From Labrys wisconsinensis (GTDB lineage: Bacteria; Pseudomonadota; Alphaproteobacteria; Rhizobiales; Labraceae), in the NCBI RefSeq assembly GCF_030814995.1, contig NZ_JAUSVX010000001.1:496001-560000 (forward strand): DNA of 64,000 nt. The letters run 5' to 3'. A model generated the notes under the pieces. It searched no databases and had not been told where the DNA came from. It saw only the letters and a program-made list of their open reading frames with translations. The position numbers and the translations under genes were made by a program. This document shows positions 1 to 64,000 of this stretch, one piece after another (position 1 is the first letter of the stretch; every line of letters begins with the position of its first letter).

Positions 1-190
1 CGTTTCAGGCCGGGTCCGCAGGGACCGCTCAGCGCCCGGCATGCAGGCCGGGCCACCCCATTAGGTAGGCCCGTCCGAACCCGCCGTCAATCTGAGGCTC
101 GAGGCGCCTTCGAATGCGGTTTATCGCTCCGTCCGCTGCCGATCCGGGCCTCCGAAGCGCCGCTTGCGCCGCGTTGGCCGGCTCGCCGCG

Positions 191-1144
191 TCAGTAGCGG
201 CGGGCGCGATCCACAGGCGTTTCGAAGCCGAGGCCCTGCTCGTGCCGGACGATCTGCCGCAGGACGAAGCGCCCGACCGCATCCTCGTCGGAGATGGCGG
301 CGACGTGCGGCGTCACCGTGACGCCGGGATGCGTCCACAGCCGGCTGCCGGCCGGCAGCGGCTCGGTCTCGAACACGTCCAGCGTCGCCGCCGCCAGGGT
401 GCCGTCGTCGAGGGCGGCGAGGATGTCGGCCTCGACCTGGAGGCCGCCGCGCCCGGCATTCATCAGGACCGGCGCCCCGAACACCCCGTCGCGGGCAAGC
501 TTGCGGAGCAGGGCGGCATCGAGGATGCCGTGCGTCTCCGGCGTCAGCGGCATCAGCGCCACCAGGAGATCGGTGCGCGCCAGGAAGGCGTCGAGCCCGT
601 CGCCGGAAAAGGTGGCGATGCCCTCGACCGTCCTCGGCGTCCGGCTCCAGCCGGCGACATCGAAGCCGATGACGGCGAGCTTCCTGGCCGCATCCTGCCC
701 GAGCACGCCGAGCCCCATGACGCCGACCCGCAGCTCCCGCGCGCCGGGCGCCGGGCGGACATCCTCCCACCGGCGCTCGCGCTGCAGCGTGTCGTAGAGC
801 CGCTGGCGCCGCAGATGCATCAGGGCGTGCAGCACCACCCATTCGCTCATCCGGCTGGTGAGATCCGCGTCGACCACGCGGGCGATCGGCACGTCGGGCA
901 GATCGGGATCGGCGAAGACATGGTCGACGCCGGCTCCCAGCGAGACGATGCCCTTGAGGTTCGGCAGCCCGGCCAGGATGCCCGCCGGCTGCTTCCACAC
1001 CGCGGCATAGGTGATGTCGGCGGGGTCGCCGACCTCCGGCCAGGCGCGGATGTCGCGCTCGGGCGCCAGGCGCCGGAGGCGCTCCAGCCAGGGCGCGACG
1101 TCCCATTGGGTGATGCACAGGAGGATGGCCATGGCGACTCGCAT
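191..1144 (-). CDS. ghrA: Glyoxylate/hydroxypyruvate reductase A (D-2-hydroxyacid dehydrogenase family)
   Basis: A 317-residue cytosolic NAD(P)H-dependent reductase expected to reduce glyoxylate to glycolate and hydroxypyruvate to glycerate. The N-terminal stretch LLCITQWD and the internal SLGAGVDH are typical of GhrA. The nucleotide-binding glycine motif GLGVLG lies near residue 145, the substrate-binding arginine is in NAGRGG, and the catalytic histidine is in TPHVAA near the C-terminus. Length is normal for GhrA. A second Met at residue 5 (1132) is an equally good start. It lies just downstream of the YejF-like gene on the same strand with a gap of about 60 bp, so co-transcription is possible. 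Family assignment is firm; substrate preference is inferred. Confidence 0.88.
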   Translation of the reverse strand: MRVAMAILLCITQWDVAPWLERLRRLAPERDIRAWPEVGDPADITYAAVWKQPAGILAGLPNLKGIVSLGAGVDHVFADPDLPDVPIARVVDADLTSRMSEWVVLHALMHLRRQRLYDTLQRERRWEDVRPAPGARELRVGVMGLGVLGQDAARKLAVIGFDVAGWSRTPRTVEGIATFSGDGLDAFLARTDLLVALMPLTPETHGILDAALLRKLARDGVFGAPVLMNAGRGGLQVEADILAALDDGTLAAATLDVFETEPLPAGSRLWTHPGVTVTPHVAAISDEDAVGRFVLRQIVRHEQGLGFETPVDRARRY

Positions 1145-1203
1145 TGACGGGCGCGGCCTGTGCTAGCGCCCGGGCCGGCCGCTCGCAAGCGCGGCCCGGG
1201 CCC

Positions 1204-2828
<1,625 letters not shown>

Positions 2829-2832
<4 letters not shown>

Positions 2833-3272
2833 GCGAGAAACGCGATCAGAGCCTGCAGGTCGTCCTCCTCGAGTCCCACACGCTGCATGGGGCCTCGCAC
2901 CTCGATATCGGCGTCGTTCGACAGAAATATTCCGCAGTCCGCCAATTCAGCACTCGCGGCGTGGATTGCATCCGGCAGCTTGAGCGAGCGACGCAGGGAT
3001 CGGAGGCGTGCAGCTCTGATTAGAACCTCGCGCTCGACCGGAACGATGCGCATCACCTCGTTCGGAGAGATCATGTCTATATAGGCCTGTGCCCGTGCAT
3101 CGTCGCCGTCTGCATAGGGGTGAACCAACACCTCCGCGATAGTCAGGTCGCTAGTGAAGGCGAGAGCCTTGCCCGATTCGACCAGCGCTATGACCTCGGT
3201 GAGTGAGGGTGTTGGTGAGCCTTCCACGAGAGTGATGAAGATGTTCGTATCGATATAGATCCGTGGCGCCAT
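2829..3272 (-). CDS. PIN-domain ribonuclease toxin, VapC-like
   Basis: A 147-residue PIN-domain protein, the usual VapC size. The acidic residues of the metal-dependent RNase site are visible: Asp in IDTNIF (residues 7-12), Glu in TIAEVL, Asp in KLPDAIHAA and Asp in SNDADI. By family knowledge it would cleave RNA unless bound by the antitoxin encoded directly upstream; the antitoxin TGA (3273-3275) abuts this ATG (3270-3272). Its own stop overlaps the start of the YejF-like gene. Base composition is visibly less GC-rich (about 57-60 percent in sampled lines) than the flanking genes, which fits lateral arrival. PIN fold is clear; toxicity is inferred. Confidence 0.8.
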
Positions 3273-3494
3273 TCACTCGTCCCACTCATGGCGGAGCGAC
3301 CGGATCCGGGCAACCGCTTCGTGGCTGGAAACGTCACGCCTGCCGAACCGTCCGACGAAGCGACTTATCGGTCCCGCATTTCCGTCGGACGCCTGAGTCA
3401 CGACGACCGTCGCCGGACGGTCGGGATCGAGATCACGGCGGATATCCGCCGGAAGCTTGGAAACGGGATAGTCGACTTTGACGATCTGGTTCAT
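3273..3494 (-). CDS. Putative antitoxin partner of the PIN-domain toxin (VapB-like)
   Basis: A 73-residue protein starting MNQIVKVDYPVSKLP; an in-frame upstream Met at 3512 would add six residues. It sits directly before and touching the PIN-domain gene, the classical antitoxin-toxin order. The N-terminal half could form a short DNA-binding strand (AbrB or RHH type), and the C-terminal half is charged and arginine-rich, as in toxin-wrapping tails. No family signature could be recognised with certainty, so the call rests on size, position and coupling. Confidence 0.6.
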   Translation of the reverse strand: MNQIVKVDYPVSKLPADIRRDLDPDRPATVVVTQASDGNAGPISRFVGRFGRRDVSSHEAVARIRSLRHEWDE

Positions 3495-3561
3495 GGCACG
3501 TCCGCGAAGCACCGTTCACAATGTAGCGCGATCGCACGGCCTGTCCAAAGGACTTCACGTC

Positions 3562-4260
3562 CTACTCCATGCCGGCCGCGCGGCCGCGGGCGCGCCGCGC
3601 CAGCCACTCCGAGGCGACCAGCGCCGCCAGCGCCACCGCCGCCGCCACCAGCGTCAGGCGCAGGGCGCCGGCATCGCCGTCCGGCGTCTGGGTATAGGTG
3701 TAGATCGCCGCGGGGATGGTCTGCGTCTCGCCGGGGATGTTGGAGACGAAGGTGATGGTGGCGCCGAACTCGCCGAGGGACTTGGCGAAGGCCAGCACCA
3801 GCCCGGCGATGATGCCGGGCAGCGCCAGCGGCAGCGTCACGGTGAGGAAGACCAGCGAAGGGCGGGCGCCGAGCGTGCCGGCGGCGCTCTCCAGCTTCGG
3901 GTCGATCGCCTCGATGGAGAGGCGGATGGCTCGCACCAGCAGCGGGAAGCCCATGACGGCGCAGGCGAGCGCCGCACCGGTCCAGCGGAAGGCGAAGACC
4001 AGCCCGAACTGCTCGGCCAGGAAGCCGCCGATCGGACCCCTGCGGCCGAACAGCAGGAGCAGGACATAGCCGGTGACGACCGGCGGCAGCACCAGCGGCA
4101 GGTGCACCAGCCCGTCGAACAGCGCCTTGCCGGGAAAGCGCGTGCGCGCCAGCAGCCAGGCTGCCGCGACGCCGAAGGGGAGCGAGGCCAGCGTCGCCAC
4201 GCTGGAGACCTTGAGGCTCAGCGCGACGGCGGTCCATTCTTCGGGCGTGAGGGCGACCAT
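3562..4260 (-). CDS. modB: Molybdate ABC transporter permease ModB
   Basis: A 232-residue inner-membrane permease of the molybdate importer. It has about five hydrophobic segments and the cytoplasmic loop that docks the ATPase, recognisable as GFPLLVRAIR, followed by the ModB-typical SLGEFGATITF and a NIPGETQTIP stretch. The start at MVALTPEEW (4260) was preferred to an in-frame Met 20 codons upstream because it gives the usual ModB N-terminus. The binding protein ModA and ATPase ModC, normally adjacent, are not in the window: downstream is the toxin-antitoxin pair, upstream is PHB depolymerase. It must pair with components encoded elsewhere or be a remnant. Confidence 0.85.
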   Translation of the reverse strand: MVALTPEEWTAVALSLKVSSVATLASLPFGVAAAWLLARTRFPGKALFDGLVHLPLVLPPVVTGYVLLLLFGRRGPIGGFLAEQFGLVFAFRWTGAALACAVMGFPLLVRAIRLSIEAIDPKLESAAGTLGARPSLVFLTVTLPLALPGIIAGLVLAFAKSLGEFGATITFVSNIPGETQTIPAAIYTYTQTPDGDAGALRLTLVAAAVALAALVASEWLARRARGRAAGME

Positions 4261-4352
4261 GAGCCTCCGGGACGTCGGCCGGGGCGGCCGCCATATCCCG
4301 CTGAATAGAACGCCCGCCACCGACGCGCAATAATCGCCGTGGCTGGCCGGCG

Positions 4353-5678
4353 CTACTCCGCCGCCGGGCGGTCCAGGCGCGGCCTGGCGCTCTTCATGCG
4401 CTTGGTGTCGAGCGCCACCAGGTTGCCGCCCTTCGGCACGTCGCTCTTGCGCGGGTTGGAGCGGACGAAATCGGCGATGCGCGGGGCGATCTCGGCCCGG
4501 AAGCGCGAGCCGTTGAACACGCCGTAATGCCCGACGCTCATCTGCGTGTACTGCGCCTTCTTCTCCGCCGGGATGTTCGGGCAGAGCGCGTGCGCCGCAT
4601 GGGTCTGGCCATGGCCGGTGATGTCGTCGTTCTCGCCCTCGATGGTCAGGAGCGCCACGTTGCGGATCGCGCCGGGGTCGACCGGCTTGCCGCGATGGGT
4701 CATCTCGCCCTTGGCCAGGGCATATTTGATGAACACCGTGTCGACCGTCTGGATGTAGAATTCGGCGGTCAGGTCCATCACCGAGAGGTATTCGTCGTAG
4801 AACTCGCGATGCTTCTGGGCGTTGTCGCCGTCACCCCGCACCAGGTTGAAATAGAGCTCCTTGTGCGCGTCGACATGCCGGTCGAGGTTCATGGTCATGA
4901 AGCCGGTGAGCTGCAGGAAGCCGGGATAGACCTCGCGCATGAAGCCGGGATGCGGGAACGGCACCTTGGCGATGACGTTGCGGCGGAACCAGCCGAGCCC
5001 CTTCTCCACCGCCACCTCGTTGACCTTGGTCGGCGACAGCCGCGTGTCGATCGGCCCGCCCATCAGCGTCATGGTGAGGGGGATGTAGGGATCCTTCTCC
5101 GCCTCCATGCGGGAGACGGCGGCCATGACCGGCACCGAAGGCTGGCACACGCCGACGACGTGCGTGTCCGGCCCCAGCGCGTGCAGCATGGAGACGACAT
5201 AGTCGATATAGTCGTCGAGGTCGAAGCTGCCCGCCGACAGCGGCACCATGCGCGCGTCTTCCCAGTCGGTGATGTAGACCTCGTGGTTGGGCAGGAAGGC
5301 CGCGACCGTGCCGCGCAGCAGCGTGGCATAGTGGCCCGACATCGGCGCCACCAAGAGGATCTTCGGGTCGGGACGGCGCTGCGCCTTGATGGCGCGGGCG
5401 AAGTGGATCAGCTTGCAGAACGGGCGCTGCCAGACGATCTCCTCGCGCACCGACACCCGCTCGCCGCCGACCAGCGTGGTATCGAGGCCGAAGGCCGGCT
5501 TGCCGTAGCGCCGGGTGACGCGCTCGAACACCTCGCAGGCCGCGGCGACCGACTTGCCCCAGGGCGTATGGGAGAAGGGATTGCCGGGATTGAGGAAATA
5601 GGCCTTGGTCGCATCGGACAGCGCCCGGGCCGGCCCGAGCGCCGCGTGCGTCGCCTCATAGAGGCTGTAGACCGGCAT
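4353..5678 (-). CDS. phaZ: Intracellular polyhydroxybutyrate depolymerase
   Basis: About 441 residues from MPVYSLYEATHAAL, an N-terminus typical of intracellular PHB depolymerases; an in-frame Met 20 codons upstream (5738) gives a Gly/Ser-rich extension and cannot be excluded. It hydrolyses stored polyhydroxybutyrate to hydroxybutyrate or oligomers on cytoplasmic granules. The nucleophile motif GVCQPSVPV places the probable catalytic cysteine at residue 178 of the shorter form; MSGHYATLLRGT and the C-terminal GENDDITGHGQT and VGHYGVFNGSRF are family-typical, the last two carrying the likely Asp and His. No secretion signal. It stands as a single minus-strand unit with an AT-richer leader at 5780-5860 that probably holds its promoter. 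Confidence 0.92.
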   Translation of the reverse strand: MPVYSLYEATHAALGPARALSDATKAYFLNPGNPFSHTPWGKSVAAACEVFERVTRRYGKPAFGLDTTLVGGERVSVREEIVWQRPFCKLIHFARAIKAQRRPDPKILLVAPMSGHYATLLRGTVAAFLPNHEVYITDWEDARMVPLSAGSFDLDDYIDYVVSMLHALGPDTHVVGVCQPSVPVMAAVSRMEAEKDPYIPLTMTLMGGPIDTRLSPTKVNEVAVEKGLGWFRRNVIAKVPFPHPGFMREVYPGFLQLTGFMTMNLDRHVDAHKELYFNLVRGDGDNAQKHREFYDEYLSVMDLTAEFYIQTVDTVFIKYALAKGEMTHRGKPVDPGAIRNVALLTIEGENDDITGHGQTHAAHALCPNIPAEKKAQYTQMSVGHYGVFNGSRFRAEIAPRIADFVRSNPRKSDVPKGGNLVALDTKRMKSARPRLDRPAAE

Positions 5679-5862
5679 GGAGAAGGCGCCGAAGGCGCCG
5701 CCGCTGTAACCAGAACCGTCCATCGAACCGTCGAACATCTCAGCACCGACGCCTTTGCCATGGCATGCGAAACGCCGTGCTCATGGCCAGAACCCTGTCA
5801 CGAAAACGTTAACATCTTCGCCCAAAATAACTAGTCTGAAGAATGCTGTTTCCATCGGCGTG

Positions 5863-5884
5863 ACAAAAGGGAAACAGGTTTCCC
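5863..5884 (-). terminator. Rho-independent terminator of the ABC-2 exporter operon
   Basis: Read on the minus strand, a perfect 7-bp stem (GGGAAAC / GTTTCCC, 2-nt loop) is followed at once by TTTTGT. It lies 11 bp past the stop codon of the ABC-2 permease gene (5896), so it should end that transcript before phaZ. Confidence 0.75.
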
Positions 5885-5895
5885 ACGCCTTTTGT

Positions 5896-6708
5896 TCACT
5901 CGCCCATCTGCATCAGCATGCCCTGCCGCCGGGCGCCGTCGAGCAGGCGCACGAAGACGAGCACGGCCACGGCGAAGAGCGCGGCGTTGATCGCGAAGGC
6001 GGTCAGCATCAGGTCGGCGCGCAGCACATGGTCGATCACCAGCGCCCGCATGCCCTCGAACACATAGGTCGGCGGCAGGGCCCAGGCGACCGGCCGGAGG
6101 ACGGCCGGCAGCGTGGCGACGGGGTAGTAGACGCAGGCGAGCGGCATCATCAGGAACATCAGCGACCACGCCAGGCCCTCCGCGCCCATGCCGTTGCGCA
6201 GGATCAGCCCGGACACGACGATGCCGACCGCCCAGCTCGTCAGGATCAGGTTGACGAAGAAGAACACCAGCGCCAGGCCGAAGCCGTAGAGGTTGAAGCC
6301 GAAGAAGAAGAGCGCCATCGCCGTCACCGGCAGCATGCCGATGGCGAGGCGCACCAGGCTCATCGCCATCAGCGCCAGCACGAATTCGGTCGGGCGCAGC
6401 GGGCTCATCATCAGGTTGCCCATGTTGCGCGACCACATCTCCTCCAGGAAGGTGATGGAGAAGCCCATCTGGCCGCGGAACAGGATGTCCCACAGCAGCA
6501 CCGAGCCGACGAAGGTGCCGGCCACCAGCGCCGGCGTCGAGGCGTTGCGGGCGATGTAGCTCTGCAGGAAGCCCCAGACCAGGAGCTGCATCGCGGGCCA
6601 GTAGATCAGCTCGAGCAGCCGCGGCCAGGACGAGCGCAGGAGGTAGAGATAGCGCAGCACCAGGGCGGCGACGCGGGCGGGCGAGAAGGCGGGCGAGGTC
6701 CGCGTCAT
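5896..6708 (-). CDS. ABC-2 type exporter permease
   Basis: A 270-residue integral membrane protein starting MTRTSPAFSP, with six hydrophobic segments and the conserved-looking loop FLEEMWSRNMGNLMMSPLRPTE typical of ABC-2 permeases of the NodJ/YadH type. The start at 6708 overlaps the stop of the ATPase gene by 4 bp (ATGA), so the two are translationally coupled and form a two-gene exporter. The longer in-frame reading upstream is arginine-rich and lies over the ATPase gene, so it was discarded. Substrate cannot be told from sequence; such systems move polysaccharides, drugs or lipids outward. Confidence 0.85.
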   Translation of the reverse strand: MTRTSPAFSPARVAALVLRYLYLLRSSWPRLLELIYWPAMQLLVWGFLQSYIARNASTPALVAGTFVGSVLLWDILFRGQMGFSITFLEEMWSRNMGNLMMSPLRPTEFVLALMAMSLVRLAIGMLPVTAMALFFFGFNLYGFGLALVFFFVNLILTSWAVGIVVSGLILRNGMGAEGLAWSLMFLMMPLACVYYPVATLPAVLRPVAWALPPTYVFEGMRALVIDHVLRADLMLTAFAINAALFAVAVLVFVRLLDGARRQGMLMQMGE

Positions 6709-7487
6709 GGCCGGGCGCGCTCCCCGTGCCCGCGGGCGACGTCCAGGAACACCTCCTCCAGGTCGTCGCGCCCGTAGCGCCTGAGCAGGCCGGCGGGCGT
6801 GTCGTCGTCGACGATGCGCCCGGCCTTCAGCATGATCACCCGGTCGCACAGGCGCTCCACCTCGCCCATGTTGTGGGAGGCGAGCAGGATGGTGGCGGCG
6901 CGCCGGTCGCGATAGCGCTCGATATGGCTGCGCACCCAGTCGGCCGTGTCGGGATCGAGCGAAGCGGTCGGCTCGTCGAGCAGCAGCACGTCCGGCTCGT
7001 TGATCAGCGCCTTGGCCAGGGCGACGCGCGTCTTCTGGCCGGCCGAGAGCTTGCCGGCCGGACGGTCGAGGAACTCGCCGAGCGCCAGCCCCTCGGCCAG
7101 CGCGGCGATGCGGCCGGCAATGTCGCCGACGCCGTAGAGCATGCCGAACACCTTGAGATTCTGCCGGACGGTGAGACGGTGCGGCATGTCGACATAGGGG
7201 CTCTCGAAGTTCATCCGATGCAGCACCCGGTAGCGTTCGCGCGCCATGTCGGCGCCGAGGACATGGGCCCGCCCGGCCGTCGGCGTGATCAGGCCCATCA
7301 GCATGCCGATGGTCGTCGACTTGCCGGCGCCGTTGCCGCCGAGCAGCGCGGTGATCGACCCCGGCGCGATGGCGAAGCTCACCGCGTCGACCGCGACCGT
7401 GGCGCCATAGACCTTGCGCAGCGCCTCGCCGGCGATGGCCGCGGGCGCCGGCATGGCGGAAGGGCGGGAGGAGCGATCGTCGGGCAA
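6705..7487 (-). CDS. ABC exporter ATP-binding protein
   Basis: A 260-residue single-domain ABC ATPase. Walker A GGNGAGKST is near residue 50, the signature is LSAGQKTRVAL and Walker B is LLLDEPTASLD. The GNGAGKS form and the LSAGQ signature are typical of ATPases that serve ABC-2 permeases. It is the first gene of a coupled pair with the permease that follows. About 13 residues precede the ATPase fold, so a later Met (residue 12) is also possible. Nothing around it gives the exported substrate. Confidence 0.87.
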   Translation of the reverse strand: MPDDRSSRPSAMPAPAAIAGEALRKVYGATVAVDAVSFAIAPGSITALLGGNGAGKSTTIGMLMGLITPTAGRAHVLGADMARERYRVLHRMNFESPYVDMPHRLTVRQNLKVFGMLYGVGDIAGRIAALAEGLALGEFLDRPAGKLSAGQKTRVALAKALINEPDVLLLDEPTASLDPDTADWVRSHIERYRDRRAATILLASHNMGEVERLCDRVIMLKAGRIVDDDTPAGLLRRYGRDDLEEVFLDVARGHGERARP

Positions 7488-7633
7488 CGCGTCGGGTGGT
7501 CCGTGGACGGGGCCGTCACGCTAAAGCGCTTTCGATCGCGTCGGAAACGGAAAAGCGTCGCGGGCGCCGGCTGTCGCAAGCCCGTCGGCATCACCGCCTA
7601 TCGGTTCGGTCGCCCCGTTGAGGATCCCTGCCC

Positions 7634-8539
7634 ATGTCCGGCATGCCCGCCCGCATTCCCATCGGCCTCGCCGCCCGCGAAGGCCAGCCCGATCTGTCCA
7701 CCCTGGCGCAGGGCCTGGACGAGCTCGCCGATCTCGGCCTCGACATGGTCGAGCTGCCGGCCTACGCCTTCGACCTGCTGGTCGGCGGCCGGCCGCTGCA
7801 GGGCCGCATCCGCGAGCTCGAGCTCGCCTGCCGCGACCGCAGCCACGGCTTCACCGTGCACGGGCCGCTCGCCACCAACTTCATGGCGCCGGCGCCGCGG
7901 CTGCCGCGCTTCCTGGAGGTGACCAAGGCCTTCGTCGAGATCGCCGCCCGCATCGGCGCGCGCCACCTCGTCGTCCATGCCGGCATGCTGCAGGAGGGCG
8001 AGCTGGCCGGAGCCGAGGACGCCTATGCCCGCCAGCGCGAATGGCTTGCCAAGGCCGGCGAGTTCGCCGCGCCGCACGGCGTGATCCTGTGCGTGGAGAA
8101 CCTCTTCGACTGGCCGCCCTTCGTGGCGACGCCGAGCCCGGCGCGGCTCGCCCGCGAGATCGCCGCCATCGGCCATCCCGCCGTGCGCGCCACCTTCGAC
8201 CTCAGCCACGGCTTCATCCACGCCGCCCAGCACGGCCATGACTTCCTGGCCGAGGCCGAGGCGCTCGCGCCCTATGCCCGCCATCTGCACCTGCACGACT
8301 CCTTCGGCCAGCCCGACCTGCCCTGGACCTATGCCGGCGCCGAGGCGGTCGCCTTCGGCACCGGCGACCTGCACCTGCCGCTCGGCTGGGGCGCCCTGCC
8401 CTGGGACGCCATCGCCGAGCGCTGCCGCTTCCCGGCCGGGGTGGTCGCCATTCACGAGCTCAATCCGCGCTTCTGGCGCGACCAGCGGGAGGCGATCGCC
8501 GCCTCGCGGGGCCTGGCCGACCGGTTGCGCACGGCCTGA
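7634..8539 (+). CDS. Sugar phosphate isomerase/epimerase-like TIM-barrel protein
   Basis: A 301-residue AP-endonuclease-2-type (xylose isomerase-like) TIM barrel. Barrel-strand motifs with likely metal ligands are visible: VHGPLATNF, HLVVHAGML, LCVENLFD (Glu), ATFDLSHGF (Asp, His), HLHLHDSFG (His) and VAIHELNPRFW (Glu). This pattern binds a divalent metal and catalyses sugar or keto-acid isomerisation or epimerisation. A Shine-Dalgarno-like TTGAGGA lies about 10 bp before the ATG. It is divergent from the ABC exporter and convergent with the next small gene, so it stands alone. The exact substrate is unknown. Confidence 0.75.
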   Translation: MSGMPARIPIGLAAREGQPDLSTLAQGLDELADLGLDMVELPAYAFDLLVGGRPLQGRIRELELACRDRSHGFTVHGPLATNFMAPAPRLPRFLEVTKAFVEIAARIGARHLVVHAGMLQEGELAGAEDAYARQREWLAKAGEFAAPHGVILCVENLFDWPPFVATPSPARLAREIAAIGHPAVRATFDLSHGFIHAAQHGHDFLAEAEALAPYARHLHLHDSFGQPDLPWTYAGAEAVAFGTGDLHLPLGWGALPWDAIAERCRFPAGVVAIHELNPRFWRDQREAIAASRGLADRLRTA

Positions 8540-8558
8540 CGGCCCGGGCGTTTCCCGC

Positions 8559-8957
8559 TCAGCGCGCGGTGTCCGCGAACGGCAGGGCGACGACCTGGTG
8601 GTCGTCCTCGTAGACGACATAGCCGGGGCGGCGGGTCCGAAGCTCCGTCACCGCGATCCCGGCCACCTCGACGAGAGCAACGAGGCGCCGGAGACGCACG
8701 ACATGCTCGCGGGCCGAGCCCCGGATCCAGGAGATCGCCGTCTCCTGCGCCCTGGGATAGCGGGACACCGTGAATCGGCTCGGCTTGGCGAGGTGTCGCT
8801 CGAACCAGTCGACCAGCGAGCGGAGCTCGGCTTGCTGCGGATCCGCCGGGCCGCCGTCGGCAAGCAGGCCATAGGCGGCCTGCAAGATTCCGCTGCGATG
8901 GCCATAGGGCGCATGGCGGGCGTCGGTGACGAACCGGATGAGATCCATCTTCTCCAT
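8559..8957 (-). CDS. Conserved hypothetical protein
   Basis: A 132-residue soluble protein beginning [19 protein letters not shown] (Met1 or Met4 could be the start). It has no signal peptide or membrane segment, a mixed helical centre ([16 protein letters not shown], then [14 protein letters not shown]) and a hydrophobic C-terminal strand. I do not recognise the family. It is convergent with the TIM-barrel gene (20-bp gap) and divergent from the beta-keto acid cleavage gene. Codon use resembles the neighbours, which supports it being a real gene. Confidence 0.55.
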
Positions 8958-9106
8958 CCGGGCAGGAAAGCATGCCTGCCTTAACGTCAGGTGCGATTGC
9001 CCTGCGCAACATCGGTGTCGCGATCGGTCAAGTCGCCGTCGCCGGCCGTCATGAGAGCGAACGCGGCTCGCCCGAGGATCACGGCATCCTTCTCGGGAGC
9101 CCGGCC

Positions 9107-9988
9107 ATGAACCAGGACGTCATCATCAGCTGCGCCGTCACCGGCGCCGGCGACACCGTCGGCAAGCACCCGGCCATTCCGGTGACGCCCAGAGAGATCG
9201 CCGAGGCCGCCATCGAGGCGGCCAAGGCCGGCGCGGCCATCGCCCATCTGCACGTGCGCGATCCCGAGACCGGCAAGGCCGCCCGCAAGCTCGAGCACTA
9301 CCGCGAAGCCGTGGCGCGCATTCGCGACAGCGGCGTCGACGTGGTGATCAACCTCACCGCCGGCATGGGCGGCGACTTCGTCTTCGACCCGCAGAACCCG
9401 GCCACGGGGCGGGCCGGCACCGACATCGCCGATGCCGCCGAGCGCGTCGCCCATGTCGAGGAGCTCAGGCCGGAGATCTGCACCCTCGACTGCGGCTCGC
9501 TCAATTTCGGCGACGGCCTGTTCATGGCCACCGCCGACCTCCTGCGCGACATGGCCGCCCGCATCCAGGCCGCCGGCGTCAAGCCGGAGATCGAGTGTTT
9601 CGAGCTCGGCCATATCTGGCTGGCCAAGGACCTGATCAAGCGCGGCCTGATCGACGCGCCGCCGCTGTTCCAGCTCTGCCTCGGCATCCCCTGGGGCGCG
9701 GAGGCCACCACCGAGACCATGCTGGCCATGCGCAACCACCTGCCCGACGGCGCCAACTGGGCCGGCTTCGCCATCGGCCGCATGCAGATGCCCTTCGTCG
9801 CGCAGGCCATGCTGCTCGGCGGCAATGTCCGCGTCGGCCTGGAGGACAATATCTGGCTCGACCGCGGCGTGCCCGCCTCCAACGGCTCGCTCACCACCCG
9901 CGCCCGCGAGATCGTCGAGCGCCTGGGCGGGCGGGCCCTGACCCCGGCGCAGGCGCGCGAGAAGCTGGGGCTGCGGCAGCAGGCATGA
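9107..9988 (+). CDS. Beta-keto acid cleavage enzyme, dehydrocarnitine type (CdhC-like BKACE)
   Basis: A 293-residue TIM-barrel enzyme of the BKACE family, which condenses a beta-keto acid with acetyl-CoA to give a CoA ester and acetoacetate. The start [20 protein letters not shown] (9107) matches the normal N-terminus; an upstream in-frame Met at 8972 is rejected. Zinc-ligand motifs HLHVRD and FELGHIW are present, as are [11 protein letters not shown] and [12 protein letters not shown]. From memory it closely resembles the enzyme that cleaves 3-dehydrocarnitine in L-carnitine catabolism. The thioesterase gene downstream overlaps by 4 bp, which supports that pathway, but carnitine dehydrogenase is not in the window. 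Confidence 0.85.
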
Positions 9989-10524
9989 CCGACCGGGTCA
10001 CCACGCCGCGCGAGGGCGTGCCTTTCGCCGGCTGGGATGCGTCCCAGCCGATCCCGGCGCCGCTCGACTTCCACCGCACGCCGGTCCTCCAGGCCTGGAC
10101 CGACTACAACGACCATATGACGGAGAGCGCGTTCCTGCTGGTGTTCGGCGATTCCAGCGACGCCTTCTTCCGCTATATCGGCATCGACGAGGCCTACCGG
10201 GCCGCCGGCGCGTCGATCTACACGGTGGAGACGCGTATCCACAACCGCCGGGAAGCCCGCGTCGGCGATCCCTTGCTGCTCACCCTGCAGATCTTCGACC
10301 ACGACGCCAAGCGCCTGCACATCCTGCACGCCATGACCAACGAGGCCACCGGCGAGGTGCTGGCCACGGCCGAGCAGATCCTGGTGCATGTCGACATGCA
10401 GGCCGGGCGCTCCAGCCCCTTCCCGCCGGAGCTCGCCGGACGCATCGCGGCGATTGCGCAGGCGCATCGCCACCTGCCGGTGCCCGGGACGGTCGGGGTG
10501 CCGATGGGGCTGCGCAAGGGCTGA
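9985..10524 (+). CDS. Hot-dog fold acyl-CoA thioesterase (betainyl-CoA thioesterase-like)
   Basis: A 179-residue thioesterase of the 4-hydroxybenzoyl-CoA type, with [12 protein letters not shown] carrying the family's acidic active-site region, then [19 protein letters not shown]. Its ATG overlaps the stop of the BKACE gene (ATGA, 9985-9988), so the two are coupled. In carnitine catabolism such a thioesterase releases glycine betaine from betainyl-CoA made by the preceding enzyme; that role is inferred from pairing. In some alphaproteobacteria the domain is fused to carnitine dehydrogenase; here it stands alone. Confidence 0.78.
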
Positions 10525-10534
10525 GCCGGCCTGG

Positions 10535-11236
10535 TCAGGCCAGGCCGAGCTCGCGCTCGAACTGCTGCACCAGCGCCGCCAGCTGATGCACGCAGAGCGC
10601 CCCAAAGATCTTCGGGTCCAGGCCCATCCCCGCGATGGCGATCGACGTCCAGGTCTCCTCGGCGGTGGAGACGACCCGGCCCTTCCGCTCGGAGCGGACC
10701 GTGCGATGGACCGGGGCGCCGAAGACAACCATGGGAGATCGGGCCGGGTCGATGGAACGCCACGTGATCCGGCCGAGCGGCGTCTCGAAGACCTTGACGC
10801 TCTCGTCCCGCACCTCCTGCGGCAGGAGGCGGATATGCTTGTGCCGCGCGATCTCGCGGACCTCGAGGATCCAATCCTTGTCGGGCGCCAGATAGGGCTG
10901 GCAGCTTTCGATCAGCCGGTAGAACACCGGGTCGGTGGTGGCGAGGTCTGCCGCATACCATTTCTTCAGGCCGGTGACGACGGCGCCGGCGTGGCTGCCG
11001 CAGACGAAGTAGCCGCGCGGCTGATGCTGCTCGGGCGGCAGGCGCGGCTTGAGCCGGACCTCCCAGGCGAGGTGGAACGTCTGGTCGAGGATGTTGGCGA
11101 TCTTCTCGTTGAGCTCATGCGTCAGGATGGCGAGCTGGGCCGAGACCGCCCGCGTGCCGATGCAGCGATCATACTCGGTCGAGAGATCGGCGTGCAGCGA
11201 GCCGCACCGGGCGATCTGCTGGAAGATATCCGCCAT
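10535..11236 (-). CDS. Hypothetical protein
   Basis: A 233-residue protein from MADIFQQIARCGSLHADL; a Met 29 codons upstream gives a low-complexity extension and was rejected. It appears soluble, with a helical N-terminal part (AILTHELNEKIANILDQTFH) and a C-terminal part ending in helices (FGALCVHQLAALVQQFEREL). No known motif was recognised. It is convergent with the thioesterase gene (10-bp gap) and lies downstream of cycM on the same strand but behind a strong terminator, so it probably has its own promoter. Confidence 0.55.
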   Translation of the reverse strand: MADIFQQIARCGSLHADLSTEYDRCIGTRAVSAQLAILTHELNEKIANILDQTFHLAWEVRLKPRLPPEQHQPRGYFVCGSHAGAVVTGLKKWYAADLATTDPVFYRLIESCQPYLAPDKDWILEVREIARHKHIRLLPQEVRDESVKVFETPLGRITWRSIDPARSPMVVFGAPVHRTVRSERKGRVVSTAEETWTSIAIAGMGLDPKIFGALCVHQLAALVQQFERELGLA

Positions 11237-11294
11237 TCGGCTCAAGGCCGCCTCCCCGGTCGAGCCGCCATCATAGCGCGACCGGCCCGGCGTG

Positions 11295-11318
11295 AAAAAG
11301 CCGGGCAGGGCCCGGCTT
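11295..11318 (-). terminator. Rho-independent terminator of cycM
   Basis: On the minus strand a perfect 9-bp GC-rich stem (AAGCCGGGC / GCCCGGCTT, 3-nt loop) runs straight into TTTTT. It is 23 bp beyond the cycM stop codon. Confidence 0.85.
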
Positions 11319-11341
11319 CTCATCGCGCTCGTGCGTGCCCC

Positions 11342-11902
11342 TCAGCTCTTCGGCAGGTCCACCGGGTGGTCGGACTGGCTGTTGAGGTAGAGCAGCACGT
11401 CGGCACGGTCCTGCGGCTTGCCGAGACCCGGGAACGACATCTTGGTGCCCTTGATATAGGCCTGCGGCGACTTGATGAAGTGATAGAAGTCGTCGGCCGT
11501 CCAGGTCTTGTCGTGCAGGGACTTCATCGCGTCGGAATAGGCGAAGCCTTCCATATGGGCATGCGGGCCGCCGAGCACGCCATAGAGGTTCGGACCGTTG
11601 CCGGCCTTGCCGCCCTTGTCGATGGTGTGGCAGCTCGTGCACTTCTTGAAGATCGCCGCGCCCTTCTCGGCGGAAGCGGTCTTCAGAAGGTCGGCCAGCG
11701 GCGGGTCCTGCGCCGCCGGAGCGGCCGCCTCGCCAGCCGGCGCGGCGTCGGGCAGCTCGTAGCCCGGCTTGGCGAGCTTGGGCTGCTCGAAGATGATGCC
11801 GGAGACGATGCCGAGGCCCAGGGTCAGGATGAGGGTGAACCCGATCACCATCAGGATCTTGTTGGAGTCGGTCGTGGTCATACTCGGTTCGGTCGTGTCC
11901 AT
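11342..11902 (-). CDS. cycM: Membrane-anchored c-type cytochrome (CycM-like)
   Basis: A 186-residue mono-heme cytochrome c. One uncleaved N-terminal membrane segment (ILMVIGFTLILTLGLGIVSG) is followed by an Ala/Pro-rich linker and the heme motif CTSCH, with GNGPNLYGVLG and a distal methionine in GTKMSFPGL. This matches class I cytochromes of the CycM/c552 type, which shuttle electrons between bc1 and cytochrome oxidase on the periplasmic face. The start at 11902 is preceded by GGAG six bases upstream; 11923 and 11881 are weaker options. It is divergent from kdsB, an arrangement familiar in Rhizobiales. Confidence 0.87.
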   Translation of the reverse strand: MDTTEPSMTTTDSNKILMVIGFTLILTLGLGIVSGIIFEQPKLAKPGYELPDAAPAGEAAAPAAQDPPLADLLKTASAEKGAAIFKKCTSCHTIDKGGKAGNGPNLYGVLGGPHAHMEGFAYSDAMKSLHDKTWTADDFYHFIKSPQAYIKGTKMSFPGLGKPQDRADVLLYLNSQSDHPVDLPKS

Positions 11903-12001
11903 CCCAGACTCCAAGCATTGCATCGACGCGACTCGCCCCGGCGGTCGCGTCGTTCCGCCGCCTGGATTCGGCGGCGAAGCCCTCCGGTTCGTCTATCCGG
12001 T

Positions 12002-12029
12002 TTGACCCGATGTTTGCAACTCGTATAAA
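12002..12029 (+). promoter_or_regulatory. Probable sigma-70 promoter for kdsB-pheA
   Basis: TTGACC (12002-12007) and TATAAA (12024-12029) are separated by 16 bp and lie in the cycM/kdsB divergent spacer. Transcription would begin near 12036, giving a leader of about 36 bases before the GTG start of kdsB. Confidence 0.6.
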
Positions 12030-12071
12030 CCGCGCGCGCTTGCTACTTTTCGCCGCTCGTCAGGGAACCTC

Positions 12072-12806
12072 GTGCCCTCTCCCCTCGTCCTGATTCCGGC
12101 CCGGATGGCCTCCAGCCGCCTGCCGGGAAAACCGCTCGCGCCGATAGCCGGCGAACCGATGATCGTCCATGTCTGGCGCCGGGCCTGCGAGGCCCGACTC
12201 GGCCGGGTCGTCGTCGCCACGGATCACCCGCCGATCGTCGAGGCGATGCTGGCTGCCGGCGGGGAAGCCGTGCTCACCCGGCCCGACCATCCCTCCGGCT
12301 CCGACCGCATCTTCGAGGCGCTCGGCGCCGTCGACCCCGAGGGCCGGCACGACCTGATCGTCAACGTGCAGGGCGACCTGCCGACGATCGAGCCCGAGAG
12401 CATCCGCGCCGCCTATTCGCTCCTGCTCGATCCCGCCGTCGACATCGCCACCCTCGCCGCCGTCATCACCCGGGCGGAGGAGAAGGTCGACCCCAACGTG
12501 GTCAAGGCCATCGGCAGCCAGATCGAGCCCGGGCGCCTCAGGGCGCTCTACTTCACCCGCGCCACCGCGCCTTCCGGCGAGGGCGACCTCCTGCACCATA
12601 TCGGCCTCTATGCCTATCGCCGCGAGGCCTTGGCGCGCTTCGTCCGCCTGCCGCCCTCCCCGCTGGAGAAGCGCGAGCGCCTGGAGCAATTGCGTGCCAT
12701 CGAGGCCGGCATGCGCATCGACATCGCCGTCGTGCCGGCCGTGCCGCTCGGCGTCGACACCCCGCACGACCTCGAGCGTGCGCGGTCCATCTTGGAAAGC
12801 CGTTGA
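12072..12806 (+). CDS. kdsB: 3-deoxy-manno-octulosonate cytidylyltransferase
   Basis: A 244-residue enzyme that activates Kdo as CMP-Kdo for lipid A core assembly. The N-terminal nucleotide-binding signature is [14 protein letters not shown], and the [25 protein letters not shown] and [11 protein letters not shown] segments are all family-typical. Translation starts at a GTG with AGGGAA five bases before it; no better ATG exists. It is the first gene of a unit with pheA, whose ATG follows after 4 bp. Confidence 0.95.
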
Positions 12807-12810
12807 CCCC

Positions 12811-13671
12811 ATGATCCAGCCGAAGACCATCGCCTTCCAGGGCGAGCCGGGCGCCAATTCCCACATCGCCTGCCTCGACGTGTTCCCGGACGCCAAGCCG
12901 CTGCCGTGCGCCACCTTCGAGGATGCGCTCTCGGCCGTCACCAGCGGCGAGGCCGAGCTCGGCATGATCCCGATCGACAATTCGGTCGCCGGTCGCGTCG
13001 CCGACATCCATCACCTGATGCCGACCTCGGGCCTCCATATCGTCGGCGAATATTTCCTGCCGATCCGCCACCAGCTCATGGCGGTGCGCGGGGCGAGCCT
13101 TGCCACCGTCAAGGCAGCGCACAGCCACGTGCAGGCGCTCGGCCAGTGCCGCAACACCCTGCGCAAGCTCGGCCTCAAGGCGGTGACCGAGGCCGACACC
13201 GCCGGGTCCGCCCGGCTGATGCGCGACTGGCAGGATCCGACCAGGGCGGCCATCGCCTCGCGCCTGGCGGCCGAGATCTACGGCCTCGACATCCTGGCCC
13301 AGGACATCGAGGACGAGACCCACAACACCACCCGCTTCCTCATGCTCGCGCGCGAGCCGGACTGGGCCCGCGACGCCGACGGCAAGGCGGTGACGACGCT
13401 GATCTTCAACGTGCGCAACCTTCCCGCCGCCCTCTACAAGGCGATGGGCGGCTTTGCCACCAACGGCGTCAACATGACCAAGCTGGAGAGCTACATGATC
13501 GGCGGCCATTTCGCCGCCACGCAGTTCTACGCCGACGTCGAAGGCCATCCGGAGGATGCCGGCCTGCGCCGGGCGCTGGACGAATTGTCGTTCTTCTCCA
13601 CCAACATGCGTATCCTCGGCGTCTACCCGCCGCATCCCGCCCGCTGGGAGCGCCTGCCGGCGGCCGAGTGA
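12811..13671 (+). CDS. pheA: Prephenate dehydratase
   Basis: A 286-residue monofunctional prephenate dehydratase that makes phenylpyruvate for phenylalanine synthesis. The catalytic domain opens with TIAFQGEPGANSH and includes GMIPIDNSVAGRV and the essential Thr-Arg-Phe in HNTTRFLML. The C-terminal ACT domain (from about residue 195) carries LESYMIGG, the position of the phenylalanine-binding ESRP-type motif, so feedback inhibition is expected. There is no chorismate mutase domain. Four bases separate it from kdsB, and it is convergent with allophanate hydrolase (7-bp gap). Confidence 0.94.
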   Translation: MIQPKTIAFQGEPGANSHIACLDVFPDAKPLPCATFEDALSAVTSGEAELGMIPIDNSVAGRVADIHHLMPTSGLHIVGEYFLPIRHQLMAVRGASLATVKAAHSHVQALGQCRNTLRKLGLKAVTEADTAGSARLMRDWQDPTRAAIASRLAAEIYGLDILAQDIEDETHNTTRFLMLAREPDWARDADGKAVTTLIFNVRNLPAALYKAMGGFATNGVNMTKLESYMIGGHFAATQFYADVEGHPEDAGLRRALDELSFFSTNMRILGVYPPHPARWERLPAAE

Positions 13672-13678
13672 GGCCGGT

Positions 13679-15517
13679 TCATCCCGCGGCGGCGCCGAGA
13701 TAGGCGCGCCAGCCGCCGAAGCGGGTGACGTCCTCGGCGCCGGCGACGGCCGCCGCCTCGCACAGGAAGCCGGAGACCTCGGCGCCGTCGGCCAGCGCGA
13801 CCTTGCCGATGCACAGCGGCGCCGGAATGCGCGCGACGAAGTCGCCGAAGCCCGCCACCGGCAGGGACCAGACCTCCAGCTCGATGCCGCCGGCCGCCGT
13901 GGCCGGCTCGCGCACGAGACCGGGCTTGGGCGGCACCGTGCCCGGCAGGGCGTAGAGACGATAGCCCTCTGAGGTGCGGGCCCGGCGCACGAAGCGCCCG
14001 CCGCGGCCGGTCAGCTCGTGGTTGAGCGGCATGCCGGAGAGATGGGCGCCGACCACCGCGATCTCCCGCCGGTCCTCCGGCGGCGCGGCGTCCTCGTAGG
14101 CGGGATAGGCGTTGCCGGACGCGCCGAGCGAAAGGCCGGTGCTGCGATGGAAGGCGGCGGCGATGCCGGCGACCCGCGCTTCGGCGAAGCCCGGCGCCAG
14201 GAAGGTGACGCCCTGCGGCAGCCCGTCGGCGCGAAAGCCGTTGGGCACGGCGATGCCGGTGAGGCCCATCAGGTTGACGAAGTTGGTGTAGATGCCGAGC
14301 CGGGCATTGAGCGCGATGGGATCGGCGGCGATCTCGCTCTTGCGATAGATGGTCGGCGTGGTCGGCACCATCAGGACGGCGATGTCGTCCCATACCGGGC
14401 GCAGGCTGCATTTGAGCTCGGCGATGCGATGGATCGCCCGGAACGTGTCGAGCGCCGTGTAGCCGGCGCTCGTCTCAAGGATCTGGCGCGTCACGGGGTG
14501 GATGGCATCGCGGTGACGCGCCAGCACCGGATCGAGGCTGAGCGCGCGCTCGGAGATCCACGGCCCCTCGTAGAGGATGCGCTGCACCGCCTCGAAGGGC
14601 GCGAAGTCGACCTCGACGGCCTCGCCGCCCATGGCCTGCATCCGCGCCACGGCCTCGCCGTAGAGCCGCGCCGCCTCGTCGTCGCCGAAGAAGCGCAGCG
14701 CCTCGCCCTTGGGCACGCCGAAGCGCAAGCGCGGCGGCGGCGGTTCGAGATGCAGCGGCACGCCGTCCGCTTCCGGCCTGGAGAAGGGATAGGACGGATC
14801 GTAGCCGGCAATGAGATCGAGCACCCGCATGCCGTCCTCGACCGTCAGGGCGAAGACGGAAAGCGTCTCGATGGTCTTGACGCAGCCGCCTCCGGACACG
14901 CAGGCATTGCTGACCAGGCCAGGGGTCGGCTTGACGCCGACGATGTTGTTGAAGGCGGCCGGCACCCGGCCCGAGCCCGCCGCGTCGTTGGCGATGGAGA
15001 AGCTGGCGAGACCCGCCGCGACCGACACCGCCGAGCCGGAACTGGAGCCGCCGGAGATATAATCCTCGCCGAACACCGAGGAGCAGGCGCCGTAGGGCGT
15101 GCGCATGCCGACCAGGCCGATGCCGAACTGGTCCATGTTGGTCTTGCCGATCAGGATGGCGCCGGCCTCGAACAGGCGCGTCACCGCCTGCCCCGTGCTC
15201 TGCGCGACATAGGCGCCCTCTTTCAGCGCATTGGTGGTGGGCAGGCCGACGACGTCGTTGCAGTCCTTGATCGAGAACGGGATGCCCCAGAGCGGGCGGC
15301 CGCGCGGGCCTTCGGCCTCCAGCGCCCGCGCCGCGGCGAGCGCCTCGGCCCGCGGCACGAGATGGATCCAGACATGGTCCTCGCCGCGCGCCGCGATGCG
15401 GTCGTAGATGGCCTCCACCACGTCGCTCGGCCTGAGCGAGCCGGCGGCATAGGCCCGCGCCAGGGTGGAGAGGTCGAGGCTGCCGCTCCGCGGCGTCCAG
15501 GGGGCGGTGTCCGTCAT
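13679..15517 (-). CDS. atzF: Allophanate hydrolase (AtzF type)
   Basis: A 612-residue amidase-signature enzyme that splits allophanate to ammonia and CO2 in the cytoplasm. The N-terminal amidase domain shows the Ser-cisSer-Lys machinery: Lys in FSIKDCNDV and the serines in GGSSSGSAVSV. A C-terminal domain of about 150 residues (AVVGAHLSGMPLNHEL onward) is characteristic of AtzF and DUR1-type allophanate hydrolases and absent from simple amidases. No biotin-dependent urea carboxylase is nearby, so allophanate should come from biuret-like compounds. The start MTDTAPWTPR (15517) overlaps the stop of the upstream isochorismatase-like gene by 4 bp; a longer frame through the repeats is rejected. 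Confidence 0.92.
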   Translation of the reverse strand: MTDTAPWTPRSGSLDLSTLARAYAAGSLRPSDVVEAIYDRIAARGEDHVWIHLVPRAEALAAARALEAEGPRGRPLWGIPFSIKDCNDVVGLPTTNALKEGAYVAQSTGQAVTRLFEAGAILIGKTNMDQFGIGLVGMRTPYGACSSVFGEDYISGGSSSGSAVSVAAGLASFSIANDAAGSGRVPAAFNNIVGVKPTPGLVSNACVSGGGCVKTIETLSVFALTVEDGMRVLDLIAGYDPSYPFSRPEADGVPLHLEPPPPRLRFGVPKGEALRFFGDDEAARLYGEAVARMQAMGGEAVEVDFAPFEAVQRILYEGPWISERALSLDPVLARHRDAIHPVTRQILETSAGYTALDTFRAIHRIAELKCSLRPVWDDIAVLMVPTTPTIYRKSEIAADPIALNARLGIYTNFVNLMGLTGIAVPNGFRADGLPQGVTFLAPGFAEARVAGIAAAFHRSTGLSLGASGNAYPAYEDAAPPEDRREIAVVGAHLSGMPLNHELTGRGGRFVRRARTSEGYRLYALPGTVPPKPGLVREPATAAGGIELEVWSLPVAGFGDFVARIPAPLCIGKVALADGAEVSGFLCEAAAVAGAEDVTRFGGWRAYLGAAAG

Positions 15518-16215
15518 GTCTCGCTTTCCCGATGCGGCGAAGCCGCGTCCCGATGCGGCGAAGCCGCGTCCCGATGCGGCGAAGCCGCGTCCCGATGCGG
15601 CAGGGCCGTGAGCACGGCCGCGAGCGGCGCCACCGCGCCGAACAGGCCGTTGCCGAAGGTGGTGATGCGCAGCTGCGCCTTGTGACGGGACAGGCTGGTG
15701 CCCTTGCAGGCATCGGCGACGGCGAGACACTCGAAGCCCATGTCGTTGGCGGCCCGCATCGAGGCATGCATCAGCCCGTCGGTGGGCAGGCCGGCGATCA
15801 GGAGGTTGCGGATGCCGGCCCGGCGCAGCGCCGCCTCGAGACCGGTGCCATGGAAGGCATTGTCGCCGCCATGGTCGAAGATCTGCCCATCGGGCCCCGG
15901 CTCGGCCGCCGGCACCAGCGCCCAGCCGGGGCTGCCGGCCTCGGGCACGGCATCGCCGAGCGGCGCCCGCCGCGCCAGCACCGGCGCGGCACCAGGCCTG
16001 ACGCCGCGGCGCGCGGCGAAGACGGCGAGGCCCGCCCGCCGCGCTGCGGCGGCGAGCCGGGCGGCCCGCGCCGCCTGCGCCGCGGCCCGCAGCCGTTCCA
16101 CCGGTCCCGCCTGGAAGCCGAGCAGCAGCACGGCGGTGTCGGCGGCCGACCAGCGGCCGTCGAACGGCCAGACGTAGGGATCGGCCGGAACAGGCGGCAG
16201 GTAGGCCTCAGCCAT
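15514..16215 (-). CDS. Isochorismatase-fold protein with lost catalytic triad (biuret hydrolase-like paralogue)
   Basis: A 233-residue member of the cysteine hydrolase (isochorismatase) superfamily. Its start PADPYVWPFDG resembles biuret hydrolases, but all three catalytic positions are changed: the Asp of the IDMQ motif is Gly (LLLGFQAG), the Lys of the KpGKxSF motif is gone (HGGDNAFHG), and the Cys of TSDCCV is Gly (LPTDGLMHASM). The segment after the first strand is also shortened. It overlaps the intact paralogue upstream by 8 bp and atzF downstream by 4 bp. The C-terminal tail is a threefold PHRDAAS repeat. It may be a structural or regulatory partner of the active enzyme, or a decaying copy. 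Confidence 0.75.
   Translation of the reverse strand: MAEAYLPPVPADPYVWPFDGRWSAADTAVLLLGFQAGPVERLRAAAQAARAARLAAAARRAGLAVFAARRGVRPGAAPVLARRAPLGDAVPEAGSPGWALVPAAEPGPDGQIFDHGGDNAFHGTGLEAALRRAGIRNLLIAGLPTDGLMHASMRAANDMGFECLAVADACKGTSLSRHKAQLRITTFGNGLFGAVAPLAAVLTALPHRDAASPHRDAASPHRDAASPHRESET
15531..15608. repeat. 21-bp in-frame tandem repeat, three full copies and one partial
   Basis: The unit GATGCGGCGAAGCCGCGTCCC repeats at 15531, 15552 and 15573, with a truncated copy from 15594. Each unit is itself a hairpin (GCGGC / GCCGC). It encodes the PHRDAAS repeats at the C-terminus of the degenerate isochorismatase and lies 14 bp before the atzF start codon. Confidence 0.9.
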
Positions 16216-16903
16216 GCCCGGCCTCCAGCGCCTGGAAGAATCGGGCCGCGCGGACGACGCGGCCCCAGCGCCCGCCATAGGCCTTGAGGATCGCCATCGT
16301 CGCCTCGTGGTTGCGCGTCTCGACCGCGGCGGTGCAATCCTCCAGCACCACGGCCTCGAAGCCGAGCTCGAACCCGTCGCGGAAGGTCGACTGCACGCAG
16401 CAGTCGGAGGTGACGCCGGCGACGGCCAGATGCGTCACACCGAGGCCGCGCAGCCGCGCCTCGAGGTTGGTGGCGTGGAAGGAGGACTTGCCGGGCTTGT
16501 CGATCACCATCTCGCCGGGCCGGGGCGCGAGCTCCGGCACGATCTGCCAGCCCGGCTCGCCCCGCACCAGGATGCGCCCGCTGCGGCCGCGATCGCCGAT
16601 GCCGAGCCCATGGACGCGGGTGCGCCACTGCTTGTTGGCGGGAAGGTCGGAGAGGTCCGGCGCATGGCCCTCGCGGGTGTGGACGATGGTGAGGCCGGCC
16701 TGCCGCGCCGCGTCGAGGGCGCGGGCGAGCGGCGGGATCACCGCTGCCGTGTTGGAGACGTCCTCGCCGAGCTGGTCGACCCAGCCGCCGCGCGCGCAGA
16801 AATCGACCTGCATGTCGATGACCAGGAAGGCGACGGCACCCGGCCGCGCCGGCGCGCCGACCGGCCAGACGGCATCCGCCCGGCGGCGTCCCGCGGCTCT
16901 CAT
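16208..16903 (-). CDS. Isochorismatase-family amide hydrolase (biuret/ureido-compound hydrolase-like)
   Basis: A 231-residue cysteine hydrolase with the full triad: Asp in FLVIDMQVDF, Lys in DKPGKSSFHATN and Cys in GVTSDCCVQST. The stretches IVHTREGHAPDLSDLP and RGEPGWQIVPEL resemble biuret hydrolase and the related ureidoacrylate, triuret and guanylurea hydrolases. Together with allophanate hydrolase downstream it would turn a biuret-like substrate into allophanate and then ammonia and CO2. The start MRAAGRRRAD (16903) was chosen over a Met 30 codons upstream, whose extension is arginine-rich and unlike the family. First gene of a three-gene coupled operon. Exact substrate is inferred. Confidence 0.82.
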   Translation of the reverse strand: MRAAGRRRADAVWPVGAPARPGAVAFLVIDMQVDFCARGGWVDQLGEDVSNTAAVIPPLARALDAARQAGLTIVHTREGHAPDLSDLPANKQWRTRVHGLGIGDRGRSGRILVRGEPGWQIVPELAPRPGEMVIDKPGKSSFHATNLEARLRGLGVTHLAVAGVTSDCCVQSTFRDGFELGFEAVVLEDCTAAVETRNHEATMAILKAYGGRWGRVVRAARFFQALEAGHG

Positions 16904-16991
16904 GCGCCGGCGCGGCGCCGGGCCGCCATGCGAGGGATTATCGCCAAGACCGTGCTCCCGTTGGACCGGCCTCCGGATATCATGCGGCATC

Positions 16992-17020
16992 ATTGTTCGG
17001 AAAGGTTGTATATTGTTCAG
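16992..17020. promoter_or_regulatory. AT-rich promoter region with ATTGTTC direct repeats
   Basis: In the spacer between the divergent hydrolase operon and ABC ATPase gene, ATTGTTC occurs at 16992-16998 and 17012-17018, exactly 20 bp (two helical turns) apart, inside the only AT-rich stretch of the region. It is a candidate regulator site; no clear -35/-10 pair could be assigned. Confidence 0.4.
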
Positions 17021-17133
17021 TCGTGATAAATATTGTGCGTCGACTCGATGCGCACGTCCGGCAGATCGGGGTGGCGCGGGTGGCGCGCCTGCCCGAAGAT
17101 GGGCGTGCCGGCCGGCTGGAAGGAAGGGTTCGG

Positions 17134-18243
<1,110 letters not shown>

Positions 18244-18249
18244 AGCGGA

Positions 18250-19089
18250 TCAGTGCATGCCCTTGGTGAGGCCCTGGACGAAATAGCGGTTGAGGATCAG
18301 GGCGATCAGCACGATCGGCAGCGTCGAGAAATGGGCGAGCGCGCCCATCGTGCCCCAGGACACGTCCTTGGTGCCGTAGGCCGAGAGCAGCGCCACCGAC
18401 AGCGGCTTCGAATCCGCGGTCGTGAGATAGGCCGGGGTGAGGAAGTCGTTCCAGGCCAGCATGATGCTGAACAGAGCGCTGGCGACGATCCCCGGCATGA
18501 CCAGCGGCACGGCGACGAACAGGAAGGCGCCGAACGCGGTGCGCCCGTCGAGCTCGGCGGCATATTCGGCCTCCGGCGGCAGGGCACGGAAATAGGAGAA
18601 CATCATCCAGACGACGAAGCCGGCGCTGAGCGTGCCGTTGGTCAGCGCCACGGCCCAGGTGGTGCCGAGCAGGCCGACGTCGCGCATCAGGAGGTAGAAC
18701 GGCATCAGCGTCACCACGCGCGGCATCATGCGGATGGCGAGCAGCGCATAGGCGATGGTCACCGCATGCTTCCAGCGGCTGCGCGCCAGGGCATAGCCGC
18801 AGGGCACGCCGACGAGGAGGGCGATCGCCGTCGCCCCCAGGCTGATCGCCAGGCTGTTCATCACCAGGCCCGGCACGTCGAACAGGCCGAACAGCACCCG
18901 GAAATTGGCGAGCGTCGGCGTGAAGCCGAGCACCGGCGGGATGCTGAAGATGTCCCGGCCCGGCTTGTAGGCCGTCGTGGCGATCCAGATCACCGGCGCC
19001 AGGAACAGGACGACGGCGAGGACGAGGACGCCGGCCCGGGCACAGGCGCCGAGCCGGCGGGCGGCGACATGGGCAGGGGTCGCGGTCAT
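18250..19089 (-). CDS. ABC importer permease (MalG/UgpE type)
   Basis: A 279-residue inner-membrane permease with six hydrophobic segments. The EAA loop that docks the ATPase is visible as EAEYAAELDGRTAFGAFLFV, and the C-terminus RYFVQGLTKGMH is typical of MalG-family permeases. Its start overlaps the preceding permease stop by 4 bp. It forms the second half of a permease heterodimer. The family mostly carries sugars and polyols, but the flanking nitrogen-release genes argue that this one may carry a different solute. Confidence 0.87.
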   Translation of the reverse strand: MTATPAHVAARRLGACARAGVLVLAVVLFLAPVIWIATTAYKPGRDIFSIPPVLGFTPTLANFRVLFGLFDVPGLVMNSLAISLGATAIALLVGVPCGYALARSRWKHAVTIAYALLAIRMMPRVVTLMPFYLLMRDVGLLGTTWAVALTNGTLSAGFVVWMMFSYFRALPPEAEYAAELDGRTAFGAFLFVAVPLVMPGIVASALFSIMLAWNDFLTPAYLTTADSKPLSVALLSAYGTKDVSWGTMGALAHFSTLPIVLIALILNRYFVQGLTKGMH

Positions 19090-20069
19090 GGCGCCACCTT
19101 ACGGTCGTAGCGGCCGATCAGCACGAAGAAGACGCTGGCGAGCACGCCGACCAGGACCAGCATCACCGCCGAGATCGCACCGGCCCGGCCGATGTTGAAG
19201 AATTCCAGGCCCTCCTTCACCGCCGCGATCATCAGAACGTTGGTGGCGTTGTTCGGCCCGCCATTGGTGGTGACGTAGATGGTGTCGAACACCATCGAGG
19301 CGTCGATCAGGCGCAGGAGCAGGGCGAGCAGGATCGAGGGCACCATCACCGGGACGATCACCGTGGTGAAGCGCTGGACGGCGGTGGCGCCGTCGACCTT
19401 CGCCGCCTCCAGGAAGCTGGCCGGGATCGCCTTGAGGCCGGCCAGCAGGATCAGCGCCATCAGCGGCGTCCATTGCCAGACGTCCATGGCGACGATGGTG
19501 GCGAGCGCCGTCTCCGGCGTGCCGAGGAAGCCGCGCTCGCCGGAGATGCCGAGCACGCGGGCCCAGTAGCCGACCGGCCCGTAGTCCGGCGTCAGCAGGC
19601 CGCGGAAGATCAGGCCGGTGGCGAGCGGTGTCACCGTCACCGGGATCAGGAGCAGGGCGAGGCAGATGCGGTTGAACAGGCCGTCGCGCCACAGCAGCAG
19701 GGCCAGCGCGAAGCCGAGCACGAACTCGGCGCCGACCGCGGCGGCCATGAACACCAGCGTGTTGAGGATCGCCGCATGGGTCGCCGGATCGGCCCAGAGC
19801 CCGAGATAATTGTCGAGCCCGACGAAGGCGGTGCGGTTCGGGCGCAGCAGGTTGTACTTGAACAGGCTGTAGCCGAGGCCGACGGCCGCCGGGTAGACCG
19901 CGCAGACCAGCACGTAGAGCACCGCCGGCAGGGTCAGGCAGATGAGGAAGAGCCGCCGGCGCGCCTCCAGTGGCTCGCCCGGCGGCAGGACGCGGGCGAC
20001 GAGCCCGGCGAGGGCGGAGCGCCCGTCGCCGGAGGCGGCCCTCGCGCCCCTATCGGCCAGGTCCGCCAC
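19086..20069 (-). CDS. ABC importer permease (MalF/UgpA type)
   Basis: A 327-residue inner-membrane permease with a longer cytoplasmic N-terminus and six hydrophobic segments. The EAA loop is SFLEAAKVDGATAVQRFTTV and a late YVTTNGGPNNATNVL is typical of MalF/UgpA permeases. Two bases separate it from the binding-protein gene upstream and it overlaps the next permease by 4 bp, so the three are one operon. Confidence 0.88.
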   Translation of the reverse strand: MADLADRGARAASGDGRSALAGLVARVLPPGEPLEARRRLFLICLTLPAVLYVLVCAVYPAAVGLGYSLFKYNLLRPNRTAFVGLDNYLGLWADPATHAAILNTLVFMAAAVGAEFVLGFALALLLWRDGLFNRICLALLLIPVTVTPLATGLIFRGLLTPDYGPVGYWARVLGISGERGFLGTPETALATIVAMDVWQWTPLMALILLAGLKAIPASFLEAAKVDGATAVQRFTTVIVPVMVPSILLALLLRLIDASMVFDTIYVTTNGGPNNATNVLMIAAVKEGLEFFNIGRAGAISAVMLVLVGVLASVFFVLIGRYDRKVAP

Positions 20070-20071
20070 GT

Positions 20072-21388
20072 TCAGAACAGCTCCTTGGCCTTGGCCTGCG
20101 CCTCGTCCAGCGCGGCCTTGGGATCGGCATTGCCGGCCAGCACGGCGTTGACGGCGGTGCCGAGGATGTCCTGGATCTCCGGATATTCGGGGATGCGCGG
20201 CCGGAAGTCGCCGTCGCCCTTGGCGAAGGATTCGGCGATGACAGGCTGGAACGGGAACTTCTTCAGGAGGTCGGGGTCGGCGAGCGTGCTCTTGCGGATA
20301 TAGCCGCCAGCGCCGAGCAGGTTGAGCTCCTTCTGGCCCTCCTTGCCGGCGAGATATTTGATCACCTTCCAGGCTGCCTCCTGGCGGCCGGCGTCGATGT
20401 CCTTGTTGATCGACAGGCCCCAGCCGCCGATGCCGTAGCGCTCCGGCAGGCCCGCGCCGGAGGGCGCCTTCACCACCGCGAACTTGCCGACCACCTTGGA
20501 CTGGTCGGGGTTGCCGTAGGCGGCGGCGCCGACCGACCAGGTCTGCATCGTCGCCGACACGCCCTGGCGGAAGGATTCCTCGCGCCCGCCCCAGTCGTAG
20601 TCGACGGCGCCGGGGGGCGCGGCCTTGTCGAAGAGCTGCTTGTAGGCGGCGAGGCTCTTGATGTTGGCCTCGGAATTGAGTGCCGGCTTGCCATCCTTGT
20701 CGAGGATCGAGCCGCCGAACTCGGCATTGTACTGCATCCAGTCCTGCGCCACCGCCGGTCCCTTCTGGCCGTTGGCGACCCAGCCATATTGCCCCTTGGC
20801 GCGGTCGGTCAGCGTCTCCGCGTCGGCAACCAGCTCCTCCATCGTCGTCGGAGCCTTGAGCTTCGCCGCCTCGAACAGGTCGGTGCGATAGACCAGGACG
20901 TTGGCATAGCCGGCAAAGGGGAATGCCACCTGCTTGCCGCCATACTGGCCGATCGAGGCCATGATGGCGGGATAGATGTCGTCGAGATCGAGCTCGGCCG
21001 CGTCGCGCTTGACCAGCTGCGTGAGGTCGAGCACCTGGTCGGAGGTGGCGTACTGGCCGGCCAGGACGATGTCCATGGTGACCACGTCATAGCCCTTGGT
21101 GTTGCCGACGAAGTCGGCCGTGGTCTTGGTCATCAGCTCGCCGTAGCTCATGATGTCGACCTTGATCGCCACGCCGGTCTTCTCTTCGACGGTCGGCGCG
21201 AGCTTGGCCATGGCCGCTCCGAACGGATCGTTCATCGAGGCGACGTTCAGCGTCACATCGGCGGCGGCGGCCGGCGACAGCGCTGCCGCGAGCGCGAGCG
21301 CCGCGCCGGAGGCGGCCGCCCGCCAGGCTCCTGCGAGGCCCCCGCCCCGCCGCGCCGTCCGATTCTGGCCCTTTGCAACCCTGGTCAT
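20072..21388 (-). CDS. Extracellular solute-binding protein (sugar-type family 1)
   Basis: A 438-residue periplasmic binding protein. The signal peptide has an arginine-rich start (MTRVAKGQNRTARRGG), a long hydrophobic Ala/Leu core and cleavage after AAAA-DVTL. The mature part has the family 1 two-lobe pattern with YDVVTMDIVLAGQYA, FPFAGYANVLVYRTDLF and GGWGLSINKD. Start 21388 has GAAGGGG just upstream. It is first in an operon with the two permeases and divergent from the monooxygenase fusion. The ligand is unknown; context suggests a nitrogen-containing compound. Confidence 0.87.
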   Translation of the reverse strand: MTRVAKGQNRTARRGGGLAGAWRAAASGAALALAAALSPAAAADVTLNVASMNDPFGAAMAKLAPTVEEKTGVAIKVDIMSYGELMTKTTADFVGNTKGYDVVTMDIVLAGQYATSDQVLDLTQLVKRDAAELDLDDIYPAIMASIGQYGGKQVAFPFAGYANVLVYRTDLFEAAKLKAPTTMEELVADAETLTDRAKGQYGWVANGQKGPAVAQDWMQYNAEFGGSILDKDGKPALNSEANIKSLAAYKQLFDKAAPPGAVDYDWGGREESFRQGVSATMQTWSVGAAAYGNPDQSKVVGKFAVVKAPSGAGLPERYGIGGWGLSINKDIDAGRQEAAWKVIKYLAGKEGQKELNLLGAGGYIRKSTLADPDLLKKFPFQPVIAESFAKGDGDFRPRIPEYPEIQDILGTAVNAVLAGNADPKAALDEAQAKAKELF

Positions 21389-21498
21389 GGAATCCCCTTC
21401 TGGCGTTCTGCGGCCCCCCGGGCATCGCGGCGCGGGGGAACCGGCGCTGGTTATGCACGCACTATGCCACACCCAACAAGAATGAACCAATTCGAACA

Positions 21499-21526
21499 TT
21501 GTCAAACGAAAAAACACATCTAAGAT
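21499..21526 (+). promoter_or_regulatory. Probable sigma-70 promoter for the monooxygenase-amidohydrolase pair
   Basis: TTGTCA (21499-21504) and TAAGAT (21521-21526), 16 bp apart, lie in an AT-rich stretch of the divergent spacer. The overlapping minus-strand TTGACA (21505-21500) could be a -35 for the binding-protein operon, though no good -10 follows it. Confidence 0.5.
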
Positions 21527-21650
21527 CCCGACAGCAGCCTCGGTCTGGCACGTCCCCTGCGTCGGATGCCGCGGTTGCGGCCATGTCGCGGGGTGGCGGG
21601 GCCGGCGCCGGCCGCCATCGCCGAAAATTTCAGCAGGAGGCTCGGTTTCC

Positions 21651-24167
21651 ATGCATCGTCTCGAGGCCGGCTCGGACCGCGATGCCCAGACCGGTGCCGA
21701 AGGGCTCGCCCGGCTGCGGCAGGCCGTGCTGGCCGATCTCGAGGCGGTGGAATATCCGCCGCGGGCCTGGGTGCCGCCCCGCCTCGGTCCGGACGGCCGG
21801 CTGGTCCTCGATGCGGTGGTCGTCGGCGCCGGGCTCAGCGGCCTGTCGATCGCCTTCGGGCTGCTGCGCCGCCGCGTCTCCAACATCCTGGTGATCGACC
21901 GGGCGCCGCAGGGCCGCGAAGGGCCCTGGGCCACCTATGCCCGCATGGACACGCTGCGCTCGCCGAAGACCCTGTCGGGCCTCGACTACGGCGTGCCCAG
22001 CCTGACCTACCGCGCCTGGCACCTGGCCGCCTATGGCGCCGCGTCATGGCGAGCGCTCGACAAGATCGATCGCCGGGACTGGATGGCCTATCTCGCCTGG
22101 TATCGCGCGGTGCTGGACCTGCCCGTGGCCAACGAGACGGCCCTCGTCGGCATCGGCGAGGGCAGCGGCCATCTCGTCCTCGATGTCCTGCGGCAGGATA
22201 GGCCGGAGCGCCTCTACGCCCGCAAGCTGGTGCTGGCGACCGGCATCGACGGCTCGGGCCGCCCGGTGGTGCCGCCGATGGTCGCGGCCCTGCCCGCCGC
22301 GCTCTGGCACCATAGCGCCGCCGTGCCCGACGACCTGCCCTTCGCCGGCCGGCGCATCGCGGTCATCGGCGCCGGGGCCTCGGGCTTCGATGCGGCGGTC
22401 CACGCCCTGCGGGGCGGCGCCGCGGCGGTCGTGCTGCATGCCAGGCGCGCGGTGCTGCCCAATGTCGAGGTGCTGGCCTGGTCGAACTTCCCGGGCTTCC
22501 TGATGAGCTTCGCCGATCTGCCCGACGAGGAGCGCTGGCGCTTCATGCGGCGCATGCGCGGCCTGGTGGCGCCGCCGACCCAGGAGATGTTCGACGAGGC
22601 GGCGGCCGATCCGCGCTTCTCCCTGCGCCTCGGCGGCACGGTCACGGTCGCGGCCGAGGCCGGCGGCGTCGCGGTCGCCTCGGATGGAGACGGCGCGCCG
22701 TTCGACCATCTCATCGCCGCGACCGGCTTTGCCACCGATCTTTCCCAGCGGCCGGAGCTCGCCGCCCTGCATCCGCACATGGCGCTGTGGCGCGACCGCT
22801 TCCGCCCGGCGGCGGGCGAGGAGGACGACGAGCTCGCCGCCTATCCCTATCTCGGCCGCGCCTTCGAGCTGCAGAGCGTCTCGCCCGCCCATGCGGCGAC
22901 GCTCGGGCGCGTCCACCTCTTCAACACCGGCGCGGTGCCGAGCCTCGGCCCGGTCTGCAACGGCGTGACCGGGCTCAAATATGGGGCGCCGCGCATCGCC
23001 GACGCGATCGCGCGCGACCTGTTCACGGAGGACCGCGCCATGCACTATGATCGCCTGATGTCCTACGACGACAGCATGTTCGACGGATCGCCCGAGCGCC
23101 TGGCGGCGCTGCGCGCCGGCCTCACGCCGGTCGGCCGCCGCAACGGGGCGGCGCGGGCCGAGGCGGACCGGCTGATCGCCAAGACGCGCGGCCGCAGCGC
23201 CGAGTTCCCTGTCCTGCTCGCCAACCACCTGCCGATGGTGCTGGAGGCGCTGTGCCGGCTCGGCGCCTCGCCCGAGCGGCTCGCCGCCTATGCCGAGCAC
23301 TATGACAGCCTGCACGCCGTGCCGCCGCTGCCCGCACCGGTCGCGCCGATCACCGCCGGGAGCTGGACCGCGGCGCTCGGCGACCGCAGCCGCGAGGCCG
23401 ATTACCGCGCCTTCTTCCTGCAGGAGACGCGGCGGCTCGGCGGCCCCGGCGCCATCCGCATCTATGTGCCCCGGCTCAGCCACGGCGTCGGCGCCAGCGC
23501 GCTGCACGGCCTGATGCGGCTCGCCTATGGCGTGCTGCGCGCCGACGACGCCGAGATCGGCGCCGGCCTCGGCTACTGGGCCGCGACCTTCCTGCCGCTG
23601 CCCGACCGGCCGGAGGGCCCGCCGGTCACGGACGAGCCGTTGGCGCTGGCTGCCGCCATGCAGGACATGCCGGCCTTCATCGGCGCCCATGTCGACTCCC
23701 ACCTGCTTTGGGGCTGGATCGAGGCGATCGGCAACAAGCCGGAGTTCGCGCCGCTGATCGGGCGCCTCAGGCTCGGGCCGGACGGGCTCGACCGCGTCGC
23801 CGCCGCCTCGCTGGCGCTCTATGCCGGCACGATGAGCTTCGAGGCGCTGCATGCGGTGACCGGCAGCCATTGGGTGCGCCTCGTCGCCCCGCATCTCGAC
23901 GATCCCCGGCAGCTGACGCGCCACTTCTGGCAGGTCATCCTCGCCGTCTATCCGAAGATCGGCATGCCGGCGCCGGCGAGCGCCGAGGCGATGGCGGCGC
24001 TGCGGGCCGTGCCTCCGCCGCCCGACGCCGAGATCGCCGGGGCAGCCGTGGCATCGGACGACGAGCACGATCACAGCCTGGTCTTCTCCGCCCTGCAGGA
24101 ATACGCGCGGACCGGCGATCCGCTCTATCGCGTGCTGGCGGCCAGGCGCGTGGGGCTGCTGCCTTGA
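21651..24167 (+). CDS. Flavin-dependent monooxygenase fused to a questin oxidase-like domain
   Basis: An 838-residue two-part enzyme. Residues about 50-470 are an FMO/Baeyer-Villiger-type flavoprotein with FAD-binding VVGAGLSGLSIAFGLL, NADPH-binding AVIGAGASGFDAAVHAL and the ATGFATDL closing motif. Residues about 510-810 match the questin oxidase-like family (DUF4243): LLANHLPMVLEALCRLGA, RLSHGVGASALHGLMRLAY, AALGDRS and FEALHAVTGSHWVRLVAPHL. That family is linked to oxidative ring opening of anthraquinones in fungi. AGGAGG lies 14 bp before the ATG. The amidohydrolase downstream starts inside its stop codon. Domain calls rest on remembered family patterns; the substrate is unknown. Confidence 0.8.
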   Translation: MHRLEAGSDRDAQTGAEGLARLRQAVLADLEAVEYPPRAWVPPRLGPDGRLVLDAVVVGAGLSGLSIAFGLLRRRVSNILVIDRAPQGREGPWATYARMDTLRSPKTLSGLDYGVPSLTYRAWHLAAYGAASWRALDKIDRRDWMAYLAWYRAVLDLPVANETALVGIGEGSGHLVLDVLRQDRPERLYARKLVLATGIDGSGRPVVPPMVAALPAALWHHSAAVPDDLPFAGRRIAVIGAGASGFDAAVHALRGGAAAVVLHARRAVLPNVEVLAWSNFPGFLMSFADLPDEERWRFMRRMRGLVAPPTQEMFDEAAADPRFSLRLGGTVTVAAEAGGVAVASDGDGAPFDHLIAATGFATDLSQRPELAALHPHMALWRDRFRPAAGEEDDELAAYPYLGRAFELQSVSPAHAATLGRVHLFNTGAVPSLGPVCNGVTGLKYGAPRIADAIARDLFTEDRAMHYDRLMSYDDSMFDGSPERLAALRAGLTPVGRRNGAARAEADRLIAKTRGRSAEFPVLLANHLPMVLEALCRLGASPERLAAYAEHYDSLHAVPPLPAPVAPITAGSWTAALGDRSREADYRAFFLQETRRLGGPGAIRIYVPRLSHGVGASALHGLMRLAYGVLRADDAEIGAGLGYWAATFLPLPDRPEGPPVTDEPLALAAAMQDMPAFIGAHVDSHLLWGWIEAIGNKPEFAPLIGRLRLGPDGLDRVAAASLALYAGTMSFEALHAVTGSHWVRLVAPHLDDPRQLTRHFWQVILAVYPKIGMPAPASAEAMAALRAVPPPPDAEIAGAAVASDDEHDHSLVFSALQEYARTGDPLYRVLAARRVGLLP

Positions 24168-25402
24168 CCGCACAGGCTGGACTGACGCTGCGCGCCTGCC
24201 GCCTGCCGGCGCGCCAGGGGCTCTTCGACGTCGCCCTTCGGGATGGACGCATCGGTGCCGTCACGCCCTCCGGCGGCCCACCGTCGGCGGGCGGCCCACC
24301 GTCGGCGGGCGGCCCACCGTCGGCGGGCGGCCCACCGTCGGCGGGCGAGGTGCTCGATCTCGGCGGGCGCCTGCTGCTGCCGGCCCTGGCCGACGGCCAT
24401 GTCCATCTCGACAAGACCTTCCTGGGCGAGGCGTGGCGGCCGCACCGGCCCGGCGACACCATCGCCGCCCGCATCGCCGCCGAGCGGGCCGAGCGCCGCA
24501 CGCTGGAGCAGCCGCTGGCGGAGCGCGCCCGCCTGCTGGTCGAGCGGGTGATCGGCTTCGGCACGCTGGCCCTGCGCTCCCATGTCGACATCGACGAGGA
24601 GATCGGCCTCACTCACCTGGAGACGCTGCTGGCGCTGCGCGAATCCCTCGCGGAGCGGATCGATATCCAATTCGTCGCCTTTCCCCAGAGCGGCATCGGC
24701 CCTCGCGTCGCCGAGCTGCTCGACGAGGCGCTGCGCCTGGGAACCGAGGTGATCGGCGGCCTCGATCCCGCCGGCATCGACGGCGACGTCGAGGGCCATC
24801 TCGGCACCGTCTTCGGCCTCGCCGAGAAGCACGGCCGGCGCATCGACATCCATCTGCACGATCCCGGCCCGCTCGGCGCCTTCGAACTGCGCCGCATCGC
24901 CGAGCGCAGCGCCGCCTCGGGGCTGCAGGGCCGGGTCGCCGTCAGCCATGCCTTCGCCCTCGGCATGGTCGACGAGCGCGAGCTGGCGGCGACGGCGCAA
25001 GCGCTGGCGCGCGGCGGCGTCGCCATCATGACCAACGGGCCCGGCGCCGACGCCATCCCGCCGGTGCGCCGTCTCGTCGAGGCCGGCGTCACCGTGTTCG
25101 GCGGCAGCGACAATATCCGCGACGCCTGGTCGCCCTTCGGCAGCGGCGACCTGCTGCAGCGCGCGGGCCTGATCGGCTACCGCGCCGATTTCCGCAGCGA
25201 CGAGGACCTGCGGCTCGCCTTCGCGCTGGTGACCTCGGAATCCCGTGAGGTCATGGGCCTGCCGCCGGTCGCGGTCGAGCCCGGCGCGCCGGCCGACCTG
25301 GTGGCGCTCGCCGCCGCCGACGTGCCCGAGGCGGTCGCGAGCGCGCCGGCCGAGCGCCTGGTCATCCGCGCCGGCCGACGGGTTGCGTCACCGAACGCCT
25401 GA
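24164..25402 (+). CDS. Cytosine deaminase-like metal-dependent amidohydrolase, TTG start
   Basis: A 412-residue amidohydrolase of the cytosine deaminase/AtzC branch. Metal and catalytic positions are visible: ADGHVHLDKTF (HxH plus Lys), RIDIHLHDPG, VAVSHAFALG and FGGSDNIRD (Asp). It would hydrolyse an amino or amide group on a heterocycle. The only suitable start is TTG at 24164, overlapping the upstream stop as TTGA, so it is coupled to the monooxygenase fusion; no in-frame ATG occurs before the fold. An 18-bp tandem repeat encodes four GGPPSA units between the first strands, in a loop. Convergent with nudC (2-bp gap). Confidence 0.8.
   Translation: MTAQAGLTLRACRLPARQGLFDVALRDGRIGAVTPSGGPPSAGGPPSAGGPPSAGGPPSAGEVLDLGGRLLLPALADGHVHLDKTFLGEAWRPHRPGDTIAARIAAERAERRTLEQPLAERARLLVERVIGFGTLALRSHVDIDEEIGLTHLETLLALRESLAERIDIQFVAFPQSGIGPRVAELLDEALRLGTEVIGGLDPAGIDGDVEGHLGTVFGLAEKHGRRIDIHLHDPGPLGAFELRRIAERSAASGLQGRVAVSHAFALGMVDERELAATAQALARGGVAIMTNGPGADAIPPVRRLVEAGVTVFGGSDNIRDAWSPFGSGDLLQRAGLIGYRADFRSDEDLRLAFALVTSESREVMGLPPVAVEPGAPADLVALAAADVPEAVASAPAERLVIRAGRRVASPNA
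24272..24343. repeat. 18-bp in-frame tandem repeat, four perfect copies
   Basis: GGCGGCCCACCGTCGGCG repeats four times without mismatch (24272, 24290, 24308, 24326). It encodes GGPPSA repeats in an N-terminal loop of the amidohydrolase, before the metal-binding HVHLD motif. Perfect identity suggests recent expansion. Confidence 0.92.
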
Positions 25403-25404
25403 AC

Positions 25405-26367
25405 TCAGCCCCGTTCGAGCACCGCCCCGCCTTCCTCGACGAAGGCCTTGAGCAGGTGGTGGGCGATGGCGAAAGGCTGCGGCACGCCGAGGCTGTTGGG
25501 ATGGGTGCGCGCGAACATGGCGGCGAGCTCGTCGCGCGAGAACCAGCGCGCATCCTCCAGCTCGTTATGGTCGACCACGAGCTCGGCGCTCTCGGCCTCG
25601 GCGAAGCAGCCGATCATCAGCGAGGACGGGAACGGCCAGGGCTGGGAGGCGAAATAGGCGACGCGCGAGCAGGGCACGCCCGCCTCCTCGCGGATCTCGC
25701 GGCGCACCGCGTCCTCCACCGTCTCGCCGGGCTCCAGGAACCCGGCCAGCGCCGAATACATGCCCGGCGCGAACCGCGCCTGGCGGCCCAGCAGGCAGCG
25801 CTCGCCGTCGATCGCCAGCATGATCACCACGGGGTCGACCCGCGGGAAATGCTGGGCATGGCAGGAATCGCATTCGCGCCGCCAGCCGGCCGCGGCCACC
25901 CGGCTCGGCTGCCCGCAATTGGCGCAGAAGCGATGGCGCGCATGCCAGTCGAGCATGGCCTTGGCGCCGCCGAGCTCGCCGAGCGTCGCGGCGCTGAGCA
26001 GGCCGCGCATGGCGATGGAGCGCACGTCGACAACCTCGAGCTCGGTGCGGGCACCGAGCGGCTCGGCCAGCGCCCGATCGATGGTGACCGCGAACAGCGC
26101 CGCGCCGGCGGGATCGACGCCGAGGAAGACCTCGCGCACCGTCTCGCCGAGCCCGGCCGCCTCGACCTGCGAGAACAGCGGGTCGCGGGCCTCGCCGTTG
26201 ACCTTCAGCACCGGCTGGTCGCCGGCCAGCACGAAGAACCGCGTCGCCGGGTCGGCGCGCCGGGCGGCGACGAAGGCCTCGTCGTCGCGCTTTTCGGACA
26301 TGCGGTCGAGCGGATTGAGCGAGAAGCCGACGGCGGCGGACCGATCGAAGGGAGGCGTTGCGTGCAT
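25405..26367 (-). CDS. nudC: NAD(+) diphosphatase NudC
   Basis: A 320-residue Nudix hydrolase that cleaves NADH/NAD and can remove NAD caps from RNA. The zinc ribbon is CANCG...CDSCH (around residues 150-175), the Nudix box is GFLEPGETVEDAVRREI followed by REEAG, and the NADH-specific SQPWPFPSS motif follows about 17 residues later. The N-terminal NUDIX-like domain is present, giving the usual length. It is followed, in the window's upstream direction, by a HIT gene on the same strand. Very secure call. Confidence 0.95.
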   Translation of the reverse strand: MHATPPFDRSAAVGFSLNPLDRMSEKRDDEAFVAARRADPATRFFVLAGDQPVLKVNGEARDPLFSQVEAAGLGETVREVFLGVDPAGAALFAVTIDRALAEPLGARTELEVVDVRSIAMRGLLSAATLGELGGAKAMLDWHARHRFCANCGQPSRVAAAGWRRECDSCHAQHFPRVDPVVIMLAIDGERCLLGRQARFAPGMYSALAGFLEPGETVEDAVRREIREEAGVPCSRVAYFASQPWPFPSSLMIGCFAEAESAELVVDHNELEDARWFSRDELAAMFARTHPNSLGVPQPFAIAHHLLKAFVEEGGAVLERG

Positions 26368-26419
26368 GCGGCGTTGAACCGGGTTGGAGGATGCGGGCGG
26401 CAGGGCCGGACGTCGTGCG

Positions 26420-26851
26420 TCAGGAGCCGAGCCAGATGCGATGGCGCAGCCGTGCGATCACCTCTGCGCGCTGCGCCGGCGCGTAGGGTGTCGGCGCGAC
26501 CTGGCCCCAGACCGGCCGCGGCCAGGCCGCGTCGGAGCGGAAGCGGGCGATGACGTGGACGTGGAGCTGCGGCACCACGTTGCCCAGCGCCGCGATGTTG
26601 AGCTTGTGGCAGTCGGTCTCCGCCTTGAGCGCATCCGCGACCTGCGTGATCTCGGTCATCAGATGAGCCCGCTCGATCGCCCCGAGATCGGTGATCTCAG
26701 AGACCTCGCGCCGGCGCGGCACCAGCAGCAGCCAGGGATAGGTGGAATCGTCGATCAGCAGCACCCGCGACAGCGGCAGGTCGCCGAGCGACACCGTGTC
26801 CTTGGCGAGCTGCGGGTGCAGGGAGAATCCGGTTTCGGGCATGGGCTTCAC
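26420..26851 (-). CDS. HIT family protein (nucleotide phosphohydrolase/transferase)
   Basis: A 143-residue histidine-triad protein. The active-site motif QLHVHVIARF (H-phi-H-phi, third position Ile-Ala) is at about residues 93-102, with WLLLVPRRREVSEITDL typical of the family. Start MKPMPETGFSL (Met1 or Met4). These proteins hydrolyse nucleoside phosphoramidates or related nucleotides in the cytoplasm. It lies about 50 bp upstream of nudC on the same strand, so the two nucleotide enzymes may share a transcript. Specific substrate unknown. Confidence 0.85.
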   Translation of the reverse strand: MKPMPETGFSLHPQLAKDTVSLGDLPLSRVLLIDDSTYPWLLLVPRRREVSEITDLGAIERAHLMTEITQVADALKAETDCHKLNIAALGNVVPQLHVHVIARFRSDAAWPRPVWGQVAPTPYAPAQRAEVIARLRHRIWLGS

Positions 26852-26957
26852 ATCGCGGGCCGCCCACCATAACGGGCGCGGCCGGGATGCGCGAGCGGCG
26901 ATTGGGCCGCACCCGGCCCGCCGCGGGCGGACCGGGATCGATGCGGCGCGACGGCGT

Positions 26958-28934
26958 TCAGCCGTGCTTGTGCGAGGCGCAGCAGCTTGCCTCGTTCGTC
27001 ACCCGCGGCAGGTCGATGACCGGGTTCTGGTCGAAGAAGCCCGACGGCATCAGCTTGAAGCCGCAGGAGATGCAGGGCTGGACCGGGTGGTCCTCCGGCC
27101 GCGGCAGATGGTGCAGCCCGAAACTATGCCACAGCACGATATCGGTGTTCTCGACCGGGCGATCCCCGGCGCTCCAGGCCTCCAGGCCGTCGTCGCCGGT
27201 CGACTGGTTGACGAACTCGCCGGCGGGATAGCGCTGGTCGGGGTCGAAGGGCGTCACCCAGAGCTGGTGCTGGATGAAGCGCCCGCGCCGTCCGGACGGG
27301 CTGTCGGGATGGGTGAACGGGCGGACCGGAGACATGGCCTCCAGCTTGAAGCCCGTCGGCCTGCCGACCCAGTTCCTCTGTCCGGGATTGACGATCTTCC
27401 AGTAACGCATCTTGTCGAAGTCGACATTGCGCTGGGCCTCGAGCTCGCTGCGCAGGACCCTTTCCTCCACGGCGAAGGCGTTGCCGTAGGGGTTGTCCGG
27501 GCCCATGGGGAGGGCACTGGTGTCGCATTCGAGCACCGTGTTGTCCGGCCCGTCGACCTCCATGTCGAGCCGGGCGCAGAACACGTGCTGATGGATGTGC
27601 CCGACCAGCCCCGACGCGACCTCGGCGCCGAACCGGCCGGGCTGGCCGGGATGGCAGGCGGCGGTGTTGATGATGCCGGTCGCCTTCATCTCGAACTCGA
27701 CCCGCCCGTCCTGGTGCAGGTACCAGTAGGAGGCATATTCGTAATTGCCGATGGTCGAGATCGACGAGATCACCAGGCGGCGGGCGCGGCGGACCTCGGT
27801 GCGCTCGGTGCGCACGTCGAAATGCTTCCAGGAGAGACCGGCATCCTCCTCGTGCAGGCAGATGGCGTTCCTGATCGTGCGGGCGCCGCCGAACAGGTCC
27901 GGGACCACCCCGTCGAAATAATGGATGGCGCCCAGGCAGTCGCAGCCCAGCGACAGGGAATTGGCCATCCGGCCGAAACCGAGCTCGCCATGGTCGAAGA
28001 CGTTCTTGTGGTAGTGGCTCCGTTCCGTCGTGCCATAGGGCACGACCAGTTCGGCGATCGAGGCGCGATAGAGGATCGGCCGGCGCCGCCCGCCATGGCT
28101 ATAGCCGATGGTGTGGAGGATCAGGCCTTCCCGGCCGCCGAAGCCGACGCGGAAGTCCCAGTTCTCCCAGGTGACCTTGTTGCCCTCGACCGTGAATCCG
28201 GGCCCGGACCGCTGCACGACGTCGAGCGGCGCCGACGGCTTGCGGAACTGCGTCAGCACGTCGGCGTCGTAGTTCAGCGGCGTGCGCGGCACCGGGATAT
28301 AGTCGCCGCTCGCCTCGAAATGGTCTTCGACCCGCAGGATCTCCAGCGTCGCCAGGTCGACCAGCGCATGCAGCCCCTCGACCGGATGGGCATAGTAATT
28401 GTCGAGCGGGAAGGTCCGCATCCAGATGAAGCAGTTCAGCACACGGCGACCTTTTTCGATCTCGTGGCCGAAATTGCCGACCGTCCAGGGGTCGACGCAC
28501 ATCTGCTCCAATTCGTCCAGCAGGCCGCGCCGCCGCAGCGCCTCCTGGAAGCGCGGATCGGCCCGGACCGTCTTCTCGATCAGGAACACTTCCTCCATCG
28601 CCACCATCGGCCGCGCGTCCGGCCGGAAGGTCTGCGCGACGACCTTGCCGCTGCCGAGGTCGACCTTGCCCTGCCAGACGCCGGTTGCGCCGCGCCGATA
28701 GATGTTGAAGCGCGCCACCCGCTGGATCGGATCGCCCGCGACGAAGCCGCGCACGACCGCCTTGGCCGGCTCGTCGATGTCGATCGTCTCGACCCGCAGG
28801 TCCTCGCCCCAGCCGAAATGCTCGCGCACGAGGCCCGCCGCCAGGATCAGCTCCTCGTGCGTCAGCGGGTCGAGCGGATGGGTCGGGCCGGCAACGCCGG
28901 TCGGGGAGGACGGATGGTGCGCTGAGATGTTCAT
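26958..28934 (-). CDS. Copper-containing primary amine oxidase (first copy)
   Basis: A 658-residue topaquinone enzyme that oxidises primary amines to aldehyde, ammonia and H2O2. The cofactor tyrosine is Tyr398 in TIGNYEYASYW; the catalytic-base motif is NVFDHGELGFG; copper-ligand histidines are in HQHVFCARLDMEVDG and near the C-terminus in WHSFGLHHLPRPEDHP. There is no signal peptide, so it is predicted cytoplasmic, unlike the periplasmic E. coli TynA. It ends Cys-Cys-Ala-Ser-His-Lys-His-Gly, a possible metal-binding tail. It follows the importer genes but has its own palindromic operator about 150 bp upstream. A second copy is encoded at 33337-35310. Confidence 0.93.
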   Translation of the reverse strand: MNISAHHPSSPTGVAGPTHPLDPLTHEELILAAGLVREHFGWGEDLRVETIDIDEPAKAVVRGFVAGDPIQRVARFNIYRRGATGVWQGKVDLGSGKVVAQTFRPDARPMVAMEEVFLIEKTVRADPRFQEALRRRGLLDELEQMCVDPWTVGNFGHEIEKGRRVLNCFIWMRTFPLDNYYAHPVEGLHALVDLATLEILRVEDHFEASGDYIPVPRTPLNYDADVLTQFRKPSAPLDVVQRSGPGFTVEGNKVTWENWDFRVGFGGREGLILHTIGYSHGGRRRPILYRASIAELVVPYGTTERSHYHKNVFDHGELGFGRMANSLSLGCDCLGAIHYFDGVVPDLFGGARTIRNAICLHEEDAGLSWKHFDVRTERTEVRRARRLVISSISTIGNYEYASYWYLHQDGRVEFEMKATGIINTAACHPGQPGRFGAEVASGLVGHIHQHVFCARLDMEVDGPDNTVLECDTSALPMGPDNPYGNAFAVEERVLRSELEAQRNVDFDKMRYWKIVNPGQRNWVGRPTGFKLEAMSPVRPFTHPDSPSGRRGRFIQHQLWVTPFDPDQRYPAGEFVNQSTGDDGLEAWSAGDRPVENTDIVLWHSFGLHHLPRPEDHPVQPCISCGFKLMPSGFFDQNPVIDLPRVTNEASCCASHKHG

Positions 28935-29087
28935 GGCATGTCTCTGGATACGAACGACGCAGACCCGTGATGCCGGCCCTGCGAGCCCGGGTCGTCCTGT
29001 GGTGCCGAAGGCTTTGTCTTGCGGCGGACGCTCCGTCGACGATGGGGGGTCCGATGATCACCCTATCATCGCGGGCCGTCGCGACAA

Positions 29088-29103
29088 TCCACCGTTCGGT
29101 GGA
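29088..29103 (-). promoter_or_regulatory. Palindromic operator A, upstream of the first amine oxidase
   Basis: TCCACCGTTCGGTGGA, two perfect 7-bp arms around TT, preceded by CAA on the plus strand. It is 153 bp before the amine oxidase start at 28934 and beyond the stop of the permease gene. On the minus strand it is followed by ATTGTCG, possibly a weak -35. Nearly identical sites occur at 35428 and 36407. Confidence 0.75.
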
Positions 29104-29124
29104 GCGGAGGCGGCCGTCGCGGCA

Positions 29125-29937
29125 TCACGCCCCGGCGGCGCGGGCGCGCCGGCGTCCCTGCCACGCCATCGCGGCATAGGCGAGCACGAGGACGAGCCCG
29201 GCGCCGGCCATCATCAGCGTGCCGACCGCCGGCACCTGCGGCGTGTAGCCGGCCTGCACCTTGGCGCTGATCCATTGCGGGATGGTCTGGTCCGCCCCCG
29301 TAGTGAACATCGACAGCGGGAAATTCGCCCAGGACAGGAGGAAGGCCGAGACGAAGCCCGAGACGATGCCGGGGGCGAGCAGCGGCAGCGTCACCTCGCG
29401 CATCACCTGCCAGCGGCTTGCGCCGAGATCGAACGCCGCCTCCTCGACCGCGGGATCGAAGGCATAGACCTGGATGGCGATGATCAGGGTGGTGATCGGC
29501 GCGATCCAGACGAGATGGGCGAACACGGCGGATTGCCATGTCGGGGTGATGCCGATCGCGGTGAACCACAGGAGCAGCGCCAGGCCGAGCACCGCCTGCG
29601 GGAACAGGATCGGCAGCAGCAGGATCTTCTGGAACAGCTTGCGGCCCGTCCAGCGATAGCGCGCGAAGGCGAGCGCCCCGAAGAAGGCGAAGAGGGTGGA
29701 GAGCAGGCCGACCAGCAGGGCGATGGCGACCGAGGTCCAGAAGAAGCCGCGGATCGACAGCGACGAGAACACTTCGCCGTACCAGTTCGCGGACCAGGCC
29801 GGGATCGGAAAGCGGAAATATTTCGACCGCGAGAAGGAGGCGAGCGCGATCGTCAGCATCGGCAGATACATGAACAGCAGGAGGAGCCCGATCAGGCTGC
29901 CATAGACCCAGCGCGCCGCGCGGCCATACTCGTTCAT
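29125..29937 (-). CDS. Polyamine-type ABC importer permease (PotC-like)
   Basis: A 270-residue permease with six hydrophobic segments. The EAA loop is EEAAFDLGASRWQVMREV followed by TLPLLAPG, as in PotC/YdcV-type permeases. The C-terminus is Arg/Ala-rich. Three bases separate it from the upstream permease gene. It forms a heterodimer with that protein in an importer for polyamines or related amines, the likely feed for the amine oxidases on both sides. Confidence 0.87.
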   Translation of the reverse strand: MNEYGRAARWVYGSLIGLLLLFMYLPMLTIALASFSRSKYFRFPIPAWSANWYGEVFSSLSIRGFFWTSVAIALLVGLLSTLFAFFGALAFARYRWTGRKLFQKILLLPILFPQAVLGLALLLWFTAIGITPTWQSAVFAHLVWIAPITTLIIAIQVYAFDPAVEEAAFDLGASRWQVMREVTLPLLAPGIVSGFVSAFLLSWANFPLSMFTTGADQTIPQWISAKVQAGYTPQVPAVGTLMMAGAGLVLVLAYAAMAWQGRRRARAAGA

Positions 29938-29940
29938 CGC

Positions 29941-30876
29941 CTATCTCCGCCCGAAGATGCCGTCGAGGTCGATCCGCTTCAACAGCGCCACCGAGAGCCC
30001 TCCGGCCAGAAGGATCATCAGGACCGACAGGGCCGAGCCCCGCGGCCAGTTCTGCGCGAAGGTGAACTCCTTCTGGATGTCCTGCGCGATGGTGACCACG
30101 GCGGTGCCGCCCAGCACCTTCGCCTCGGTGAGGGCGCCGGCGGTCAGGATGAAGCACATCAGGCCGCCGATCAGGATGCCGGGCATGGCGAGCGGGATGT
30201 CGACCTCGCGCATGATCTGGAAGCGGTTGGCGCCGAGGTCGAAGGCCGCCTCGCGCGTCTGCGGCGGCACCATGGCGACGCCGAGGACCATCGGGAACAG
30301 CATGAAGGGCAGGTAGATGTAGACCAGGCCGAACAGCGTCGCGCCGGTGGTGTAGAGCATGGAATCGAGCTCCACGCCGAAGGCGCTCTGCAGCGAGCCC
30401 GACACCACCCCGCCCTTGACCAGGAACAGCATCCAGCCGGTCAGGCGCAGGTTGTCCGCGACGAAGAGCGGCGCCGTGATCAGGAGGGTGAGGAGGCTGC
30501 CCTGCTTGCCGAAGACCCGGACCATGGCGACGGCGAGGGGATAGCAGACGACCAGCAGGATCGCGACGGTGACGGCGGCGAGGAACAGCGAGGACAAAAA
30601 GGAGAGATAATAGGACGAGGCGAGGATGTCGGCGAAGTTGGCGAGCGTCGGGACCTGGAGGATCGAGAAGGAACCAGCCGGCATGAAGGCGAAGACGATC
30701 ACCAGCACCAGCGGCCCGAGGAAGCCGGCCACCAGGAGCAGGCCGATCGGCACGGCCGCAAGGAAGCCGGGCTCCCTCAGGCGCTCGCGCCAGGCCGGCA
30801 GGCGCCGCCGCTCGCGGCTCGCCGGCGCCGCGCCGGCCTCGGTCCCGACCATCACCTGGCTGGCATCGACCATCAT
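29941..30876 (-). CDS. Polyamine-type ABC importer permease (PotB-like)
   Basis: A 311-residue permease with a 30-residue charged cytoplasmic N-terminus and six hydrophobic segments. The EAA loop is REAAFDLGANRFQIMREV then DIPLAMPG. Resembles PotB/YdcU proteins in size and layout. It lies 18 bp after the ATPase gene and 3 bp before the second permease, within one operon. Confidence 0.87.
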   Translation of the reverse strand: MMVDASQVMVGTEAGAAPASRERRRLPAWRERLREPGFLAAVPIGLLLVAGFLGPLVLVIVFAFMPAGSFSILQVPTLANFADILASSYYLSFLSSLFLAAVTVAILLVVCYPLAVAMVRVFGKQGSLLTLLITAPLFVADNLRLTGWMLFLVKGGVVSGSLQSAFGVELDSMLYTTGATLFGLVYIYLPFMLFPMVLGVAMVPPQTREAAFDLGANRFQIMREVDIPLAMPGILIGGLMCFILTAGALTEAKVLGGTAVVTIAQDIQKEFTFAQNWPRGSALSVLMILLAGGLSVALLKRIDLDGIFGRR

Positions 30877-30894
30877 TGTCTCCGTCGGGGGCGG

Positions 30895-31998
30895 CTATTG
30901 CTGCAGCCGGTTGGTCGGGAAGATCATCGAGTCCTTGGCGTCCCAGCCGATGACGACCGGATCTCCCAGCCTTCCCTCGAAGCGCTGCTCGCGCAGCTTC
31001 TCGACCAGGAAGACCTGGGCCTCCCCGACCCTGACCTGGTACTGGACGCGCGAGCCCAGGAGATATTCGTTGTAGAGGGTGCCGGACATCTGATTGTCGG
31101 CCGGCGCGCCCGCCTGCACGAAGCGGACATCCTCCGGGCGCACGACCAGCGTGCCGGCCTCGAACTCGCCGGCGACGCCCGGCGTGCGGTACGCCTGGCC
31201 CGACGCTTCGTCGACCAGCGCGCCGTCCTCCCTGCGCCGCACCTCGACGACGTTCACCTCGCCCATGAACTCGGAGACGAACCGGTTGTGCGGGCTGCCG
31301 TAAATGTCGTGCGGCGTGCCGATCTGCACGAAGCGGCCCTTGTTCATGACGCCGATGCGGTCCGACATCACCATCGCCTCCTCGAGCGAATGGGTGATGT
31401 AGACGAAGGTCTTGCCGGTCTCGCGATGGATGTCCTTGAGCTCCTTCTCCAGGAGCTTGCGCAGGCGGTAATCGAGCGCCGACAAGGGCTCGTCGAAGAA
31501 CAGGATGTCGGGATCGAAGGCGAGCGCCCGGGCCAGCGCCACGCGCTGGCGCTCGCCGCCCGAGCATTGCAGCACGCCCTTGCCGTAATAGCTCTCCGGC
31601 AGGCGGAGCTGGGCCATCAGCTCCAGCGCCCGCGCCTTGCGCCGGTCGGGCGCCACGCCCTTGATCTTCAGCGGAAACTCGATGTTCTGCCCGACGGTGC
31701 GGTGGGGAAACAGCGCCAGCGACTGGAACACCATGCAGGTCGGCCGCTTGTTGGCGGGGACGTCGTTGATGCGGGTCCCGCGCAGCAGGATGTCGCCGTT
31801 CGTCGGCTTGTCCATGCCGACCAGCATGCGCACCATCGTGGTCTTGCCGCTGCCCGACGGCCCGACGATGGTGAAGAACTCGCCTTCGTAGATGTCGAGA
31901 TTGATGCGGTCGACGGCCGGGAAGTCGTTGAAGAGCTTGTCGACGCCGCGAAGCTGGAGGATCGGCTGGGCGGGTTCACACGTGCTCGTGGCTGCCAT
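30895..31998 (-). CDS. Polyamine-type ABC importer ATP-binding protein (PotA-like)
   Basis: A 367-residue ATPase: Walker A GPSGSGKTT, Walker B ILFFDEPLSALD, switch His in THSLEEAM, and a C-terminal TOBE-type domain (VVRPEDVRFV). The ABC signature is CSGGERQRV, with Cys replacing the usual Leu. Start MAATSTCEPAQ (31998) was chosen because the 36 upstream in-frame residues are low-complexity. The spacer of 112 bp to the binding-protein gene shows no terminator. Energises the permease pair downstream. Confidence 0.88.
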   Translation of the reverse strand: MAATSTCEPAQPILQLRGVDKLFNDFPAVDRINLDIYEGEFFTIVGPSGSGKTTMVRMLVGMDKPTNGDILLRGTRINDVPANKRPTCMVFQSLALFPHRTVGQNIEFPLKIKGVAPDRRKARALELMAQLRLPESYYGKGVLQCSGGERQRVALARALAFDPDILFFDEPLSALDYRLRKLLEKELKDIHRETGKTFVYITHSLEEAMVMSDRIGVMNKGRFVQIGTPHDIYGSPHNRFVSEFMGEVNVVEVRRREDGALVDEASGQAYRTPGVAGEFEAGTLVVRPEDVRFVQAGAPADNQMSGTLYNEYLLGSRVQYQVRVGEAQVFLVEKLREQRFEGRLGDPVVIGWDAKDSMIFPTNRLQQ

Positions 31999-32110
31999 TC
32001 GTCGTCGGCCCTGTGGGGTTGCAGATGGGTCCGGCACGCCGTGTCCGCCCCGCCGGACCTGGTGGCCATGGCAACCGCGCGGGCCGAGGCTCGCACGGCC
32101 GGGCAAGGCG

Positions 32111-33292
32111 TCAGGCCTTGCGCTCGCGCACCGCGGCCGAGAAGATGTCGTGCAGCTTCGGGTAGCTCGGGATGACGTCGAAGTCGGCGCAATGGGCCAT
32201 GTCCTCGGCCAGCGTGTCGTACTGGATGGCGTCGAGCTCCTCGGCGGTGTAGAGCGCCATGACCCGCTTGTCGCCCATCTGGGCCACCGGATTGTAGGTG
32301 CCCTCGGCGAAGGACACCCGCTTGCAGGTCTCGGGCCGGTAGCAATATTCGAGGAAATCGGCGGCCCGGGGCGACAGCTCCGGATTGTTCACGGTGGAGG
32401 TCAGCTCCATCCAGCACACGCCCGCCTTGCCGCCGGTATCGGCCGGCCCCTTGTTCGGGATGACGCAGCTCAGGTTCTTGTTGCCGTCGAAGCGGGCCGC
32501 CGACACCGTGTAGACGCTGCCGGGGAAGCTGCCGATGATCGAGCCGTTGATCATGCCGAGCGCGATGGCGTTCATGTCGTCGCTGAGGAAGGCGGCGTTG
32601 TTGATCACCCGGCGCATCAGCGCCTCGAACGTGCCGATCTCGGCGTCCGAAAGCGGCTTGAACGGGCTGAAGCCGGCGGCCATCGCCGTGTGCATGATCA
32701 CCCAGTCGTCATACATCAGCACCGCATATTTGCCCTTGAACGCGTCCGACAGCATCAGGTCGTAGCCCTCGTCCGCCATGGTCTTCTTCGAGACCTTGTC
32801 GGTGTTGACCAGGACGCCGGAGGGGCCGTAACGCTGGATCATGCCGAGCAGGTGCTGGCCGTCGTCGGACATGGCCCAGTGATAGGGCCATTTGAACTCC
32901 GGCAGCATCATCTCCCAGAGCGGCCGGAAACGGGCCTCGTCGAGCGGCTTGATCAGCTTTTCCGGGAAGAGCTGCCGGCGCCCCCAGGCATTGTTGAGGT
33001 TGATGATGTCCCAGGTCTTGGTCTCGCCGGCGCGCAGCTTGTTGACGGCGTCGGGATCGGAGATCAGGCCCTGCGCCTTGACGGTGCAGTTGAACTCGCG
33101 GCGGAACGGATCCAGCACCTTGTCGGAATTGTAGCCCTCCCAGCAGAAGATGTTCATCTCCGCATCGCGTGCCGCCCGGGCGGCGCCCGGCATCAGGCCG
33201 GCGGCGGCGATGCCGGCGGAGAGCGCGGCGGCCTGCCCGAGGAAGTCGCGGCGGGACTGGCTGAAGGACTGCAGCAGGGTCTTGCGTTTCAT
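32111..33292 (-). CDS. Polyamine-type periplasmic binding protein with Tat signal (PotD/F-like)
   Basis: A 393-residue solute-binding protein. The N-terminus has a twin-arginine motif (SQSRRDFLGQA), a hydrophobic Ala-rich core and an ARA-ARD cleavage site, so export by Tat is likely. The mature start MNIFCWEGYNSDKVLDPFRREF is the PotD/PotF pattern for family 1 polyamine binders, where acidic residues hold the amine. It lies 44 bp after the second amine oxidase in the same operon. Ligand could be a polyamine, mono-amine or amino-alcohol. Confidence 0.87.
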   Translation of the reverse strand: MKRKTLLQSFSQSRRDFLGQAAALSAGIAAAGLMPGAARAARDAEMNIFCWEGYNSDKVLDPFRREFNCTVKAQGLISDPDAVNKLRAGETKTWDIINLNNAWGRRQLFPEKLIKPLDEARFRPLWEMMLPEFKWPYHWAMSDDGQHLLGMIQRYGPSGVLVNTDKVSKKTMADEGYDLMLSDAFKGKYAVLMYDDWVIMHTAMAAGFSPFKPLSDAEIGTFEALMRRVINNAAFLSDDMNAIALGMINGSIIGSFPGSVYTVSAARFDGNKNLSCVIPNKGPADTGGKAGVCWMELTSTVNNPELSPRAADFLEYCYRPETCKRVSFAEGTYNPVAQMGDKRVMALYTAEELDAIQYDTLAEDMAHCADFDVIPSYPKLHDIFSAAVRERKA

Positions 33293-33336
33293 CGGCGGGA
33301 TCCTCTGGAGGCTGTCATGGACGCATGGTCCTCACG

Positions 33337-35310
33337 TCAGGCGTGATGGCAGCAGGCGCCGGCGGTGGATCGGCTCGCCCGGTTGACGTCGGGCGGCAGG
33401 TCGATCACCGGATTCTGGTCGAAGAAGCCGAGCGGCATCAGCTTGAAGCCGCAGAAGACGCAGGGCTGCACCGGATGGTCCTCGGGCCGCGGCATATGGT
33501 GCAGGCCGAAGCTGTGCCACAGCACGATGTCGGCGTTGGCCACCGGCCGGTCCTGCGCCGTCCAGGCCGGCAGGCCGTCCTCGCCGGTGGAATGGTTCAT
33601 GAACTCGCCGGCCGGGAACCGCTCCTCCGCAGAGAACGGCGTCACCCACAGATGGTTGTGGATGAAGCCGGCCCGCCGGCCCGAAGGCCCGTCCGGATGG
33701 GTGAAGGCCTGCACCGCCGACTGCGTCTCGAGCTTGTAGGCGGTCGGCTTGCCGACCCGGTTCGTGACGGTGGGGTTGATCACCTTCCAGTAGCGCATCC
33801 TGGAGAAATCGACGCAGCGCCGCGCCGCCAGCTCGGTGGCGAGCGGCGTCTCCACGACGTGGAAGGCATTGCCCATCGGGTTGCCGGGACCAAGGGGCGG
33901 GGCGACGGTGTCGCACTCGACCACCGTGTTGCCGGGGCCGTCGACCTCCATGTCGAGCCTGGCGCAGAACACGTGCTGGTGGTTGTGGCCGACCAGGCCG
34001 GGCGCGACCTCGGTGCCGTAGGTCTGGGGCGTGCCGGGCATGCAGGCGGCGGTGTTGATGATGCCGGTCGCCTTCATCTCGAACTCGATGCGCCCGTCCT
34101 GGTAGAGGTACCAGTAGGAGGCATATTCGTAGTTCCCGACCGTGGTGATCGAGGACAGCACGAGCCGGCGCAGGCGGCGCACCTCGGTGCGTTCGCTGCG
34201 GAAGTCGAAATGCTTCCAGGCGAGGCCCGCATCCTCCTCGTGCAGGCAGATGGCGTTCTCGATGCGGCGCGGATTGCCGAGGAGGTCCGGCAGGCAGACG
34301 TCGAAATAATGGATGTGTCCGAGGCAATCGCAGCCGAGCGACAGCGAGTTGGCGAGCTTGCCGAAACCATATTCGCCGCTGTCGAAGACGTTCTTGCGAT
34401 AGTGCGGCTCGTCCGGCGTGCCATAGGGCACGACCATCTCGGCAAGGGAGGCGCGGTAGAGGATCGGCCGGCGCCTGGCGCCGAGGGTATAGCCCAGCGA
34501 CTGCAGCACCAGTCCCTCGCGGCCGTTGAAGCCGACCCGGAAATCCCAGTTCTCCCAGGTGACCTTGTTGCCTTCGACGGTGAAGCCCGGCCCCGCCGGC
34601 TGGACGACGTCGAGCGGCGCCGACGGCTTGCGATAGTCGGTCAGCAGGGCGCAATCATAGTTGACCGGCGTCGGGGGCACCGGCACGGGATCGGCGCCGG
34701 CATGATCGTCGACCCGCAGCACCTCCAGCGTGTCGACGTCGACGACGACATTGATGCCCTCCACGGGATGGGCATAGTAATTGTCCAGCTCGAACAGGCG
34801 CATCCAGACGAAGGTGTGGGCGAGGCGGCGGTTCTCCTCGCCCGGGACCCCGAAATTGCCGGCCGACCACGGATCGACGCAGACGAGGTCGAGCCGGTCG
34901 ATGCCGCGCCGCGCCAGGGCGGCCTGGAAGCGCGGATCGGCCTTCGCCGCCGTTTCGATCAGCAGGAACTCCTCCGGCGAGATCATCGGGCGCGCCTCGG
35001 GCAGGGCCTCGACGCCGGCCACCCTGCCGAGGCGGAGGTCGACGCGCCCGGTCCATACGCCCCGGTGGCCCCGCCTGTAGACGGTGAAACGGGCGACGCG
35101 CTCGATCGGCGCGCCCCGCACGTGCCGGCGCACCACCTCCTTCGCCGGCTCGGCAAGTTCGATCGTCTCGAAACGCAGCTCGTCCCCGAGCTTGAAATGC
35201 TCGCGCAGCACCGCCGCGGTCCTGGTGATCTCGGCGGCATTCAGGGGATCGAGGGGATGCTCGTCTCCGACGACGGGACCGGCGGTCGGCTGCTCCTCGA
35301 GGCGTAGCAT
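33337..35310 (-). CDS. Copper-containing primary amine oxidase (second copy)
   Basis: A 657-residue paralogue of the enzyme at 26958-28934. Tyr394 in TVGNYEYASYW is the topaquinone precursor, NVFDSGEYGFG holds the catalytic base, and HQHVFCARLDMEVDG with WHSFGLHHMPRPEDHP hold the copper ligands. The shared C-terminus runs CGFKLMPLGFFDQNP. No signal peptide is present. Start MLRLEEQPTAG (35310) is chosen over a Met 22 codons upstream because the latter lies close to the putative promoter of operator B. It leads the operon amine oxidase - binding protein - ATPase - permease - permease. Two enzymes suggest different amine ranges. Confidence 0.93.
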   Translation of the reverse strand: MLRLEEQPTAGPVVGDEHPLDPLNAAEITRTAAVLREHFKLGDELRFETIELAEPAKEVVRRHVRGAPIERVARFTVYRRGHRGVWTGRVDLRLGRVAGVEALPEARPMISPEEFLLIETAAKADPRFQAALARRGIDRLDLVCVDPWSAGNFGVPGEENRRLAHTFVWMRLFELDNYYAHPVEGINVVVDVDTLEVLRVDDHAGADPVPVPPTPVNYDCALLTDYRKPSAPLDVVQPAGPGFTVEGNKVTWENWDFRVGFNGREGLVLQSLGYTLGARRRPILYRASLAEMVVPYGTPDEPHYRKNVFDSGEYGFGKLANSLSLGCDCLGHIHYFDVCLPDLLGNPRRIENAICLHEEDAGLAWKHFDFRSERTEVRRLRRLVLSSITTVGNYEYASYWYLYQDGRIEFEMKATGIINTAACMPGTPQTYGTEVAPGLVGHNHQHVFCARLDMEVDGPGNTVVECDTVAPPLGPGNPMGNAFHVVETPLATELAARRCVDFSRMRYWKVINPTVTNRVGKPTAYKLETQSAVQAFTHPDGPSGRRAGFIHNHLWVTPFSAEERFPAGEFMNHSTGEDGLPAWTAQDRPVANADIVLWHSFGLHHMPRPEDHPVQPCVFCGFKLMPLGFFDQNPVIDLPPDVNRASRSTAGACCHHA

Positions 35311-35427
35311 GGCGTTGATCCGCTCCTTCAGGGCCCATGCCAGGCAGGCAAGAGGCAATCCCGGTTGCCCGCGCACCGCGACCGGGCACCATCGGGCCCA
35401 TCATCGGGAAACATCGAGGGCCAGCAA

Positions 35428-35443
35428 TCCACCGTTCGGTTGA
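35428..35443 (-). promoter_or_regulatory. Palindromic operator B, upstream of the amine oxidase-importer operon
   Basis: TCCACCGTTCGGTTGA, one mismatch from operator A and again preceded by CAA. It is 117 bp before the start at 35310. On the minus strand TTGCTG (35427-35422) directly follows it and GATGAT (35405-35400) lies 16 bp on, a plausible activator-dependent promoter with the site against the -35. Confidence 0.75.
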
Positions 35444-35452
35444 TGCGGGGCG

Positions 35453-36340
35453 TCAGCGCGGCGGGCCGGCCAGCCAGGACCCGCAGGCCAGGACGAGCAG
35501 GGCGAGACCGACGATGCGGGCCGTCGTCTTCCCCGGCACGGCCTTCTCGATCGCCATGGCCACGGCGAGCGCCGGCATCGCCGCGGCGGCGGTCATGCCG
35601 AGCACCGGCATCAGCGCCATCAGGACGCCGTTCGAAGCGAGGCAGCGCCGGCCATAGGCGAGCCCATCGCCCAGGCAAGCGCCGCGCCCGTCTCCGGTCC
35701 CGATGGTGCAGGGACGGGCGAACCCGGTCGCCGCCAGGGCCGCCGCCTTGGCCGCGGTGAACTGGTAGAGGCCGGCGATCGCCAGTGCGGCCGGCGCCAG
35801 CGCCGCCCCAATGCCGGTGACGGCCTCCGGCATGAGGGCACGCAGGCCCGCCTCGACGGTGACGACGACGGCGCCGAGGGCGATCCAGAGCAGACAGTAG
35901 CCGGCTAAAAATGTCAGGCCGTCGGTCGCCCTCTCCCGACGAAGCAGGGCGCGCCAGCCCGGCGTCGCGCAGGGCAGCATGACGGCCGCGACCATGGCCG
36001 CCCACATGGCGAGGCCGGCTCCCCAGGCGTGCCAGGGCGAGGCATCCCCGGGCGACCGGCACAGGGACAGGACGAGAGCGCGCAGCCGCTCGTCGGGCTC
36101 GATCAGGCGGGACACGGGCCCGAGGCTCGCCCAGGCCCCACCCGTCCATGCCTCGTGCAGCATGACCGTGACCGCCAGCCATCCCGCGATGGTCACGGCG
36201 GCAGGCACGGCCAGGGAGAGGCCGCGTCGCGCCGCCGCCGGCAGATCCGGCGAAACCCCGCCCCGGAACGGCGGAGCACGGCGCAGGCATGACGGCTCCG
36301 CCGCTCGAAACTTGGGCATCGCCGCTGCCTGCGAAGGCAT
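35453..36340 (-). CDS. DUF2182-like integral membrane protein
   Basis: About 295 residues from MPSQAAAMPKF; starts at 36370 or 36319 are also possible, and 36370 would leave almost no leader if the operator C promoter is real. About seven hydrophobic segments follow a charged N-terminal tail. MWAAMVAAVMLPCATP, AGLYQFTAAKAAAL and AMAIEKAVPG match the DUF2182 family (described as predicted metal-binding membrane proteins). The Cys pairs I remember after YQFT and in the CLxCC region of that family are mostly missing here (CLASNGVLM). Position between the regulator and the copper enzymes suggests a part in the same regulon, perhaps metal supply; this is inference. Confidence 0.65.
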   Translation of the reverse strand: MPSQAAAMPKFRAAEPSCLRRAPPFRGGVSPDLPAAARRGLSLAVPAAVTIAGWLAVTVMLHEAWTGGAWASLGPVSRLIEPDERLRALVLSLCRSPGDASPWHAWGAGLAMWAAMVAAVMLPCATPGWRALLRRERATDGLTFLAGYCLLWIALGAVVVTVEAGLRALMPEAVTGIGAALAPAALAIAGLYQFTAAKAAALAATGFARPCTIGTGDGRGACLGDGLAYGRRCLASNGVLMALMPVLGMTAAAAMPALAVAMAIEKAVPGKTTARIVGLALLVLACGSWLAGPPR

Positions 36341-36406
36341 TTCCGCGGATGGAGCATCGGGCAAGGTCATGCCCGCGACGTTCGGCTTCCGGCGCCGGCC
36401 CGGCAA

Positions 36407-36422
36407 TCCACCATCCGGTGGA
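36407..36422 (-). promoter_or_regulatory. Palindromic operator C, between the LuxR-type gene and the DUF2182-like gene
   Basis: TCCACCATCCGGTGGA with the same CAA prefix; the arms differ from operator A at one position. It lies 15 bp beyond the regulator's stop and 66 bp before the chosen start of the membrane-protein gene. TTGCCG follows it on the minus strand. Confidence 0.72.
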
Positions 36423-36437
36423 CCGGCCGCCAGCCTT

Positions 36438-37133
36438 TCAGTGCGGCGCCGCCAGGCGGGCCACCAGGCCGGAGCGGTTCTCCACGCCGGTCTTCTCGAA
36501 GATGTGGATCAGATGCGTCTTGACGGTGGCAAGGCCGATGCCGAGGCAGGCGGCGATGTCGGCATTGGTCCGCCCGCAGCACAGCAGCCCCGCGACCTCG
36601 GCCTCCCGCCGGGTGAGATGGAACATGCGGGCCGCCCTCGCGGCGCGATCATCCCGGCTCGGCGCCATGTGGTCCGACATGTTGAACTCGATATAGCGCT
36701 GCAGCTCGTCGGCCAGCCGGAACAGCACCGGCGTCGGGCGCGGATCCCTGGACGTCCACATCACGCTGAGGCCGGCTTTGATCTCGTCGTCATGGTGGAA
36801 GATGAAGTCGATATTGTCGACGACGTCGAAGCGCCGCAGAAAGGTCTCGTATTCCCGCACCTCCTGCAGCGGCATGTCCCTGGAGGCCCGGTCCATCCGC
36901 ACCACGCGCTCGTCCGGCGAGCGCAGACGGCGGACATGCAGCGGATCCACGGCATGCATTTCCCGGACATAGATGCGGATGAAGTCCGCGGGAACGCGCG
37001 AGCAGACGAAATTGTGCAGGTTGTGCTCGCGATCGACGGAATAGAAGACGAGGCGGCTCGCCTCCAGGGCGCCGTTCAGCAATTGGAATGTCGTCTCGAT
37101 GAATTGCCTTTTCCGAAGCTCGCTCGAAGCCAT
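36438..37133 (-). CDS. LuxR-type transcriptional regulator
   Basis: A 231-residue regulator. The C-terminal GerE-type helix-turn-helix is clear: LTRREAEVAGLLCCGRTNADIA, then LGIGLATVKTHLIHIFEKTG (residues about 167-215). The N-terminal part, with VREMHAVDPLHVRR, resembles autoinducer-binding domains, but conserved lactone-contact residues could not be confirmed, so it may sense another ligand such as an amine. No LuxI-type synthase is in the window. GGGAGGGG precedes the ATG. It heads a run of minus-strand genes whose three units each carry the same palindrome, making it the obvious candidate regulator. Confidence 0.85.
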   Translation of the reverse strand: MASSELRKRQFIETTFQLLNGALEASRLVFYSVDREHNLHNFVCSRVPADFIRIYVREMHAVDPLHVRRLRSPDERVVRMDRASRDMPLQEVREYETFLRRFDVVDNIDFIFHHDDEIKAGLSVMWTSRDPRPTPVLFRLADELQRYIEFNMSDHMAPSRDDRAARAARMFHLTRREAEVAGLLCCGRTNADIAACLGIGLATVKTHLIHIFEKTGVENRSGLVARLAAPH

Positions 37134-37167
37134 GGGCCCCTCCCAGCCTGAAGGACGCTGAGGCTTT

Positions 37168-37189
37168 CCGGCAGCAATATTCGTGCCGG
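37168..37189. promoter_or_regulatory. Imperfect palindrome upstream of the LuxR-type gene
   Basis: CCGGCA (37168-37173) and TGCCGG (37184-37189) flank a centre containing the palindrome AATATT; 18 of 22 positions are symmetric. It lies 34 bp before the regulator's ATG and differs from operators A-C, so it may be bound by another factor or be a simple hairpin. Confidence 0.4.
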
Positions 37190-37278
37190 GGCGTGCCCGC
37201 TCGCTTGAACGACGGCCGACGTCGCCCGCTCGGCGCGCGGGCGCGCTGGGGATCGGGCGCGAAGAGCGCTCCCGCGCC

Positions 37279-40200
37279 CTACCCCAGCACCACCAGGAGG
37301 TCCTTGGCGTCGATCTGGGCGCCCGGCGTCACCAGCACCTCCGACACCGTGCCGTCCCGGGCGGCGTGCAGGGCCGTTTCCATCTTCATCGCCTCGATGG
37401 TGAGCAGCACGTCGCCGGTCTTCACCGGCTGGCCGGCCTTGACCGCCACCGTCGAGACGGCGCCGGGCATCGGCGCGGCGACATGGGCCTCGTTGCCCTC
37501 GTCCGCCTTGCGGCGGGCCTGGACCTTGGCGACGACCGAGCGGTTGGGCACGCGGATGATGCGCTGCTGGCCGTTGAGCTCGAAGAAGACACGGACCTGG
37601 CCCTCGTCGTCGGTCTCGCCCAGGGTCAGGAGGCGGATGAGCAGCGCCTTGCCGCGCTCGATCTCGATGGTGAGCTCGTCCCCGGGCGTCATGCCATAGA
37701 AGAACACCGGCGTCGTCAGGGCCGAGACCGGCCCGTATTTGCGCATGGCCCCGGCATATTCGATGAAGACCTTGGGATACATCAGGTAGGAGGCGAGCTC
37801 GTTCTCGTCGATCGCCCGCCCGATCTTGCCCTCGGCCTCGGCCCTGGCCTTGCCGAGGTCGGCCGCGGCCAGCAGCGAGCCCGGACGCACGGTGATCGGC
37901 GCCTCGCCCTTCAGCACCTTGGCCTGCAGCCCCTTGGGCCAGCCGCCCGTCGGCTGGCCGAGGTCGCCGTGCAGCATCTCCACCACCGAGCCGGGAAAGG
38001 CGACGTCGCGCCTGGGGTCGACCACGTCCTCCGGCGTCAGGCCCTGCGCCACCATCATCAGCGCCATGTCGCCCACCACCTTGGAGGAGGGCGTCACCTT
38101 GACGATGTCGCCGAACATGTCGTTGGCGGCGCGATAGGCCTTGGCCACCTCGTGCCAGCGGCTGTCGAGCCCGAGCGAGCGCGCCTGCTCCTTCAGGTTG
38201 GTGAACTGCCCGCCCGGCATCTCGTGCAGATAGACCTCGGAGGCGCCGGCCTTGAGGTCGCTCTCGAAGGCGGCATATTGGGTGCGCACCGCTTCCCAGT
38301 AGAACGAGATGCGCCGGATCGCCTCGGGATCGAGGCCGGTGTCGCGCCCGGTATGGCGCAGCGCCTCGACGATCGAGCCGAGGCAGGGCTGCGACGTGGT
38401 GCCGGACATCGCATCCATCGCCGCGTCGACCGCGTCGACCCCCGCCTCGATCGCCGCCAGCACCGTGGCCCCCGATATGCCCGAGGTGTCGTGGGTGTGC
38501 AGGTGGATGGGAAGGCCGACCTCGCGCTTCAGGGCGCCGACGAGGGCGCGCGCCTGCGCCGGCTTGAGCAGCCCGGCCATGTCCTTGATGCACAGGATGT
38601 GGCAGCCCGCCTTCTCCAGCGCCCTGGCCGTCTCGACGTAATAGGCGAGGTCGTACTTGGCCCGGGCGGGATCGAAGATGTCGCCGGTGTAGCAGATCGC
38701 CCCTTCCGCCAGCTTGCCGGCCTCGAGCACCGCGTCGATGGCGACGCGCATGTTCTCCACCCAGTTGAGGCAGTCGAAGACGCGGAAGAGGTCCATGCCC
38801 GCGGCGGCGGCGCGGGCGACGAAGTGCTTCACCACATTGTCGGGATAGTTGGTGTAGCCGACGCCGTTCGCCCCGCGCAGCAGCATCTGTGTCAAGAGGT
38901 TCGGCGCCCGCTCGCGAATGAGCGCCAGGCGCTCCCACGGGTCCTCGTTGAGGAAGCGCATGGCGACGTCGAACGTCGCGCCGCCCCAGCACTCCAACGA
39001 CAGGAGCTGCGGCACGCCCCTGGCATAGGCGCCGGCGACGCCGGCAATGTCATGGGTGCGCATGCGCGTCGCCAGCAGCGACTGGTGAGCGTCGCGCATG
39101 GTGGTGTCGGTGATCAGCACCCGCGCCTCGTCGCGCAGCCAGGCCGCGAACTTCTCCGGCCCAAGCGCGTCGAGCCGCTGCTTGGTGCCCGGCTGCAGCT
39201 CGCCGGCGAACACCGGGGCGACCGGCGTGCGCGCCTCGGCCGGCGGGCGGGTGCGGCCGCGCGCCTCGGGATGGCCGTTGACGGTGACGTCGGCGATATA
39301 GGTCAGGAGCTTGGTCGCCCGGTCGCGCCGCTTGGCGAACTGGAACAGCTCCGGCGTCTCGTCGATGAAGCGGGTGGTGTACTCGTTGGCCCGGAACTTC
39401 GGATGCTTCAGCACCGCCTCCAGGAAGGGCAGGTTGGTGGCCACGCCCCGGATGCGATATTCGCGCAGCGCCCGGTCCATGCGGGCGATCGCCTCGGCCG
39501 GCGTGTTGGCCCAGGCCGTCACCTTCTCCAGGAGCGGGTCGTACCAGCGCGTCACCACCGCGCCGGAATAGGCCGTGCCGCCGTCGATGCGGATGCCGAA
39601 GCCCATGGCGCCGCGATAGGCGGTGATGCGGCCATAGTCCGGGATGAAGTTGTTCTCCGGATTCTCGGTGGTCAGGCGGCATTGCAGCGCATGGCCGCGG
39701 GTGAAGATCTCCGCCTGCGGCGGGATGCCGGTCTCGTAGGCGCCATCGGCGAGCTGCTTGCCGATGCGCCCGCCCTCGGCGATGCGGATCTGCGCCTTGA
39801 CGATGTCGAGGTCGGTGACGACCTCCGTCACCGTGTGCTCGACCTGGACGCGCGGGTTGACCTCGATGAAGTAGAACTTGCCGGTATCGGCATCCATCAG
39901 GAACTCGACCGTGCCGGCGCCGGCATAGTCGGTGCCGCGCCCGATCTTCAGCGCCGCCTCGCAGAGCTGCCGGCGGGTGTCCGGGTCGAGATAGGGGGCG
40001 GGCGCCCGCTCGATCACCTTCTGGTTGCGGCGCTGGATCGAACAGTCGCGCTCGAAGAGATGCACCAGCGTGCCGTGCTTGTCGCCGAGGATCTGCACCT
40101 CGACATGCCGGGCGCGGCGCACCAGCTTTTCCAGATAGACCTCGTCCTTGCCGAAGGCCGCCTTGGCTTCGCGCCTGGCGGTCATCACCGAATCGAGCAG

Positions 40201-40740
40201 CTTGTCCTCGCTCTCGATCGGCCGCATGCCGCGCCCGCCGCCGCCCCAGGACGCCTTCAGCATCACGGGATAGCCGACCGCCAGCGCCGCCCGCTTGATC
40301 GCCTCCGGATCGTCGGGCAGCGGCTCGGTCGCCGGCATGACGGGCACGCCGACGGAAACGGCGAGGTTGCGCGCATCGACCTTGTTGCCGAGCGTGCGCA
40401 GCGTCTTGGGCGAGGGCCCGATGAAGACGACGCCGGCCGCGGCGCAGGCCTCGGCGAATTCCGGGCTCTCCGAAAGCAGGCCGTAGCCGGGATGGATGGC
40501 GTCGGCCCTGGCGTCCTTGGCGACCCGGATCACCTCGTCGATCGAGAGATAGGCCTCCACCGGCCCCTTGCCCTTGCCGATCTGATAGGCCTCGTCCGCC
40601 TTGAAGCGGTGGAGCGACAGCTTGTCCTCCTCCGCATAGACCGCGATGGTCGAGATGCCGAGCTCTGTTGCAGCACGGAAGACGCGGATGGCGATTTCGG
40701 AGCGGTTGGCGACGAGCAGGCGGCGGAAGGGTGGGCGCAT
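37279..40740 (-). CDS. pyc: Pyruvate carboxylase
   Basis: A 1153-residue biotin enzyme that makes oxaloacetate from pyruvate, bicarbonate and ATP. Order: biotin carboxylase (about 1-455, with ATP-grasp loop WGGGGRGMR and FIEVNPRVQVEHTVTE), carboxyltransferase (about 540-810, with TTMRDAHQSLLATRMRT and the metal-site HLHTHDTSG), allosteric/tetramerisation region, and biotin carrier at the end. The biotinylated residue is Lys1119 in EAMKMET. Full length with no sign of decay. Divergent from the MgtC-like gene across a 157-bp spacer. This is a main anaplerotic enzyme in rhizobia. Confidence 0.97.
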   Translation of the reverse strand: MRPPFRRLLVANRSEIAIRVFRAATELGISTIAVYAEEDKLSLHRFKADEAYQIGKGKGPVEAYLSIDEVIRVAKDARADAIHPGYGLLSESPEFAEACAAAGVVFIGPSPKTLRTLGNKVDARNLAVSVGVPVMPATEPLPDDPEAIKRAALAVGYPVMLKASWGGGGRGMRPIESEDKLLDSVMTARREAKAAFGKDEVYLEKLVRRARHVEVQILGDKHGTLVHLFERDCSIQRRNQKVIERAPAPYLDPDTRRQLCEAALKIGRGTDYAGAGTVEFLMDADTGKFYFIEVNPRVQVEHTVTEVVTDLDIVKAQIRIAEGGRIGKQLADGAYETGIPPQAEIFTRGHALQCRLTTENPENNFIPDYGRITAYRGAMGFGIRIDGGTAYSGAVVTRWYDPLLEKVTAWANTPAEAIARMDRALREYRIRGVATNLPFLEAVLKHPKFRANEYTTRFIDETPELFQFAKRRDRATKLLTYIADVTVNGHPEARGRTRPPAEARTPVAPVFAGELQPGTKQRLDALGPEKFAAWLRDEARVLITDTTMRDAHQSLLATRMRTHDIAGVAGAYARGVPQLLSLECWGGATFDVAMRFLNEDPWERLALIRERAPNLLTQMLLRGANGVGYTNYPDNVVKHFVARAAAAGMDLFRVFDCLNWVENMRVAIDAVLEAGKLAEGAICYTGDIFDPARAKYDLAYYVETARALEKAGCHILCIKDMAGLLKPAQARALVGALKREVGLPIHLHTHDTSGISGATVLAAIEAGVDAVDAAMDAMSGTTSQPCLGSIVEALRHTGRDTGLDPEAIRRISFYWEAVRTQYAAFESDLKAGASEVYLHEMPGGQFTNLKEQARSLGLDSRWHEVAKAYRAANDMFGDIVKVTPSSKVVGDMALMMVAQGLTPEDVVDPRRDVAFPGSVVEMLHGDLGQPTGGWPKGLQAKVLKGEAPITVRPGSLLAAADLGKARAEAEGKIGRAIDENELASYLMYPKVFIEYAGAMRKYGPVSALTTPVFFYGMTPGDELTIEIERGKALLIRLLTLGETDDEGQVRVFFELNGQQRIIRVPNRSVVAKVQARRKADEGNEAHVAAPMPGAVSTVAVKAGQPVKTGDVLLTIEAMKMETALHAARDGTVSEVLVTPGAQIDAKDLLVVLG

Positions 40741-40897
40741 GGGTGCTCGGGACTGTGGGAGACGCAGACCGACTTATGTTGCAATGCCGCGACGGGCGCA
40801 ACCGCCGCGCCGGAGCGGCGAGCCCTCCCGACGATGGTGGACGATTGCGTCCCGGCCCGATACGTGACGAGATGCCGCCGCGCCCCAAGGAGGAAGC

Positions 40898-41362
40898 ATG
40901 ACCGACGCCCCTCTGGATCTCGTCGCCCGCCTGGTGGTGGGCATGCTGGCGGGCATGCTGATCGGCCTCAACCGCGTCCGCCACCGCCGGGGCGTGGGCA
41001 TGCGCACCCTCGGCCTGGTCGGCCTCGGCTCGGCGGTCGCGGTGGCGATCTTCCAGGGCGCGGCCGATGCCAATGCGGCGAGCCGGGCCGTGCAGGGCAT
41101 CCTGACCGGCGTCGGCTTCCTCGGCGCCGGCGTGATCCTGCACCGCACCAACGAGGACGTGCCGCGCGGCCTCACCACGGCGGCGGCGACCTGGGTGACG
41201 GCGATGCTCGGCGCGGCCGCCGGCGCCGGCGCCTGGCTGCTGGTCGGCACCGGCGTCGTCCTCGCGGTGGTGCTGCTGGCGGTCGGCGAGCGCGTCGAGC
41301 GGCTGTTCGGCGGCCGGGCCGACCGGGATGAAGCGGCTGCCTCGGGCCCGTCCCGCGACTGA
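40898..41362 (+). CDS. MgtC/SapB family membrane protein
   Basis: A 154-residue protein with four to five hydrophobic segments. LIGLNRVRHRRGVGMRTLGLVGLGSA and GVGFLGAGVILHR followed by VPRGLTTAAATWVTAMLG are the MgtC/SapB signature. AGGAGGAAGC precedes the ATG. Members are tied to magnesium limitation, membrane potential and survival in acid or in macrophages; the short form here lacks the C-terminal ACT-like domain of MgtC itself. A hairpin terminator follows. Confidence 0.88.
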   Translation: MTDAPLDLVARLVVGMLAGMLIGLNRVRHRRGVGMRTLGLVGLGSAVAVAIFQGAADANAASRAVQGILTGVGFLGAGVILHRTNEDVPRGLTTAAATWVTAMLGAAAGAGAWLLVGTGVVLAVVLLAVGERVERLFGGRADRDEAAASGPSRD

Positions 41363-41373
41363 GCCCGAACGCA

Positions 41374-41400
41374 GAAGCCCCGCCGTGGGGGCGGGGCTTC
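41374..41400. terminator. GC-rich hairpin between convergent genes, probable bidirectional terminator
   Basis: A perfect 11-bp stem (GAAGCCCCGCC / GGCGGGGCTTC, 5-nt loop) 11 bp past the MgtC-like stop and 59 bp from the stop of the opposing small gene. It has no T-tract on either side, so termination strength is uncertain. Confidence 0.6.
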
Positions 41401-41459
41401 CTCGGGCATCGGGACCTTTGTCCGGGCGCGACGGGTCCCGAGGCTCGTCCGGTGAGGGC

Positions 41460-41735
41460 TCAGCGGCAGATGCGCACGCGAACCCAATGGTAGCCGTAGT
41501 AGGCGTCATAGACGCGCTGGCTGCGCCAGAAGCAGGCCGGCGCGTAGTAGTAGGCCGGGCGGTAGCTGTTGTAGTAGGAGTTGGCGGCGATGCCGCCGAG
41601 CAGCAGGCCGCCGATGGCGCCGGCGGCGAAGGCACCGCCCCGGCCCCAGCCCGCTTCGGCCGTGCCGGTGGTGGCGAGGGTGGCGCCGGCGAGCGTCGCT
41701 GCGACGAGGCTGGCGGAGATGAGCTTCCTGAACAT
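41460..41735 (-). CDS. Small secreted protein, glycine-tyrosine rich
   Basis: A 91-residue protein with a clear signal peptide (MFRKLISASLVAATLAGATLA, cleavage near AEA-GW). The mature part begins with a Gly-rich hydrophobic stretch (AFAAGAIGGLLLGGIAA) that may span or coat a membrane, followed by a Tyr-rich segment (NSYYNSYRPAYYYAPACFW) and a basic, Cys-containing end (HWVRVRICR). Proteins of this shape are common in Rhizobiales and carry no assigned function. Single gene, divergent from the LysR gene. Confidence 0.7.
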   Translation of the reverse strand: MFRKLISASLVAATLAGATLATTGTAEAGWGRGGAFAAGAIGGLLLGGIAANSYYNSYRPAYYYAPACFWRSQRVYDAYYGYHWVRVRICR

Positions 41736-41867
41736 CGTGGTCGTCCTCTGGTCTGATCCCGGCGCGGCTGCGCTCGATCGATGGGACGACTCTACTCAGC
41801 GCCCGCCGCCCCGCCGTGCGCCTTGGCACAGGGCACCCCGACCGTCCCGGCGACCCGCGAGGAGCCG

Positions 41868-42767
41868 ATGATCGACAAGCTGGAATTCCTGATCGCCCTG
41901 TCGCGCGAGCGCCATTTCGGCCGGGCGGCCGAGGTCTGCGGCGTCACCCAGCCGACCCTGTCCGCCGGCCTGAAGCAGCTCGAGGGCGAGCTCGGCGTCC
42001 TCCTGGTGGCGCGCGGCTCGCGCTTCCAGGGCTTCACGGCCGAGGGCGAGCGGGTGCTGGACTGGGCCCGCCGCATCGTCGGCGACGCCCGCGCCATGCG
42101 CCAGGAGGTCGACGCCCTGAAGCGAGGCCTCAACGGCCACCTCACCATCTCGGCGATCCCCACCGCCCTCTCCATGGTCGCGGCCTTGACCACGCCCTAC
42201 CGCGCCCGCCATCCCAACGTCACCTTCACCATCCTGTCGCGCACCTCCGCCGAGGTGCTGCAGGAGCTGGAGGACCTCGCCATCGACGCCGGCATCAGCT
42301 ATCTCGACAACGAGCCGCTCGGCCGCGTCGCCACGGTCGAGCTCTACCGCGAGAGCTATCGCCTGCTCACGGCCGCGGACGGCGAGTTCGGCAAGCGCGA
42401 GCGCATCACCTGGGCCGAGGCCGGGCGGGTGCCGCTCTGCCTGCTGACGCCCGACATGCAGAACCGGCGCATCATCGACCAGCTCCTGCGCGGCGCCGGG
42501 GCCGAGGTGGCGCCGACCCTGGTCTCCAACTCGCTGCAGGTCCTGCTCAGCCATGTCCGGACCGGCCGCTGGTCGAGCGTCATGCCCTCGATCCTGGTCG
42601 AGACGCTCGGCGTCGGCGAACGGGTGCGCTCGATTCCGATCGCCGAGCCCGAGGTGCACCACCTCGTCGGCCTGGTGGTGCCGCGCCGCGAGCCGCAGAC
42701 CCCGCTGGTGGCGGCGCTGGTCGCCGAGGCCCGGCGCTTTGCCGCCAGGGGCATCGCCCCGGCCTGA
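41868..42767 (+). CDS. LysR-family transcriptional regulator
   Basis: A 299-residue LysR regulator starting MIDKLEFLIALSRERHFG, with GAGGAG before the ATG. The N-terminal winged helix is complete (FGRAAEVCGVTQPTLSAGLKQL), and the effector domain follows (TISAIPTALSMVAALTTPY, LDNEPLGRV, SLQVLLSHVRTGRWSSVMP). From memory it resembles the LysR gene often divergent from NAD-dependent formate dehydrogenase operons in this order, but no such operon is here. Its divergent neighbour is the small secreted protein. Target unknown. Confidence 0.87.
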   Translation: MIDKLEFLIALSRERHFGRAAEVCGVTQPTLSAGLKQLEGELGVLLVARGSRFQGFTAEGERVLDWARRIVGDARAMRQEVDALKRGLNGHLTISAIPTALSMVAALTTPYRARHPNVTFTILSRTSAEVLQELEDLAIDAGISYLDNEPLGRVATVELYRESYRLLTAADGEFGKRERITWAEAGRVPLCLLTPDMQNRRIIDQLLRGAGAEVAPTLVSNSLQVLLSHVRTGRWSSVMPSILVETLGVGERVRSIPIAEPEVHHLVGLVVPRREPQTPLVAALVAEARRFAARGIAPA

Positions 42768-42794
42768 GGCTCTCCGCCCCCCGCAGCGCCCGCT

Positions 42795-43943
42795 TCAGTC
42801 CTTGCGGCTGCTCTCCTCGATCGCGGCGAACAGCGCCGCCGGATCGATCGGCTTGGCGACATAGGCGTCGAAGCCCTGGCCCAGCGCCTCGTCCCGCGCC
42901 TCGGCGCCGCGGGCGCTGAGCGCCACGACAGGCGTTCCTGCCCGCGCGCCCGGCAAGGCGCGGATCGCCGCCAGGGCCGAGGGGCCGTCGAGATGCGGCA
43001 TCTCGATATCCATCAGCACCAGGTCGTAGTCGTGCCGCTGCAGCGCGTCGACGGCAGAGCGGCCGTCGGCGGAAAAGCTGACGCGGTGGCCGAACTCGCC
43101 CAGGATCGCGCCGGTGACGATGCGGTTCACCGGGTTGTCCTCGGCGACCAGGATGCTGAGCGGGCGCCGGGCGCTGCCCGTCGCCTTCACCGCCGGCAGC
43201 ACGCCGTGCGCGGGATCGACCGGCACCGCAAAGCGGAACACCGTGCCCCGGCCGACGGCGCTCTCGACCTCGACGGTGCCGCCAACCCGTTCGATCGCGC
43301 TCCTGACCAGGGCGAGCCCGAGGCCGGTGCCGCCGGCGCGCACCCCGCCGGCGAGCTGCGCATAGGGCTCGAACAGCAGCGGCAGGTCCTCCGGCTCGAT
43401 GCCGGCGCCGGTATCGGCGACGGAGACGAGCATGCGCCCCCCGTCCAGAGCAGCGGTGACGGTGATGCCGCCCTGGACGGTGTGCTTCACCGCATTGTCG
43501 ATCAGGTTCTCCAAGGCGCGGCGGACCATCACGGGATGGCCGATCACCCGCTCCGGCAGGCCGCCCGCCACCACGGCGAGCGTCAGCCCCTTGGCGCGGG
43601 CGCGCGGTTCGGCGAGGCCCGCCGTCGCCGCGACCAGGTCCGCCGGCGAGAAGGCCTCGCGCGTCCCGAGGCCGAGATCCGCCTCGAGCCGGCCGAGGTC
43701 GAGGATGTCGTTGGTCACCGCGATGATCTGGGCGACGGCGTCCTTGAGCAGCAGCACATAGTCGCGCGTCGGCCCGGAGGCGAGCTCGCTCACCGCCAGG
43801 ATGTCGACGATCGTGGCGGCGCCGGTCAGCGGCGTGCGGATCTCGTGCGCCGCCGCGCGCAGGCGCCGCCGCATGGCTGCGGCTTCGGCCTGCACCTGCT
43901 CGAGCGCGCCGGTCGAGGCGGCGATGGCGGTCCTGGCGAGCAT
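42795..43943 (-). CDS. Soluble hybrid histidine kinase with C-terminal receiver domain
   Basis: A 382-residue protein with dimerisation/phosphoacceptor motif AAHEIRTPLTGA (His near residue 33), ATP-binding N-box NLIDNAVKHT, G-boxes DTGAGI and GTGLGLAL, and a receiver domain from about 260 with phospho-Asp in LMDIEMP and Lys in VAKPID. Only about 28 residues precede the phosphoacceptor region, so there is no sensor or membrane domain. It may take its signal from a separate protein or be a truncated kinase. No response regulator gene lies next to it. Divergent from the AEC transporter. Confidence 0.87.
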   Translation of the reverse strand: MLARTAIAASTGALEQVQAEAAAMRRRLRAAAHEIRTPLTGAATIVDILAVSELASGPTRDYVLLLKDAVAQIIAVTNDILDLGRLEADLGLGTREAFSPADLVAATAGLAEPRARAKGLTLAVVAGGLPERVIGHPVMVRRALENLIDNAVKHTVQGGITVTAALDGGRMLVSVADTGAGIEPEDLPLLFEPYAQLAGGVRAGGTGLGLALVRSAIERVGGTVEVESAVGRGTVFRFAVPVDPAHGVLPAVKATGSARRPLSILVAEDNPVNRIVTGAILGEFGHRVSFSADGRSAVDALQRHDYDLVLMDIEMPHLDGPSALAAIRALPGARAGTPVVALSARGAEARDEALGQGFDAYVAKPIDPAALFAAIEESSRKD

Positions 43944-44091
43944 TTCGGGATCTTCCGCGGCGATGGCAGCCTCGCGAAGCTATGGCCTGAGTGCGGACAA
44001 CACGTTGCGGTCAGTCTCGAAATTTGGTTACGACACGTCAACCCTCCCGGCCGCGCCGGCATGTGCCTCTCCCGCGCCTTGACGAGCCATC

Positions 44092-45039
44092 ATGTTTGAA
44101 ATCATGACCGTTGTCGCTCCCGTTTTCGGGCTGATCGGCATGGGATTCCTGGCGGCGCGGACGCGGCTCGTCACCGAGCGCAGCGGCGACGGGCTGGCCG
44201 AATATGTCTTCGCCCTGGCCATTCCCTTCCTCCTGTTCCGCACCATCGTCGAGGCGGACCTGCCCGATGCCCTGCCCTGGGCCTACTGGGCCGCCTACTT
44301 CATCGGCGTCTTCGCCGCATGGACCAGCGCTACCGTGCTGGCGCGGCGGCTTTTGGGCCGTTCCGAGGCGGAGGGCGTCATCTTCGGCTTCGCCGCGGGC
44401 CAGGCCAACACGGTGATGGTCGGCGTGCCGCTGATCCTCAAGGCCGTGGGCGAGGCGGCCGCGGCGCCGCTGGTGCTGCTGCTCGCCATCCACCTGCCGG
44501 TGACGATGACGGTGGCGACGCTGCTGTTCGAAGGCTCGGCGCTCCGGCCGCAGGAGCGATCGGGACGGCGGGCGCTCCTGCGCGTCGTCCGTTCGATCGC
44601 CACCCATCCGATCCTGATCGGCATCGGGCTCGGTCTTCTCGTCCGCCAGACCGGCCTGCAGCCCGTCGGGGCGGCGAAAACCGTGGTCGACCTGATGGCC
44701 GCCTCCGCCGCGCCCTGCTCGCTGATCGCCATGGGCATCGCCCTCGACCGTTACGGCATCCGCGGCGAATGGCGGGCGGCGCTGGCCATCTCCGTCCTCA
44801 AGCTGGTGCTGCACCCGCTCCTGGTCTATGTCCTCGCTCGCTACGTGTTCGCGCTGCCGCCGGTCTGGGCCGCGGTCGGCCTGCTCTTCGCCGCCTGTCC
44901 GTCGGGCATCAACGTCTACCTCTTCGCCACGCGCATGCGCACCGGCGAAGCGGTCGCCTCGGCGGCGGTATCCCTCTCCACCGGCCTCGCCGTCGTCACC
45001 GTCTCGGCCTGGCTGGTGTTCCTCGGAGCCGCCAGGTGA
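44092..45039 (+). CDS. AEC family transporter (auxin efflux carrier-like)
   Basis: A 315-residue membrane protein with about ten hydrophobic segments in two halves. GLIGMGFLAARTRLV at the N-terminus and GFAAGQANTVMVGVPLI (family NxxxxxxPL-type region) are typical of AEC permeases, which move malate, malonate or other organic anions. LFAACPSGINVYLFATRM is the matching motif in the second half. Met1 (44092) or Met5 (44104) could be the start. Substrate not determinable. Confidence 0.83.
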   Translation: MFEIMTVVAPVFGLIGMGFLAARTRLVTERSGDGLAEYVFALAIPFLLFRTIVEADLPDALPWAYWAAYFIGVFAAWTSATVLARRLLGRSEAEGVIFGFAAGQANTVMVGVPLILKAVGEAAAAPLVLLLAIHLPVTMTVATLLFEGSALRPQERSGRRALLRVVRSIATHPILIGIGLGLLVRQTGLQPVGAAKTVVDLMAASAAPCSLIAMGIALDRYGIRGEWRAALAISVLKLVLHPLLVYVLARYVFALPPVWAAVGLLFAACPSGINVYLFATRMRTGEAVASAAVSLSTGLAVVTVSAWLVFLGAAR

Positions 45040-45075
45040 TAGGTCTGCCGCGGGTTTTCGGATAGCTTCGACGCC

Positions 45076-47688
45076 ATGGCCCTTCTCCGCATGCTCTCCC
45101 GCCTCGGCACGCTTCGCAGGACCTCCGGACGGCGCTCCTGCGCCCTCTCGGCCCTCGTGCTGGCCGGCCTAAGCAGAATTTCCGAGCTCCGCCCGCGGGG
45201 CGGTCTCGAAAATTCTGCAGAATCCCAGAGGCTAAGCAGAGCTTCGCGGATCGGAAGCGTGTTCCGATCCGCGAAGCTCTGCTTAGCCGCCCTGCTGCTC
45301 GCCGCCGGGCCGGCAGCGGCCCAGCAGCCCGACTCCACCCCGCGCGAGCAGCTGACCGGCGCCAAGGCGGCGATCGACCGGGTCGAGGCAGCGCTCGCCC
45401 AGCCCAGCCTCTCCCAGGACGCCCTGCAGCAGCAGCGCAGCAATCTGGAGCCGGCCCGTAGCGCCCTGGTCGCGCTCCTCGCCAGCGTCATCGGTCCGCG
45501 CGATGCGTCCAAGCAGCGCCTGGAGAAGCTCGGACCGCCGCCCAAGCCCGGCGAGCCGCCGGAAAGCGCCGAGGTGACCGCGGCGCGCGACCGCGAGAAC
45601 ACGCTCTTCGGCGATCTCGACGGCGTGGCCAAGGAAGCCCAGCTGCAGATCGTGCGCATCGACCAGCTCAACAACACCATCGTCGAGCGGTTGCGCACCG
45701 ATTTCGCCCGCCAGATCTTTCAGCGCAGCGCCAGCATCCTCGATCCGTTCTTCTGGGCGACGGTCGCCTCGGACCTGCCGCAGGCCGTCGCCAACCTGAC
45801 GCAGGCGCTGTCGCAGATCTGGGTCTCCTTCCGCGCCAATGCCGGGCCGGGACCGATCGGCATCGCCGTGCTGATCGTCCTGGCCGGCGCCCTCGCCTGC
45901 CGCTTCCTGCGCGGCCGCGCCGTGCGGCTGCGCAACCGGCTCGCCGCACGCCAGAGCGCCTCGCGCCGCTTCACCGCCACGCTCGACGCCCTGCTCGACA
46001 TCGTCCACGCCGTCCTGGGCTGGCCGATGGCGGCGCTGGTCCCGCTGGTCGCCCTCAAGGTGGCAGAGCTGGTTCCCGAGCAGCTCCTGGTCGATTTCGG
46101 CGTGCCGATCGTCATGGCGCTGCTGGTGCCGGCGGTGTTTGACGCGACCGCCGTCGGCGTGATGGCGGTCGGGCGCCCGAACCTCAGGCTGCTGCCGCTG
46201 AGCGACTGGGCGGTCGACCAGATCCACCGCCGCATGCGCTGGATCGCCTTCATCATCGGCGCCGACATCCTGCTGCCGAGCCTGGGCAAGGTCACCTATG
46301 CGCCGGTGTCGCTGACCGTGGCCTCGACCGGCCTCTTCTCCGTGCTGTTCTGCATCGTCGGCGCCGAGCTGCTGCTGCGCCTGCGCGACGCGCCGACGAC
46401 GACCGAATCCGGCGAGCCGATCCCGGGCGCCCAGGAGAGCAACAAGCTCGATATCCTGCGTCCCCTCACCTGGCTGGTGATCGCCGCCGCGGTGGCCGGG
46501 CTCCTGTCGGGCTATATCGCCCTCGCCAACTTCATCGTCATCCTGATGCTGGCCGCCCTGTTCGTGGCGGCGCTGGCCTATATCCTGATGACGCTGGTCG
46601 ACGCCGTGCTCACCGACCGGCTCGCCACCGACGAATCGCTCGGCCGGGCCATCGCCAGCGCCCTCGGCGTCAGTCCCCGCAACGTCGCGTTCGCCGCCAC
46701 GCTGTTCTCGGGCGTGCTGCGCCTGCTGATCCTGATCGCGGCGGTGACGACCTTCGTGGTGCCGCTCGGCTCCTATTCCATCGATTTCGCCTCGGTGATG
46801 GAGCACGCCTTCTTCGGCTTCCAGGTCGGCGAGATCACCATCTCGATCTCGTCGATCCTGCTCGCCATCACCCTGTTCAGCGTGGTGATGATCGCCACGA
46901 CCCTGGTGCGCGGCTGGATCCGCAACACGCTGCTGCCCCGCACCACGCTCGATGCCAGCCTGCAGAACTCGATCGCCACCATGATCGGCTATACCGGCGT
47001 GATCCTGGCGAGCGCCGTCGGCCTGTTCCAGATCGGGCTCAACCTGCAGAACTTCGCCATCGTCGCCGGTGCCCTCTCGGTCGGCATCGGCTTCGGCCTG
47101 CAGTCGATCGTCTCCAACTTCGTCTCCGGCCTGATCCTGCTGGCCGAGCGCCCGATCCGGGTCGGCGACATCATCGCGGTGGCCGGGGAAGAGGGCTTCG
47201 TGCGCCGCATCAGCGTGCGCGCCACCGAGATCGAGACCTATGACCGGGCGACGCTGATCATCCCCAATTCCCAGCTCATCACCGGCTCGGTGAAGAACTG
47301 GGTCTACGGCAACACCTGGAGCCGGGTGCGGGTGTCGATCGACGTCGGCTACGATGCCGATGTCGACGCGGTGCGGGCCGCCATGCTGTCCGCGGCGGAG
47401 GACGATCCGCGCATCCTGCCGACGCCGCCGCCGCGGGTGTTCCTGTCGAAGCTGGGCAGCGCCGCGCTGGAGTTCGAGCTCTTCGCCGTGGTGACGAGCG
47501 TCGAGACCCTGCCCGCCGTCAAGAGCGACCTGCATCTGCGTATCCTCAAGAACTTCCGCGCGAAGGGCATCCGCGTCGCGGCGCAGCTCCCGGCCGCACC
47601 GGCGCCGGTGGTGGTCAGCCTGGATGAGGCGCTCGGGGCGGTCGGCGCCGCCAGGCTGCGCGCCGAGGCGGCGGAGAAGCCGGGCTGA
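45076..47688 (+). CDS. Large mechanosensitive channel, DUF3772 plus MscS domain, with palindromic insertion in the signal peptide
   Basis: An 870-residue inner-membrane protein. After the signal region comes a periplasmic coiled part with PFFWATVASDLPQA (DUF3772), about ten membrane helices, then the MscS pore and beta domain (GALSVGIGFGLQSIVSNFVSGL, RPIRVGDIIAVAG, IIPNSQLITGSVKNW). It protects against osmotic downshock. The first 78 residues are odd: hydrophobic ALSALVLAG and ALLLAAGPAAAQQ, which together make a normal signal peptide, are separated by 40 residues encoded by a palindromic insertion. An in-frame GTG at 45259 could alternatively start a short signal peptide (FRSAKLCLAALLLAAGPAAA). 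Confidence 0.85.
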   Translation: MALLRMLSRLGTLRRTSGRRSCALSALVLAGLSRISELRPRGGLENSAESQRLSRASRIGSVFRSAKLCLAALLLAAGPAAAQQPDSTPREQLTGAKAAIDRVEAALAQPSLSQDALQQQRSNLEPARSALVALLASVIGPRDASKQRLEKLGPPPKPGEPPESAEVTAARDRENTLFGDLDGVAKEAQLQIVRIDQLNNTIVERLRTDFARQIFQRSASILDPFFWATVASDLPQAVANLTQALSQIWVSFRANAGPGPIGIAVLIVLAGALACRFLRGRAVRLRNRLAARQSASRRFTATLDALLDIVHAVLGWPMAALVPLVALKVAELVPEQLLVDFGVPIVMALLVPAVFDATAVGVMAVGRPNLRLLPLSDWAVDQIHRRMRWIAFIIGADILLPSLGKVTYAPVSLTVASTGLFSVLFCIVGAELLLRLRDAPTTTESGEPIPGAQESNKLDILRPLTWLVIAAAVAGLLSGYIALANFIVILMLAALFVAALAYILMTLVDAVLTDRLATDESLGRAIASALGVSPRNVAFAATLFSGVLRLLILIAAVTTFVVPLGSYSIDFASVMEHAFFGFQVGEITISISSILLAITLFSVVMIATTLVRGWIRNTLLPRTTLDASLQNSIATMIGYTGVILASAVGLFQIGLNLQNFAIVAGALSVGIGFGLQSIVSNFVSGLILLAERPIRVGDIIAVAGEEGFVRRISVRATEIETYDRATLIIPNSQLITGSVKNWVYGNTWSRVRVSIDVGYDADVDAVRAAMLSAAEDDPRILPTPPPRVFLSKLGSAALEFELFAVVTSVETLPAVKSDLHLRILKNFRAKGIRVAAQLPAAPAPVVVSLDEALGAVGAARLRAEAAEKPG
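45168..45287. repeat. 120-bp double palindromic element inserted in frame
   Basis: Two adjoining hairpins. The first has 14-bp arms at 45173-45186 and 45205-45218 (one mismatch) enclosing CCGCCC/GGGCGG. The second has perfect 26-bp arms at 45231-45256 and 45262-45287 with a 5-nt loop. Both open with CTAAGCAGA (45169 and 45232). The insertion is a multiple of three and keeps the mechanosensitive channel gene open. Confidence 0.85.
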
Positions 47689-47849
47689 GCCCGCCAGGGC
47701 GCTGCCGGCTTCGCCGGGCCCGTGAGCGCAGGGCAGCCGGGCGTCAGCCGCATTCCCGTCGGGAATGGATGGTGCTATCAGGCGCTGCGCTCGCATCGTC
47801 GCCGGGCTCGCGGCAGGCCGCGCCGGACGCTTTCGGAGAAGCTGGTCAC

Positions 47850-48509
47850 TTGGCACGTTCCGACATTCGACAGTCCATCGCCGCCGCCCCGGCACGGATC
47901 ACCCGCCTGGCCCTCACGGCGGCGCTGCTCGCGCTCGCCGCCTGCTCGACGCCGGTGGCGCAGAGGCCCCAGCCGGTGATCCGCGGCGACGTCGCCGCCG
48001 TGCGCCTCGACCCGGCGGCGGCGCGCGACATGCTCACGCGCTATCGCGCCAGCCGCGGCCTCGCCGCCGTGCGCCTCGACCCCACCCTCGGCGCCCTCGC
48101 CCAGAAGCAGGCCGACGCCATGGCGGCCAGGGGCGTCTTGTCGCACGACGTCGCCGGCAGCTTCGCCAGCCGGCTCGACGGCGCCCATGTCGACACCGTG
48201 TCCGCGGCCGAGAACATCGCCGCCGGCTATTTCAGCCTCGGCTCCGCCTTCGAAAGCTGGCAGACCTCGCCGCCGCACGACCGAAACCTGCTGCTGCCGA
48301 AGGTGACGCGCTTCGGCATCGCCTTGGCCAAGGCGCCGGACACCCGCTACAAGACTTATTGGGCCATGGTCGTCGCCTCCGACCCGCCGCCCCCGACGCC
48401 GACCTTGCCGACCGGCCCGCTGGTGCGCCGGCGCGTCGTTCAGACCGATCTCGGCGCCAGCGTCGGCGGGGCGCTGGCCGCCCCGTTCAACGCGCTGTTC
48501 GGCCGCTGA
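47850..48509 (+). CDS. CAP-domain (SCP/PR-1-like) lipoprotein, TTG start
   Basis: A 219-residue protein. With a TTG start at 47850, preceded by GGAGAA nine bases upstream, it begins ARSDIRQSIAAAPARITRLA and has a hydrophobic core ending in lipobox LAAC-S, so it is a predicted lipoprotein. An ATG start at 47769 is possible but buries the signal. The CAP domain carries LAQKQADAMAARGVLSHD (His) and ENIAAGYFS (Glu), and a third motif SPPHDRNLL. Role of bacterial CAP proteins is largely unknown. Confidence 0.75.
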   Translation: MARSDIRQSIAAAPARITRLALTAALLALAACSTPVAQRPQPVIRGDVAAVRLDPAAARDMLTRYRASRGLAAVRLDPTLGALAQKQADAMAARGVLSHDVAGSFASRLDGAHVDTVSAAENIAAGYFSLGSAFESWQTSPPHDRNLLLPKVTRFGIALAKAPDTRYKTYWAMVVASDPPPPTPTLPTGPLVRRRVVQTDLGASVGGALAAPFNALFGR

Positions 48510-48520
48510 CCCCGCCCGCC

Positions 48521-50134
48521 ATGGCAACCCGCCCGACCTACGACCAGCTCTATGACGGGTTCCGCTGGAACCTTCCGGCCCGCTACAACTTCGGCGTCGA
48601 CGTCTGCGACAAATGGGCAGCGGCCGATCCCGGACGGCCCGCCATCCTGCATCGGCTGCCGGACCGCACGCTGCGGCGCGTCTCCTATGGCATGCTGCGG
48701 GACGCGTCCAACCGCCTGGCCGGCGTGCTGCGCGCCGCGGGGGTCGGCCCCGGCGACCGGGTGGCGGTGCTGCTGCCGCAATCGCCGGAGGTGGTGGCCG
48801 CCCATGCCGCCGCCGCCAAGCTCGGCGCGCTCTCCCTGCCGCTCGCCGCGCTGTTCGGCCCCGACGCGCTCGACTACCGCCTGGCGGACTCGGCGGCGAA
48901 GGCCATCGTGCTGGACGCCGCGGGCCTTGCCAAGCTGCGCACCGTGCGCGACCGCCTGCCGCATCTCTCCGCCATCGTCTGCGTCGACGGGCCGGACGGC
49001 GAGGCGCTCGGCTACCACGAGGCGCTCTCCCGGGCGGCGCCGGATTTCGAGGCGGTCGCCTCCGCGCCGGACGACCCGGCGATGATGATCTACACCTCCG
49101 GCACCACCGGCCAGCCCAAGGGCGCGGTGCACGGCCACCGCGTCGTCCTCGGGCACCTGCCGGGCGTGACCTTCGCCCATCACGGCCTGCCGCGCCCCGA
49201 CGACCTGATGTGGACGCCCGCCGACTGGGCCTGGGCCGGCGGCCTGCTCAACGCCCTGCTGCCGAGCCTGTCGCTCGGCGTGCCCGTGGTGGCCTGGCCG
49301 CACGACCGCTTCGTGCCGGAGGAGGCGCTGGCGATGGTGCGCGAGCTCGGGGTGCGCAACGCCTTCCTGCCGCCGACGGCGCTGCGCATGCTCAAGGCGG
49401 CCCATCGGCCGGGCACGCGCTACGACCTGCCGCTGCGCAGCATCATGTCGGCCGGCGAGACGCTCGGCCCCGACACCTATGCCTGGGCGCAGGAGGCCTT
49501 CGGCTTCCCCGTCAACGAGTTGTTCGGCCAGACCGAGTGCAACCTGGTGCTGGGCTCCTCGGCCACCCTCGGCGTCTCCCGGCCCGGCGTCATCGGCCGC
49601 CCGGTCCCCGGCCATCGCGTCGCGGTCATCCGCCCGGACGGCACGGAATGCGCGCCCGGCGAGCCCGGCGAGATCGCCGTCGCCCGGCCGGATCCGGTGA
49701 TGTTCCTCGCCTACTGGAACAATCCACGGGCGACCGCCGACAAGTTCGTCGGCGACTGGATGACCACAGGCGACCAGGCGGTGCGCGAGGCGGACGGCAT
49801 GGTGCGTTTCGTCGGCCGCCAGGACGACATCATCACCTCGTCCGGCTATCGCATCGGCCCCGGCGAGATCGAGGACTGCCTGATGCGCCACCCCGCCGTG
49901 GCCTATGCCGCGGCGATCGGCCGGCCCGACGCGCTGCGCACCGAGATCGTCAAGGCCTTCCTGGTGCTGAAATCCGGCTTCGCGCCGTCGGACGCCCTCA
50001 CCGCCGAGATCCAGGCCTTCGTCCGCACCCGCCTCTCCGCCCACGAATATCCGCGCGAGGTCGCCTATGTCGCGGCGCTGCCGCTGACGACGTCGGGCAA
50101 GATCATCCGCCGGGCCCTGCGCGAGCAGGGCTGA
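48521..50134 (+). CDS. Acyl-CoA synthetase (AMP-forming, medium-chain/acetyl-CoA synthetase-like)
   Basis: A 537-residue adenylate-forming enzyme. AMP-binding motif IYTSGTTGQPKGAVHG, TPADWAWAGGL, ELFGQTECNLVLG, the hinge region MTTGDQAVREADG and the C-terminal catalytic Lys in LTTSGKIIRRALRE are all present. WAWAGGL and the N-terminal YDQLYDGFRWNLPARYNFGVD resemble the medium-chain (ACSM-like) group. It activates a carboxylic acid with ATP and CoA. Eleven bases separate it from the CAP-domain gene, so they share a strand and perhaps a transcript. Acid chain length is not determinable. Confidence 0.88.
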   Translation: MATRPTYDQLYDGFRWNLPARYNFGVDVCDKWAAADPGRPAILHRLPDRTLRRVSYGMLRDASNRLAGVLRAAGVGPGDRVAVLLPQSPEVVAAHAAAAKLGALSLPLAALFGPDALDYRLADSAAKAIVLDAAGLAKLRTVRDRLPHLSAIVCVDGPDGEALGYHEALSRAAPDFEAVASAPDDPAMMIYTSGTTGQPKGAVHGHRVVLGHLPGVTFAHHGLPRPDDLMWTPADWAWAGGLLNALLPSLSLGVPVVAWPHDRFVPEEALAMVRELGVRNAFLPPTALRMLKAAHRPGTRYDLPLRSIMSAGETLGPDTYAWAQEAFGFPVNELFGQTECNLVLGSSATLGVSRPGVIGRPVPGHRVAVIRPDGTECAPGEPGEIAVARPDPVMFLAYWNNPRATADKFVGDWMTTGDQAVREADGMVRFVGRQDDIITSSGYRIGPGEIEDCLMRHPAVAYAAAIGRPDALRTEIVKAFLVLKSGFAPSDALTAEIQAFVRTRLSAHEYPREVAYVAALPLTTSGKIIRRALREQG

Positions 50135-50138
50135 AGCC

Positions 50139-50669
50139 TCACTCCGCCGGCAGCGTGCCGTTCCCCGGACCGAGGGTGCGCTGCATCAGCACGCTGTCGA
50201 GCCAGCGGCCGTGCTTCCAGCCGACGGCCTCGAGCGTGCCGGCATGGCGGAACCCCGCGCGTTCGTGCAAGGCGATGGAGGCGCGGTTGGCGCTGTCGCC
50301 GATCACGGCGATCATCTGGCGGAAGCCGCGCTTCTCGCTCTCCGCCACCAGGGTGCCCAGCAGCCGGCGGCCGAGGCCCGTGCCTTGGGCATGGGCGGCG
50401 ACGTAGACGGAATCTTCGAGGGTGAAGCGATAGGCCGGCCGCGGCCGGTAGGGGCCGGCATAGGCATAGCCCAGGATCTCGTAGCCGCGGGTGGCGACGA
50501 AATAGGGAAACCCGCCCTCGACGAGGCCGCGCATCCGGCGCGTCATCTCCTCATCGCTCGGCGGGTCGAGCTCGAAGGAGGCGCTGCCGAACCGCACCGC
50601 CTCCCGGTAGATGTCGCCGATCGAGGGAATGTCACGTCCCTCGACCAGCCTCAGCCTGACCTCATGCAC
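50139..50669 (-). CDS. GNAT N-acetyltransferase (phosphinothricin acetyltransferase-like)
   Basis: A 176-residue acetyltransferase. DIPSIGDIYREAV, GYAYAGPYRPRPAYRFTLEDSVYV and the acetyl-CoA loop QGTGLGRRLLGTL are typical of the PAT/MddA group, which acetylates phosphinothricin, methionine sulfone or related amino acid analogues. NRASIALHERAGFRHAGTL completes the fold. It is convergent with the acyl-CoA synthetase (4-bp gap). Natural substrate unknown. Confidence 0.85.
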   Translation of the reverse strand: MHEVRLRLVEGRDIPSIGDIYREAVRFGSASFELDPPSDEEMTRRMRGLVEGGFPYFVATRGYEILGYAYAGPYRPRPAYRFTLEDSVYVAAHAQGTGLGRRLLGTLVAESEKRGFRQMIAVIGDSANRASIALHERAGFRHAGTLEAVGWKHGRWLDSVLMQRTLGPGNGTLPAE

Positions 50670-50730
50670 GACGTCCGATCCCCAATGCGCTCCGGCGAAG
50701 CGAAGACCGCTTCGCCGGGTGACGTCCCGC

Positions 50731-51492
50731 TCAGCGACGGTCGCCGAGCAGGCGCAGCATCATCAGGAACAGGTTGATGAAGTCGAGATAGAGGTCGAGC
50801 GCGCCGTAGATGGCGAGCTTCTCGCCTTCCTGCGGGCTGTAGGCGCTCGAGTACATCGACTTCAGCTTCTGCGTATCCCAGGCGGTCAGGCCGGCGAAGA
50901 TCAGCACGCCGCCGATGGTCAGCGCGAACTGGAAGGCGCTCGAGGCCAGGAACAGGTTGACCAGCGAGCCGATGATCAGGCCGAACAGGCCCATCATCAT
51001 GAACGAGCCCATCGCCGACAGGTCGCGCTTGGTGGTGTAGCCGTAGAGGCTGAGCGCACCGAAGGCCGCGGCCGAGACGAAGAACACGCGTGCGATCGAG
51101 CCGCCCGTGTAGACCAGGAAGATGGTCGACAGCGACAGGCCGACCAGCGCGGCATAGACGTAGAACAGCGTCCGCGCGGCCGAGGTCGACAGGCGCCCGG
51201 CGCCGAAGCTCATCCACAGCACCACGCCGAGCGGAGCGAGCATCACCACATATTTCAGCGGGCTGCGGAAGATCAGCTCGCCGAAGGCGGTCAGGCCGAC
51301 GATCTGCCCGTCGACCTGGTTCACCGCCATCATGAAGGCGCCGAGCGCGACGGCGCCGGTGATGGCGACGCCCAGCGCCATGTGGTTGTAGACCGCGAGC
51401 ATGAAGGCGCGCAGGCCCTGGTCGATCGCAGGTGCCCCGGCGCGGACGTCAGCGACGGAGCCGATCGAGAAACGAGGATCATTGGAAGCCAT
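50731..51492 (-). CDS. Bax inhibitor-1 (YbhL/YccA) family membrane protein
   Basis: A 253-residue protein with seven hydrophobic segments. QGLRAFMLAVYNHMALGVAIT near the N-terminus and the C-terminal AIYGALDLYLDFINLFLMMLRLLG are hallmark BI-1 features; the buried acidic pair of the family falls in TAWDTQKLK and LDLYLDF. Start MASNDPRFSIG (51492) was preferred to a Met 28 codons upstream. These proteins act as pH-sensitive calcium leaks or modulate FtsH. Single gene. Confidence 0.92.
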   Translation of the reverse strand: MASNDPRFSIGSVADVRAGAPAIDQGLRAFMLAVYNHMALGVAITGAVALGAFMMAVNQVDGQIVGLTAFGELIFRSPLKYVVMLAPLGVVLWMSFGAGRLSTSAARTLFYVYAALVGLSLSTIFLVYTGGSIARVFFVSAAAFGALSLYGYTTKRDLSAMGSFMMMGLFGLIIGSLVNLFLASSAFQFALTIGGVLIFAGLTAWDTQKLKSMYSSAYSPQEGEKLAIYGALDLYLDFINLFLMMLRLLGDRR

Positions 51493-51609
51493 GGGTCTCT
51501 CCAGAAGGCGGCGGTCTCGCCGCCAGGACGAACTGACCGAAATGTAGTGTGAAACGCGCCCCGATGTAAGTGACATCAGCGTAATGTCGTCAATGCGGCA
51601 GCGCGACGC

Positions 51610-54147
51610 TCAGAGCTCGCGCAGATGCCCCGCCGGCTTCTGCCCGAGGATGCGCCAGGTGCCGGCGAGCCCGATGAGGATGGTCACGACCATCGCCCCG
51701 AAGGCCGCGGCGACGGCCGAGCCCGGCAGGAAGACGAAGGAGAAATCCATCATCTGCGTGATCACCAGCGCGGCGGCGGCGGTGCCGGCCGCCACGCCGA
51801 ACACGGCGGTGGCCAGGCCCAGCAGGCCGTATTCGAGGAGGAAGGCCGCCAGCAGCCGGCCCCTCGTCGCGCCCAGCACCTTCAGCACCACGGCGTCGTA
51901 GAGGCGGGCGCGATGGCCGGCCGCCAGCGCGCCGGCCAGCACCAGCACGGAGGCCACCAGGGCGATCGTGGCGGCGGCGCGGATGCCGATGGCGAGCTGC
52001 GCGGCCATGTCGGCCACGGCGGTGAGCGCCTCCTTGACGCGCACCGTGGTCACGGAGGGAAAGGCGGCGGCGACCTGCTTCAGCAGCGCGACCTCGGTGG
52101 CGACGTCGACGTCGTTGATGTAGCTCAGGGTCGCCAGATGCATCACCGGCGCGCCGGCAAAGGTGTTCGGCGAGAACACCAGCACGAAGTTGATGCCGAG
52201 ATTCTCCCATTCCACCTTGCGGACCGTGGCGATGCGGGCCTCGATCCGGCGCCCGAGCACGTTGACCGCGATCGTGTCGCCGATGTCGAGGCCGAGCCCC
52301 CGGGCCATGCTCTCCTCGACCGAGACCAGCGGCGGGCCCGCATAGTCCGCCGGCCACCATTGCCCCTTGGTCACCTGCGAGCCGGACGGGGCCGAGGCCG
52401 AGAAGGTGATGCCACGGTCGCCGTTCAGCATCCAGGCGATGTCGGCGGGTGGCTTGAGCTTCTCCGCCGGCACGCCCTTCGCCGCGACGATGCGCCCGCG
52501 CAGCATCGGCACCCGGTTGAGGCTGGCGCCCGGGGCATGCGCATGCACGAAGTCGTCGAAGCGTGGCGCCTCGGCGTCGGGGATGTCGACGAAGAAGAAG
52601 CTCGGCGCCCGTTCCGGGATCGCCGCCGACAATTGCTGCCGGATATTGCCGTCGATCAGCGCCAGGGCGACCAGCAGGCAGAGGCCGAGGCCGAGGGAGA
52701 GCACCACCGAGGGCGTCAGCGCGCCGGGCCGGTGGATGTTGACCAGCGCCAGCCGCAGCGCCGTCGAGCGCGGGCGCGGCAGGCGGCGGGCGAGCGCCAT
52801 CACCGCCGCGCCGACCAGGCGCAGCGCCAGGAAGGCGGCCAGCGCCGCGCCGACATAGACGAGCGCGATCGTCCGGTCCGAGGCGAAGCCGACGGCGAGC
52901 GCGGCGAGGCCGAGGGCCGCGAGCCCCACCAGCACGCGGTAGCGCCGGCGCGGCCAGCGCTCCGCCGGATCGACCTCGGCCCGGAACAGGGCCGCGACCG
53001 GCATGTCGTGCATGCGGCCGAGCGGCCAGAGCGAGAAGGCGAAGGCGGTGGCGAGGCCATAGGCCAGCGCCAGCAGGAGCTCGCGGGGGTAGAGCGCCGG
53101 GTGCAGCGGCAGCGGCAGCACCGCGCCGAGGGCCCAGGCGGCGGCGAAGGGCAGCGCCGCCCCGAGCACCAGCCCGGCGGCGATGCCGAGAAGCGCCAGG
53201 ATCATGGTCTGGGCGAGATAGATGCCGACCACGGTCGAGCCCGGGGCGCCGAGCGTCTTCAGCGTGGCGACGGTGTCGCGCTTGTCGTCGACGAAGGCGC
53301 GCACCGCATTGGCGACGCCGACGCCGCCGACCAGGAGCGCCGTCAGGCCGACCAGCGTCAGGAACAGCGTGAAGCGCCGGATGCCGCGCTCCAGCGCCGG
53401 CGTGGCGTCGTCGCGGGTGCGCACCTCCCAGCCCGCGCCGGGCGCGGCGGCATTGGCGCGCGCCGCGACCGCCTTGGGCGCGACGCCGGCCGGCAGGTCG
53501 AGGCGATAGTGCCAGCGGATCAGCGAGCCCGGCTGGATCAGGCCGGTGGCGCGCAGCGTGTCGATCGACATCATCAGCCGCGGCCCGAAGCCGACGCCGC
53601 CGGCGAGCTTGTCGGGCTCGCTCGCCAGGGTGTCGGCCAGGACGAGGCTGGCGCCGCCGACGGCGAGACGGTCGCCCGGCTTGAGGTCGAGACGGGCGAA
53701 GAGGGCGAGGTCGCCGACGGCCCGCAGTTCGCCGCCGTGGCCGGCGAGCGCGTCCTGCAGCGCCGCCCCGCCGGTCAACGTCGCCGCGCCGGTGAGGGGA
53801 TAGGCGCCGTCCACCGCCTTGATCTCGACCAGGGCGGTGCGCCCGTCCGCGGTCCGGGCCATGGCGCGCAGCGTGGCGATGGTCGAGAGCGGCCCTTCCC
53901 GCGCCAGCACCGCCCGCTCGTCCGGCGTCGCCTCGCGTGAGATCAGCGAGAAGGCGGCGTCGCCGCCATTGATGATCCGCCCCTCCCGCACCAGCCCGTC
54001 GGAGAGCGAGCGCGACACCGAGCCGACGCCGGCGATCGCCATGACGCCGAGGGCGAGGCAGGCCAGGAACACGAAGAAGCCGCGCGCGCCGGCGCGCAGC
54101 TCACGGACGGCGTAACGCAGCGGCAGGAACAGGGGCGAGGAGCGCAT
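51610..54147 (-). CDS. FtsX-like ABC transporter permease (YbbP type)
   Basis: An 845-residue permease with two FtsX-type repeats: a first membrane segment (FFVFLACLALGVMAIAGVGSVS), a periplasmic MacB-like domain, a three-helix bundle beginning about residue 250, a repeat of that plan, and a last three-helix bundle near the C-terminus (ALVASVLVLAGALAAGHRARLYDAVVLKVLGATRG). YbbP-type proteins pair with a YbbA ATPase and act on envelope lipids or lipoproteins. No ATPase gene is adjacent: BI-1 lies downstream and a REP-containing spacer then cobT upstream. Start MRSSPLFLPLRYA (54147) has GAGG-like bases nearby. Confidence 0.85.
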   Translation of the reverse strand: MRSSPLFLPLRYAVRELRAGARGFFVFLACLALGVMAIAGVGSVSRSLSDGLVREGRIINGGDAAFSLISREATPDERAVLAREGPLSTIATLRAMARTADGRTALVEIKAVDGAYPLTGAATLTGGAALQDALAGHGGELRAVGDLALFARLDLKPGDRLAVGGASLVLADTLASEPDKLAGGVGFGPRLMMSIDTLRATGLIQPGSLIRWHYRLDLPAGVAPKAVAARANAAAPGAGWEVRTRDDATPALERGIRRFTLFLTLVGLTALLVGGVGVANAVRAFVDDKRDTVATLKTLGAPGSTVVGIYLAQTMILALLGIAAGLVLGAALPFAAAWALGAVLPLPLHPALYPRELLLALAYGLATAFAFSLWPLGRMHDMPVAALFRAEVDPAERWPRRRYRVLVGLAALGLAALAVGFASDRTIALVYVGAALAAFLALRLVGAAVMALARRLPRPRSTALRLALVNIHRPGALTPSVVLSLGLGLCLLVALALIDGNIRQQLSAAIPERAPSFFFVDIPDAEAPRFDDFVHAHAPGASLNRVPMLRGRIVAAKGVPAEKLKPPADIAWMLNGDRGITFSASAPSGSQVTKGQWWPADYAGPPLVSVEESMARGLGLDIGDTIAVNVLGRRIEARIATVRKVEWENLGINFVLVFSPNTFAGAPVMHLATLSYINDVDVATEVALLKQVAAAFPSVTTVRVKEALTAVADMAAQLAIGIRAAATIALVASVLVLAGALAAGHRARLYDAVVLKVLGATRGRLLAAFLLEYGLLGLATAVFGVAAGTAAAALVITQMMDFSFVFLPGSAVAAAFGAMVVTILIGLAGTWRILGQKPAGHLREL

Positions 54148-54496
54148 GCAGGATCCGGATGGTCCTAGCGCAGATAGGCACGAGCGGGGGCGGCGCAAGG
54201 GTGCTGCGTCGGCTGCGACGATGGCGCACCTGTCGCGGCGGCCGCGCGACCAACGGCGGCCCATACCGAAGGGCGTCGGGTGTCCCGCATCCATGACCGT
54301 CGTCGCGTTCGCGTGGATGGCCGGGTCAAGCCCGGCCATGACGGAACGGTTGCGACAAGGACGGCAATGGTCGCACCACCCGCGACCGTCATGGGAGGAC
54401 TTGTTCCGCCCATCCACGCGAACGCGGCGAAGGCAAGAAAAGACGAGGCCCCCGCCGTCGAAAACAAAGGCCACGACGAAGACCGAGCCTCTACCC
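54148..54496. other. Intergenic spacer without a gene
   Basis: This 349-bp spacer lies between the start of the FtsX-like gene and the stop of cobT. It holds an inverted pair of REP-type palindromes and no open frame with normal codon use on either strand; the promoter of the FtsX-like gene should be here but no clear -35/-10 pair was seen. Confidence 0.6.
54311..54420. repeat. Inverted pair of REP-type palindromes
   Basis: The first copy (54311-54344) has stem ATGGCCGGG / CCCGGCCAT around TCAAG, flanked by GCGTGG and GACGG. The second (54386-54420) is the same sequence in reverse orientation with several changes in the stem (ATGGGAGGA and TTCCGCCCAT). This GC-rich palindrome type is scattered between genes in many Rhizobiales genomes. 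Confidence 0.75.
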
Positions 54497-56377
54497 TCAG
54501 GCCGCGCTCTTCTTCGGCGCCGCGGTCTCGTCGAACAGCTCCGCCAGCTTGTCGGTCATCACGCCGCCGAGCTCCTCGGCGTCGACGATGGTCACGGCGC
54601 GGCGATAGTAGCGCGTCACGTCGTGGCCGATGCCGATGGCGATCAGCTCCACCGGCGAGCGGGTCTCGATGTCCTCGATCACCCAGCGCAGGTGGCGCTC
54701 CAGATAGTTGCCGGCGTTGACCGACAGGGTCGAATCGTCGACCGGCGCGCCGTCGGAGATCACCATCAGGATGCGGCGGCTCTCGGTGCGGCCGAGCAGG
54801 CGCTGGTGCGCCCAGGTCAGCGCCTCGCCGTCGATGTTCTCCTTCAGGAGGCCCTCGCGCATCATCAGGCCGAGATTCTTGCGGGCCCGGCGCCAGGGCG
54901 AGTCCGCGGCCTTGTAGATGATGTGCCTGAGATCGTTCAGCCGGCCGGGATTGGCCTGCTTGCCCGCCTGCAGCCAGGCCTCGCGCGCCTGGCCGCCCTT
55001 CCAGGCCCGCGTGGTGAAGCCGAGGATCTCGACGCGCACGCCGCAGCGCTCCAGCGTGCGGGCCAGGATGTCGGCGCAGGTCGCCGCGACCGTGATCGGC
55101 CGGCCGCGCATCGAGCCGGAATTGTCGATCAGCAGCGTCACCACCGTGTCGCGGAAGTCGGTGTCGCGCTCACGCATGAAGGACAGCGCCGAGGTCGGGT
55201 CGACGATGACGCGCGACAGGCGCGCCGGGTCGAGCATCCCCTCCTCCAGATCGAAGTCCCAGGCGCGGCTCTGCTGGGCCATCAGCCGGCGCTGCAGCCG
55301 GTTGGCCAGGCGCGCCACCACGCCGGAGAGGCTGGCGAGCTGCTTGTCGAGATAGGCGCGCAGGCGGTCGAGCTCCTCGGGATCGCACAGGTCCGGCGCA
55401 TCCACCACCTCGTCGAACCGCGTGGTGAAGGCGCGGTAGTCCGGGCCATGGCGTTCGGAGCCGCGGCCCTCCGGCGGCCGCCAGGGCTGGGACGCCGCCT
55501 CGGCATCGTCCGCCTCGCTCTCGTCGGGCATGTCGGAGGACGGCGATTCCGCCTCCTGCGCCTCGCGCTCCTCGCCGTCGTCCTCGCCTTCCTCGGCCTC
55601 TTCCAGCCGGGCGGACTGGGACTGGTCCTCGCTCTCGCTCTGGCCCTCCTGCCCCTCCTCCTCCTGCTGCTCCTCGTTCTGCGTATCGCTCTCGTCCTCG
55701 TCCTGGCGGTCGGCCTCCGACAGGTCGGCCATGCCGAGATGGGCGAGCATGTCGTTGATGGTCCTGGCGAAGGCGCGCTGGTTCTCCACCACGCGGTCGA
55801 GGCGCATCAGCTCGGTCCCGGCCTTCTCCTCGATCCAGGGCCGCCACAGGTCGACCAGCTTCCGGGCCGAGGGCGGCGGCTCCAGCCCGGTCAGCTTCTC
55901 GCGCACCAGCATGGCGACGGCATCCTCGACCGGCGCATCCTCGCGGGCGCGGATGTCCTCGTATTTGCCGCCGCGGAAATAGCGGTCCTCGAGCATGGCC
56001 GAGAGGTTCTTGGCGACGCCGGCCATGCGGCGAGAGCCGATCGCCTCGCAGCGCGCCTGCTCCACCGCATCGTAGACGCCGCGCGCCTGGTCCGACTTCG
56101 GCGCCAGGCGGCGATGCACGCCCTCGTCGTGGCAGGCGAGGCGCAGGGCGATGGAATCGGCCTGGCCGCGCACGATCGCCGCGGTCTGCGGATCGAGCTT
56201 GCGCGGCGGCTCGGACAGGCGCGCCTTGTCGCCGATCAGCGCCGGCCGCTCCGAGGCATAGGCGACCTCGAGGTCGGGCTTGCGGGCAATGGCGCGCAGC
56301 GCGCCTGCCACCGAGCGCTTGAACGTCTCGTTGGGCCCGTCCTTCGGCTTCTCGCCGGGCTTGCGGTTGGACGACAT
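54497..56377 (-). CDS. cobT: Aerobic cobaltochelatase subunit CobT
   Basis: A 626-residue subunit of the CobNST complex that inserts cobalt into hydrogenobyrinic acid diamide in aerobic B12 synthesis. The N-terminus starts [20 protein letters not shown]; the middle (about 205-295) is a long acidic Glu/Asp/Gln/Ser stretch; the C-terminus is a von Willebrand A domain with metal site [11 protein letters not shown]. This is the standard CobT layout and length. Downstream of cobS on the same strand across a 129-bp spacer full of hairpins. CobN is not in the window. Confidence 0.95.
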
Positions 56378-56406
56378 CGGTCCCGTGTCTCGGCTGGGTT
56401 TGGCTC

Positions 56407-56500
56407 AGCAGCGTCTCCTGGCTCCAGCCACGAGACGCTGCTTCGCTTCCAAGTGTAAGCAGGTTCGGGAGAACCTGCCGAGCGCCCGGCGGACCGGGCG
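56407..56500. repeat. Three consecutive hairpins between cobS and cobT
   Basis: Hairpin 1 (56407-56442) has arms AGCAGCGTCTC/GAGACGCTGCT plus TGGCT/AGCCA. Hairpin 2 (56459-56478) has GCAGGTTC/GAACCTGC. Hairpin 3 (56483-56500) has CGCCCGG/CCGGGCG. None is followed by a T-tract on the minus strand, so they are more likely palindromic elements or RNA processing/attenuation structures than terminators. Confidence 0.6.
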
Positions 56501-56506
56501 GCGCGA

Positions 56507-57499
56507 TCAGGTCAGCGCCACGTTGACGGCGCTTTCCGTCAGCTCGGCGCCGAAGGCGCGCTGATAGAACTCCGCCACCAGCGGCCGCTCCAGCTCGTCG
56601 CACTTGTTGAGGAAGGTGAGACGGAAGGCGAAGCCGATATCCCGGAAGATCTCGGCGTTCTCGGCCCAGGTGATCACCGTGCGCGGGCTCATCACGGTGG
56701 AGAGGTCGCCGTTCATGAAGGCGTTGCGGGTGAGGTCGGCGACCCGGACCATCTTGTTGATGGTGTCGCGCCCGCCGGCGGTCGTCTGATAGTGCTTGGA
56801 CTTGGCCAGCACGATGTCGACTTCCTTGTCGTGCGGCAGGTAGTTCAGCGTCGTCACGATCGACCAGCGGTCCATCTGGCCCTGGTTGATCTGCTGCGTG
56901 CCGTGATAGAGGCCCGAGGTGTCGCCGAGGCCGACCGTGTTGGCGGTGGCGAACAGCCGGAAGGCGGGATGCGGGCGGATGACGCGCTTCTGGTCGAGCA
57001 GCGTCAGCTTGCCCGACACTTCCAGCACGCGCTGGATGACGAACATCACGTCCGGGCGGCCGGCGTCATATTCGTCGAACACCAGGGCGATATTGTTCTG
57101 CAGCGCCCAGGGCAGCATGCCGTCCCGGAACTCCGTCACCTGCTTGCCGTCCTGCAGCACGATGGCGTCCTTGCCGACCAGGTCGATGCGCGAGACGTGG
57201 CTGTCGAGGTTGATGCGGATGCAGGGCCAGTTGAGGCGGGCGGCCACCTGCTCGATATGGGTGGACTTGCCGGTGCCGTGATAGCCCGAGACGATGACAC
57301 GGCGGTTATAGGCAAAGCCCGCCAGGATCGCCAGGGTCGTCGCCCGGTCGAAGAGATAGTCGGGATCGAGATCGGGAACGTGGTCTTCCGCTTTGGAATA
57401 GGCGGGAACCATCATGTCGGTTTCGAAGCCGAACAGCTTCTTGGCCGAAACCTTGATATCCGGCAAACCGGGCGCCGGCGCAGTCGCGTCTGTCATCAT
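56507..57499 (-). CDS. cobS: Aerobic cobaltochelatase subunit CobS
   Basis: A 330-residue AAA+ ATPase of the MoxR/CobS type that works with CobT as the chelatase motor. Walker A is [10 protein letters not shown], Walker B is [10 protein letters not shown], sensor 1 is LFATANTVG, and the C-terminal lid contains [11 protein letters not shown]. The N-terminus ([20 protein letters not shown]) is typical of alphaproteobacterial CobS. It lies upstream of cobT and 87 bp downstream of the J-domain gene, an order common in Rhizobiales. Confidence 0.96.
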
Positions 57500-57586
57500 T
57501 CCTACCTCGCCCCGCGAGGGCGCGGAGCCTGCATCTCCAGGGATAGCCGGAATGCCCCCTTGGGGAAGAGGGCGACTTGTCGCGGT

Positions 57587-58219
57587 TCAGCCGAGTCCGG
57601 CGCTCCGAAGCGTATTATAGGCCTGGATGATCCCGCGCAATTTATCTTCGCTCGACCGGTCGCCGCCATTGGCGTCGGGATGGAGCCGCTTGACCAATGT
57701 CTTGTAGCGCGCCTTGACCTCGGCGGCCGGCGCATGCTCGGGCATGTCGAGCGTCTCGTAGGCACGGCGCTCCATCAGGCTGAGCCGCCGGCGCTCGGGC
57801 TGCGGCGCCGGCCGCGCCCGCCGGGCCCGGCCCGGCCCGAACATGCCGAGCAGGTCCTCGGCATCGGCGCCCTGCTCATAGGCCGGATATTCCGCCCCGC
57901 GCTTTTGCGCCGCCGGATTGACGCCCATCGTCCAGGTCGGCCGATGCCCGGTCGAGGCGTCGCGCTGATAGGCATAGACGGCCTCGTCGGCCATGCCGGC
58001 GAAGTAATTGTAGGTCTGGTTGTACTCGCGGACATGGTCCAGGCAGAACCGCCAGAACTCGCCCTCCCGGCCCCGGCCCTTCGGAGCGCGGAACTCGCCC
58101 GCCGCGCGGCAGCCGGCACGCTCGCAGGGCGAATGAGCCGGCTCGCTCTTCACCTCCACGCGCTCCGCGCGGGGGCGCACCCGGATACGGTCGAAGAAGG
58201 GCGAGTTCAGATCCATCAT
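57587..58219 (-). CDS. J-domain (DnaJ-like) protein
   Basis: A 210-residue protein. The C-terminal J domain begins near YETLDMPEHAPAAEVKARY and has the HPD motif in LVKRLHPDANGGD, so it should stimulate an Hsp70 ATPase. The N-terminal part (RIRVRPRAE, CERAGCRAAGEFRAPKG, FWRFCLDHVREYNQTYNYF) is a Cys-containing region conserved in rhizobial proteins next to cobS. Two adjacent ATG codons (58219, 58216) can start it; longer frames upstream run through a terminator region and are rejected. Confidence 0.88.
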   Translation of the reverse strand: MMDLNSPFFDRIRVRPRAERVEVKSEPAHSPCERAGCRAAGEFRAPKGRGREGEFWRFCLDHVREYNQTYNYFAGMADEAVYAYQRDASTGHRPTWTMGVNPAAQKRGAEYPAYEQGADAEDLLGMFGPGRARRARPAPQPERRRLSLMERRAYETLDMPEHAPAAEVKARYKTLVKRLHPDANGGDRSSEDKLRGIIQAYNTLRSAGLG

Positions 58220-58323
58220 CGCCACACTATGGGATCGCGGCCGGCATCCGGCAAGCGCGCTGTGCCGGATGCCGCGACGGCATGGCGCCGCCACGAGTCC
58301 GAAGGACTGCGCGGGAAGAAAGA

Positions 58324-58341
58324 GGCCGCCCGGAGGCGGCC
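58324..58341 (-). terminator. GC-rich hairpin followed by pyrimidine tract
   Basis: Perfect 7-bp stem GGCCGCC/GGCGGCC with 4-nt loop; on the minus strand it is followed by TCTTTCTTCC. Weaker than the hairpin at 58460, it may act as a second terminator. Confidence 0.45.
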
Positions 58342-58459
58342 CAAGTCTAGGGAGGAAACGCCCAAGGAGGGCTGCCAGGGGAGGCCGAATGCCGTCCCCT
58401 CGCACCGCACAAATGCGCCTTTCGGCTCGTTTTTTCAAGGGATCGACTCCGAATCTCGC

Positions 58460-58481
58460 AAAAAGCCGGCTCATAGCCGGC
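58460..58481 (-). terminator. Rho-independent terminator of the siderophore synthetase gene
   Basis: On the minus strand GCCGGC-TATGA-GCCGGC runs into TTTTT. It is about 80 bp beyond the synthetase stop codon (58560). Confidence 0.75.
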
Positions 58482-58559
58482 CGATGTGTCTTTGCGGCCA
58501 CAAACCCCCGGCCGACCATGCTGCGCTGCGGCCCACCCCTGCCGGGGCGCGCGGCCGCC

Positions 58560-61379
58560 TCATGCGGCCGCACGGGCCGCGAGGCCGTCGAGCAGGGCGG
58601 CGATGCGGTCGTGGAAGGCCGGGGCGAGCACGATGTCGAGATGATCGGTCGCCGGCACGACCTCGACGGCGACGCCCGCGGCGAGCCCACGCCAGTCGAG
58701 GATCGGCCGGCCCTCGGCCCGCGAGCGCTCCGCCTCGAAGGAGCGAACCATCACCGCCTGCGGCGCCAGGGCCAGGCGGCGCATCTGCAGGGCATGATCG
58801 ACCAGCGTGAACAGCATGCGCTCGCGGCTGCCGACCGAGGGCCCGTCGACCGGCAGGGGCTGCGGCTCGGCTGCCATGAAGCGCAGGAAGCCGTCCGCCG
58901 CCTCGCCGTCCATGCCGGCGCGCAGGTCCTGCCAGTGCCGCCGCATCGGCGAGCCCGCGAGCCAGGCGTCGACCGGCGCCAGCCATTGCCGCCGCAGCGC
59001 CTCCGTCGGCGGCGGCGCGCTGCCGGGCGCGAACGGCGCCTCGAGGCCGCAGGCGTCGGCCATCGCCACCGCGTGCACCGGCACGTGGCCGGCGAGGTGC
59101 CGGGCCGTCTCGAAGGCGAGGACGCCGCCCCAGGACCAGCCGAGCAGCACGCAGCCCTGCGGGCCGGCTTCGCGGCGCACGGCCGCGGCATAGGCCCGCG
59201 CCAGGTCGGCGACGTCGGGCAGCCGCTCGACCCCGTGCGCCAGCGAGGCGCAGGCGAAGCCGAAGGCCGGCTGGTCCGGCCCGAGCCGGCGCAGCAGCGG
59301 CTCGTATTCGCGCAGGCTGACCAGCAGCCCGGGGAACAGCACCAGCGCCGGCCGGCCCCGCCCCTCGGCGAGGCGGATCACCCGAGCCGGCCCGTCCCCG
59401 TCCTCGGGCCGGCGGCCGCGGTCGATGCGGGCGGCGAGATCGGCGACGGTCGGATTGCCGAGCAGGTCGGCGATGCCGAGCCCGCCGCCTGGGAAAGCGA
59501 GGTGCAGCCGCGCCAGCAGGCGCAGGCCCGAGAGCGAATCGCCGCCGAGCTCGAGGAAGGGCCGGTCGATGCCGACCTCGGGCAGGCCCAGCATCTCGGC
59601 CCAGAGCGCCGCGATCCGGCGCTGCGTCGCCGTCCGGGGCTTGCGGCCCGGTGCGGCGGCCGGCTCCGGCAGCGCGGCGCGGTCGACCTTGCCGGTCGGC
59701 CCGAGCGGCAGGCGGTCGAGCACGACGATGCGGGCGGGCACCAGCGGCGCCGGCAGCAGCGCCGCCAGCCCGGCGCGCAGCCGGCCCGGCTCGGGCGTGC
59801 GGCCGGGCGCCGGGGTGACATAGCCGAGAAGGCCCGGGCCGGCAGGGCCCTCGCGCTTCACCACCACGGCCTCGCGCACCGTGGCCTGCTCGCGCAGCCG
59901 CGCCTCGATCTCGCCGAGCTCGATGCGGAAGCCGCGGATCTTCACCTGCCCGTCCTCGCGCCCGACATAGGCGAGGCTCCCGTCCGCCCGACGCCGGACC
60001 ATGTCGCCGGTGCGGTACATGCGCTCGCCGCGCTCGGCGAACGGATCGGGCAGGAAACGCTCGGCGGTGAGGCCCGGCCGGTTGAGATAGCCGCGGGCGA
60101 GCCCGGAGCCGCCGAGCCAGAGCTCGCCGGTCTCCCCATCCGCCACGGGCTGCAGGTCCGGGCCGAGGACATGGGCGACGCGCTCGCCCACCGGGCTGCC
60201 GATCGGCGCGTAGGGCTCGGGAAAGCGCGCCGTCGGCGCCACCTTCCAGACCATCGGCGAGATCACCGCCTCGGTCGGTCCGTAGCCGTTGATCAGGATG
60301 CGCGGGCGCAGCGCCCGGCCGATGCGCTCGAAGGTCGCACGGGCCATTGCCTCGCCGCCGAAGGAATAGCACTGGACCGCTGGCACCTCGCCCATCGCCT
60401 CGCCCCAGGCGGCGAGCTCGGCCATGTAGCTGGTGGGAAAGCCGGCATGGGTGACGCCTGCCCGGCGGATCGCCGCCAACGTCTCCGCCGGCGTCCACAG
60501 CGCGTCACCGCGCAGCACGATCGCACCACCGGCGGCGAGCGGCACCATCCAGCGCTCGTGCGCGCCGTCGAAGGCGAAGGACAGGAAATGCAGCTCGCGC
60601 GAGGCAGCGTCCATCTCGTAGGCGACCGCCGTCGTCGCCACGTGCATGGCGAGCGGGCCATGCTCGACGGCGACGCCCTTGGGCCGCCCCGTCGAGCCCG
60701 AGGTGTAGATGACATAGGCGAGACTCCCCGGGTCGAGGGGCGGCGCCGGCTGCGCGCCGCCTTCGCCGAGCTCGCCGGGCTCGCCGGGCTCGCCGAGATC
60801 GCCGAGATCGCCGACGTCGAGGACGGCGAGGCCCGCCGGGTCGGGCAGCATGCCGGCATGGCCGGCATCGGTCAGCAGCACCCGGGCGCCGGAATCGGCG
60901 AGCTGATAGGCGAGGCGCTCCTTGGGATGCGACGGGTCGAGCGGCAGGAAGGCCGCCCCGGCACGCATCACGCCGAGATAGGCCGCGACCGCGTGCGGAC
61001 TGCGGCCGAGCGCCACGGCGACGACCGCCTCCGGCCCGGCGCCGGCCCGCCGCGCCGCCGCCGCGACGGCGCCCGCCATGGCGTCGAGCGCGCCGCGGCT
61101 GACCACCTGCTCGCCGAACAGGATCGCCGGGTGGCCGGGATCCCTGGCGGCCAGGGCGGCGAGGCGCTCCGGCACGGTCGGCAGCTGCGTCGCCAGCAGG
61201 CCCGCCGGGCGCATGTCGGTCCAGGCCTCCTCCACGAAGGCGATCGCCTCGGCGCGGTCGCCGGCCGGACGCGCCTGGCGCCAGCCGCCGGGCACCGGCC
61301 TGCCGGCCGGCCAGAGCGCATGTCGTCCCAGGCCGTCGACCACGACCGCGACCATGTCGGCATCCGCTCCCATCCGCAT
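58560..61379 (-). CDS. Monomodular NRPS: MbtH-like domain, adenylation, carrier and thioesterase domains
   Basis: A 939-residue synthetase. Residues about 9-57 are an MbtH-like domain (HALWPAGRPVPGGW, EAWTDMRPAGL), normally a separate activator. The adenylation domain (about 75-560) has YVIYTSGSTGRPKG, NGYGPTEAV, YRTGDMV and PLGPTGKVDR. The carrier Ser is Ser615 in LELGGDSLSG. The thioesterase has Ser749 in GWSWGG and His913 in TDHLDIV. There is no condensation domain, so the thioesterase must join units, as in trilactone hydroxamate siderophores; that is inference. GAGGAG lies before the start at 61379. Divergent from the acetyltransferase and hydroxylase that would make N-acyl-N-hydroxyornithine. 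Confidence 0.88.
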   Translation of the reverse strand: MRMGADADMVAVVVDGLGRHALWPAGRPVPGGWRQARPAGDRAEAIAFVEEAWTDMRPAGLLATQLPTVPERLAALAARDPGHPAILFGEQVVSRGALDAMAGAVAAAARRAGAGPEAVVAVALGRSPHAVAAYLGVMRAGAAFLPLDPSHPKERLAYQLADSGARVLLTDAGHAGMLPDPAGLAVLDVGDLGDLGEPGEPGELGEGGAQPAPPLDPGSLAYVIYTSGSTGRPKGVAVEHGPLAMHVATTAVAYEMDAASRELHFLSFAFDGAHERWMVPLAAGGAIVLRGDALWTPAETLAAIRRAGVTHAGFPTSYMAELAAWGEAMGEVPAVQCYSFGGEAMARATFERIGRALRPRILINGYGPTEAVISPMVWKVAPTARFPEPYAPIGSPVGERVAHVLGPDLQPVADGETGELWLGGSGLARGYLNRPGLTAERFLPDPFAERGERMYRTGDMVRRRADGSLAYVGREDGQVKIRGFRIELGEIEARLREQATVREAVVVKREGPAGPGLLGYVTPAPGRTPEPGRLRAGLAALLPAPLVPARIVVLDRLPLGPTGKVDRAALPEPAAAPGRKPRTATQRRIAALWAEMLGLPEVGIDRPFLELGGDSLSGLRLLARLHLAFPGGGLGIADLLGNPTVADLAARIDRGRRPEDGDGPARVIRLAEGRGRPALVLFPGLLVSLREYEPLLRRLGPDQPAFGFACASLAHGVERLPDVADLARAYAAAVRREAGPQGCVLLGWSWGGVLAFETARHLAGHVPVHAVAMADACGLEAPFAPGSAPPPTEALRRQWLAPVDAWLAGSPMRRHWQDLRAGMDGEAADGFLRFMAAEPQPLPVDGPSVGSRERMLFTLVDHALQMRRLALAPQAVMVRSFEAERSRAEGRPILDWRGLAAGVAVEVVPATDHLDIVLAPAFHDRIAALLDGLAARAAA
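60771..60815. repeat. 9-bp imperfect tandem repeats in the adenylation domain
   Basis: Five units of the form (C/A)TCGCCG(G/A)(G/C) in a row encode a DLGDLGEPGEPGELGE stretch at residues about 189-204, just before the ATP-binding motif. It probably forms a flexible loop. Confidence 0.7.
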
Positions 61380-61510
61380 CGACCGGCTCTCCTCTGCATC
61401 CGCAGGGATGACGAATGGACGCAGTGCCGGTTCAGGCCCGGCGGCTCTCGCCGACGCGGCGGCACCGGCGCCTGAACCGCCGGCCGGTCCGATCGTCAAT
61501 CCCAGGAGAG

Positions 61511-61538
61511 CCGATATCCCCCCGCCCGATATCCCCCC
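61511..61538. promoter_or_regulatory. Direct repeats before the siderophore acetyltransferase gene
   Basis: CCGATATCCCCCC occurs at 61511-61523 and 61526-61538, 15 bp apart, ending 18 bp before the ATG at 61557. The same spacer has an inverted repeat GGTTCAGGC/GCCTGAACC (61429-61437, 61470-61478). No Fur- or RirA-like iron box was recognised. The role is unknown. Confidence 0.4.
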
Positions 61539-61556
61539 AATCGAGGACGAACCGCC

Positions 61557-62600
61557 ATGACCGTCTCCACGCTGCTTCCGCCGGGCCGGCCGGCCGGCTC
61601 CCCGGGCTTCGCCGGCCTCTCCGCCACCGAGGCCCGGTTCGAGGTCGTCACCATCGCCGACGGCATCGTCGAGGCGAGGCTCAGGGCCGCGGACCTCGAT
61701 CCGCCGGTCCTGGGCGAGGCCGCCATCGCCTTCGTCGAGGGCCTGACCGCGCAGGACGCGGCGATCGAGGCGGTCCGCGTCCGCGCCGAGCCGGAGGCGG
61801 CCCTCGACGTCCTGGTCGAGCGGGTCGCGGGCCGGTCGATCGCCGGCCGGCCGGATGCGGTCGACCTCCTGCCGGACCTCGTCTGGCAGCTCCCCGGCCG
61901 CTGGCTCGCCGGCGAGGGCCGCCCCTATCCCGAGCTGCGCACCGTCACCGCCGGCCGCGGCCATCCGCTGCGTCCGCCCAAGCCCCGCGGCACCGTCTAT
62001 CGCCGCGCCATCCCCTGGCTCGGCGCCGAGCTGACGTTCCGCGCCGCCGGCGAGGCCGGCGATGCCGCCCTGCTCAACGCCTGGATGAACCAGCCGCGCG
62101 TCGCCGCGATCTGGGACGAGGCCGGGCCGGTCGAGCACCACCGCGCCTATCTCGACGGCCTCATCGCCGATCCGCACATCCTGCCGCTGATCGGGCTCCT
62201 CGACGGCCGGCCGTTCGGCTGGTTCGAGGTCTACTACGCCGTGGAGAACCGCCTCGGCGCGCTCTATGCGGCGGCGGACTGGGATCGCGGCTGGCACGTC
62301 GCCATCGGCGACGAGGACTGCCGCGGCGCCGCCCATGTCTCGGCCTGGCTGCCCTCGCTGATGCACTTCCTGTTCCTCGACGAGCCGCACACCCGGCGCA
62401 TCGTCGGCGAGCCCCGGGCCGACCATCGCCAGCAGCTGCGCAATCTCGAGCGCTCGGGCTTCGCCGCCGTCGGCACCGTCGACTTCCCCCACAAGCGGGC
62501 GGCGCTGGTGATGCTGACGCGCGAGCGCTTCTTCCGTGACCACCTCTGGGCGCCGGGCGCGGCGGAGGCCTCCCTGGCCGGCACGCCCCGCGCCCGCTGA
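61557..62600 (+). CDS. Siderophore biosynthesis N-acetyltransferase (IucB/RhbD/VbsA-like)
   Basis: A 347-residue GNAT-type enzyme. The C-terminal catalytic half shows the siderophore-acetylase pattern: ALLNAWMNQPRVAAIWDEAG, PLIGLLDGRPFGWFEVYYA, a WHVAIGDEDCRGAAH acetyl-CoA region and FLFLDEPHTRRIVGEPR. The N-terminal 150 residues are the poorly conserved leader domain of the family. It would acetylate the hydroxylated amine made by the gene downstream. GAGGA lies ten bases before the ATG. Twenty bases separate it from the hydroxylase gene, so they form an operon. Confidence 0.88.
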   Translation: MTVSTLLPPGRPAGSPGFAGLSATEARFEVVTIADGIVEARLRAADLDPPVLGEAAIAFVEGLTAQDAAIEAVRVRAEPEAALDVLVERVAGRSIAGRPDAVDLLPDLVWQLPGRWLAGEGRPYPELRTVTAGRGHPLRPPKPRGTVYRRAIPWLGAELTFRAAGEAGDAALLNAWMNQPRVAAIWDEAGPVEHHRAYLDGLIADPHILPLIGLLDGRPFGWFEVYYAVENRLGALYAAADWDRGWHVAIGDEDCRGAAHVSAWLPSLMHFLFLDEPHTRRIVGEPRADHRQQLRNLERSGFAAVGTVDFPHKRAALVMLTRERFFRDHLWAPGAAEASLAGTPRAR

Positions 62601-62620
62601 CCTCAGCAAGGACAGCCCCG

Positions 62621-63913
62621 ATGATCGGCCCCTCCCGTCACGACATTCTCGGCATCGGCTTCGGCCCCTCCAACCTGGCGCTGGCGATCGCCCTGGAGGA
62701 GGCCGGCCGCCCCCTGCGCGCGCTCTTCCTCGAGCGCCAGGAGCGCTTCGCCTGGCATGGCGACATGCTGCTGCCGGGCACCGACATGCAGATCGCCTTC
62801 GTCAAGGACCTGGCGACGCTGCGCGATCCGACCAGCCGGTTCAGCTTCCTGAACTACCTGCACGCGAAGGGCCGGCTGACCGCCTTCCTCAACTTGCGGA
62901 CCTTCAATCCGAGCCGCGTCGAGTTCAACGACTACCTCGCCTGGGCGGCGGAGCGTCTCGCCGACCGCGTCAGCTACGGCGAGACCGTCGAGGCGGTGGA
63001 GCCGATGGTCCGGGACGGCCGGATCAGCGCCTTCCAGGTGGTGTCGCGCCTCGGCGATGCCGGCCGGCGCGTGCGCAGCGCCCGCCACCTCGTGGTCGCC
63101 ACCGGCGGCCGGCCGCATGTCCCGGCGCCCTTCGCCTTCATCGGCGACCGGCGCCTCCTGCACGCCTCGCGCTATCTCGGCGGCATCGACGCCGCCCTCG
63201 GCGGCGTCACGGCGCCGCGCATCGCCGTGATCGGCGGCGGCCAGAGCGCGGCGGAGATCGCGGTGGATGCCGGCGAACGCTTCCCGCAGGCGCGGGTCGA
63301 CCTCGTCATCCGCGGCCATGCCCTGCGCCCCTCCGACGACAGCGCCTTCGCCAACGAGATCTTCGATCCCGAAACCGTCGACCTCGTCCACGGCCTCGAC
63401 CGCCAGCGCCGTGCCGATCTGCTCGGCCAGTTCCGCAACACCAACTATGCCGTGGTCGACGCCGACCTGATCGCCCGCTTCCACGCCATCCTCTACGACG
63501 AGCGGGTGCGGAGCGTCAGGCGCCATCGCCTGGTGCGGGACACCGAGACGATGGCGGCCGCCGCCCTCGGCGACGCCATCGTCCTGCGCCTGCGCGACCG
63601 CCTCGGCGGCACCGTCGAGGAAGCGCGCTACGACGCCGTGGTGCTGGCCACCGGCTATGACCGCAGCGGCCTGCCCGATCTTCTCGAGCCGCTGCGGCCG
63701 CATCTCCTCACCGGGGAGCTCGACCGCAGCTACCGCCTGCGGCTGCGCGCCGCCGACGCCACCGTCCATGTCCAGGGCTGGTCGGAGGCGACCCACGGTC
63801 TCGCCGACACGCTGCTCTCGCTGGTCGCGGTGCGGGCGGGCGAGATCGCCGCCGCCATCGCGGCCTTCGAGGCCGCGGCCGAGCGACCGCCGGCCCGAGC
63901 CGTCGGCGCATGA
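62621..63913 (+). CDS. L-ornithine N5-monooxygenase (SidA/PvdA/IucD family)
   Basis: A 430-residue flavoprotein that N-hydroxylates the side-chain amine of ornithine (or lysine) with NADPH and O2, the first step of hydroxamate siderophore synthesis. The FAD motif GIGFGPSNLALAIAL is at the N-terminus, the NADPH motif AVIGGGQSAAEIAVDAG is near residue 205, and the ATGYDRSGLPD closing motif is near 345. FVKDLATLRDPTSRFSFLNY favours ornithine over lysine. AAGGA precedes the ATG. Its stop overlaps the next start by 4 bp. Confidence 0.9.
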   Translation: MIGPSRHDILGIGFGPSNLALAIALEEAGRPLRALFLERQERFAWHGDMLLPGTDMQIAFVKDLATLRDPTSRFSFLNYLHAKGRLTAFLNLRTFNPSRVEFNDYLAWAAERLADRVSYGETVEAVEPMVRDGRISAFQVVSRLGDAGRRVRSARHLVVATGGRPHVPAPFAFIGDRRLLHASRYLGGIDAALGGVTAPRIAVIGGGQSAAEIAVDAGERFPQARVDLVIRGHALRPSDDSAFANEIFDPETVDLVHGLDRQRRADLLGQFRNTNYAVVDADLIARFHAILYDERVRSVRRHRLVRDTETMAAAALGDAIVLRLRDRLGGTVEEARYDAVVLATGYDRSGLPDLLEPLRPHLLTGELDRSYRLRLRAADATVHVQGWSEATHGLADTLLSLVAVRAGEIAAAIAAFEAAAERPPARAVGA

Positions 63914-64000
63914 GCGCGCTCGCCGAGTCCGCGGCGGCGGAGCTTGGAGATCCGCGCCTGCCGCGCCTCGTGCTGCGTCTGGCCGGCCCGGCGGTCGTCG
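63910..64000 (+). CDS. Start of a probable MATE-family exporter (truncated by window end)
   Basis: Only the first 30 codons are present. The ATG overlaps the hydroxylase stop (ATGA). The N-terminus, a short acidic tail then LPRLVLRLAGPAVV, resembles the first helix of MATE multidrug/siderophore exporters. Export of the siderophore would fit the operon, but the fragment is too short for a firm call. Confidence 0.5.
   Translation, partial: MSALAESAAAELGDPRLPRLVLRLAGPAVV

Follow-up and report, generated by a model that had tools for sequence, protein, structure and literature searches.

The 120-bp segment within the signal peptide of a mechanosensitive channel gene of Labrys wisconsinensis belongs to a family of palindromic repeats dispersed in genomes of the genus Labrys. 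Probably it represents a non-autonomous element consisting of two hairpins, which moves in folded form, keeps its hairpin arms matched, and is tolerated in this signal peptide. The analysed window, that is, the whole stretch of 64,000 nucleotides, contains the following features.

45076..47688, + strand: host gene, DUF3772 / MscS-type mechanosensitive channel (870-aa ORF from ATG 45076; Pfam; orthologues)
45076..45167, + strand: signal peptide, native N-terminal part 5' of the insert
45168..45287, + strand: the element (two hairpins and a linker), 120 bp or 40 codons (model R2, 106.3 bits; blastn copies; end motif)
45169..45177, + strand: left terminal motif CTAAGCAGA
45173..45218, no strand assigned: hairpin A, 23-nt arms 45173-45195 and 45196-45218, 78% complementary
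45219..45229, no strand assigned: linker AGAATCCCAGA joining hairpins A and B (sequence and alignments)
45230..45288, no strand assigned: hairpin B, 27-nt arms 45230-45256 and 45262-45288, 100% complementary, with a 5-nt loop 45257-45261
45259..45261, + strand: GTG codon, in frame, within the hairpin B loop; an alternative start judged unlikely
45278..45286, - strand: right terminal motif, reverse-strand copy of CTAAGCAGA
45288..45327, + strand: signal peptide, native remainder after the insert, ALLLAAGPAAAQQ
56403..56483, no strand assigned: weak model match (32.9 bits) with two short hairpins, a decayed copy or an unrelated sequence

The insert and its host gene

Pfam domains MS_channel_2nd, DUF3772 and MS_channel_3rd were found in the 870-aa host ORF, and the 40 residues encoded by the insert are in frame within it. 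The segment is missing from the orthologues in all four other Labrys genomes, whose signal peptides are short. Thus the first-pass annotation, which had described a 120-bp palindromic element inserted in frame into a signal peptide, is borne out by the ORF starting at ATG 45076 and by the short signal peptides of the orthologues. That the segment is old host sequence or a chance palindrome is extremely improbable: it is absent from the four congeneric orthologues, numerous copies exist elsewhere, and we found no point in support of this reading.

The core of the element extends from CTAAG at 45169 to CTTAG ending at 45286, the precise ends being uncertain by 1-2 bp. The 14-nt termini are 86% complementary and form terminal inverted repeats. 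The motif CTAAGCAGA begins at 45169 and at 45232, and its opposite-strand copy (45278-45286) closes the insert. The earlier description of two hairpins both starting with this motif, one having perfect arms, is correct, except that the perfect arms measure 27 nt rather than 26 bp. The DNA folding energy of the element is -54.5 kcal/mol, compared with -20.3 +/- 2.7 for 200 shuffled sequences (z -12.6).

The repeat family in Labrys

A blastn search of the same genome with the element yielded 63 matches on both strands, with at least 23 sites. We collected 115 copies from five Labrys genomes; this genome contributed 36 of them and the four others 79 (40, 19, 14, and 6). The element has a short linker between its two hairpins and is about 120 bp long, the modal length being 120, 123 or 111 bp depending on the genome, and the consensus of 104 copies has the ends CYAAGCAGA...TCTGCTTRG. 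In an order-wide search with the genus model (E <= 1e-5), matches were observed in six of 397 genomes, namely the five Labrys genomes and one other. We found no such Labrys repeat in print in the open-access literature.

Grouping by flanks produced 88 site groups, 73 of them with a single occurrence. One clean presence/absence difference between species was observed at the DNA level, with a difference of a few base pairs at the junction of this only clean empty site, and two such differences at the protein level. The C-terminus of RadA is replaced by a copy in genomes G001 and G002, and there is none at the aligned place in G003. When 20 kb of G001 were aligned with G002 and G003, an intergenic stretch proved to be replaced, and no clean empty site was seen; nor could a clear one be read at the candidate sites L178, L191/L199, and L203/L166. 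The dispersed copies, together with the orthologues lacking the insert, support the earlier suggestion of a mobile palindromic unit, and the two findings that would have spoken against it, an absence of further copies in the genome and an ancient segment shared by orthologues, were not obtained.

Most copies are intergenic, many of them 5' of genes. Among the 115 copies, 49 lie between divergent, 47 between codirectional and four between convergent genes, the respective intergenic lengths being 7392, 20913 and 3363 bp. Some copies are inside genes, and their reading frames are open. No orientation preference was found among the copies.

Covariation of the hairpin arms

The arms differ strongly between copies, but complementarity is kept. 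In 11 complete copies picked from the blastn matches, 13 of 42 pairs are changed on both sides, a value reached in none of 500 shuffles. Among 31 copies covariation was observed at 37 of 45 pairs, with 261 two-sided cells compared to 75.9 after shuffling (none of 500 shuffles reaches the observed number) and at most 56 in slid controls, and between orthologous copies, which share a locus across species, Watson-Crick pairing is retained in 49 of 59 two-sided changes; both results are inflated, as the copies from congeners were found via structure models and copies that have lost pairing are under-sampled. In the first alignment (A1) the pairs were defined by the RNAalifold structure.

Mismatches of the G.T and A.C types are equally common (35 and 46, p 0.27; 34 and 43 in the comparison of orthologous copies), which favours hairpins working as DNA, not as RNA. 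Under selection on a single RNA strand, G.U should have been in excess over A.C. One could nevertheless suppose that the element serves as a regulator in leader RNAs or as a processing site, similar to NEMIS or BIME, and that it is selected for RNA structure. The excess of copies between divergent genes and the strong conservation of the structure agree with this. However, in addition to the mismatch counts, the copies are oriented at random with respect to the gene that they face (77 versus 71), and Rfam produces matches only to microRNA models, all below the gathering scores. We consider an RNA function improbable.

Insertions into signal peptides

In at least seven independent loci, a copy is in frame before or within a signal peptide, between the start codon and the hydrophobic core; from this set L099 was removed by eye (ParA-like start), and L165, missed by the rule, was added by eye. 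All in-frame signal peptide copies are in the same phase. The families entered are MscS, L,D-transpeptidase, SLT, deacetylase, and solute-binding protein. The Phyllobacterium homologue of L165 has no insert. Compared with a pseudo-junction control, signal peptides are found at nine of 45 junctions versus 8.6% (p 0.013), and, counted per locus, at six of about 40 (p 0.15). Judged by called starts, genes that have a copy within 60 bp show no enrichment of signal peptides (4/46 versus 11/92), where the starts come from a purpose-built caller and, as a frame scan demonstrated, are often placed behind the copies. Since the excess over the control is only modest, we read the signal peptide insertions as tolerance. 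In the gene considered here, the ribosome would read through the element and the additional residues would leave with the signal peptide, given the predicted export; the insertion would thus be tolerated rather than useful.

The first-pass annotation had also proposed that the element shifted the translation start, so that the protein begins at GTG 45259 as MFRSAKLCLAALLLAAGPAAAQQ.., with a short signal peptide partly supplied by the element. Indeed, GTG-FRSAKLCLA also occurs in L097, the second signal peptide copy of this genome; plausible signal peptides are predicted at both loci, and codon scoring places the start of both genes at the GTG. However, GTG 45259 is part of a hairpin loop closed by 27 bp and has no properly spaced Shine-Dalgarno box, as GGAAG is only 1 nt upstream. 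At the comparable locus L165 a strong GGAGG precedes the upstream ATG, and in L142/L190 the upstream ATG is preceded by GAGGAG. Moreover, L190 has no ATG or GTG between the upstream ATG and the hydrophobic core, and the two TTG codons of the element have no Shine-Dalgarno box. Thus the shifted start is not supported and seems unlikely, and translation from ATG 45076 or 45091 is preferred.

Candidate mechanism of mobility

The element would move as folded single-stranded DNA, mobilised by an enzyme acting in trans. DNA self-templating (quasipalindrome template switching), selection acting on the mobile copies, or the two together may keep the arms complementary. No clear target-site duplication was found for 104 copies with 567 settings of boundary and length, and the strongest settings fall inside the element. 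The best of the signals listed at the ends or beyond them has z 2.9 (8 bp, 29.8 versus 25.8% identity) and is not a full duplication. A genome scan with the 9-mer CTAAGCAGA alone produced 21 exact occurrences, among which no IS-like pair was noticed that could mark an autonomous parent IS with these ends.

One possible, though doubtful, source of the enzyme is the REP-type Y1 transposases of all five Labrys genomes. Y1_Tnp is present in each of them, L081 scores 78.8 bits against REP_Tyr_transpos (cut-off 80), and hairpins with no clear target-site duplication are compatible with single-strand Y1 chemistry. On the other hand, none of the 22 Y1_Tnp loci other than L080 lies within about 1.5 kb of a model match, the ends have no GTAG tag, and 71.7 kb of Y1 loci contain one stray terminal 9-mer. 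Five of the 22 Y1 proteins were inspected. Near L080, a degraded IS200-like transposase on contig C22, the element is about 340 bp beyond the match; no other Y1 locus repeats this arrangement, and we took it as a chance neighbour.

A more tentative proposal is a mobile palindrome that heals itself. One arm of each hairpin would correct the other one by DNA template switching, so copies would drift to new sequences while retaining self-complementarity, and the mobilising enzyme would recognise only the ends and the linker. Signal peptides might then serve as a safe harbour within genes that is used again and again: read outward from either end, one phase encodes ..CL-A, and therefore the element could be fused to a signal peptide's hydrophobic core whichever way round it lies.

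Comparison with known repeats

The element had been likened to palindromes known inside Rickettsia genes. As described in PMC2229807 and PMC10969869, RPE are palindromic repeats of about 100-150 bp from alphaproteobacteria, with open frames, inserted in frame in protein genes. As an analogy this stands, since the Labrys element, too, is a palindrome of such a length with an open frame, and it extends a coding gene without shifting the reading frame. Kinship is not indicated: RPE form a single long stem-loop whereas the Labrys element has two separate hairpins; RPE of R. conorii have a CGTC tag at one end, according to PMC3733652, whereas 104 Labrys copies have CYAAG / CTTRG; and the 115 Labrys copies are mostly intergenic, the in-frame cases being at signal peptides.

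It is quite improbable that the element belongs to the CIR repeats of alphaproteobacteria or the RIME repeats of rhizobia, the former being compared by their published description and the latter by a model search. CIR membership was considered for the plan of two arms and a linker. RIME occur in the same order as Labrys, are also intergenic, and RIME1 has two palindromes. In section 7 of PMC2229807, CIR are described as strictly intergenic repeats of about 110 bp with two arms and a linker, a conserved GANTC, and stops in all frames, and this length, plan and intergenic location resemble the Labrys element. The density of GANTC is 4.8 per kb in the element versus 1.7 in the flanks, and the site is present in five of six G004 copies. 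However, the total of 60 sites compares to a composition-matched expectation of 74.1, GANTC is found in only 38 of 104 copies, and Labrys copies also occur inside genes, with open frames. CIR membership was dropped on GANTC, and for RIME a search of S. meliloti pSymB, covering 400 of its 1683 kb, gave no model match below E 0.5.

The enterobacterial YPAL/RU-2 and ERIC/RU-1, compared by description, are likewise small MITE-like repeats, but according to PMC2229807 they have a single stem-loop and a target-site duplication; besides, YPO1552 is a putative new exported protein, whereas the Labrys copies enter known families. GTAG REPs resemble the Labrys element in that they are palindromic, dispersed, and carry alternative but complementary residues in their stems, and RAYT-like genes are present in Labrys genomes too. 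However, GTAG REPs as given in PMC3733652 mostly have 6-9 bp stems, carry the GTAG tag and often adjoin RAYT genes, and none of this holds for the Labrys element. With DDE-type MITEs it shares terminal inverted repeats but not the target-site duplication.

Small palindromic repeats are common. In this family the two hairpins of each copy stay paired during sequence turnover, at orthologous sites as well, without an RNA-type mismatch bias. The signal peptide copies provide a concrete route for mobile DNA into conserved proteins that leaves the mature chain untouched. As the hosts are culturable environmental bacteria, the repeat makes it testable whether hairpins are kept up by RNA selection, by a transposition enzyme or by DNA self-templating.

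The insert and its host gene

The 120-bp segment at 45168-45287 is read in frame, as 40 codons, within an 870-aa ORF starting at ATG 45076, whose product contains the domains DUF3772, MS_channel_2nd and MS_channel_3rd. The palindromic insert described in the first-pass annotation is real and consists of two hairpins. One has fully complementary arms of 27 nt and a 5-nt loop, and the other has 23-nt arms that are 78% complementary. CTAAGCAGA starts at two places, 45169 and 45232, and a third instance, on the opposite strand, spans 45278-45286. The DNA fold of the insert has an energy of -54.5 kcal/mol, compared with -20.3 +/- 2.7 in 200 dinucleotide shuffles. The orthologous channels of all four other Labrys genomes (G001-G004) have a short signal peptide, e.g. 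MFRSLSRFLLLYSLLLTLVAAPMAAKAQD, from which the segment is absent.

Distribution of the repeat

A search for further copies by blastn with the insert yielded 63 matches in the source genome G000 (8.93 Mb in 55 contigs; both strands, E up to 10). Among 23 of these sites, inspected by eye, some are complete, hairpin A stands alone at loci L016 and L019 and hairpin B at L018, and at L012 hairpin A has been lost between GCAGAA repeats. With a threshold of E <= 0.001 the same search detected nothing in the four congeners, and over 397 genomes of the order, with at most two candidates scored per genome, G000 alone matched. An exact pattern derived from the G000 copies, which would also overlook congener versions of the element, had no matches in the species-genome collection, G000 left out, or in viral contigs.

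A structure-plus-sequence model of 11 copies (R1) detected diverged copies in all four congeners. The genus model R2, built from 31 copies, has 71, 107, 59, 42 and 15 matches in G000-G004, respectively (E <= 0.01, both strands). Six of the 397 genomes contain R2 matches at E <= 1e-5 under stricter filters: the five Labrys genomes and G312, which belongs to another family. At E <= 0.01, five matches are present in G312 and none in G039, a member of that family. Some G312 matches follow the double-hairpin plan of the Labrys element, and may represent a diverged branch of this repeat; the double hairpins at L144/L207, L153 and L154 are similar in both plan and ends.

We collected 115 copies, one strand each (36, 40, 19, 14 and 6 in G000-G004), the weakest of which are doubtful. 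Sorting them by flanking sequence gives 88 site groups, of which 73 were seen once. The surroundings of L158, L159, L162, L168 and L173 in G001 are linked by six flank matches within this genome, perhaps due to another repeat beside these copies. Two G000 contigs (C3, bases 83-164, L011/L113; the end of C29, L013) terminate within an element copy and pass into a long poly-G tract, as though the strong hairpin had halted sequencing or assembly. In the window, a weak model match at 56403-56483, formed by two short hairpins, may be a degenerate copy or have no relation to the element. Another repeat family is probably represented by a separate short palindrome, TGTCAGCC...GGCTGACA (L228 12340, L208 12765, L229 12101), which varies between three Labrys species in orthologous intergenic regions.

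Structure and maintenance of the hairpins

Among the 104 copies that are 105 bp or longer, the consensus ends are CYAAGCAGA and TCTGCTTRG. The outermost C is present in 85% of these and the outermost G in 90%, with no strong conservation beyond. Modal length is 120 bp for G000, 123 bp for G001-G003 and 111 bp for G004; that each is a multiple of three may be coincidental.

Arm sequences diverge strongly from copy to copy, but in many copies the two arms pair almost perfectly. In the alignment of 31 copies, 89.0% of cells are paired, versus 69.7% after shuffling, and 37 of 45 pairs have two-sided changes. Counted as sequences rather than events, there are 261 two-sided cells, versus 75.9 +/- 7.2 in shuffles, none of 500 reaching this number; when the partner is slid by 1-3 columns, at most 56 are left. 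Among 11 complete copies picked from the blastn hits in G000 alone, 13 of 42 pairs are two-sided (0/500 shuffles).

Orthologous copies were compared in 26 comparisons covering 1,090 pairs, some loci entering up to three. Changes were one-sided in 122 pairs and two-sided in 59. Watson-Crick pairing was retained in 49 of the latter, where about 20 two-sided changes were expected, of which one in three would pair by chance; since congener copies were located with structure models, orthologues without pairing are under-represented here. Mismatches of the G.T and A.C types are equally frequent (35 vs 46, p 0.27; 34 vs 43 in the orthologous comparisons), whereas selection on a transcribed strand should tolerate G.U more. 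Thus a DNA-level process of hairpin upkeep is favoured. Template switching in quasipalindromes, as described for E. coli in the consulted part of PMC7202029, is a candidate for such a process and could keep the Labrys arms matched.

Mobility and known repeats

The proposed mobility of the unit is supported by the dispersed copies and by a single clean presence/absence case. This copy, present in G001 and G002, is absent from G003, which has a few other bases instead; in G001 it lies 130 bp from another copy. It supplants the final residues of RadA (TIGR00416, 466.5 bits, above cut-off), and the RadA end in G003 is different. The element supplies the RadA stop codon at L135 (G001) and L184 (G002), but not at L196 (G003). 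No clear target duplication was observed at the copies.

All five Labrys genomes have Y1_Tnp matches (6, 7, 3, 2 and 5 in G000-G004). With the IS200-like L080 set aside, none of the 22 loci has a model match closer than about 1.5 kb. Of these 22, the five loci of G000 were inspected individually. They hold five RAYT-like Y1 transposase genes, L081-L085 (G000 contigs C16, C19, C9 and C15), several of them near-copies of one another and not flanked by the element; L081 scores 78.8 bits against REP_Tyr_transpos (cut-off 80). An element copy is located some 340 bp away from a degraded IS200-like transposase (L080 1501-2100, G000 contig C22).

The comparison with known repeats draws on the consulted parts of PMC2229807, PMC2759123, PMC3733652, PMC10969869, PMC12306157, PMC2873474 and PMC2245857; for RIME it covered 400 of the 1683 kb of S. 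meliloti pSymB, in which the model had no hit below E 0.5. The likeness to Rickettsia palindromic elements (RPE) suggested earlier holds as far as a palindrome lies in frame inside a gene. However, RPE as described there are single stem-loops, with a CGTC tag reported for those of R. conorii, and the Labrys repeat has neither feature. Nor is GANTC conserved in it as in CIR, and it lacks the tag and RAYT linkage of GTAG REP.

Genomic context and copies within signal peptides

According to a home-made codon-based gene caller, 49 of the 115 copies are in divergent, 47 in codirectional and 4 in convergent regions, 6 could not be assigned, and in 9 the copy overlaps the end of a called gene. The corresponding intergenic lengths, measured over 153 kb of these genomes, are 7,392, 20,913 and 3,363 bp, and thus divergent sites are over-represented. 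Copy orientation relative to the facing start is balanced (77 vs 71).

The gene's frame is open through the whole copy in 45 of 129 cases of a called gene facing a copy; 26 of these have ATG or GTG before the copy and 13 a Shine-Dalgarno-like motif. At the copy end, 27, 13 and 5 of the 45 cases fall into the three phases. In the phase with 27 cases, 10 junctions have a hydrophobic core resembling that of a signal peptide, compared with none of the 18 in the other two (Fisher p 0.003). Copies are read in both orientations, as in that phase either end, taken outward, gives ..CL and in most an A after it. L099, one of the ten, was dropped, as it is not a signal peptide. The remaining nine represent six independent loci, to which a seventh, picked by eye, is added.

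Signal-peptide genes with in-frame copies
Focal channel: DUF3772/MscS
L097: L,D-transpeptidase (YkuD, PG_binding_1)
L142/L190: HlyD-type membrane-fusion protein, two species
L132/L157: DUF2865, two species
L149: SLT transglycosylase
L173/L198: polysaccharide deacetylase, two species
L165 (picked by eye): solute-binding protein

L165 reads MRKTIGCAAL, 37 element residues and AAGLHASTALAQ, with GGAGG before the ATG; its Phyllobacterium homologue (426 aa vs 462) begins MRFISLGATALAVTLGLSSLPAFAQ, without the insert. Two more cases may be L179 (Peripla_BP_2) and L101 (TadE).

The first-pass annotation suggested that the start had moved to GTG 45259. This is not supported: the codon, also present in L097, lies in the hairpin loop, with GGAAG 1 nt upstream within the stem. 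The motif upstream of the focal ATG is weak, so in the focal gene the GTG may yet be used. At L142/L190 an ATG before the element, overlapping the stop of the preceding gene, has GAGGAG 8 nt upstream, and between this ATG and the core L190 contains no ATG or GTG, only TTG codons without Shine-Dalgarno. Thus the element is most likely translated there.

Pseudo-junctions before other genes have a core in 178 of 2,064 cases (8.6%). Against this control, 9 of 45 gives p 0.013 and, by locus, 6 of about 40 gives p 0.15. When called starts are used instead, signal peptides are not preferred. We therefore read the in-frame copies in signal peptides as tolerance rather than targeting, as the extra residues would depart with the signal peptide.
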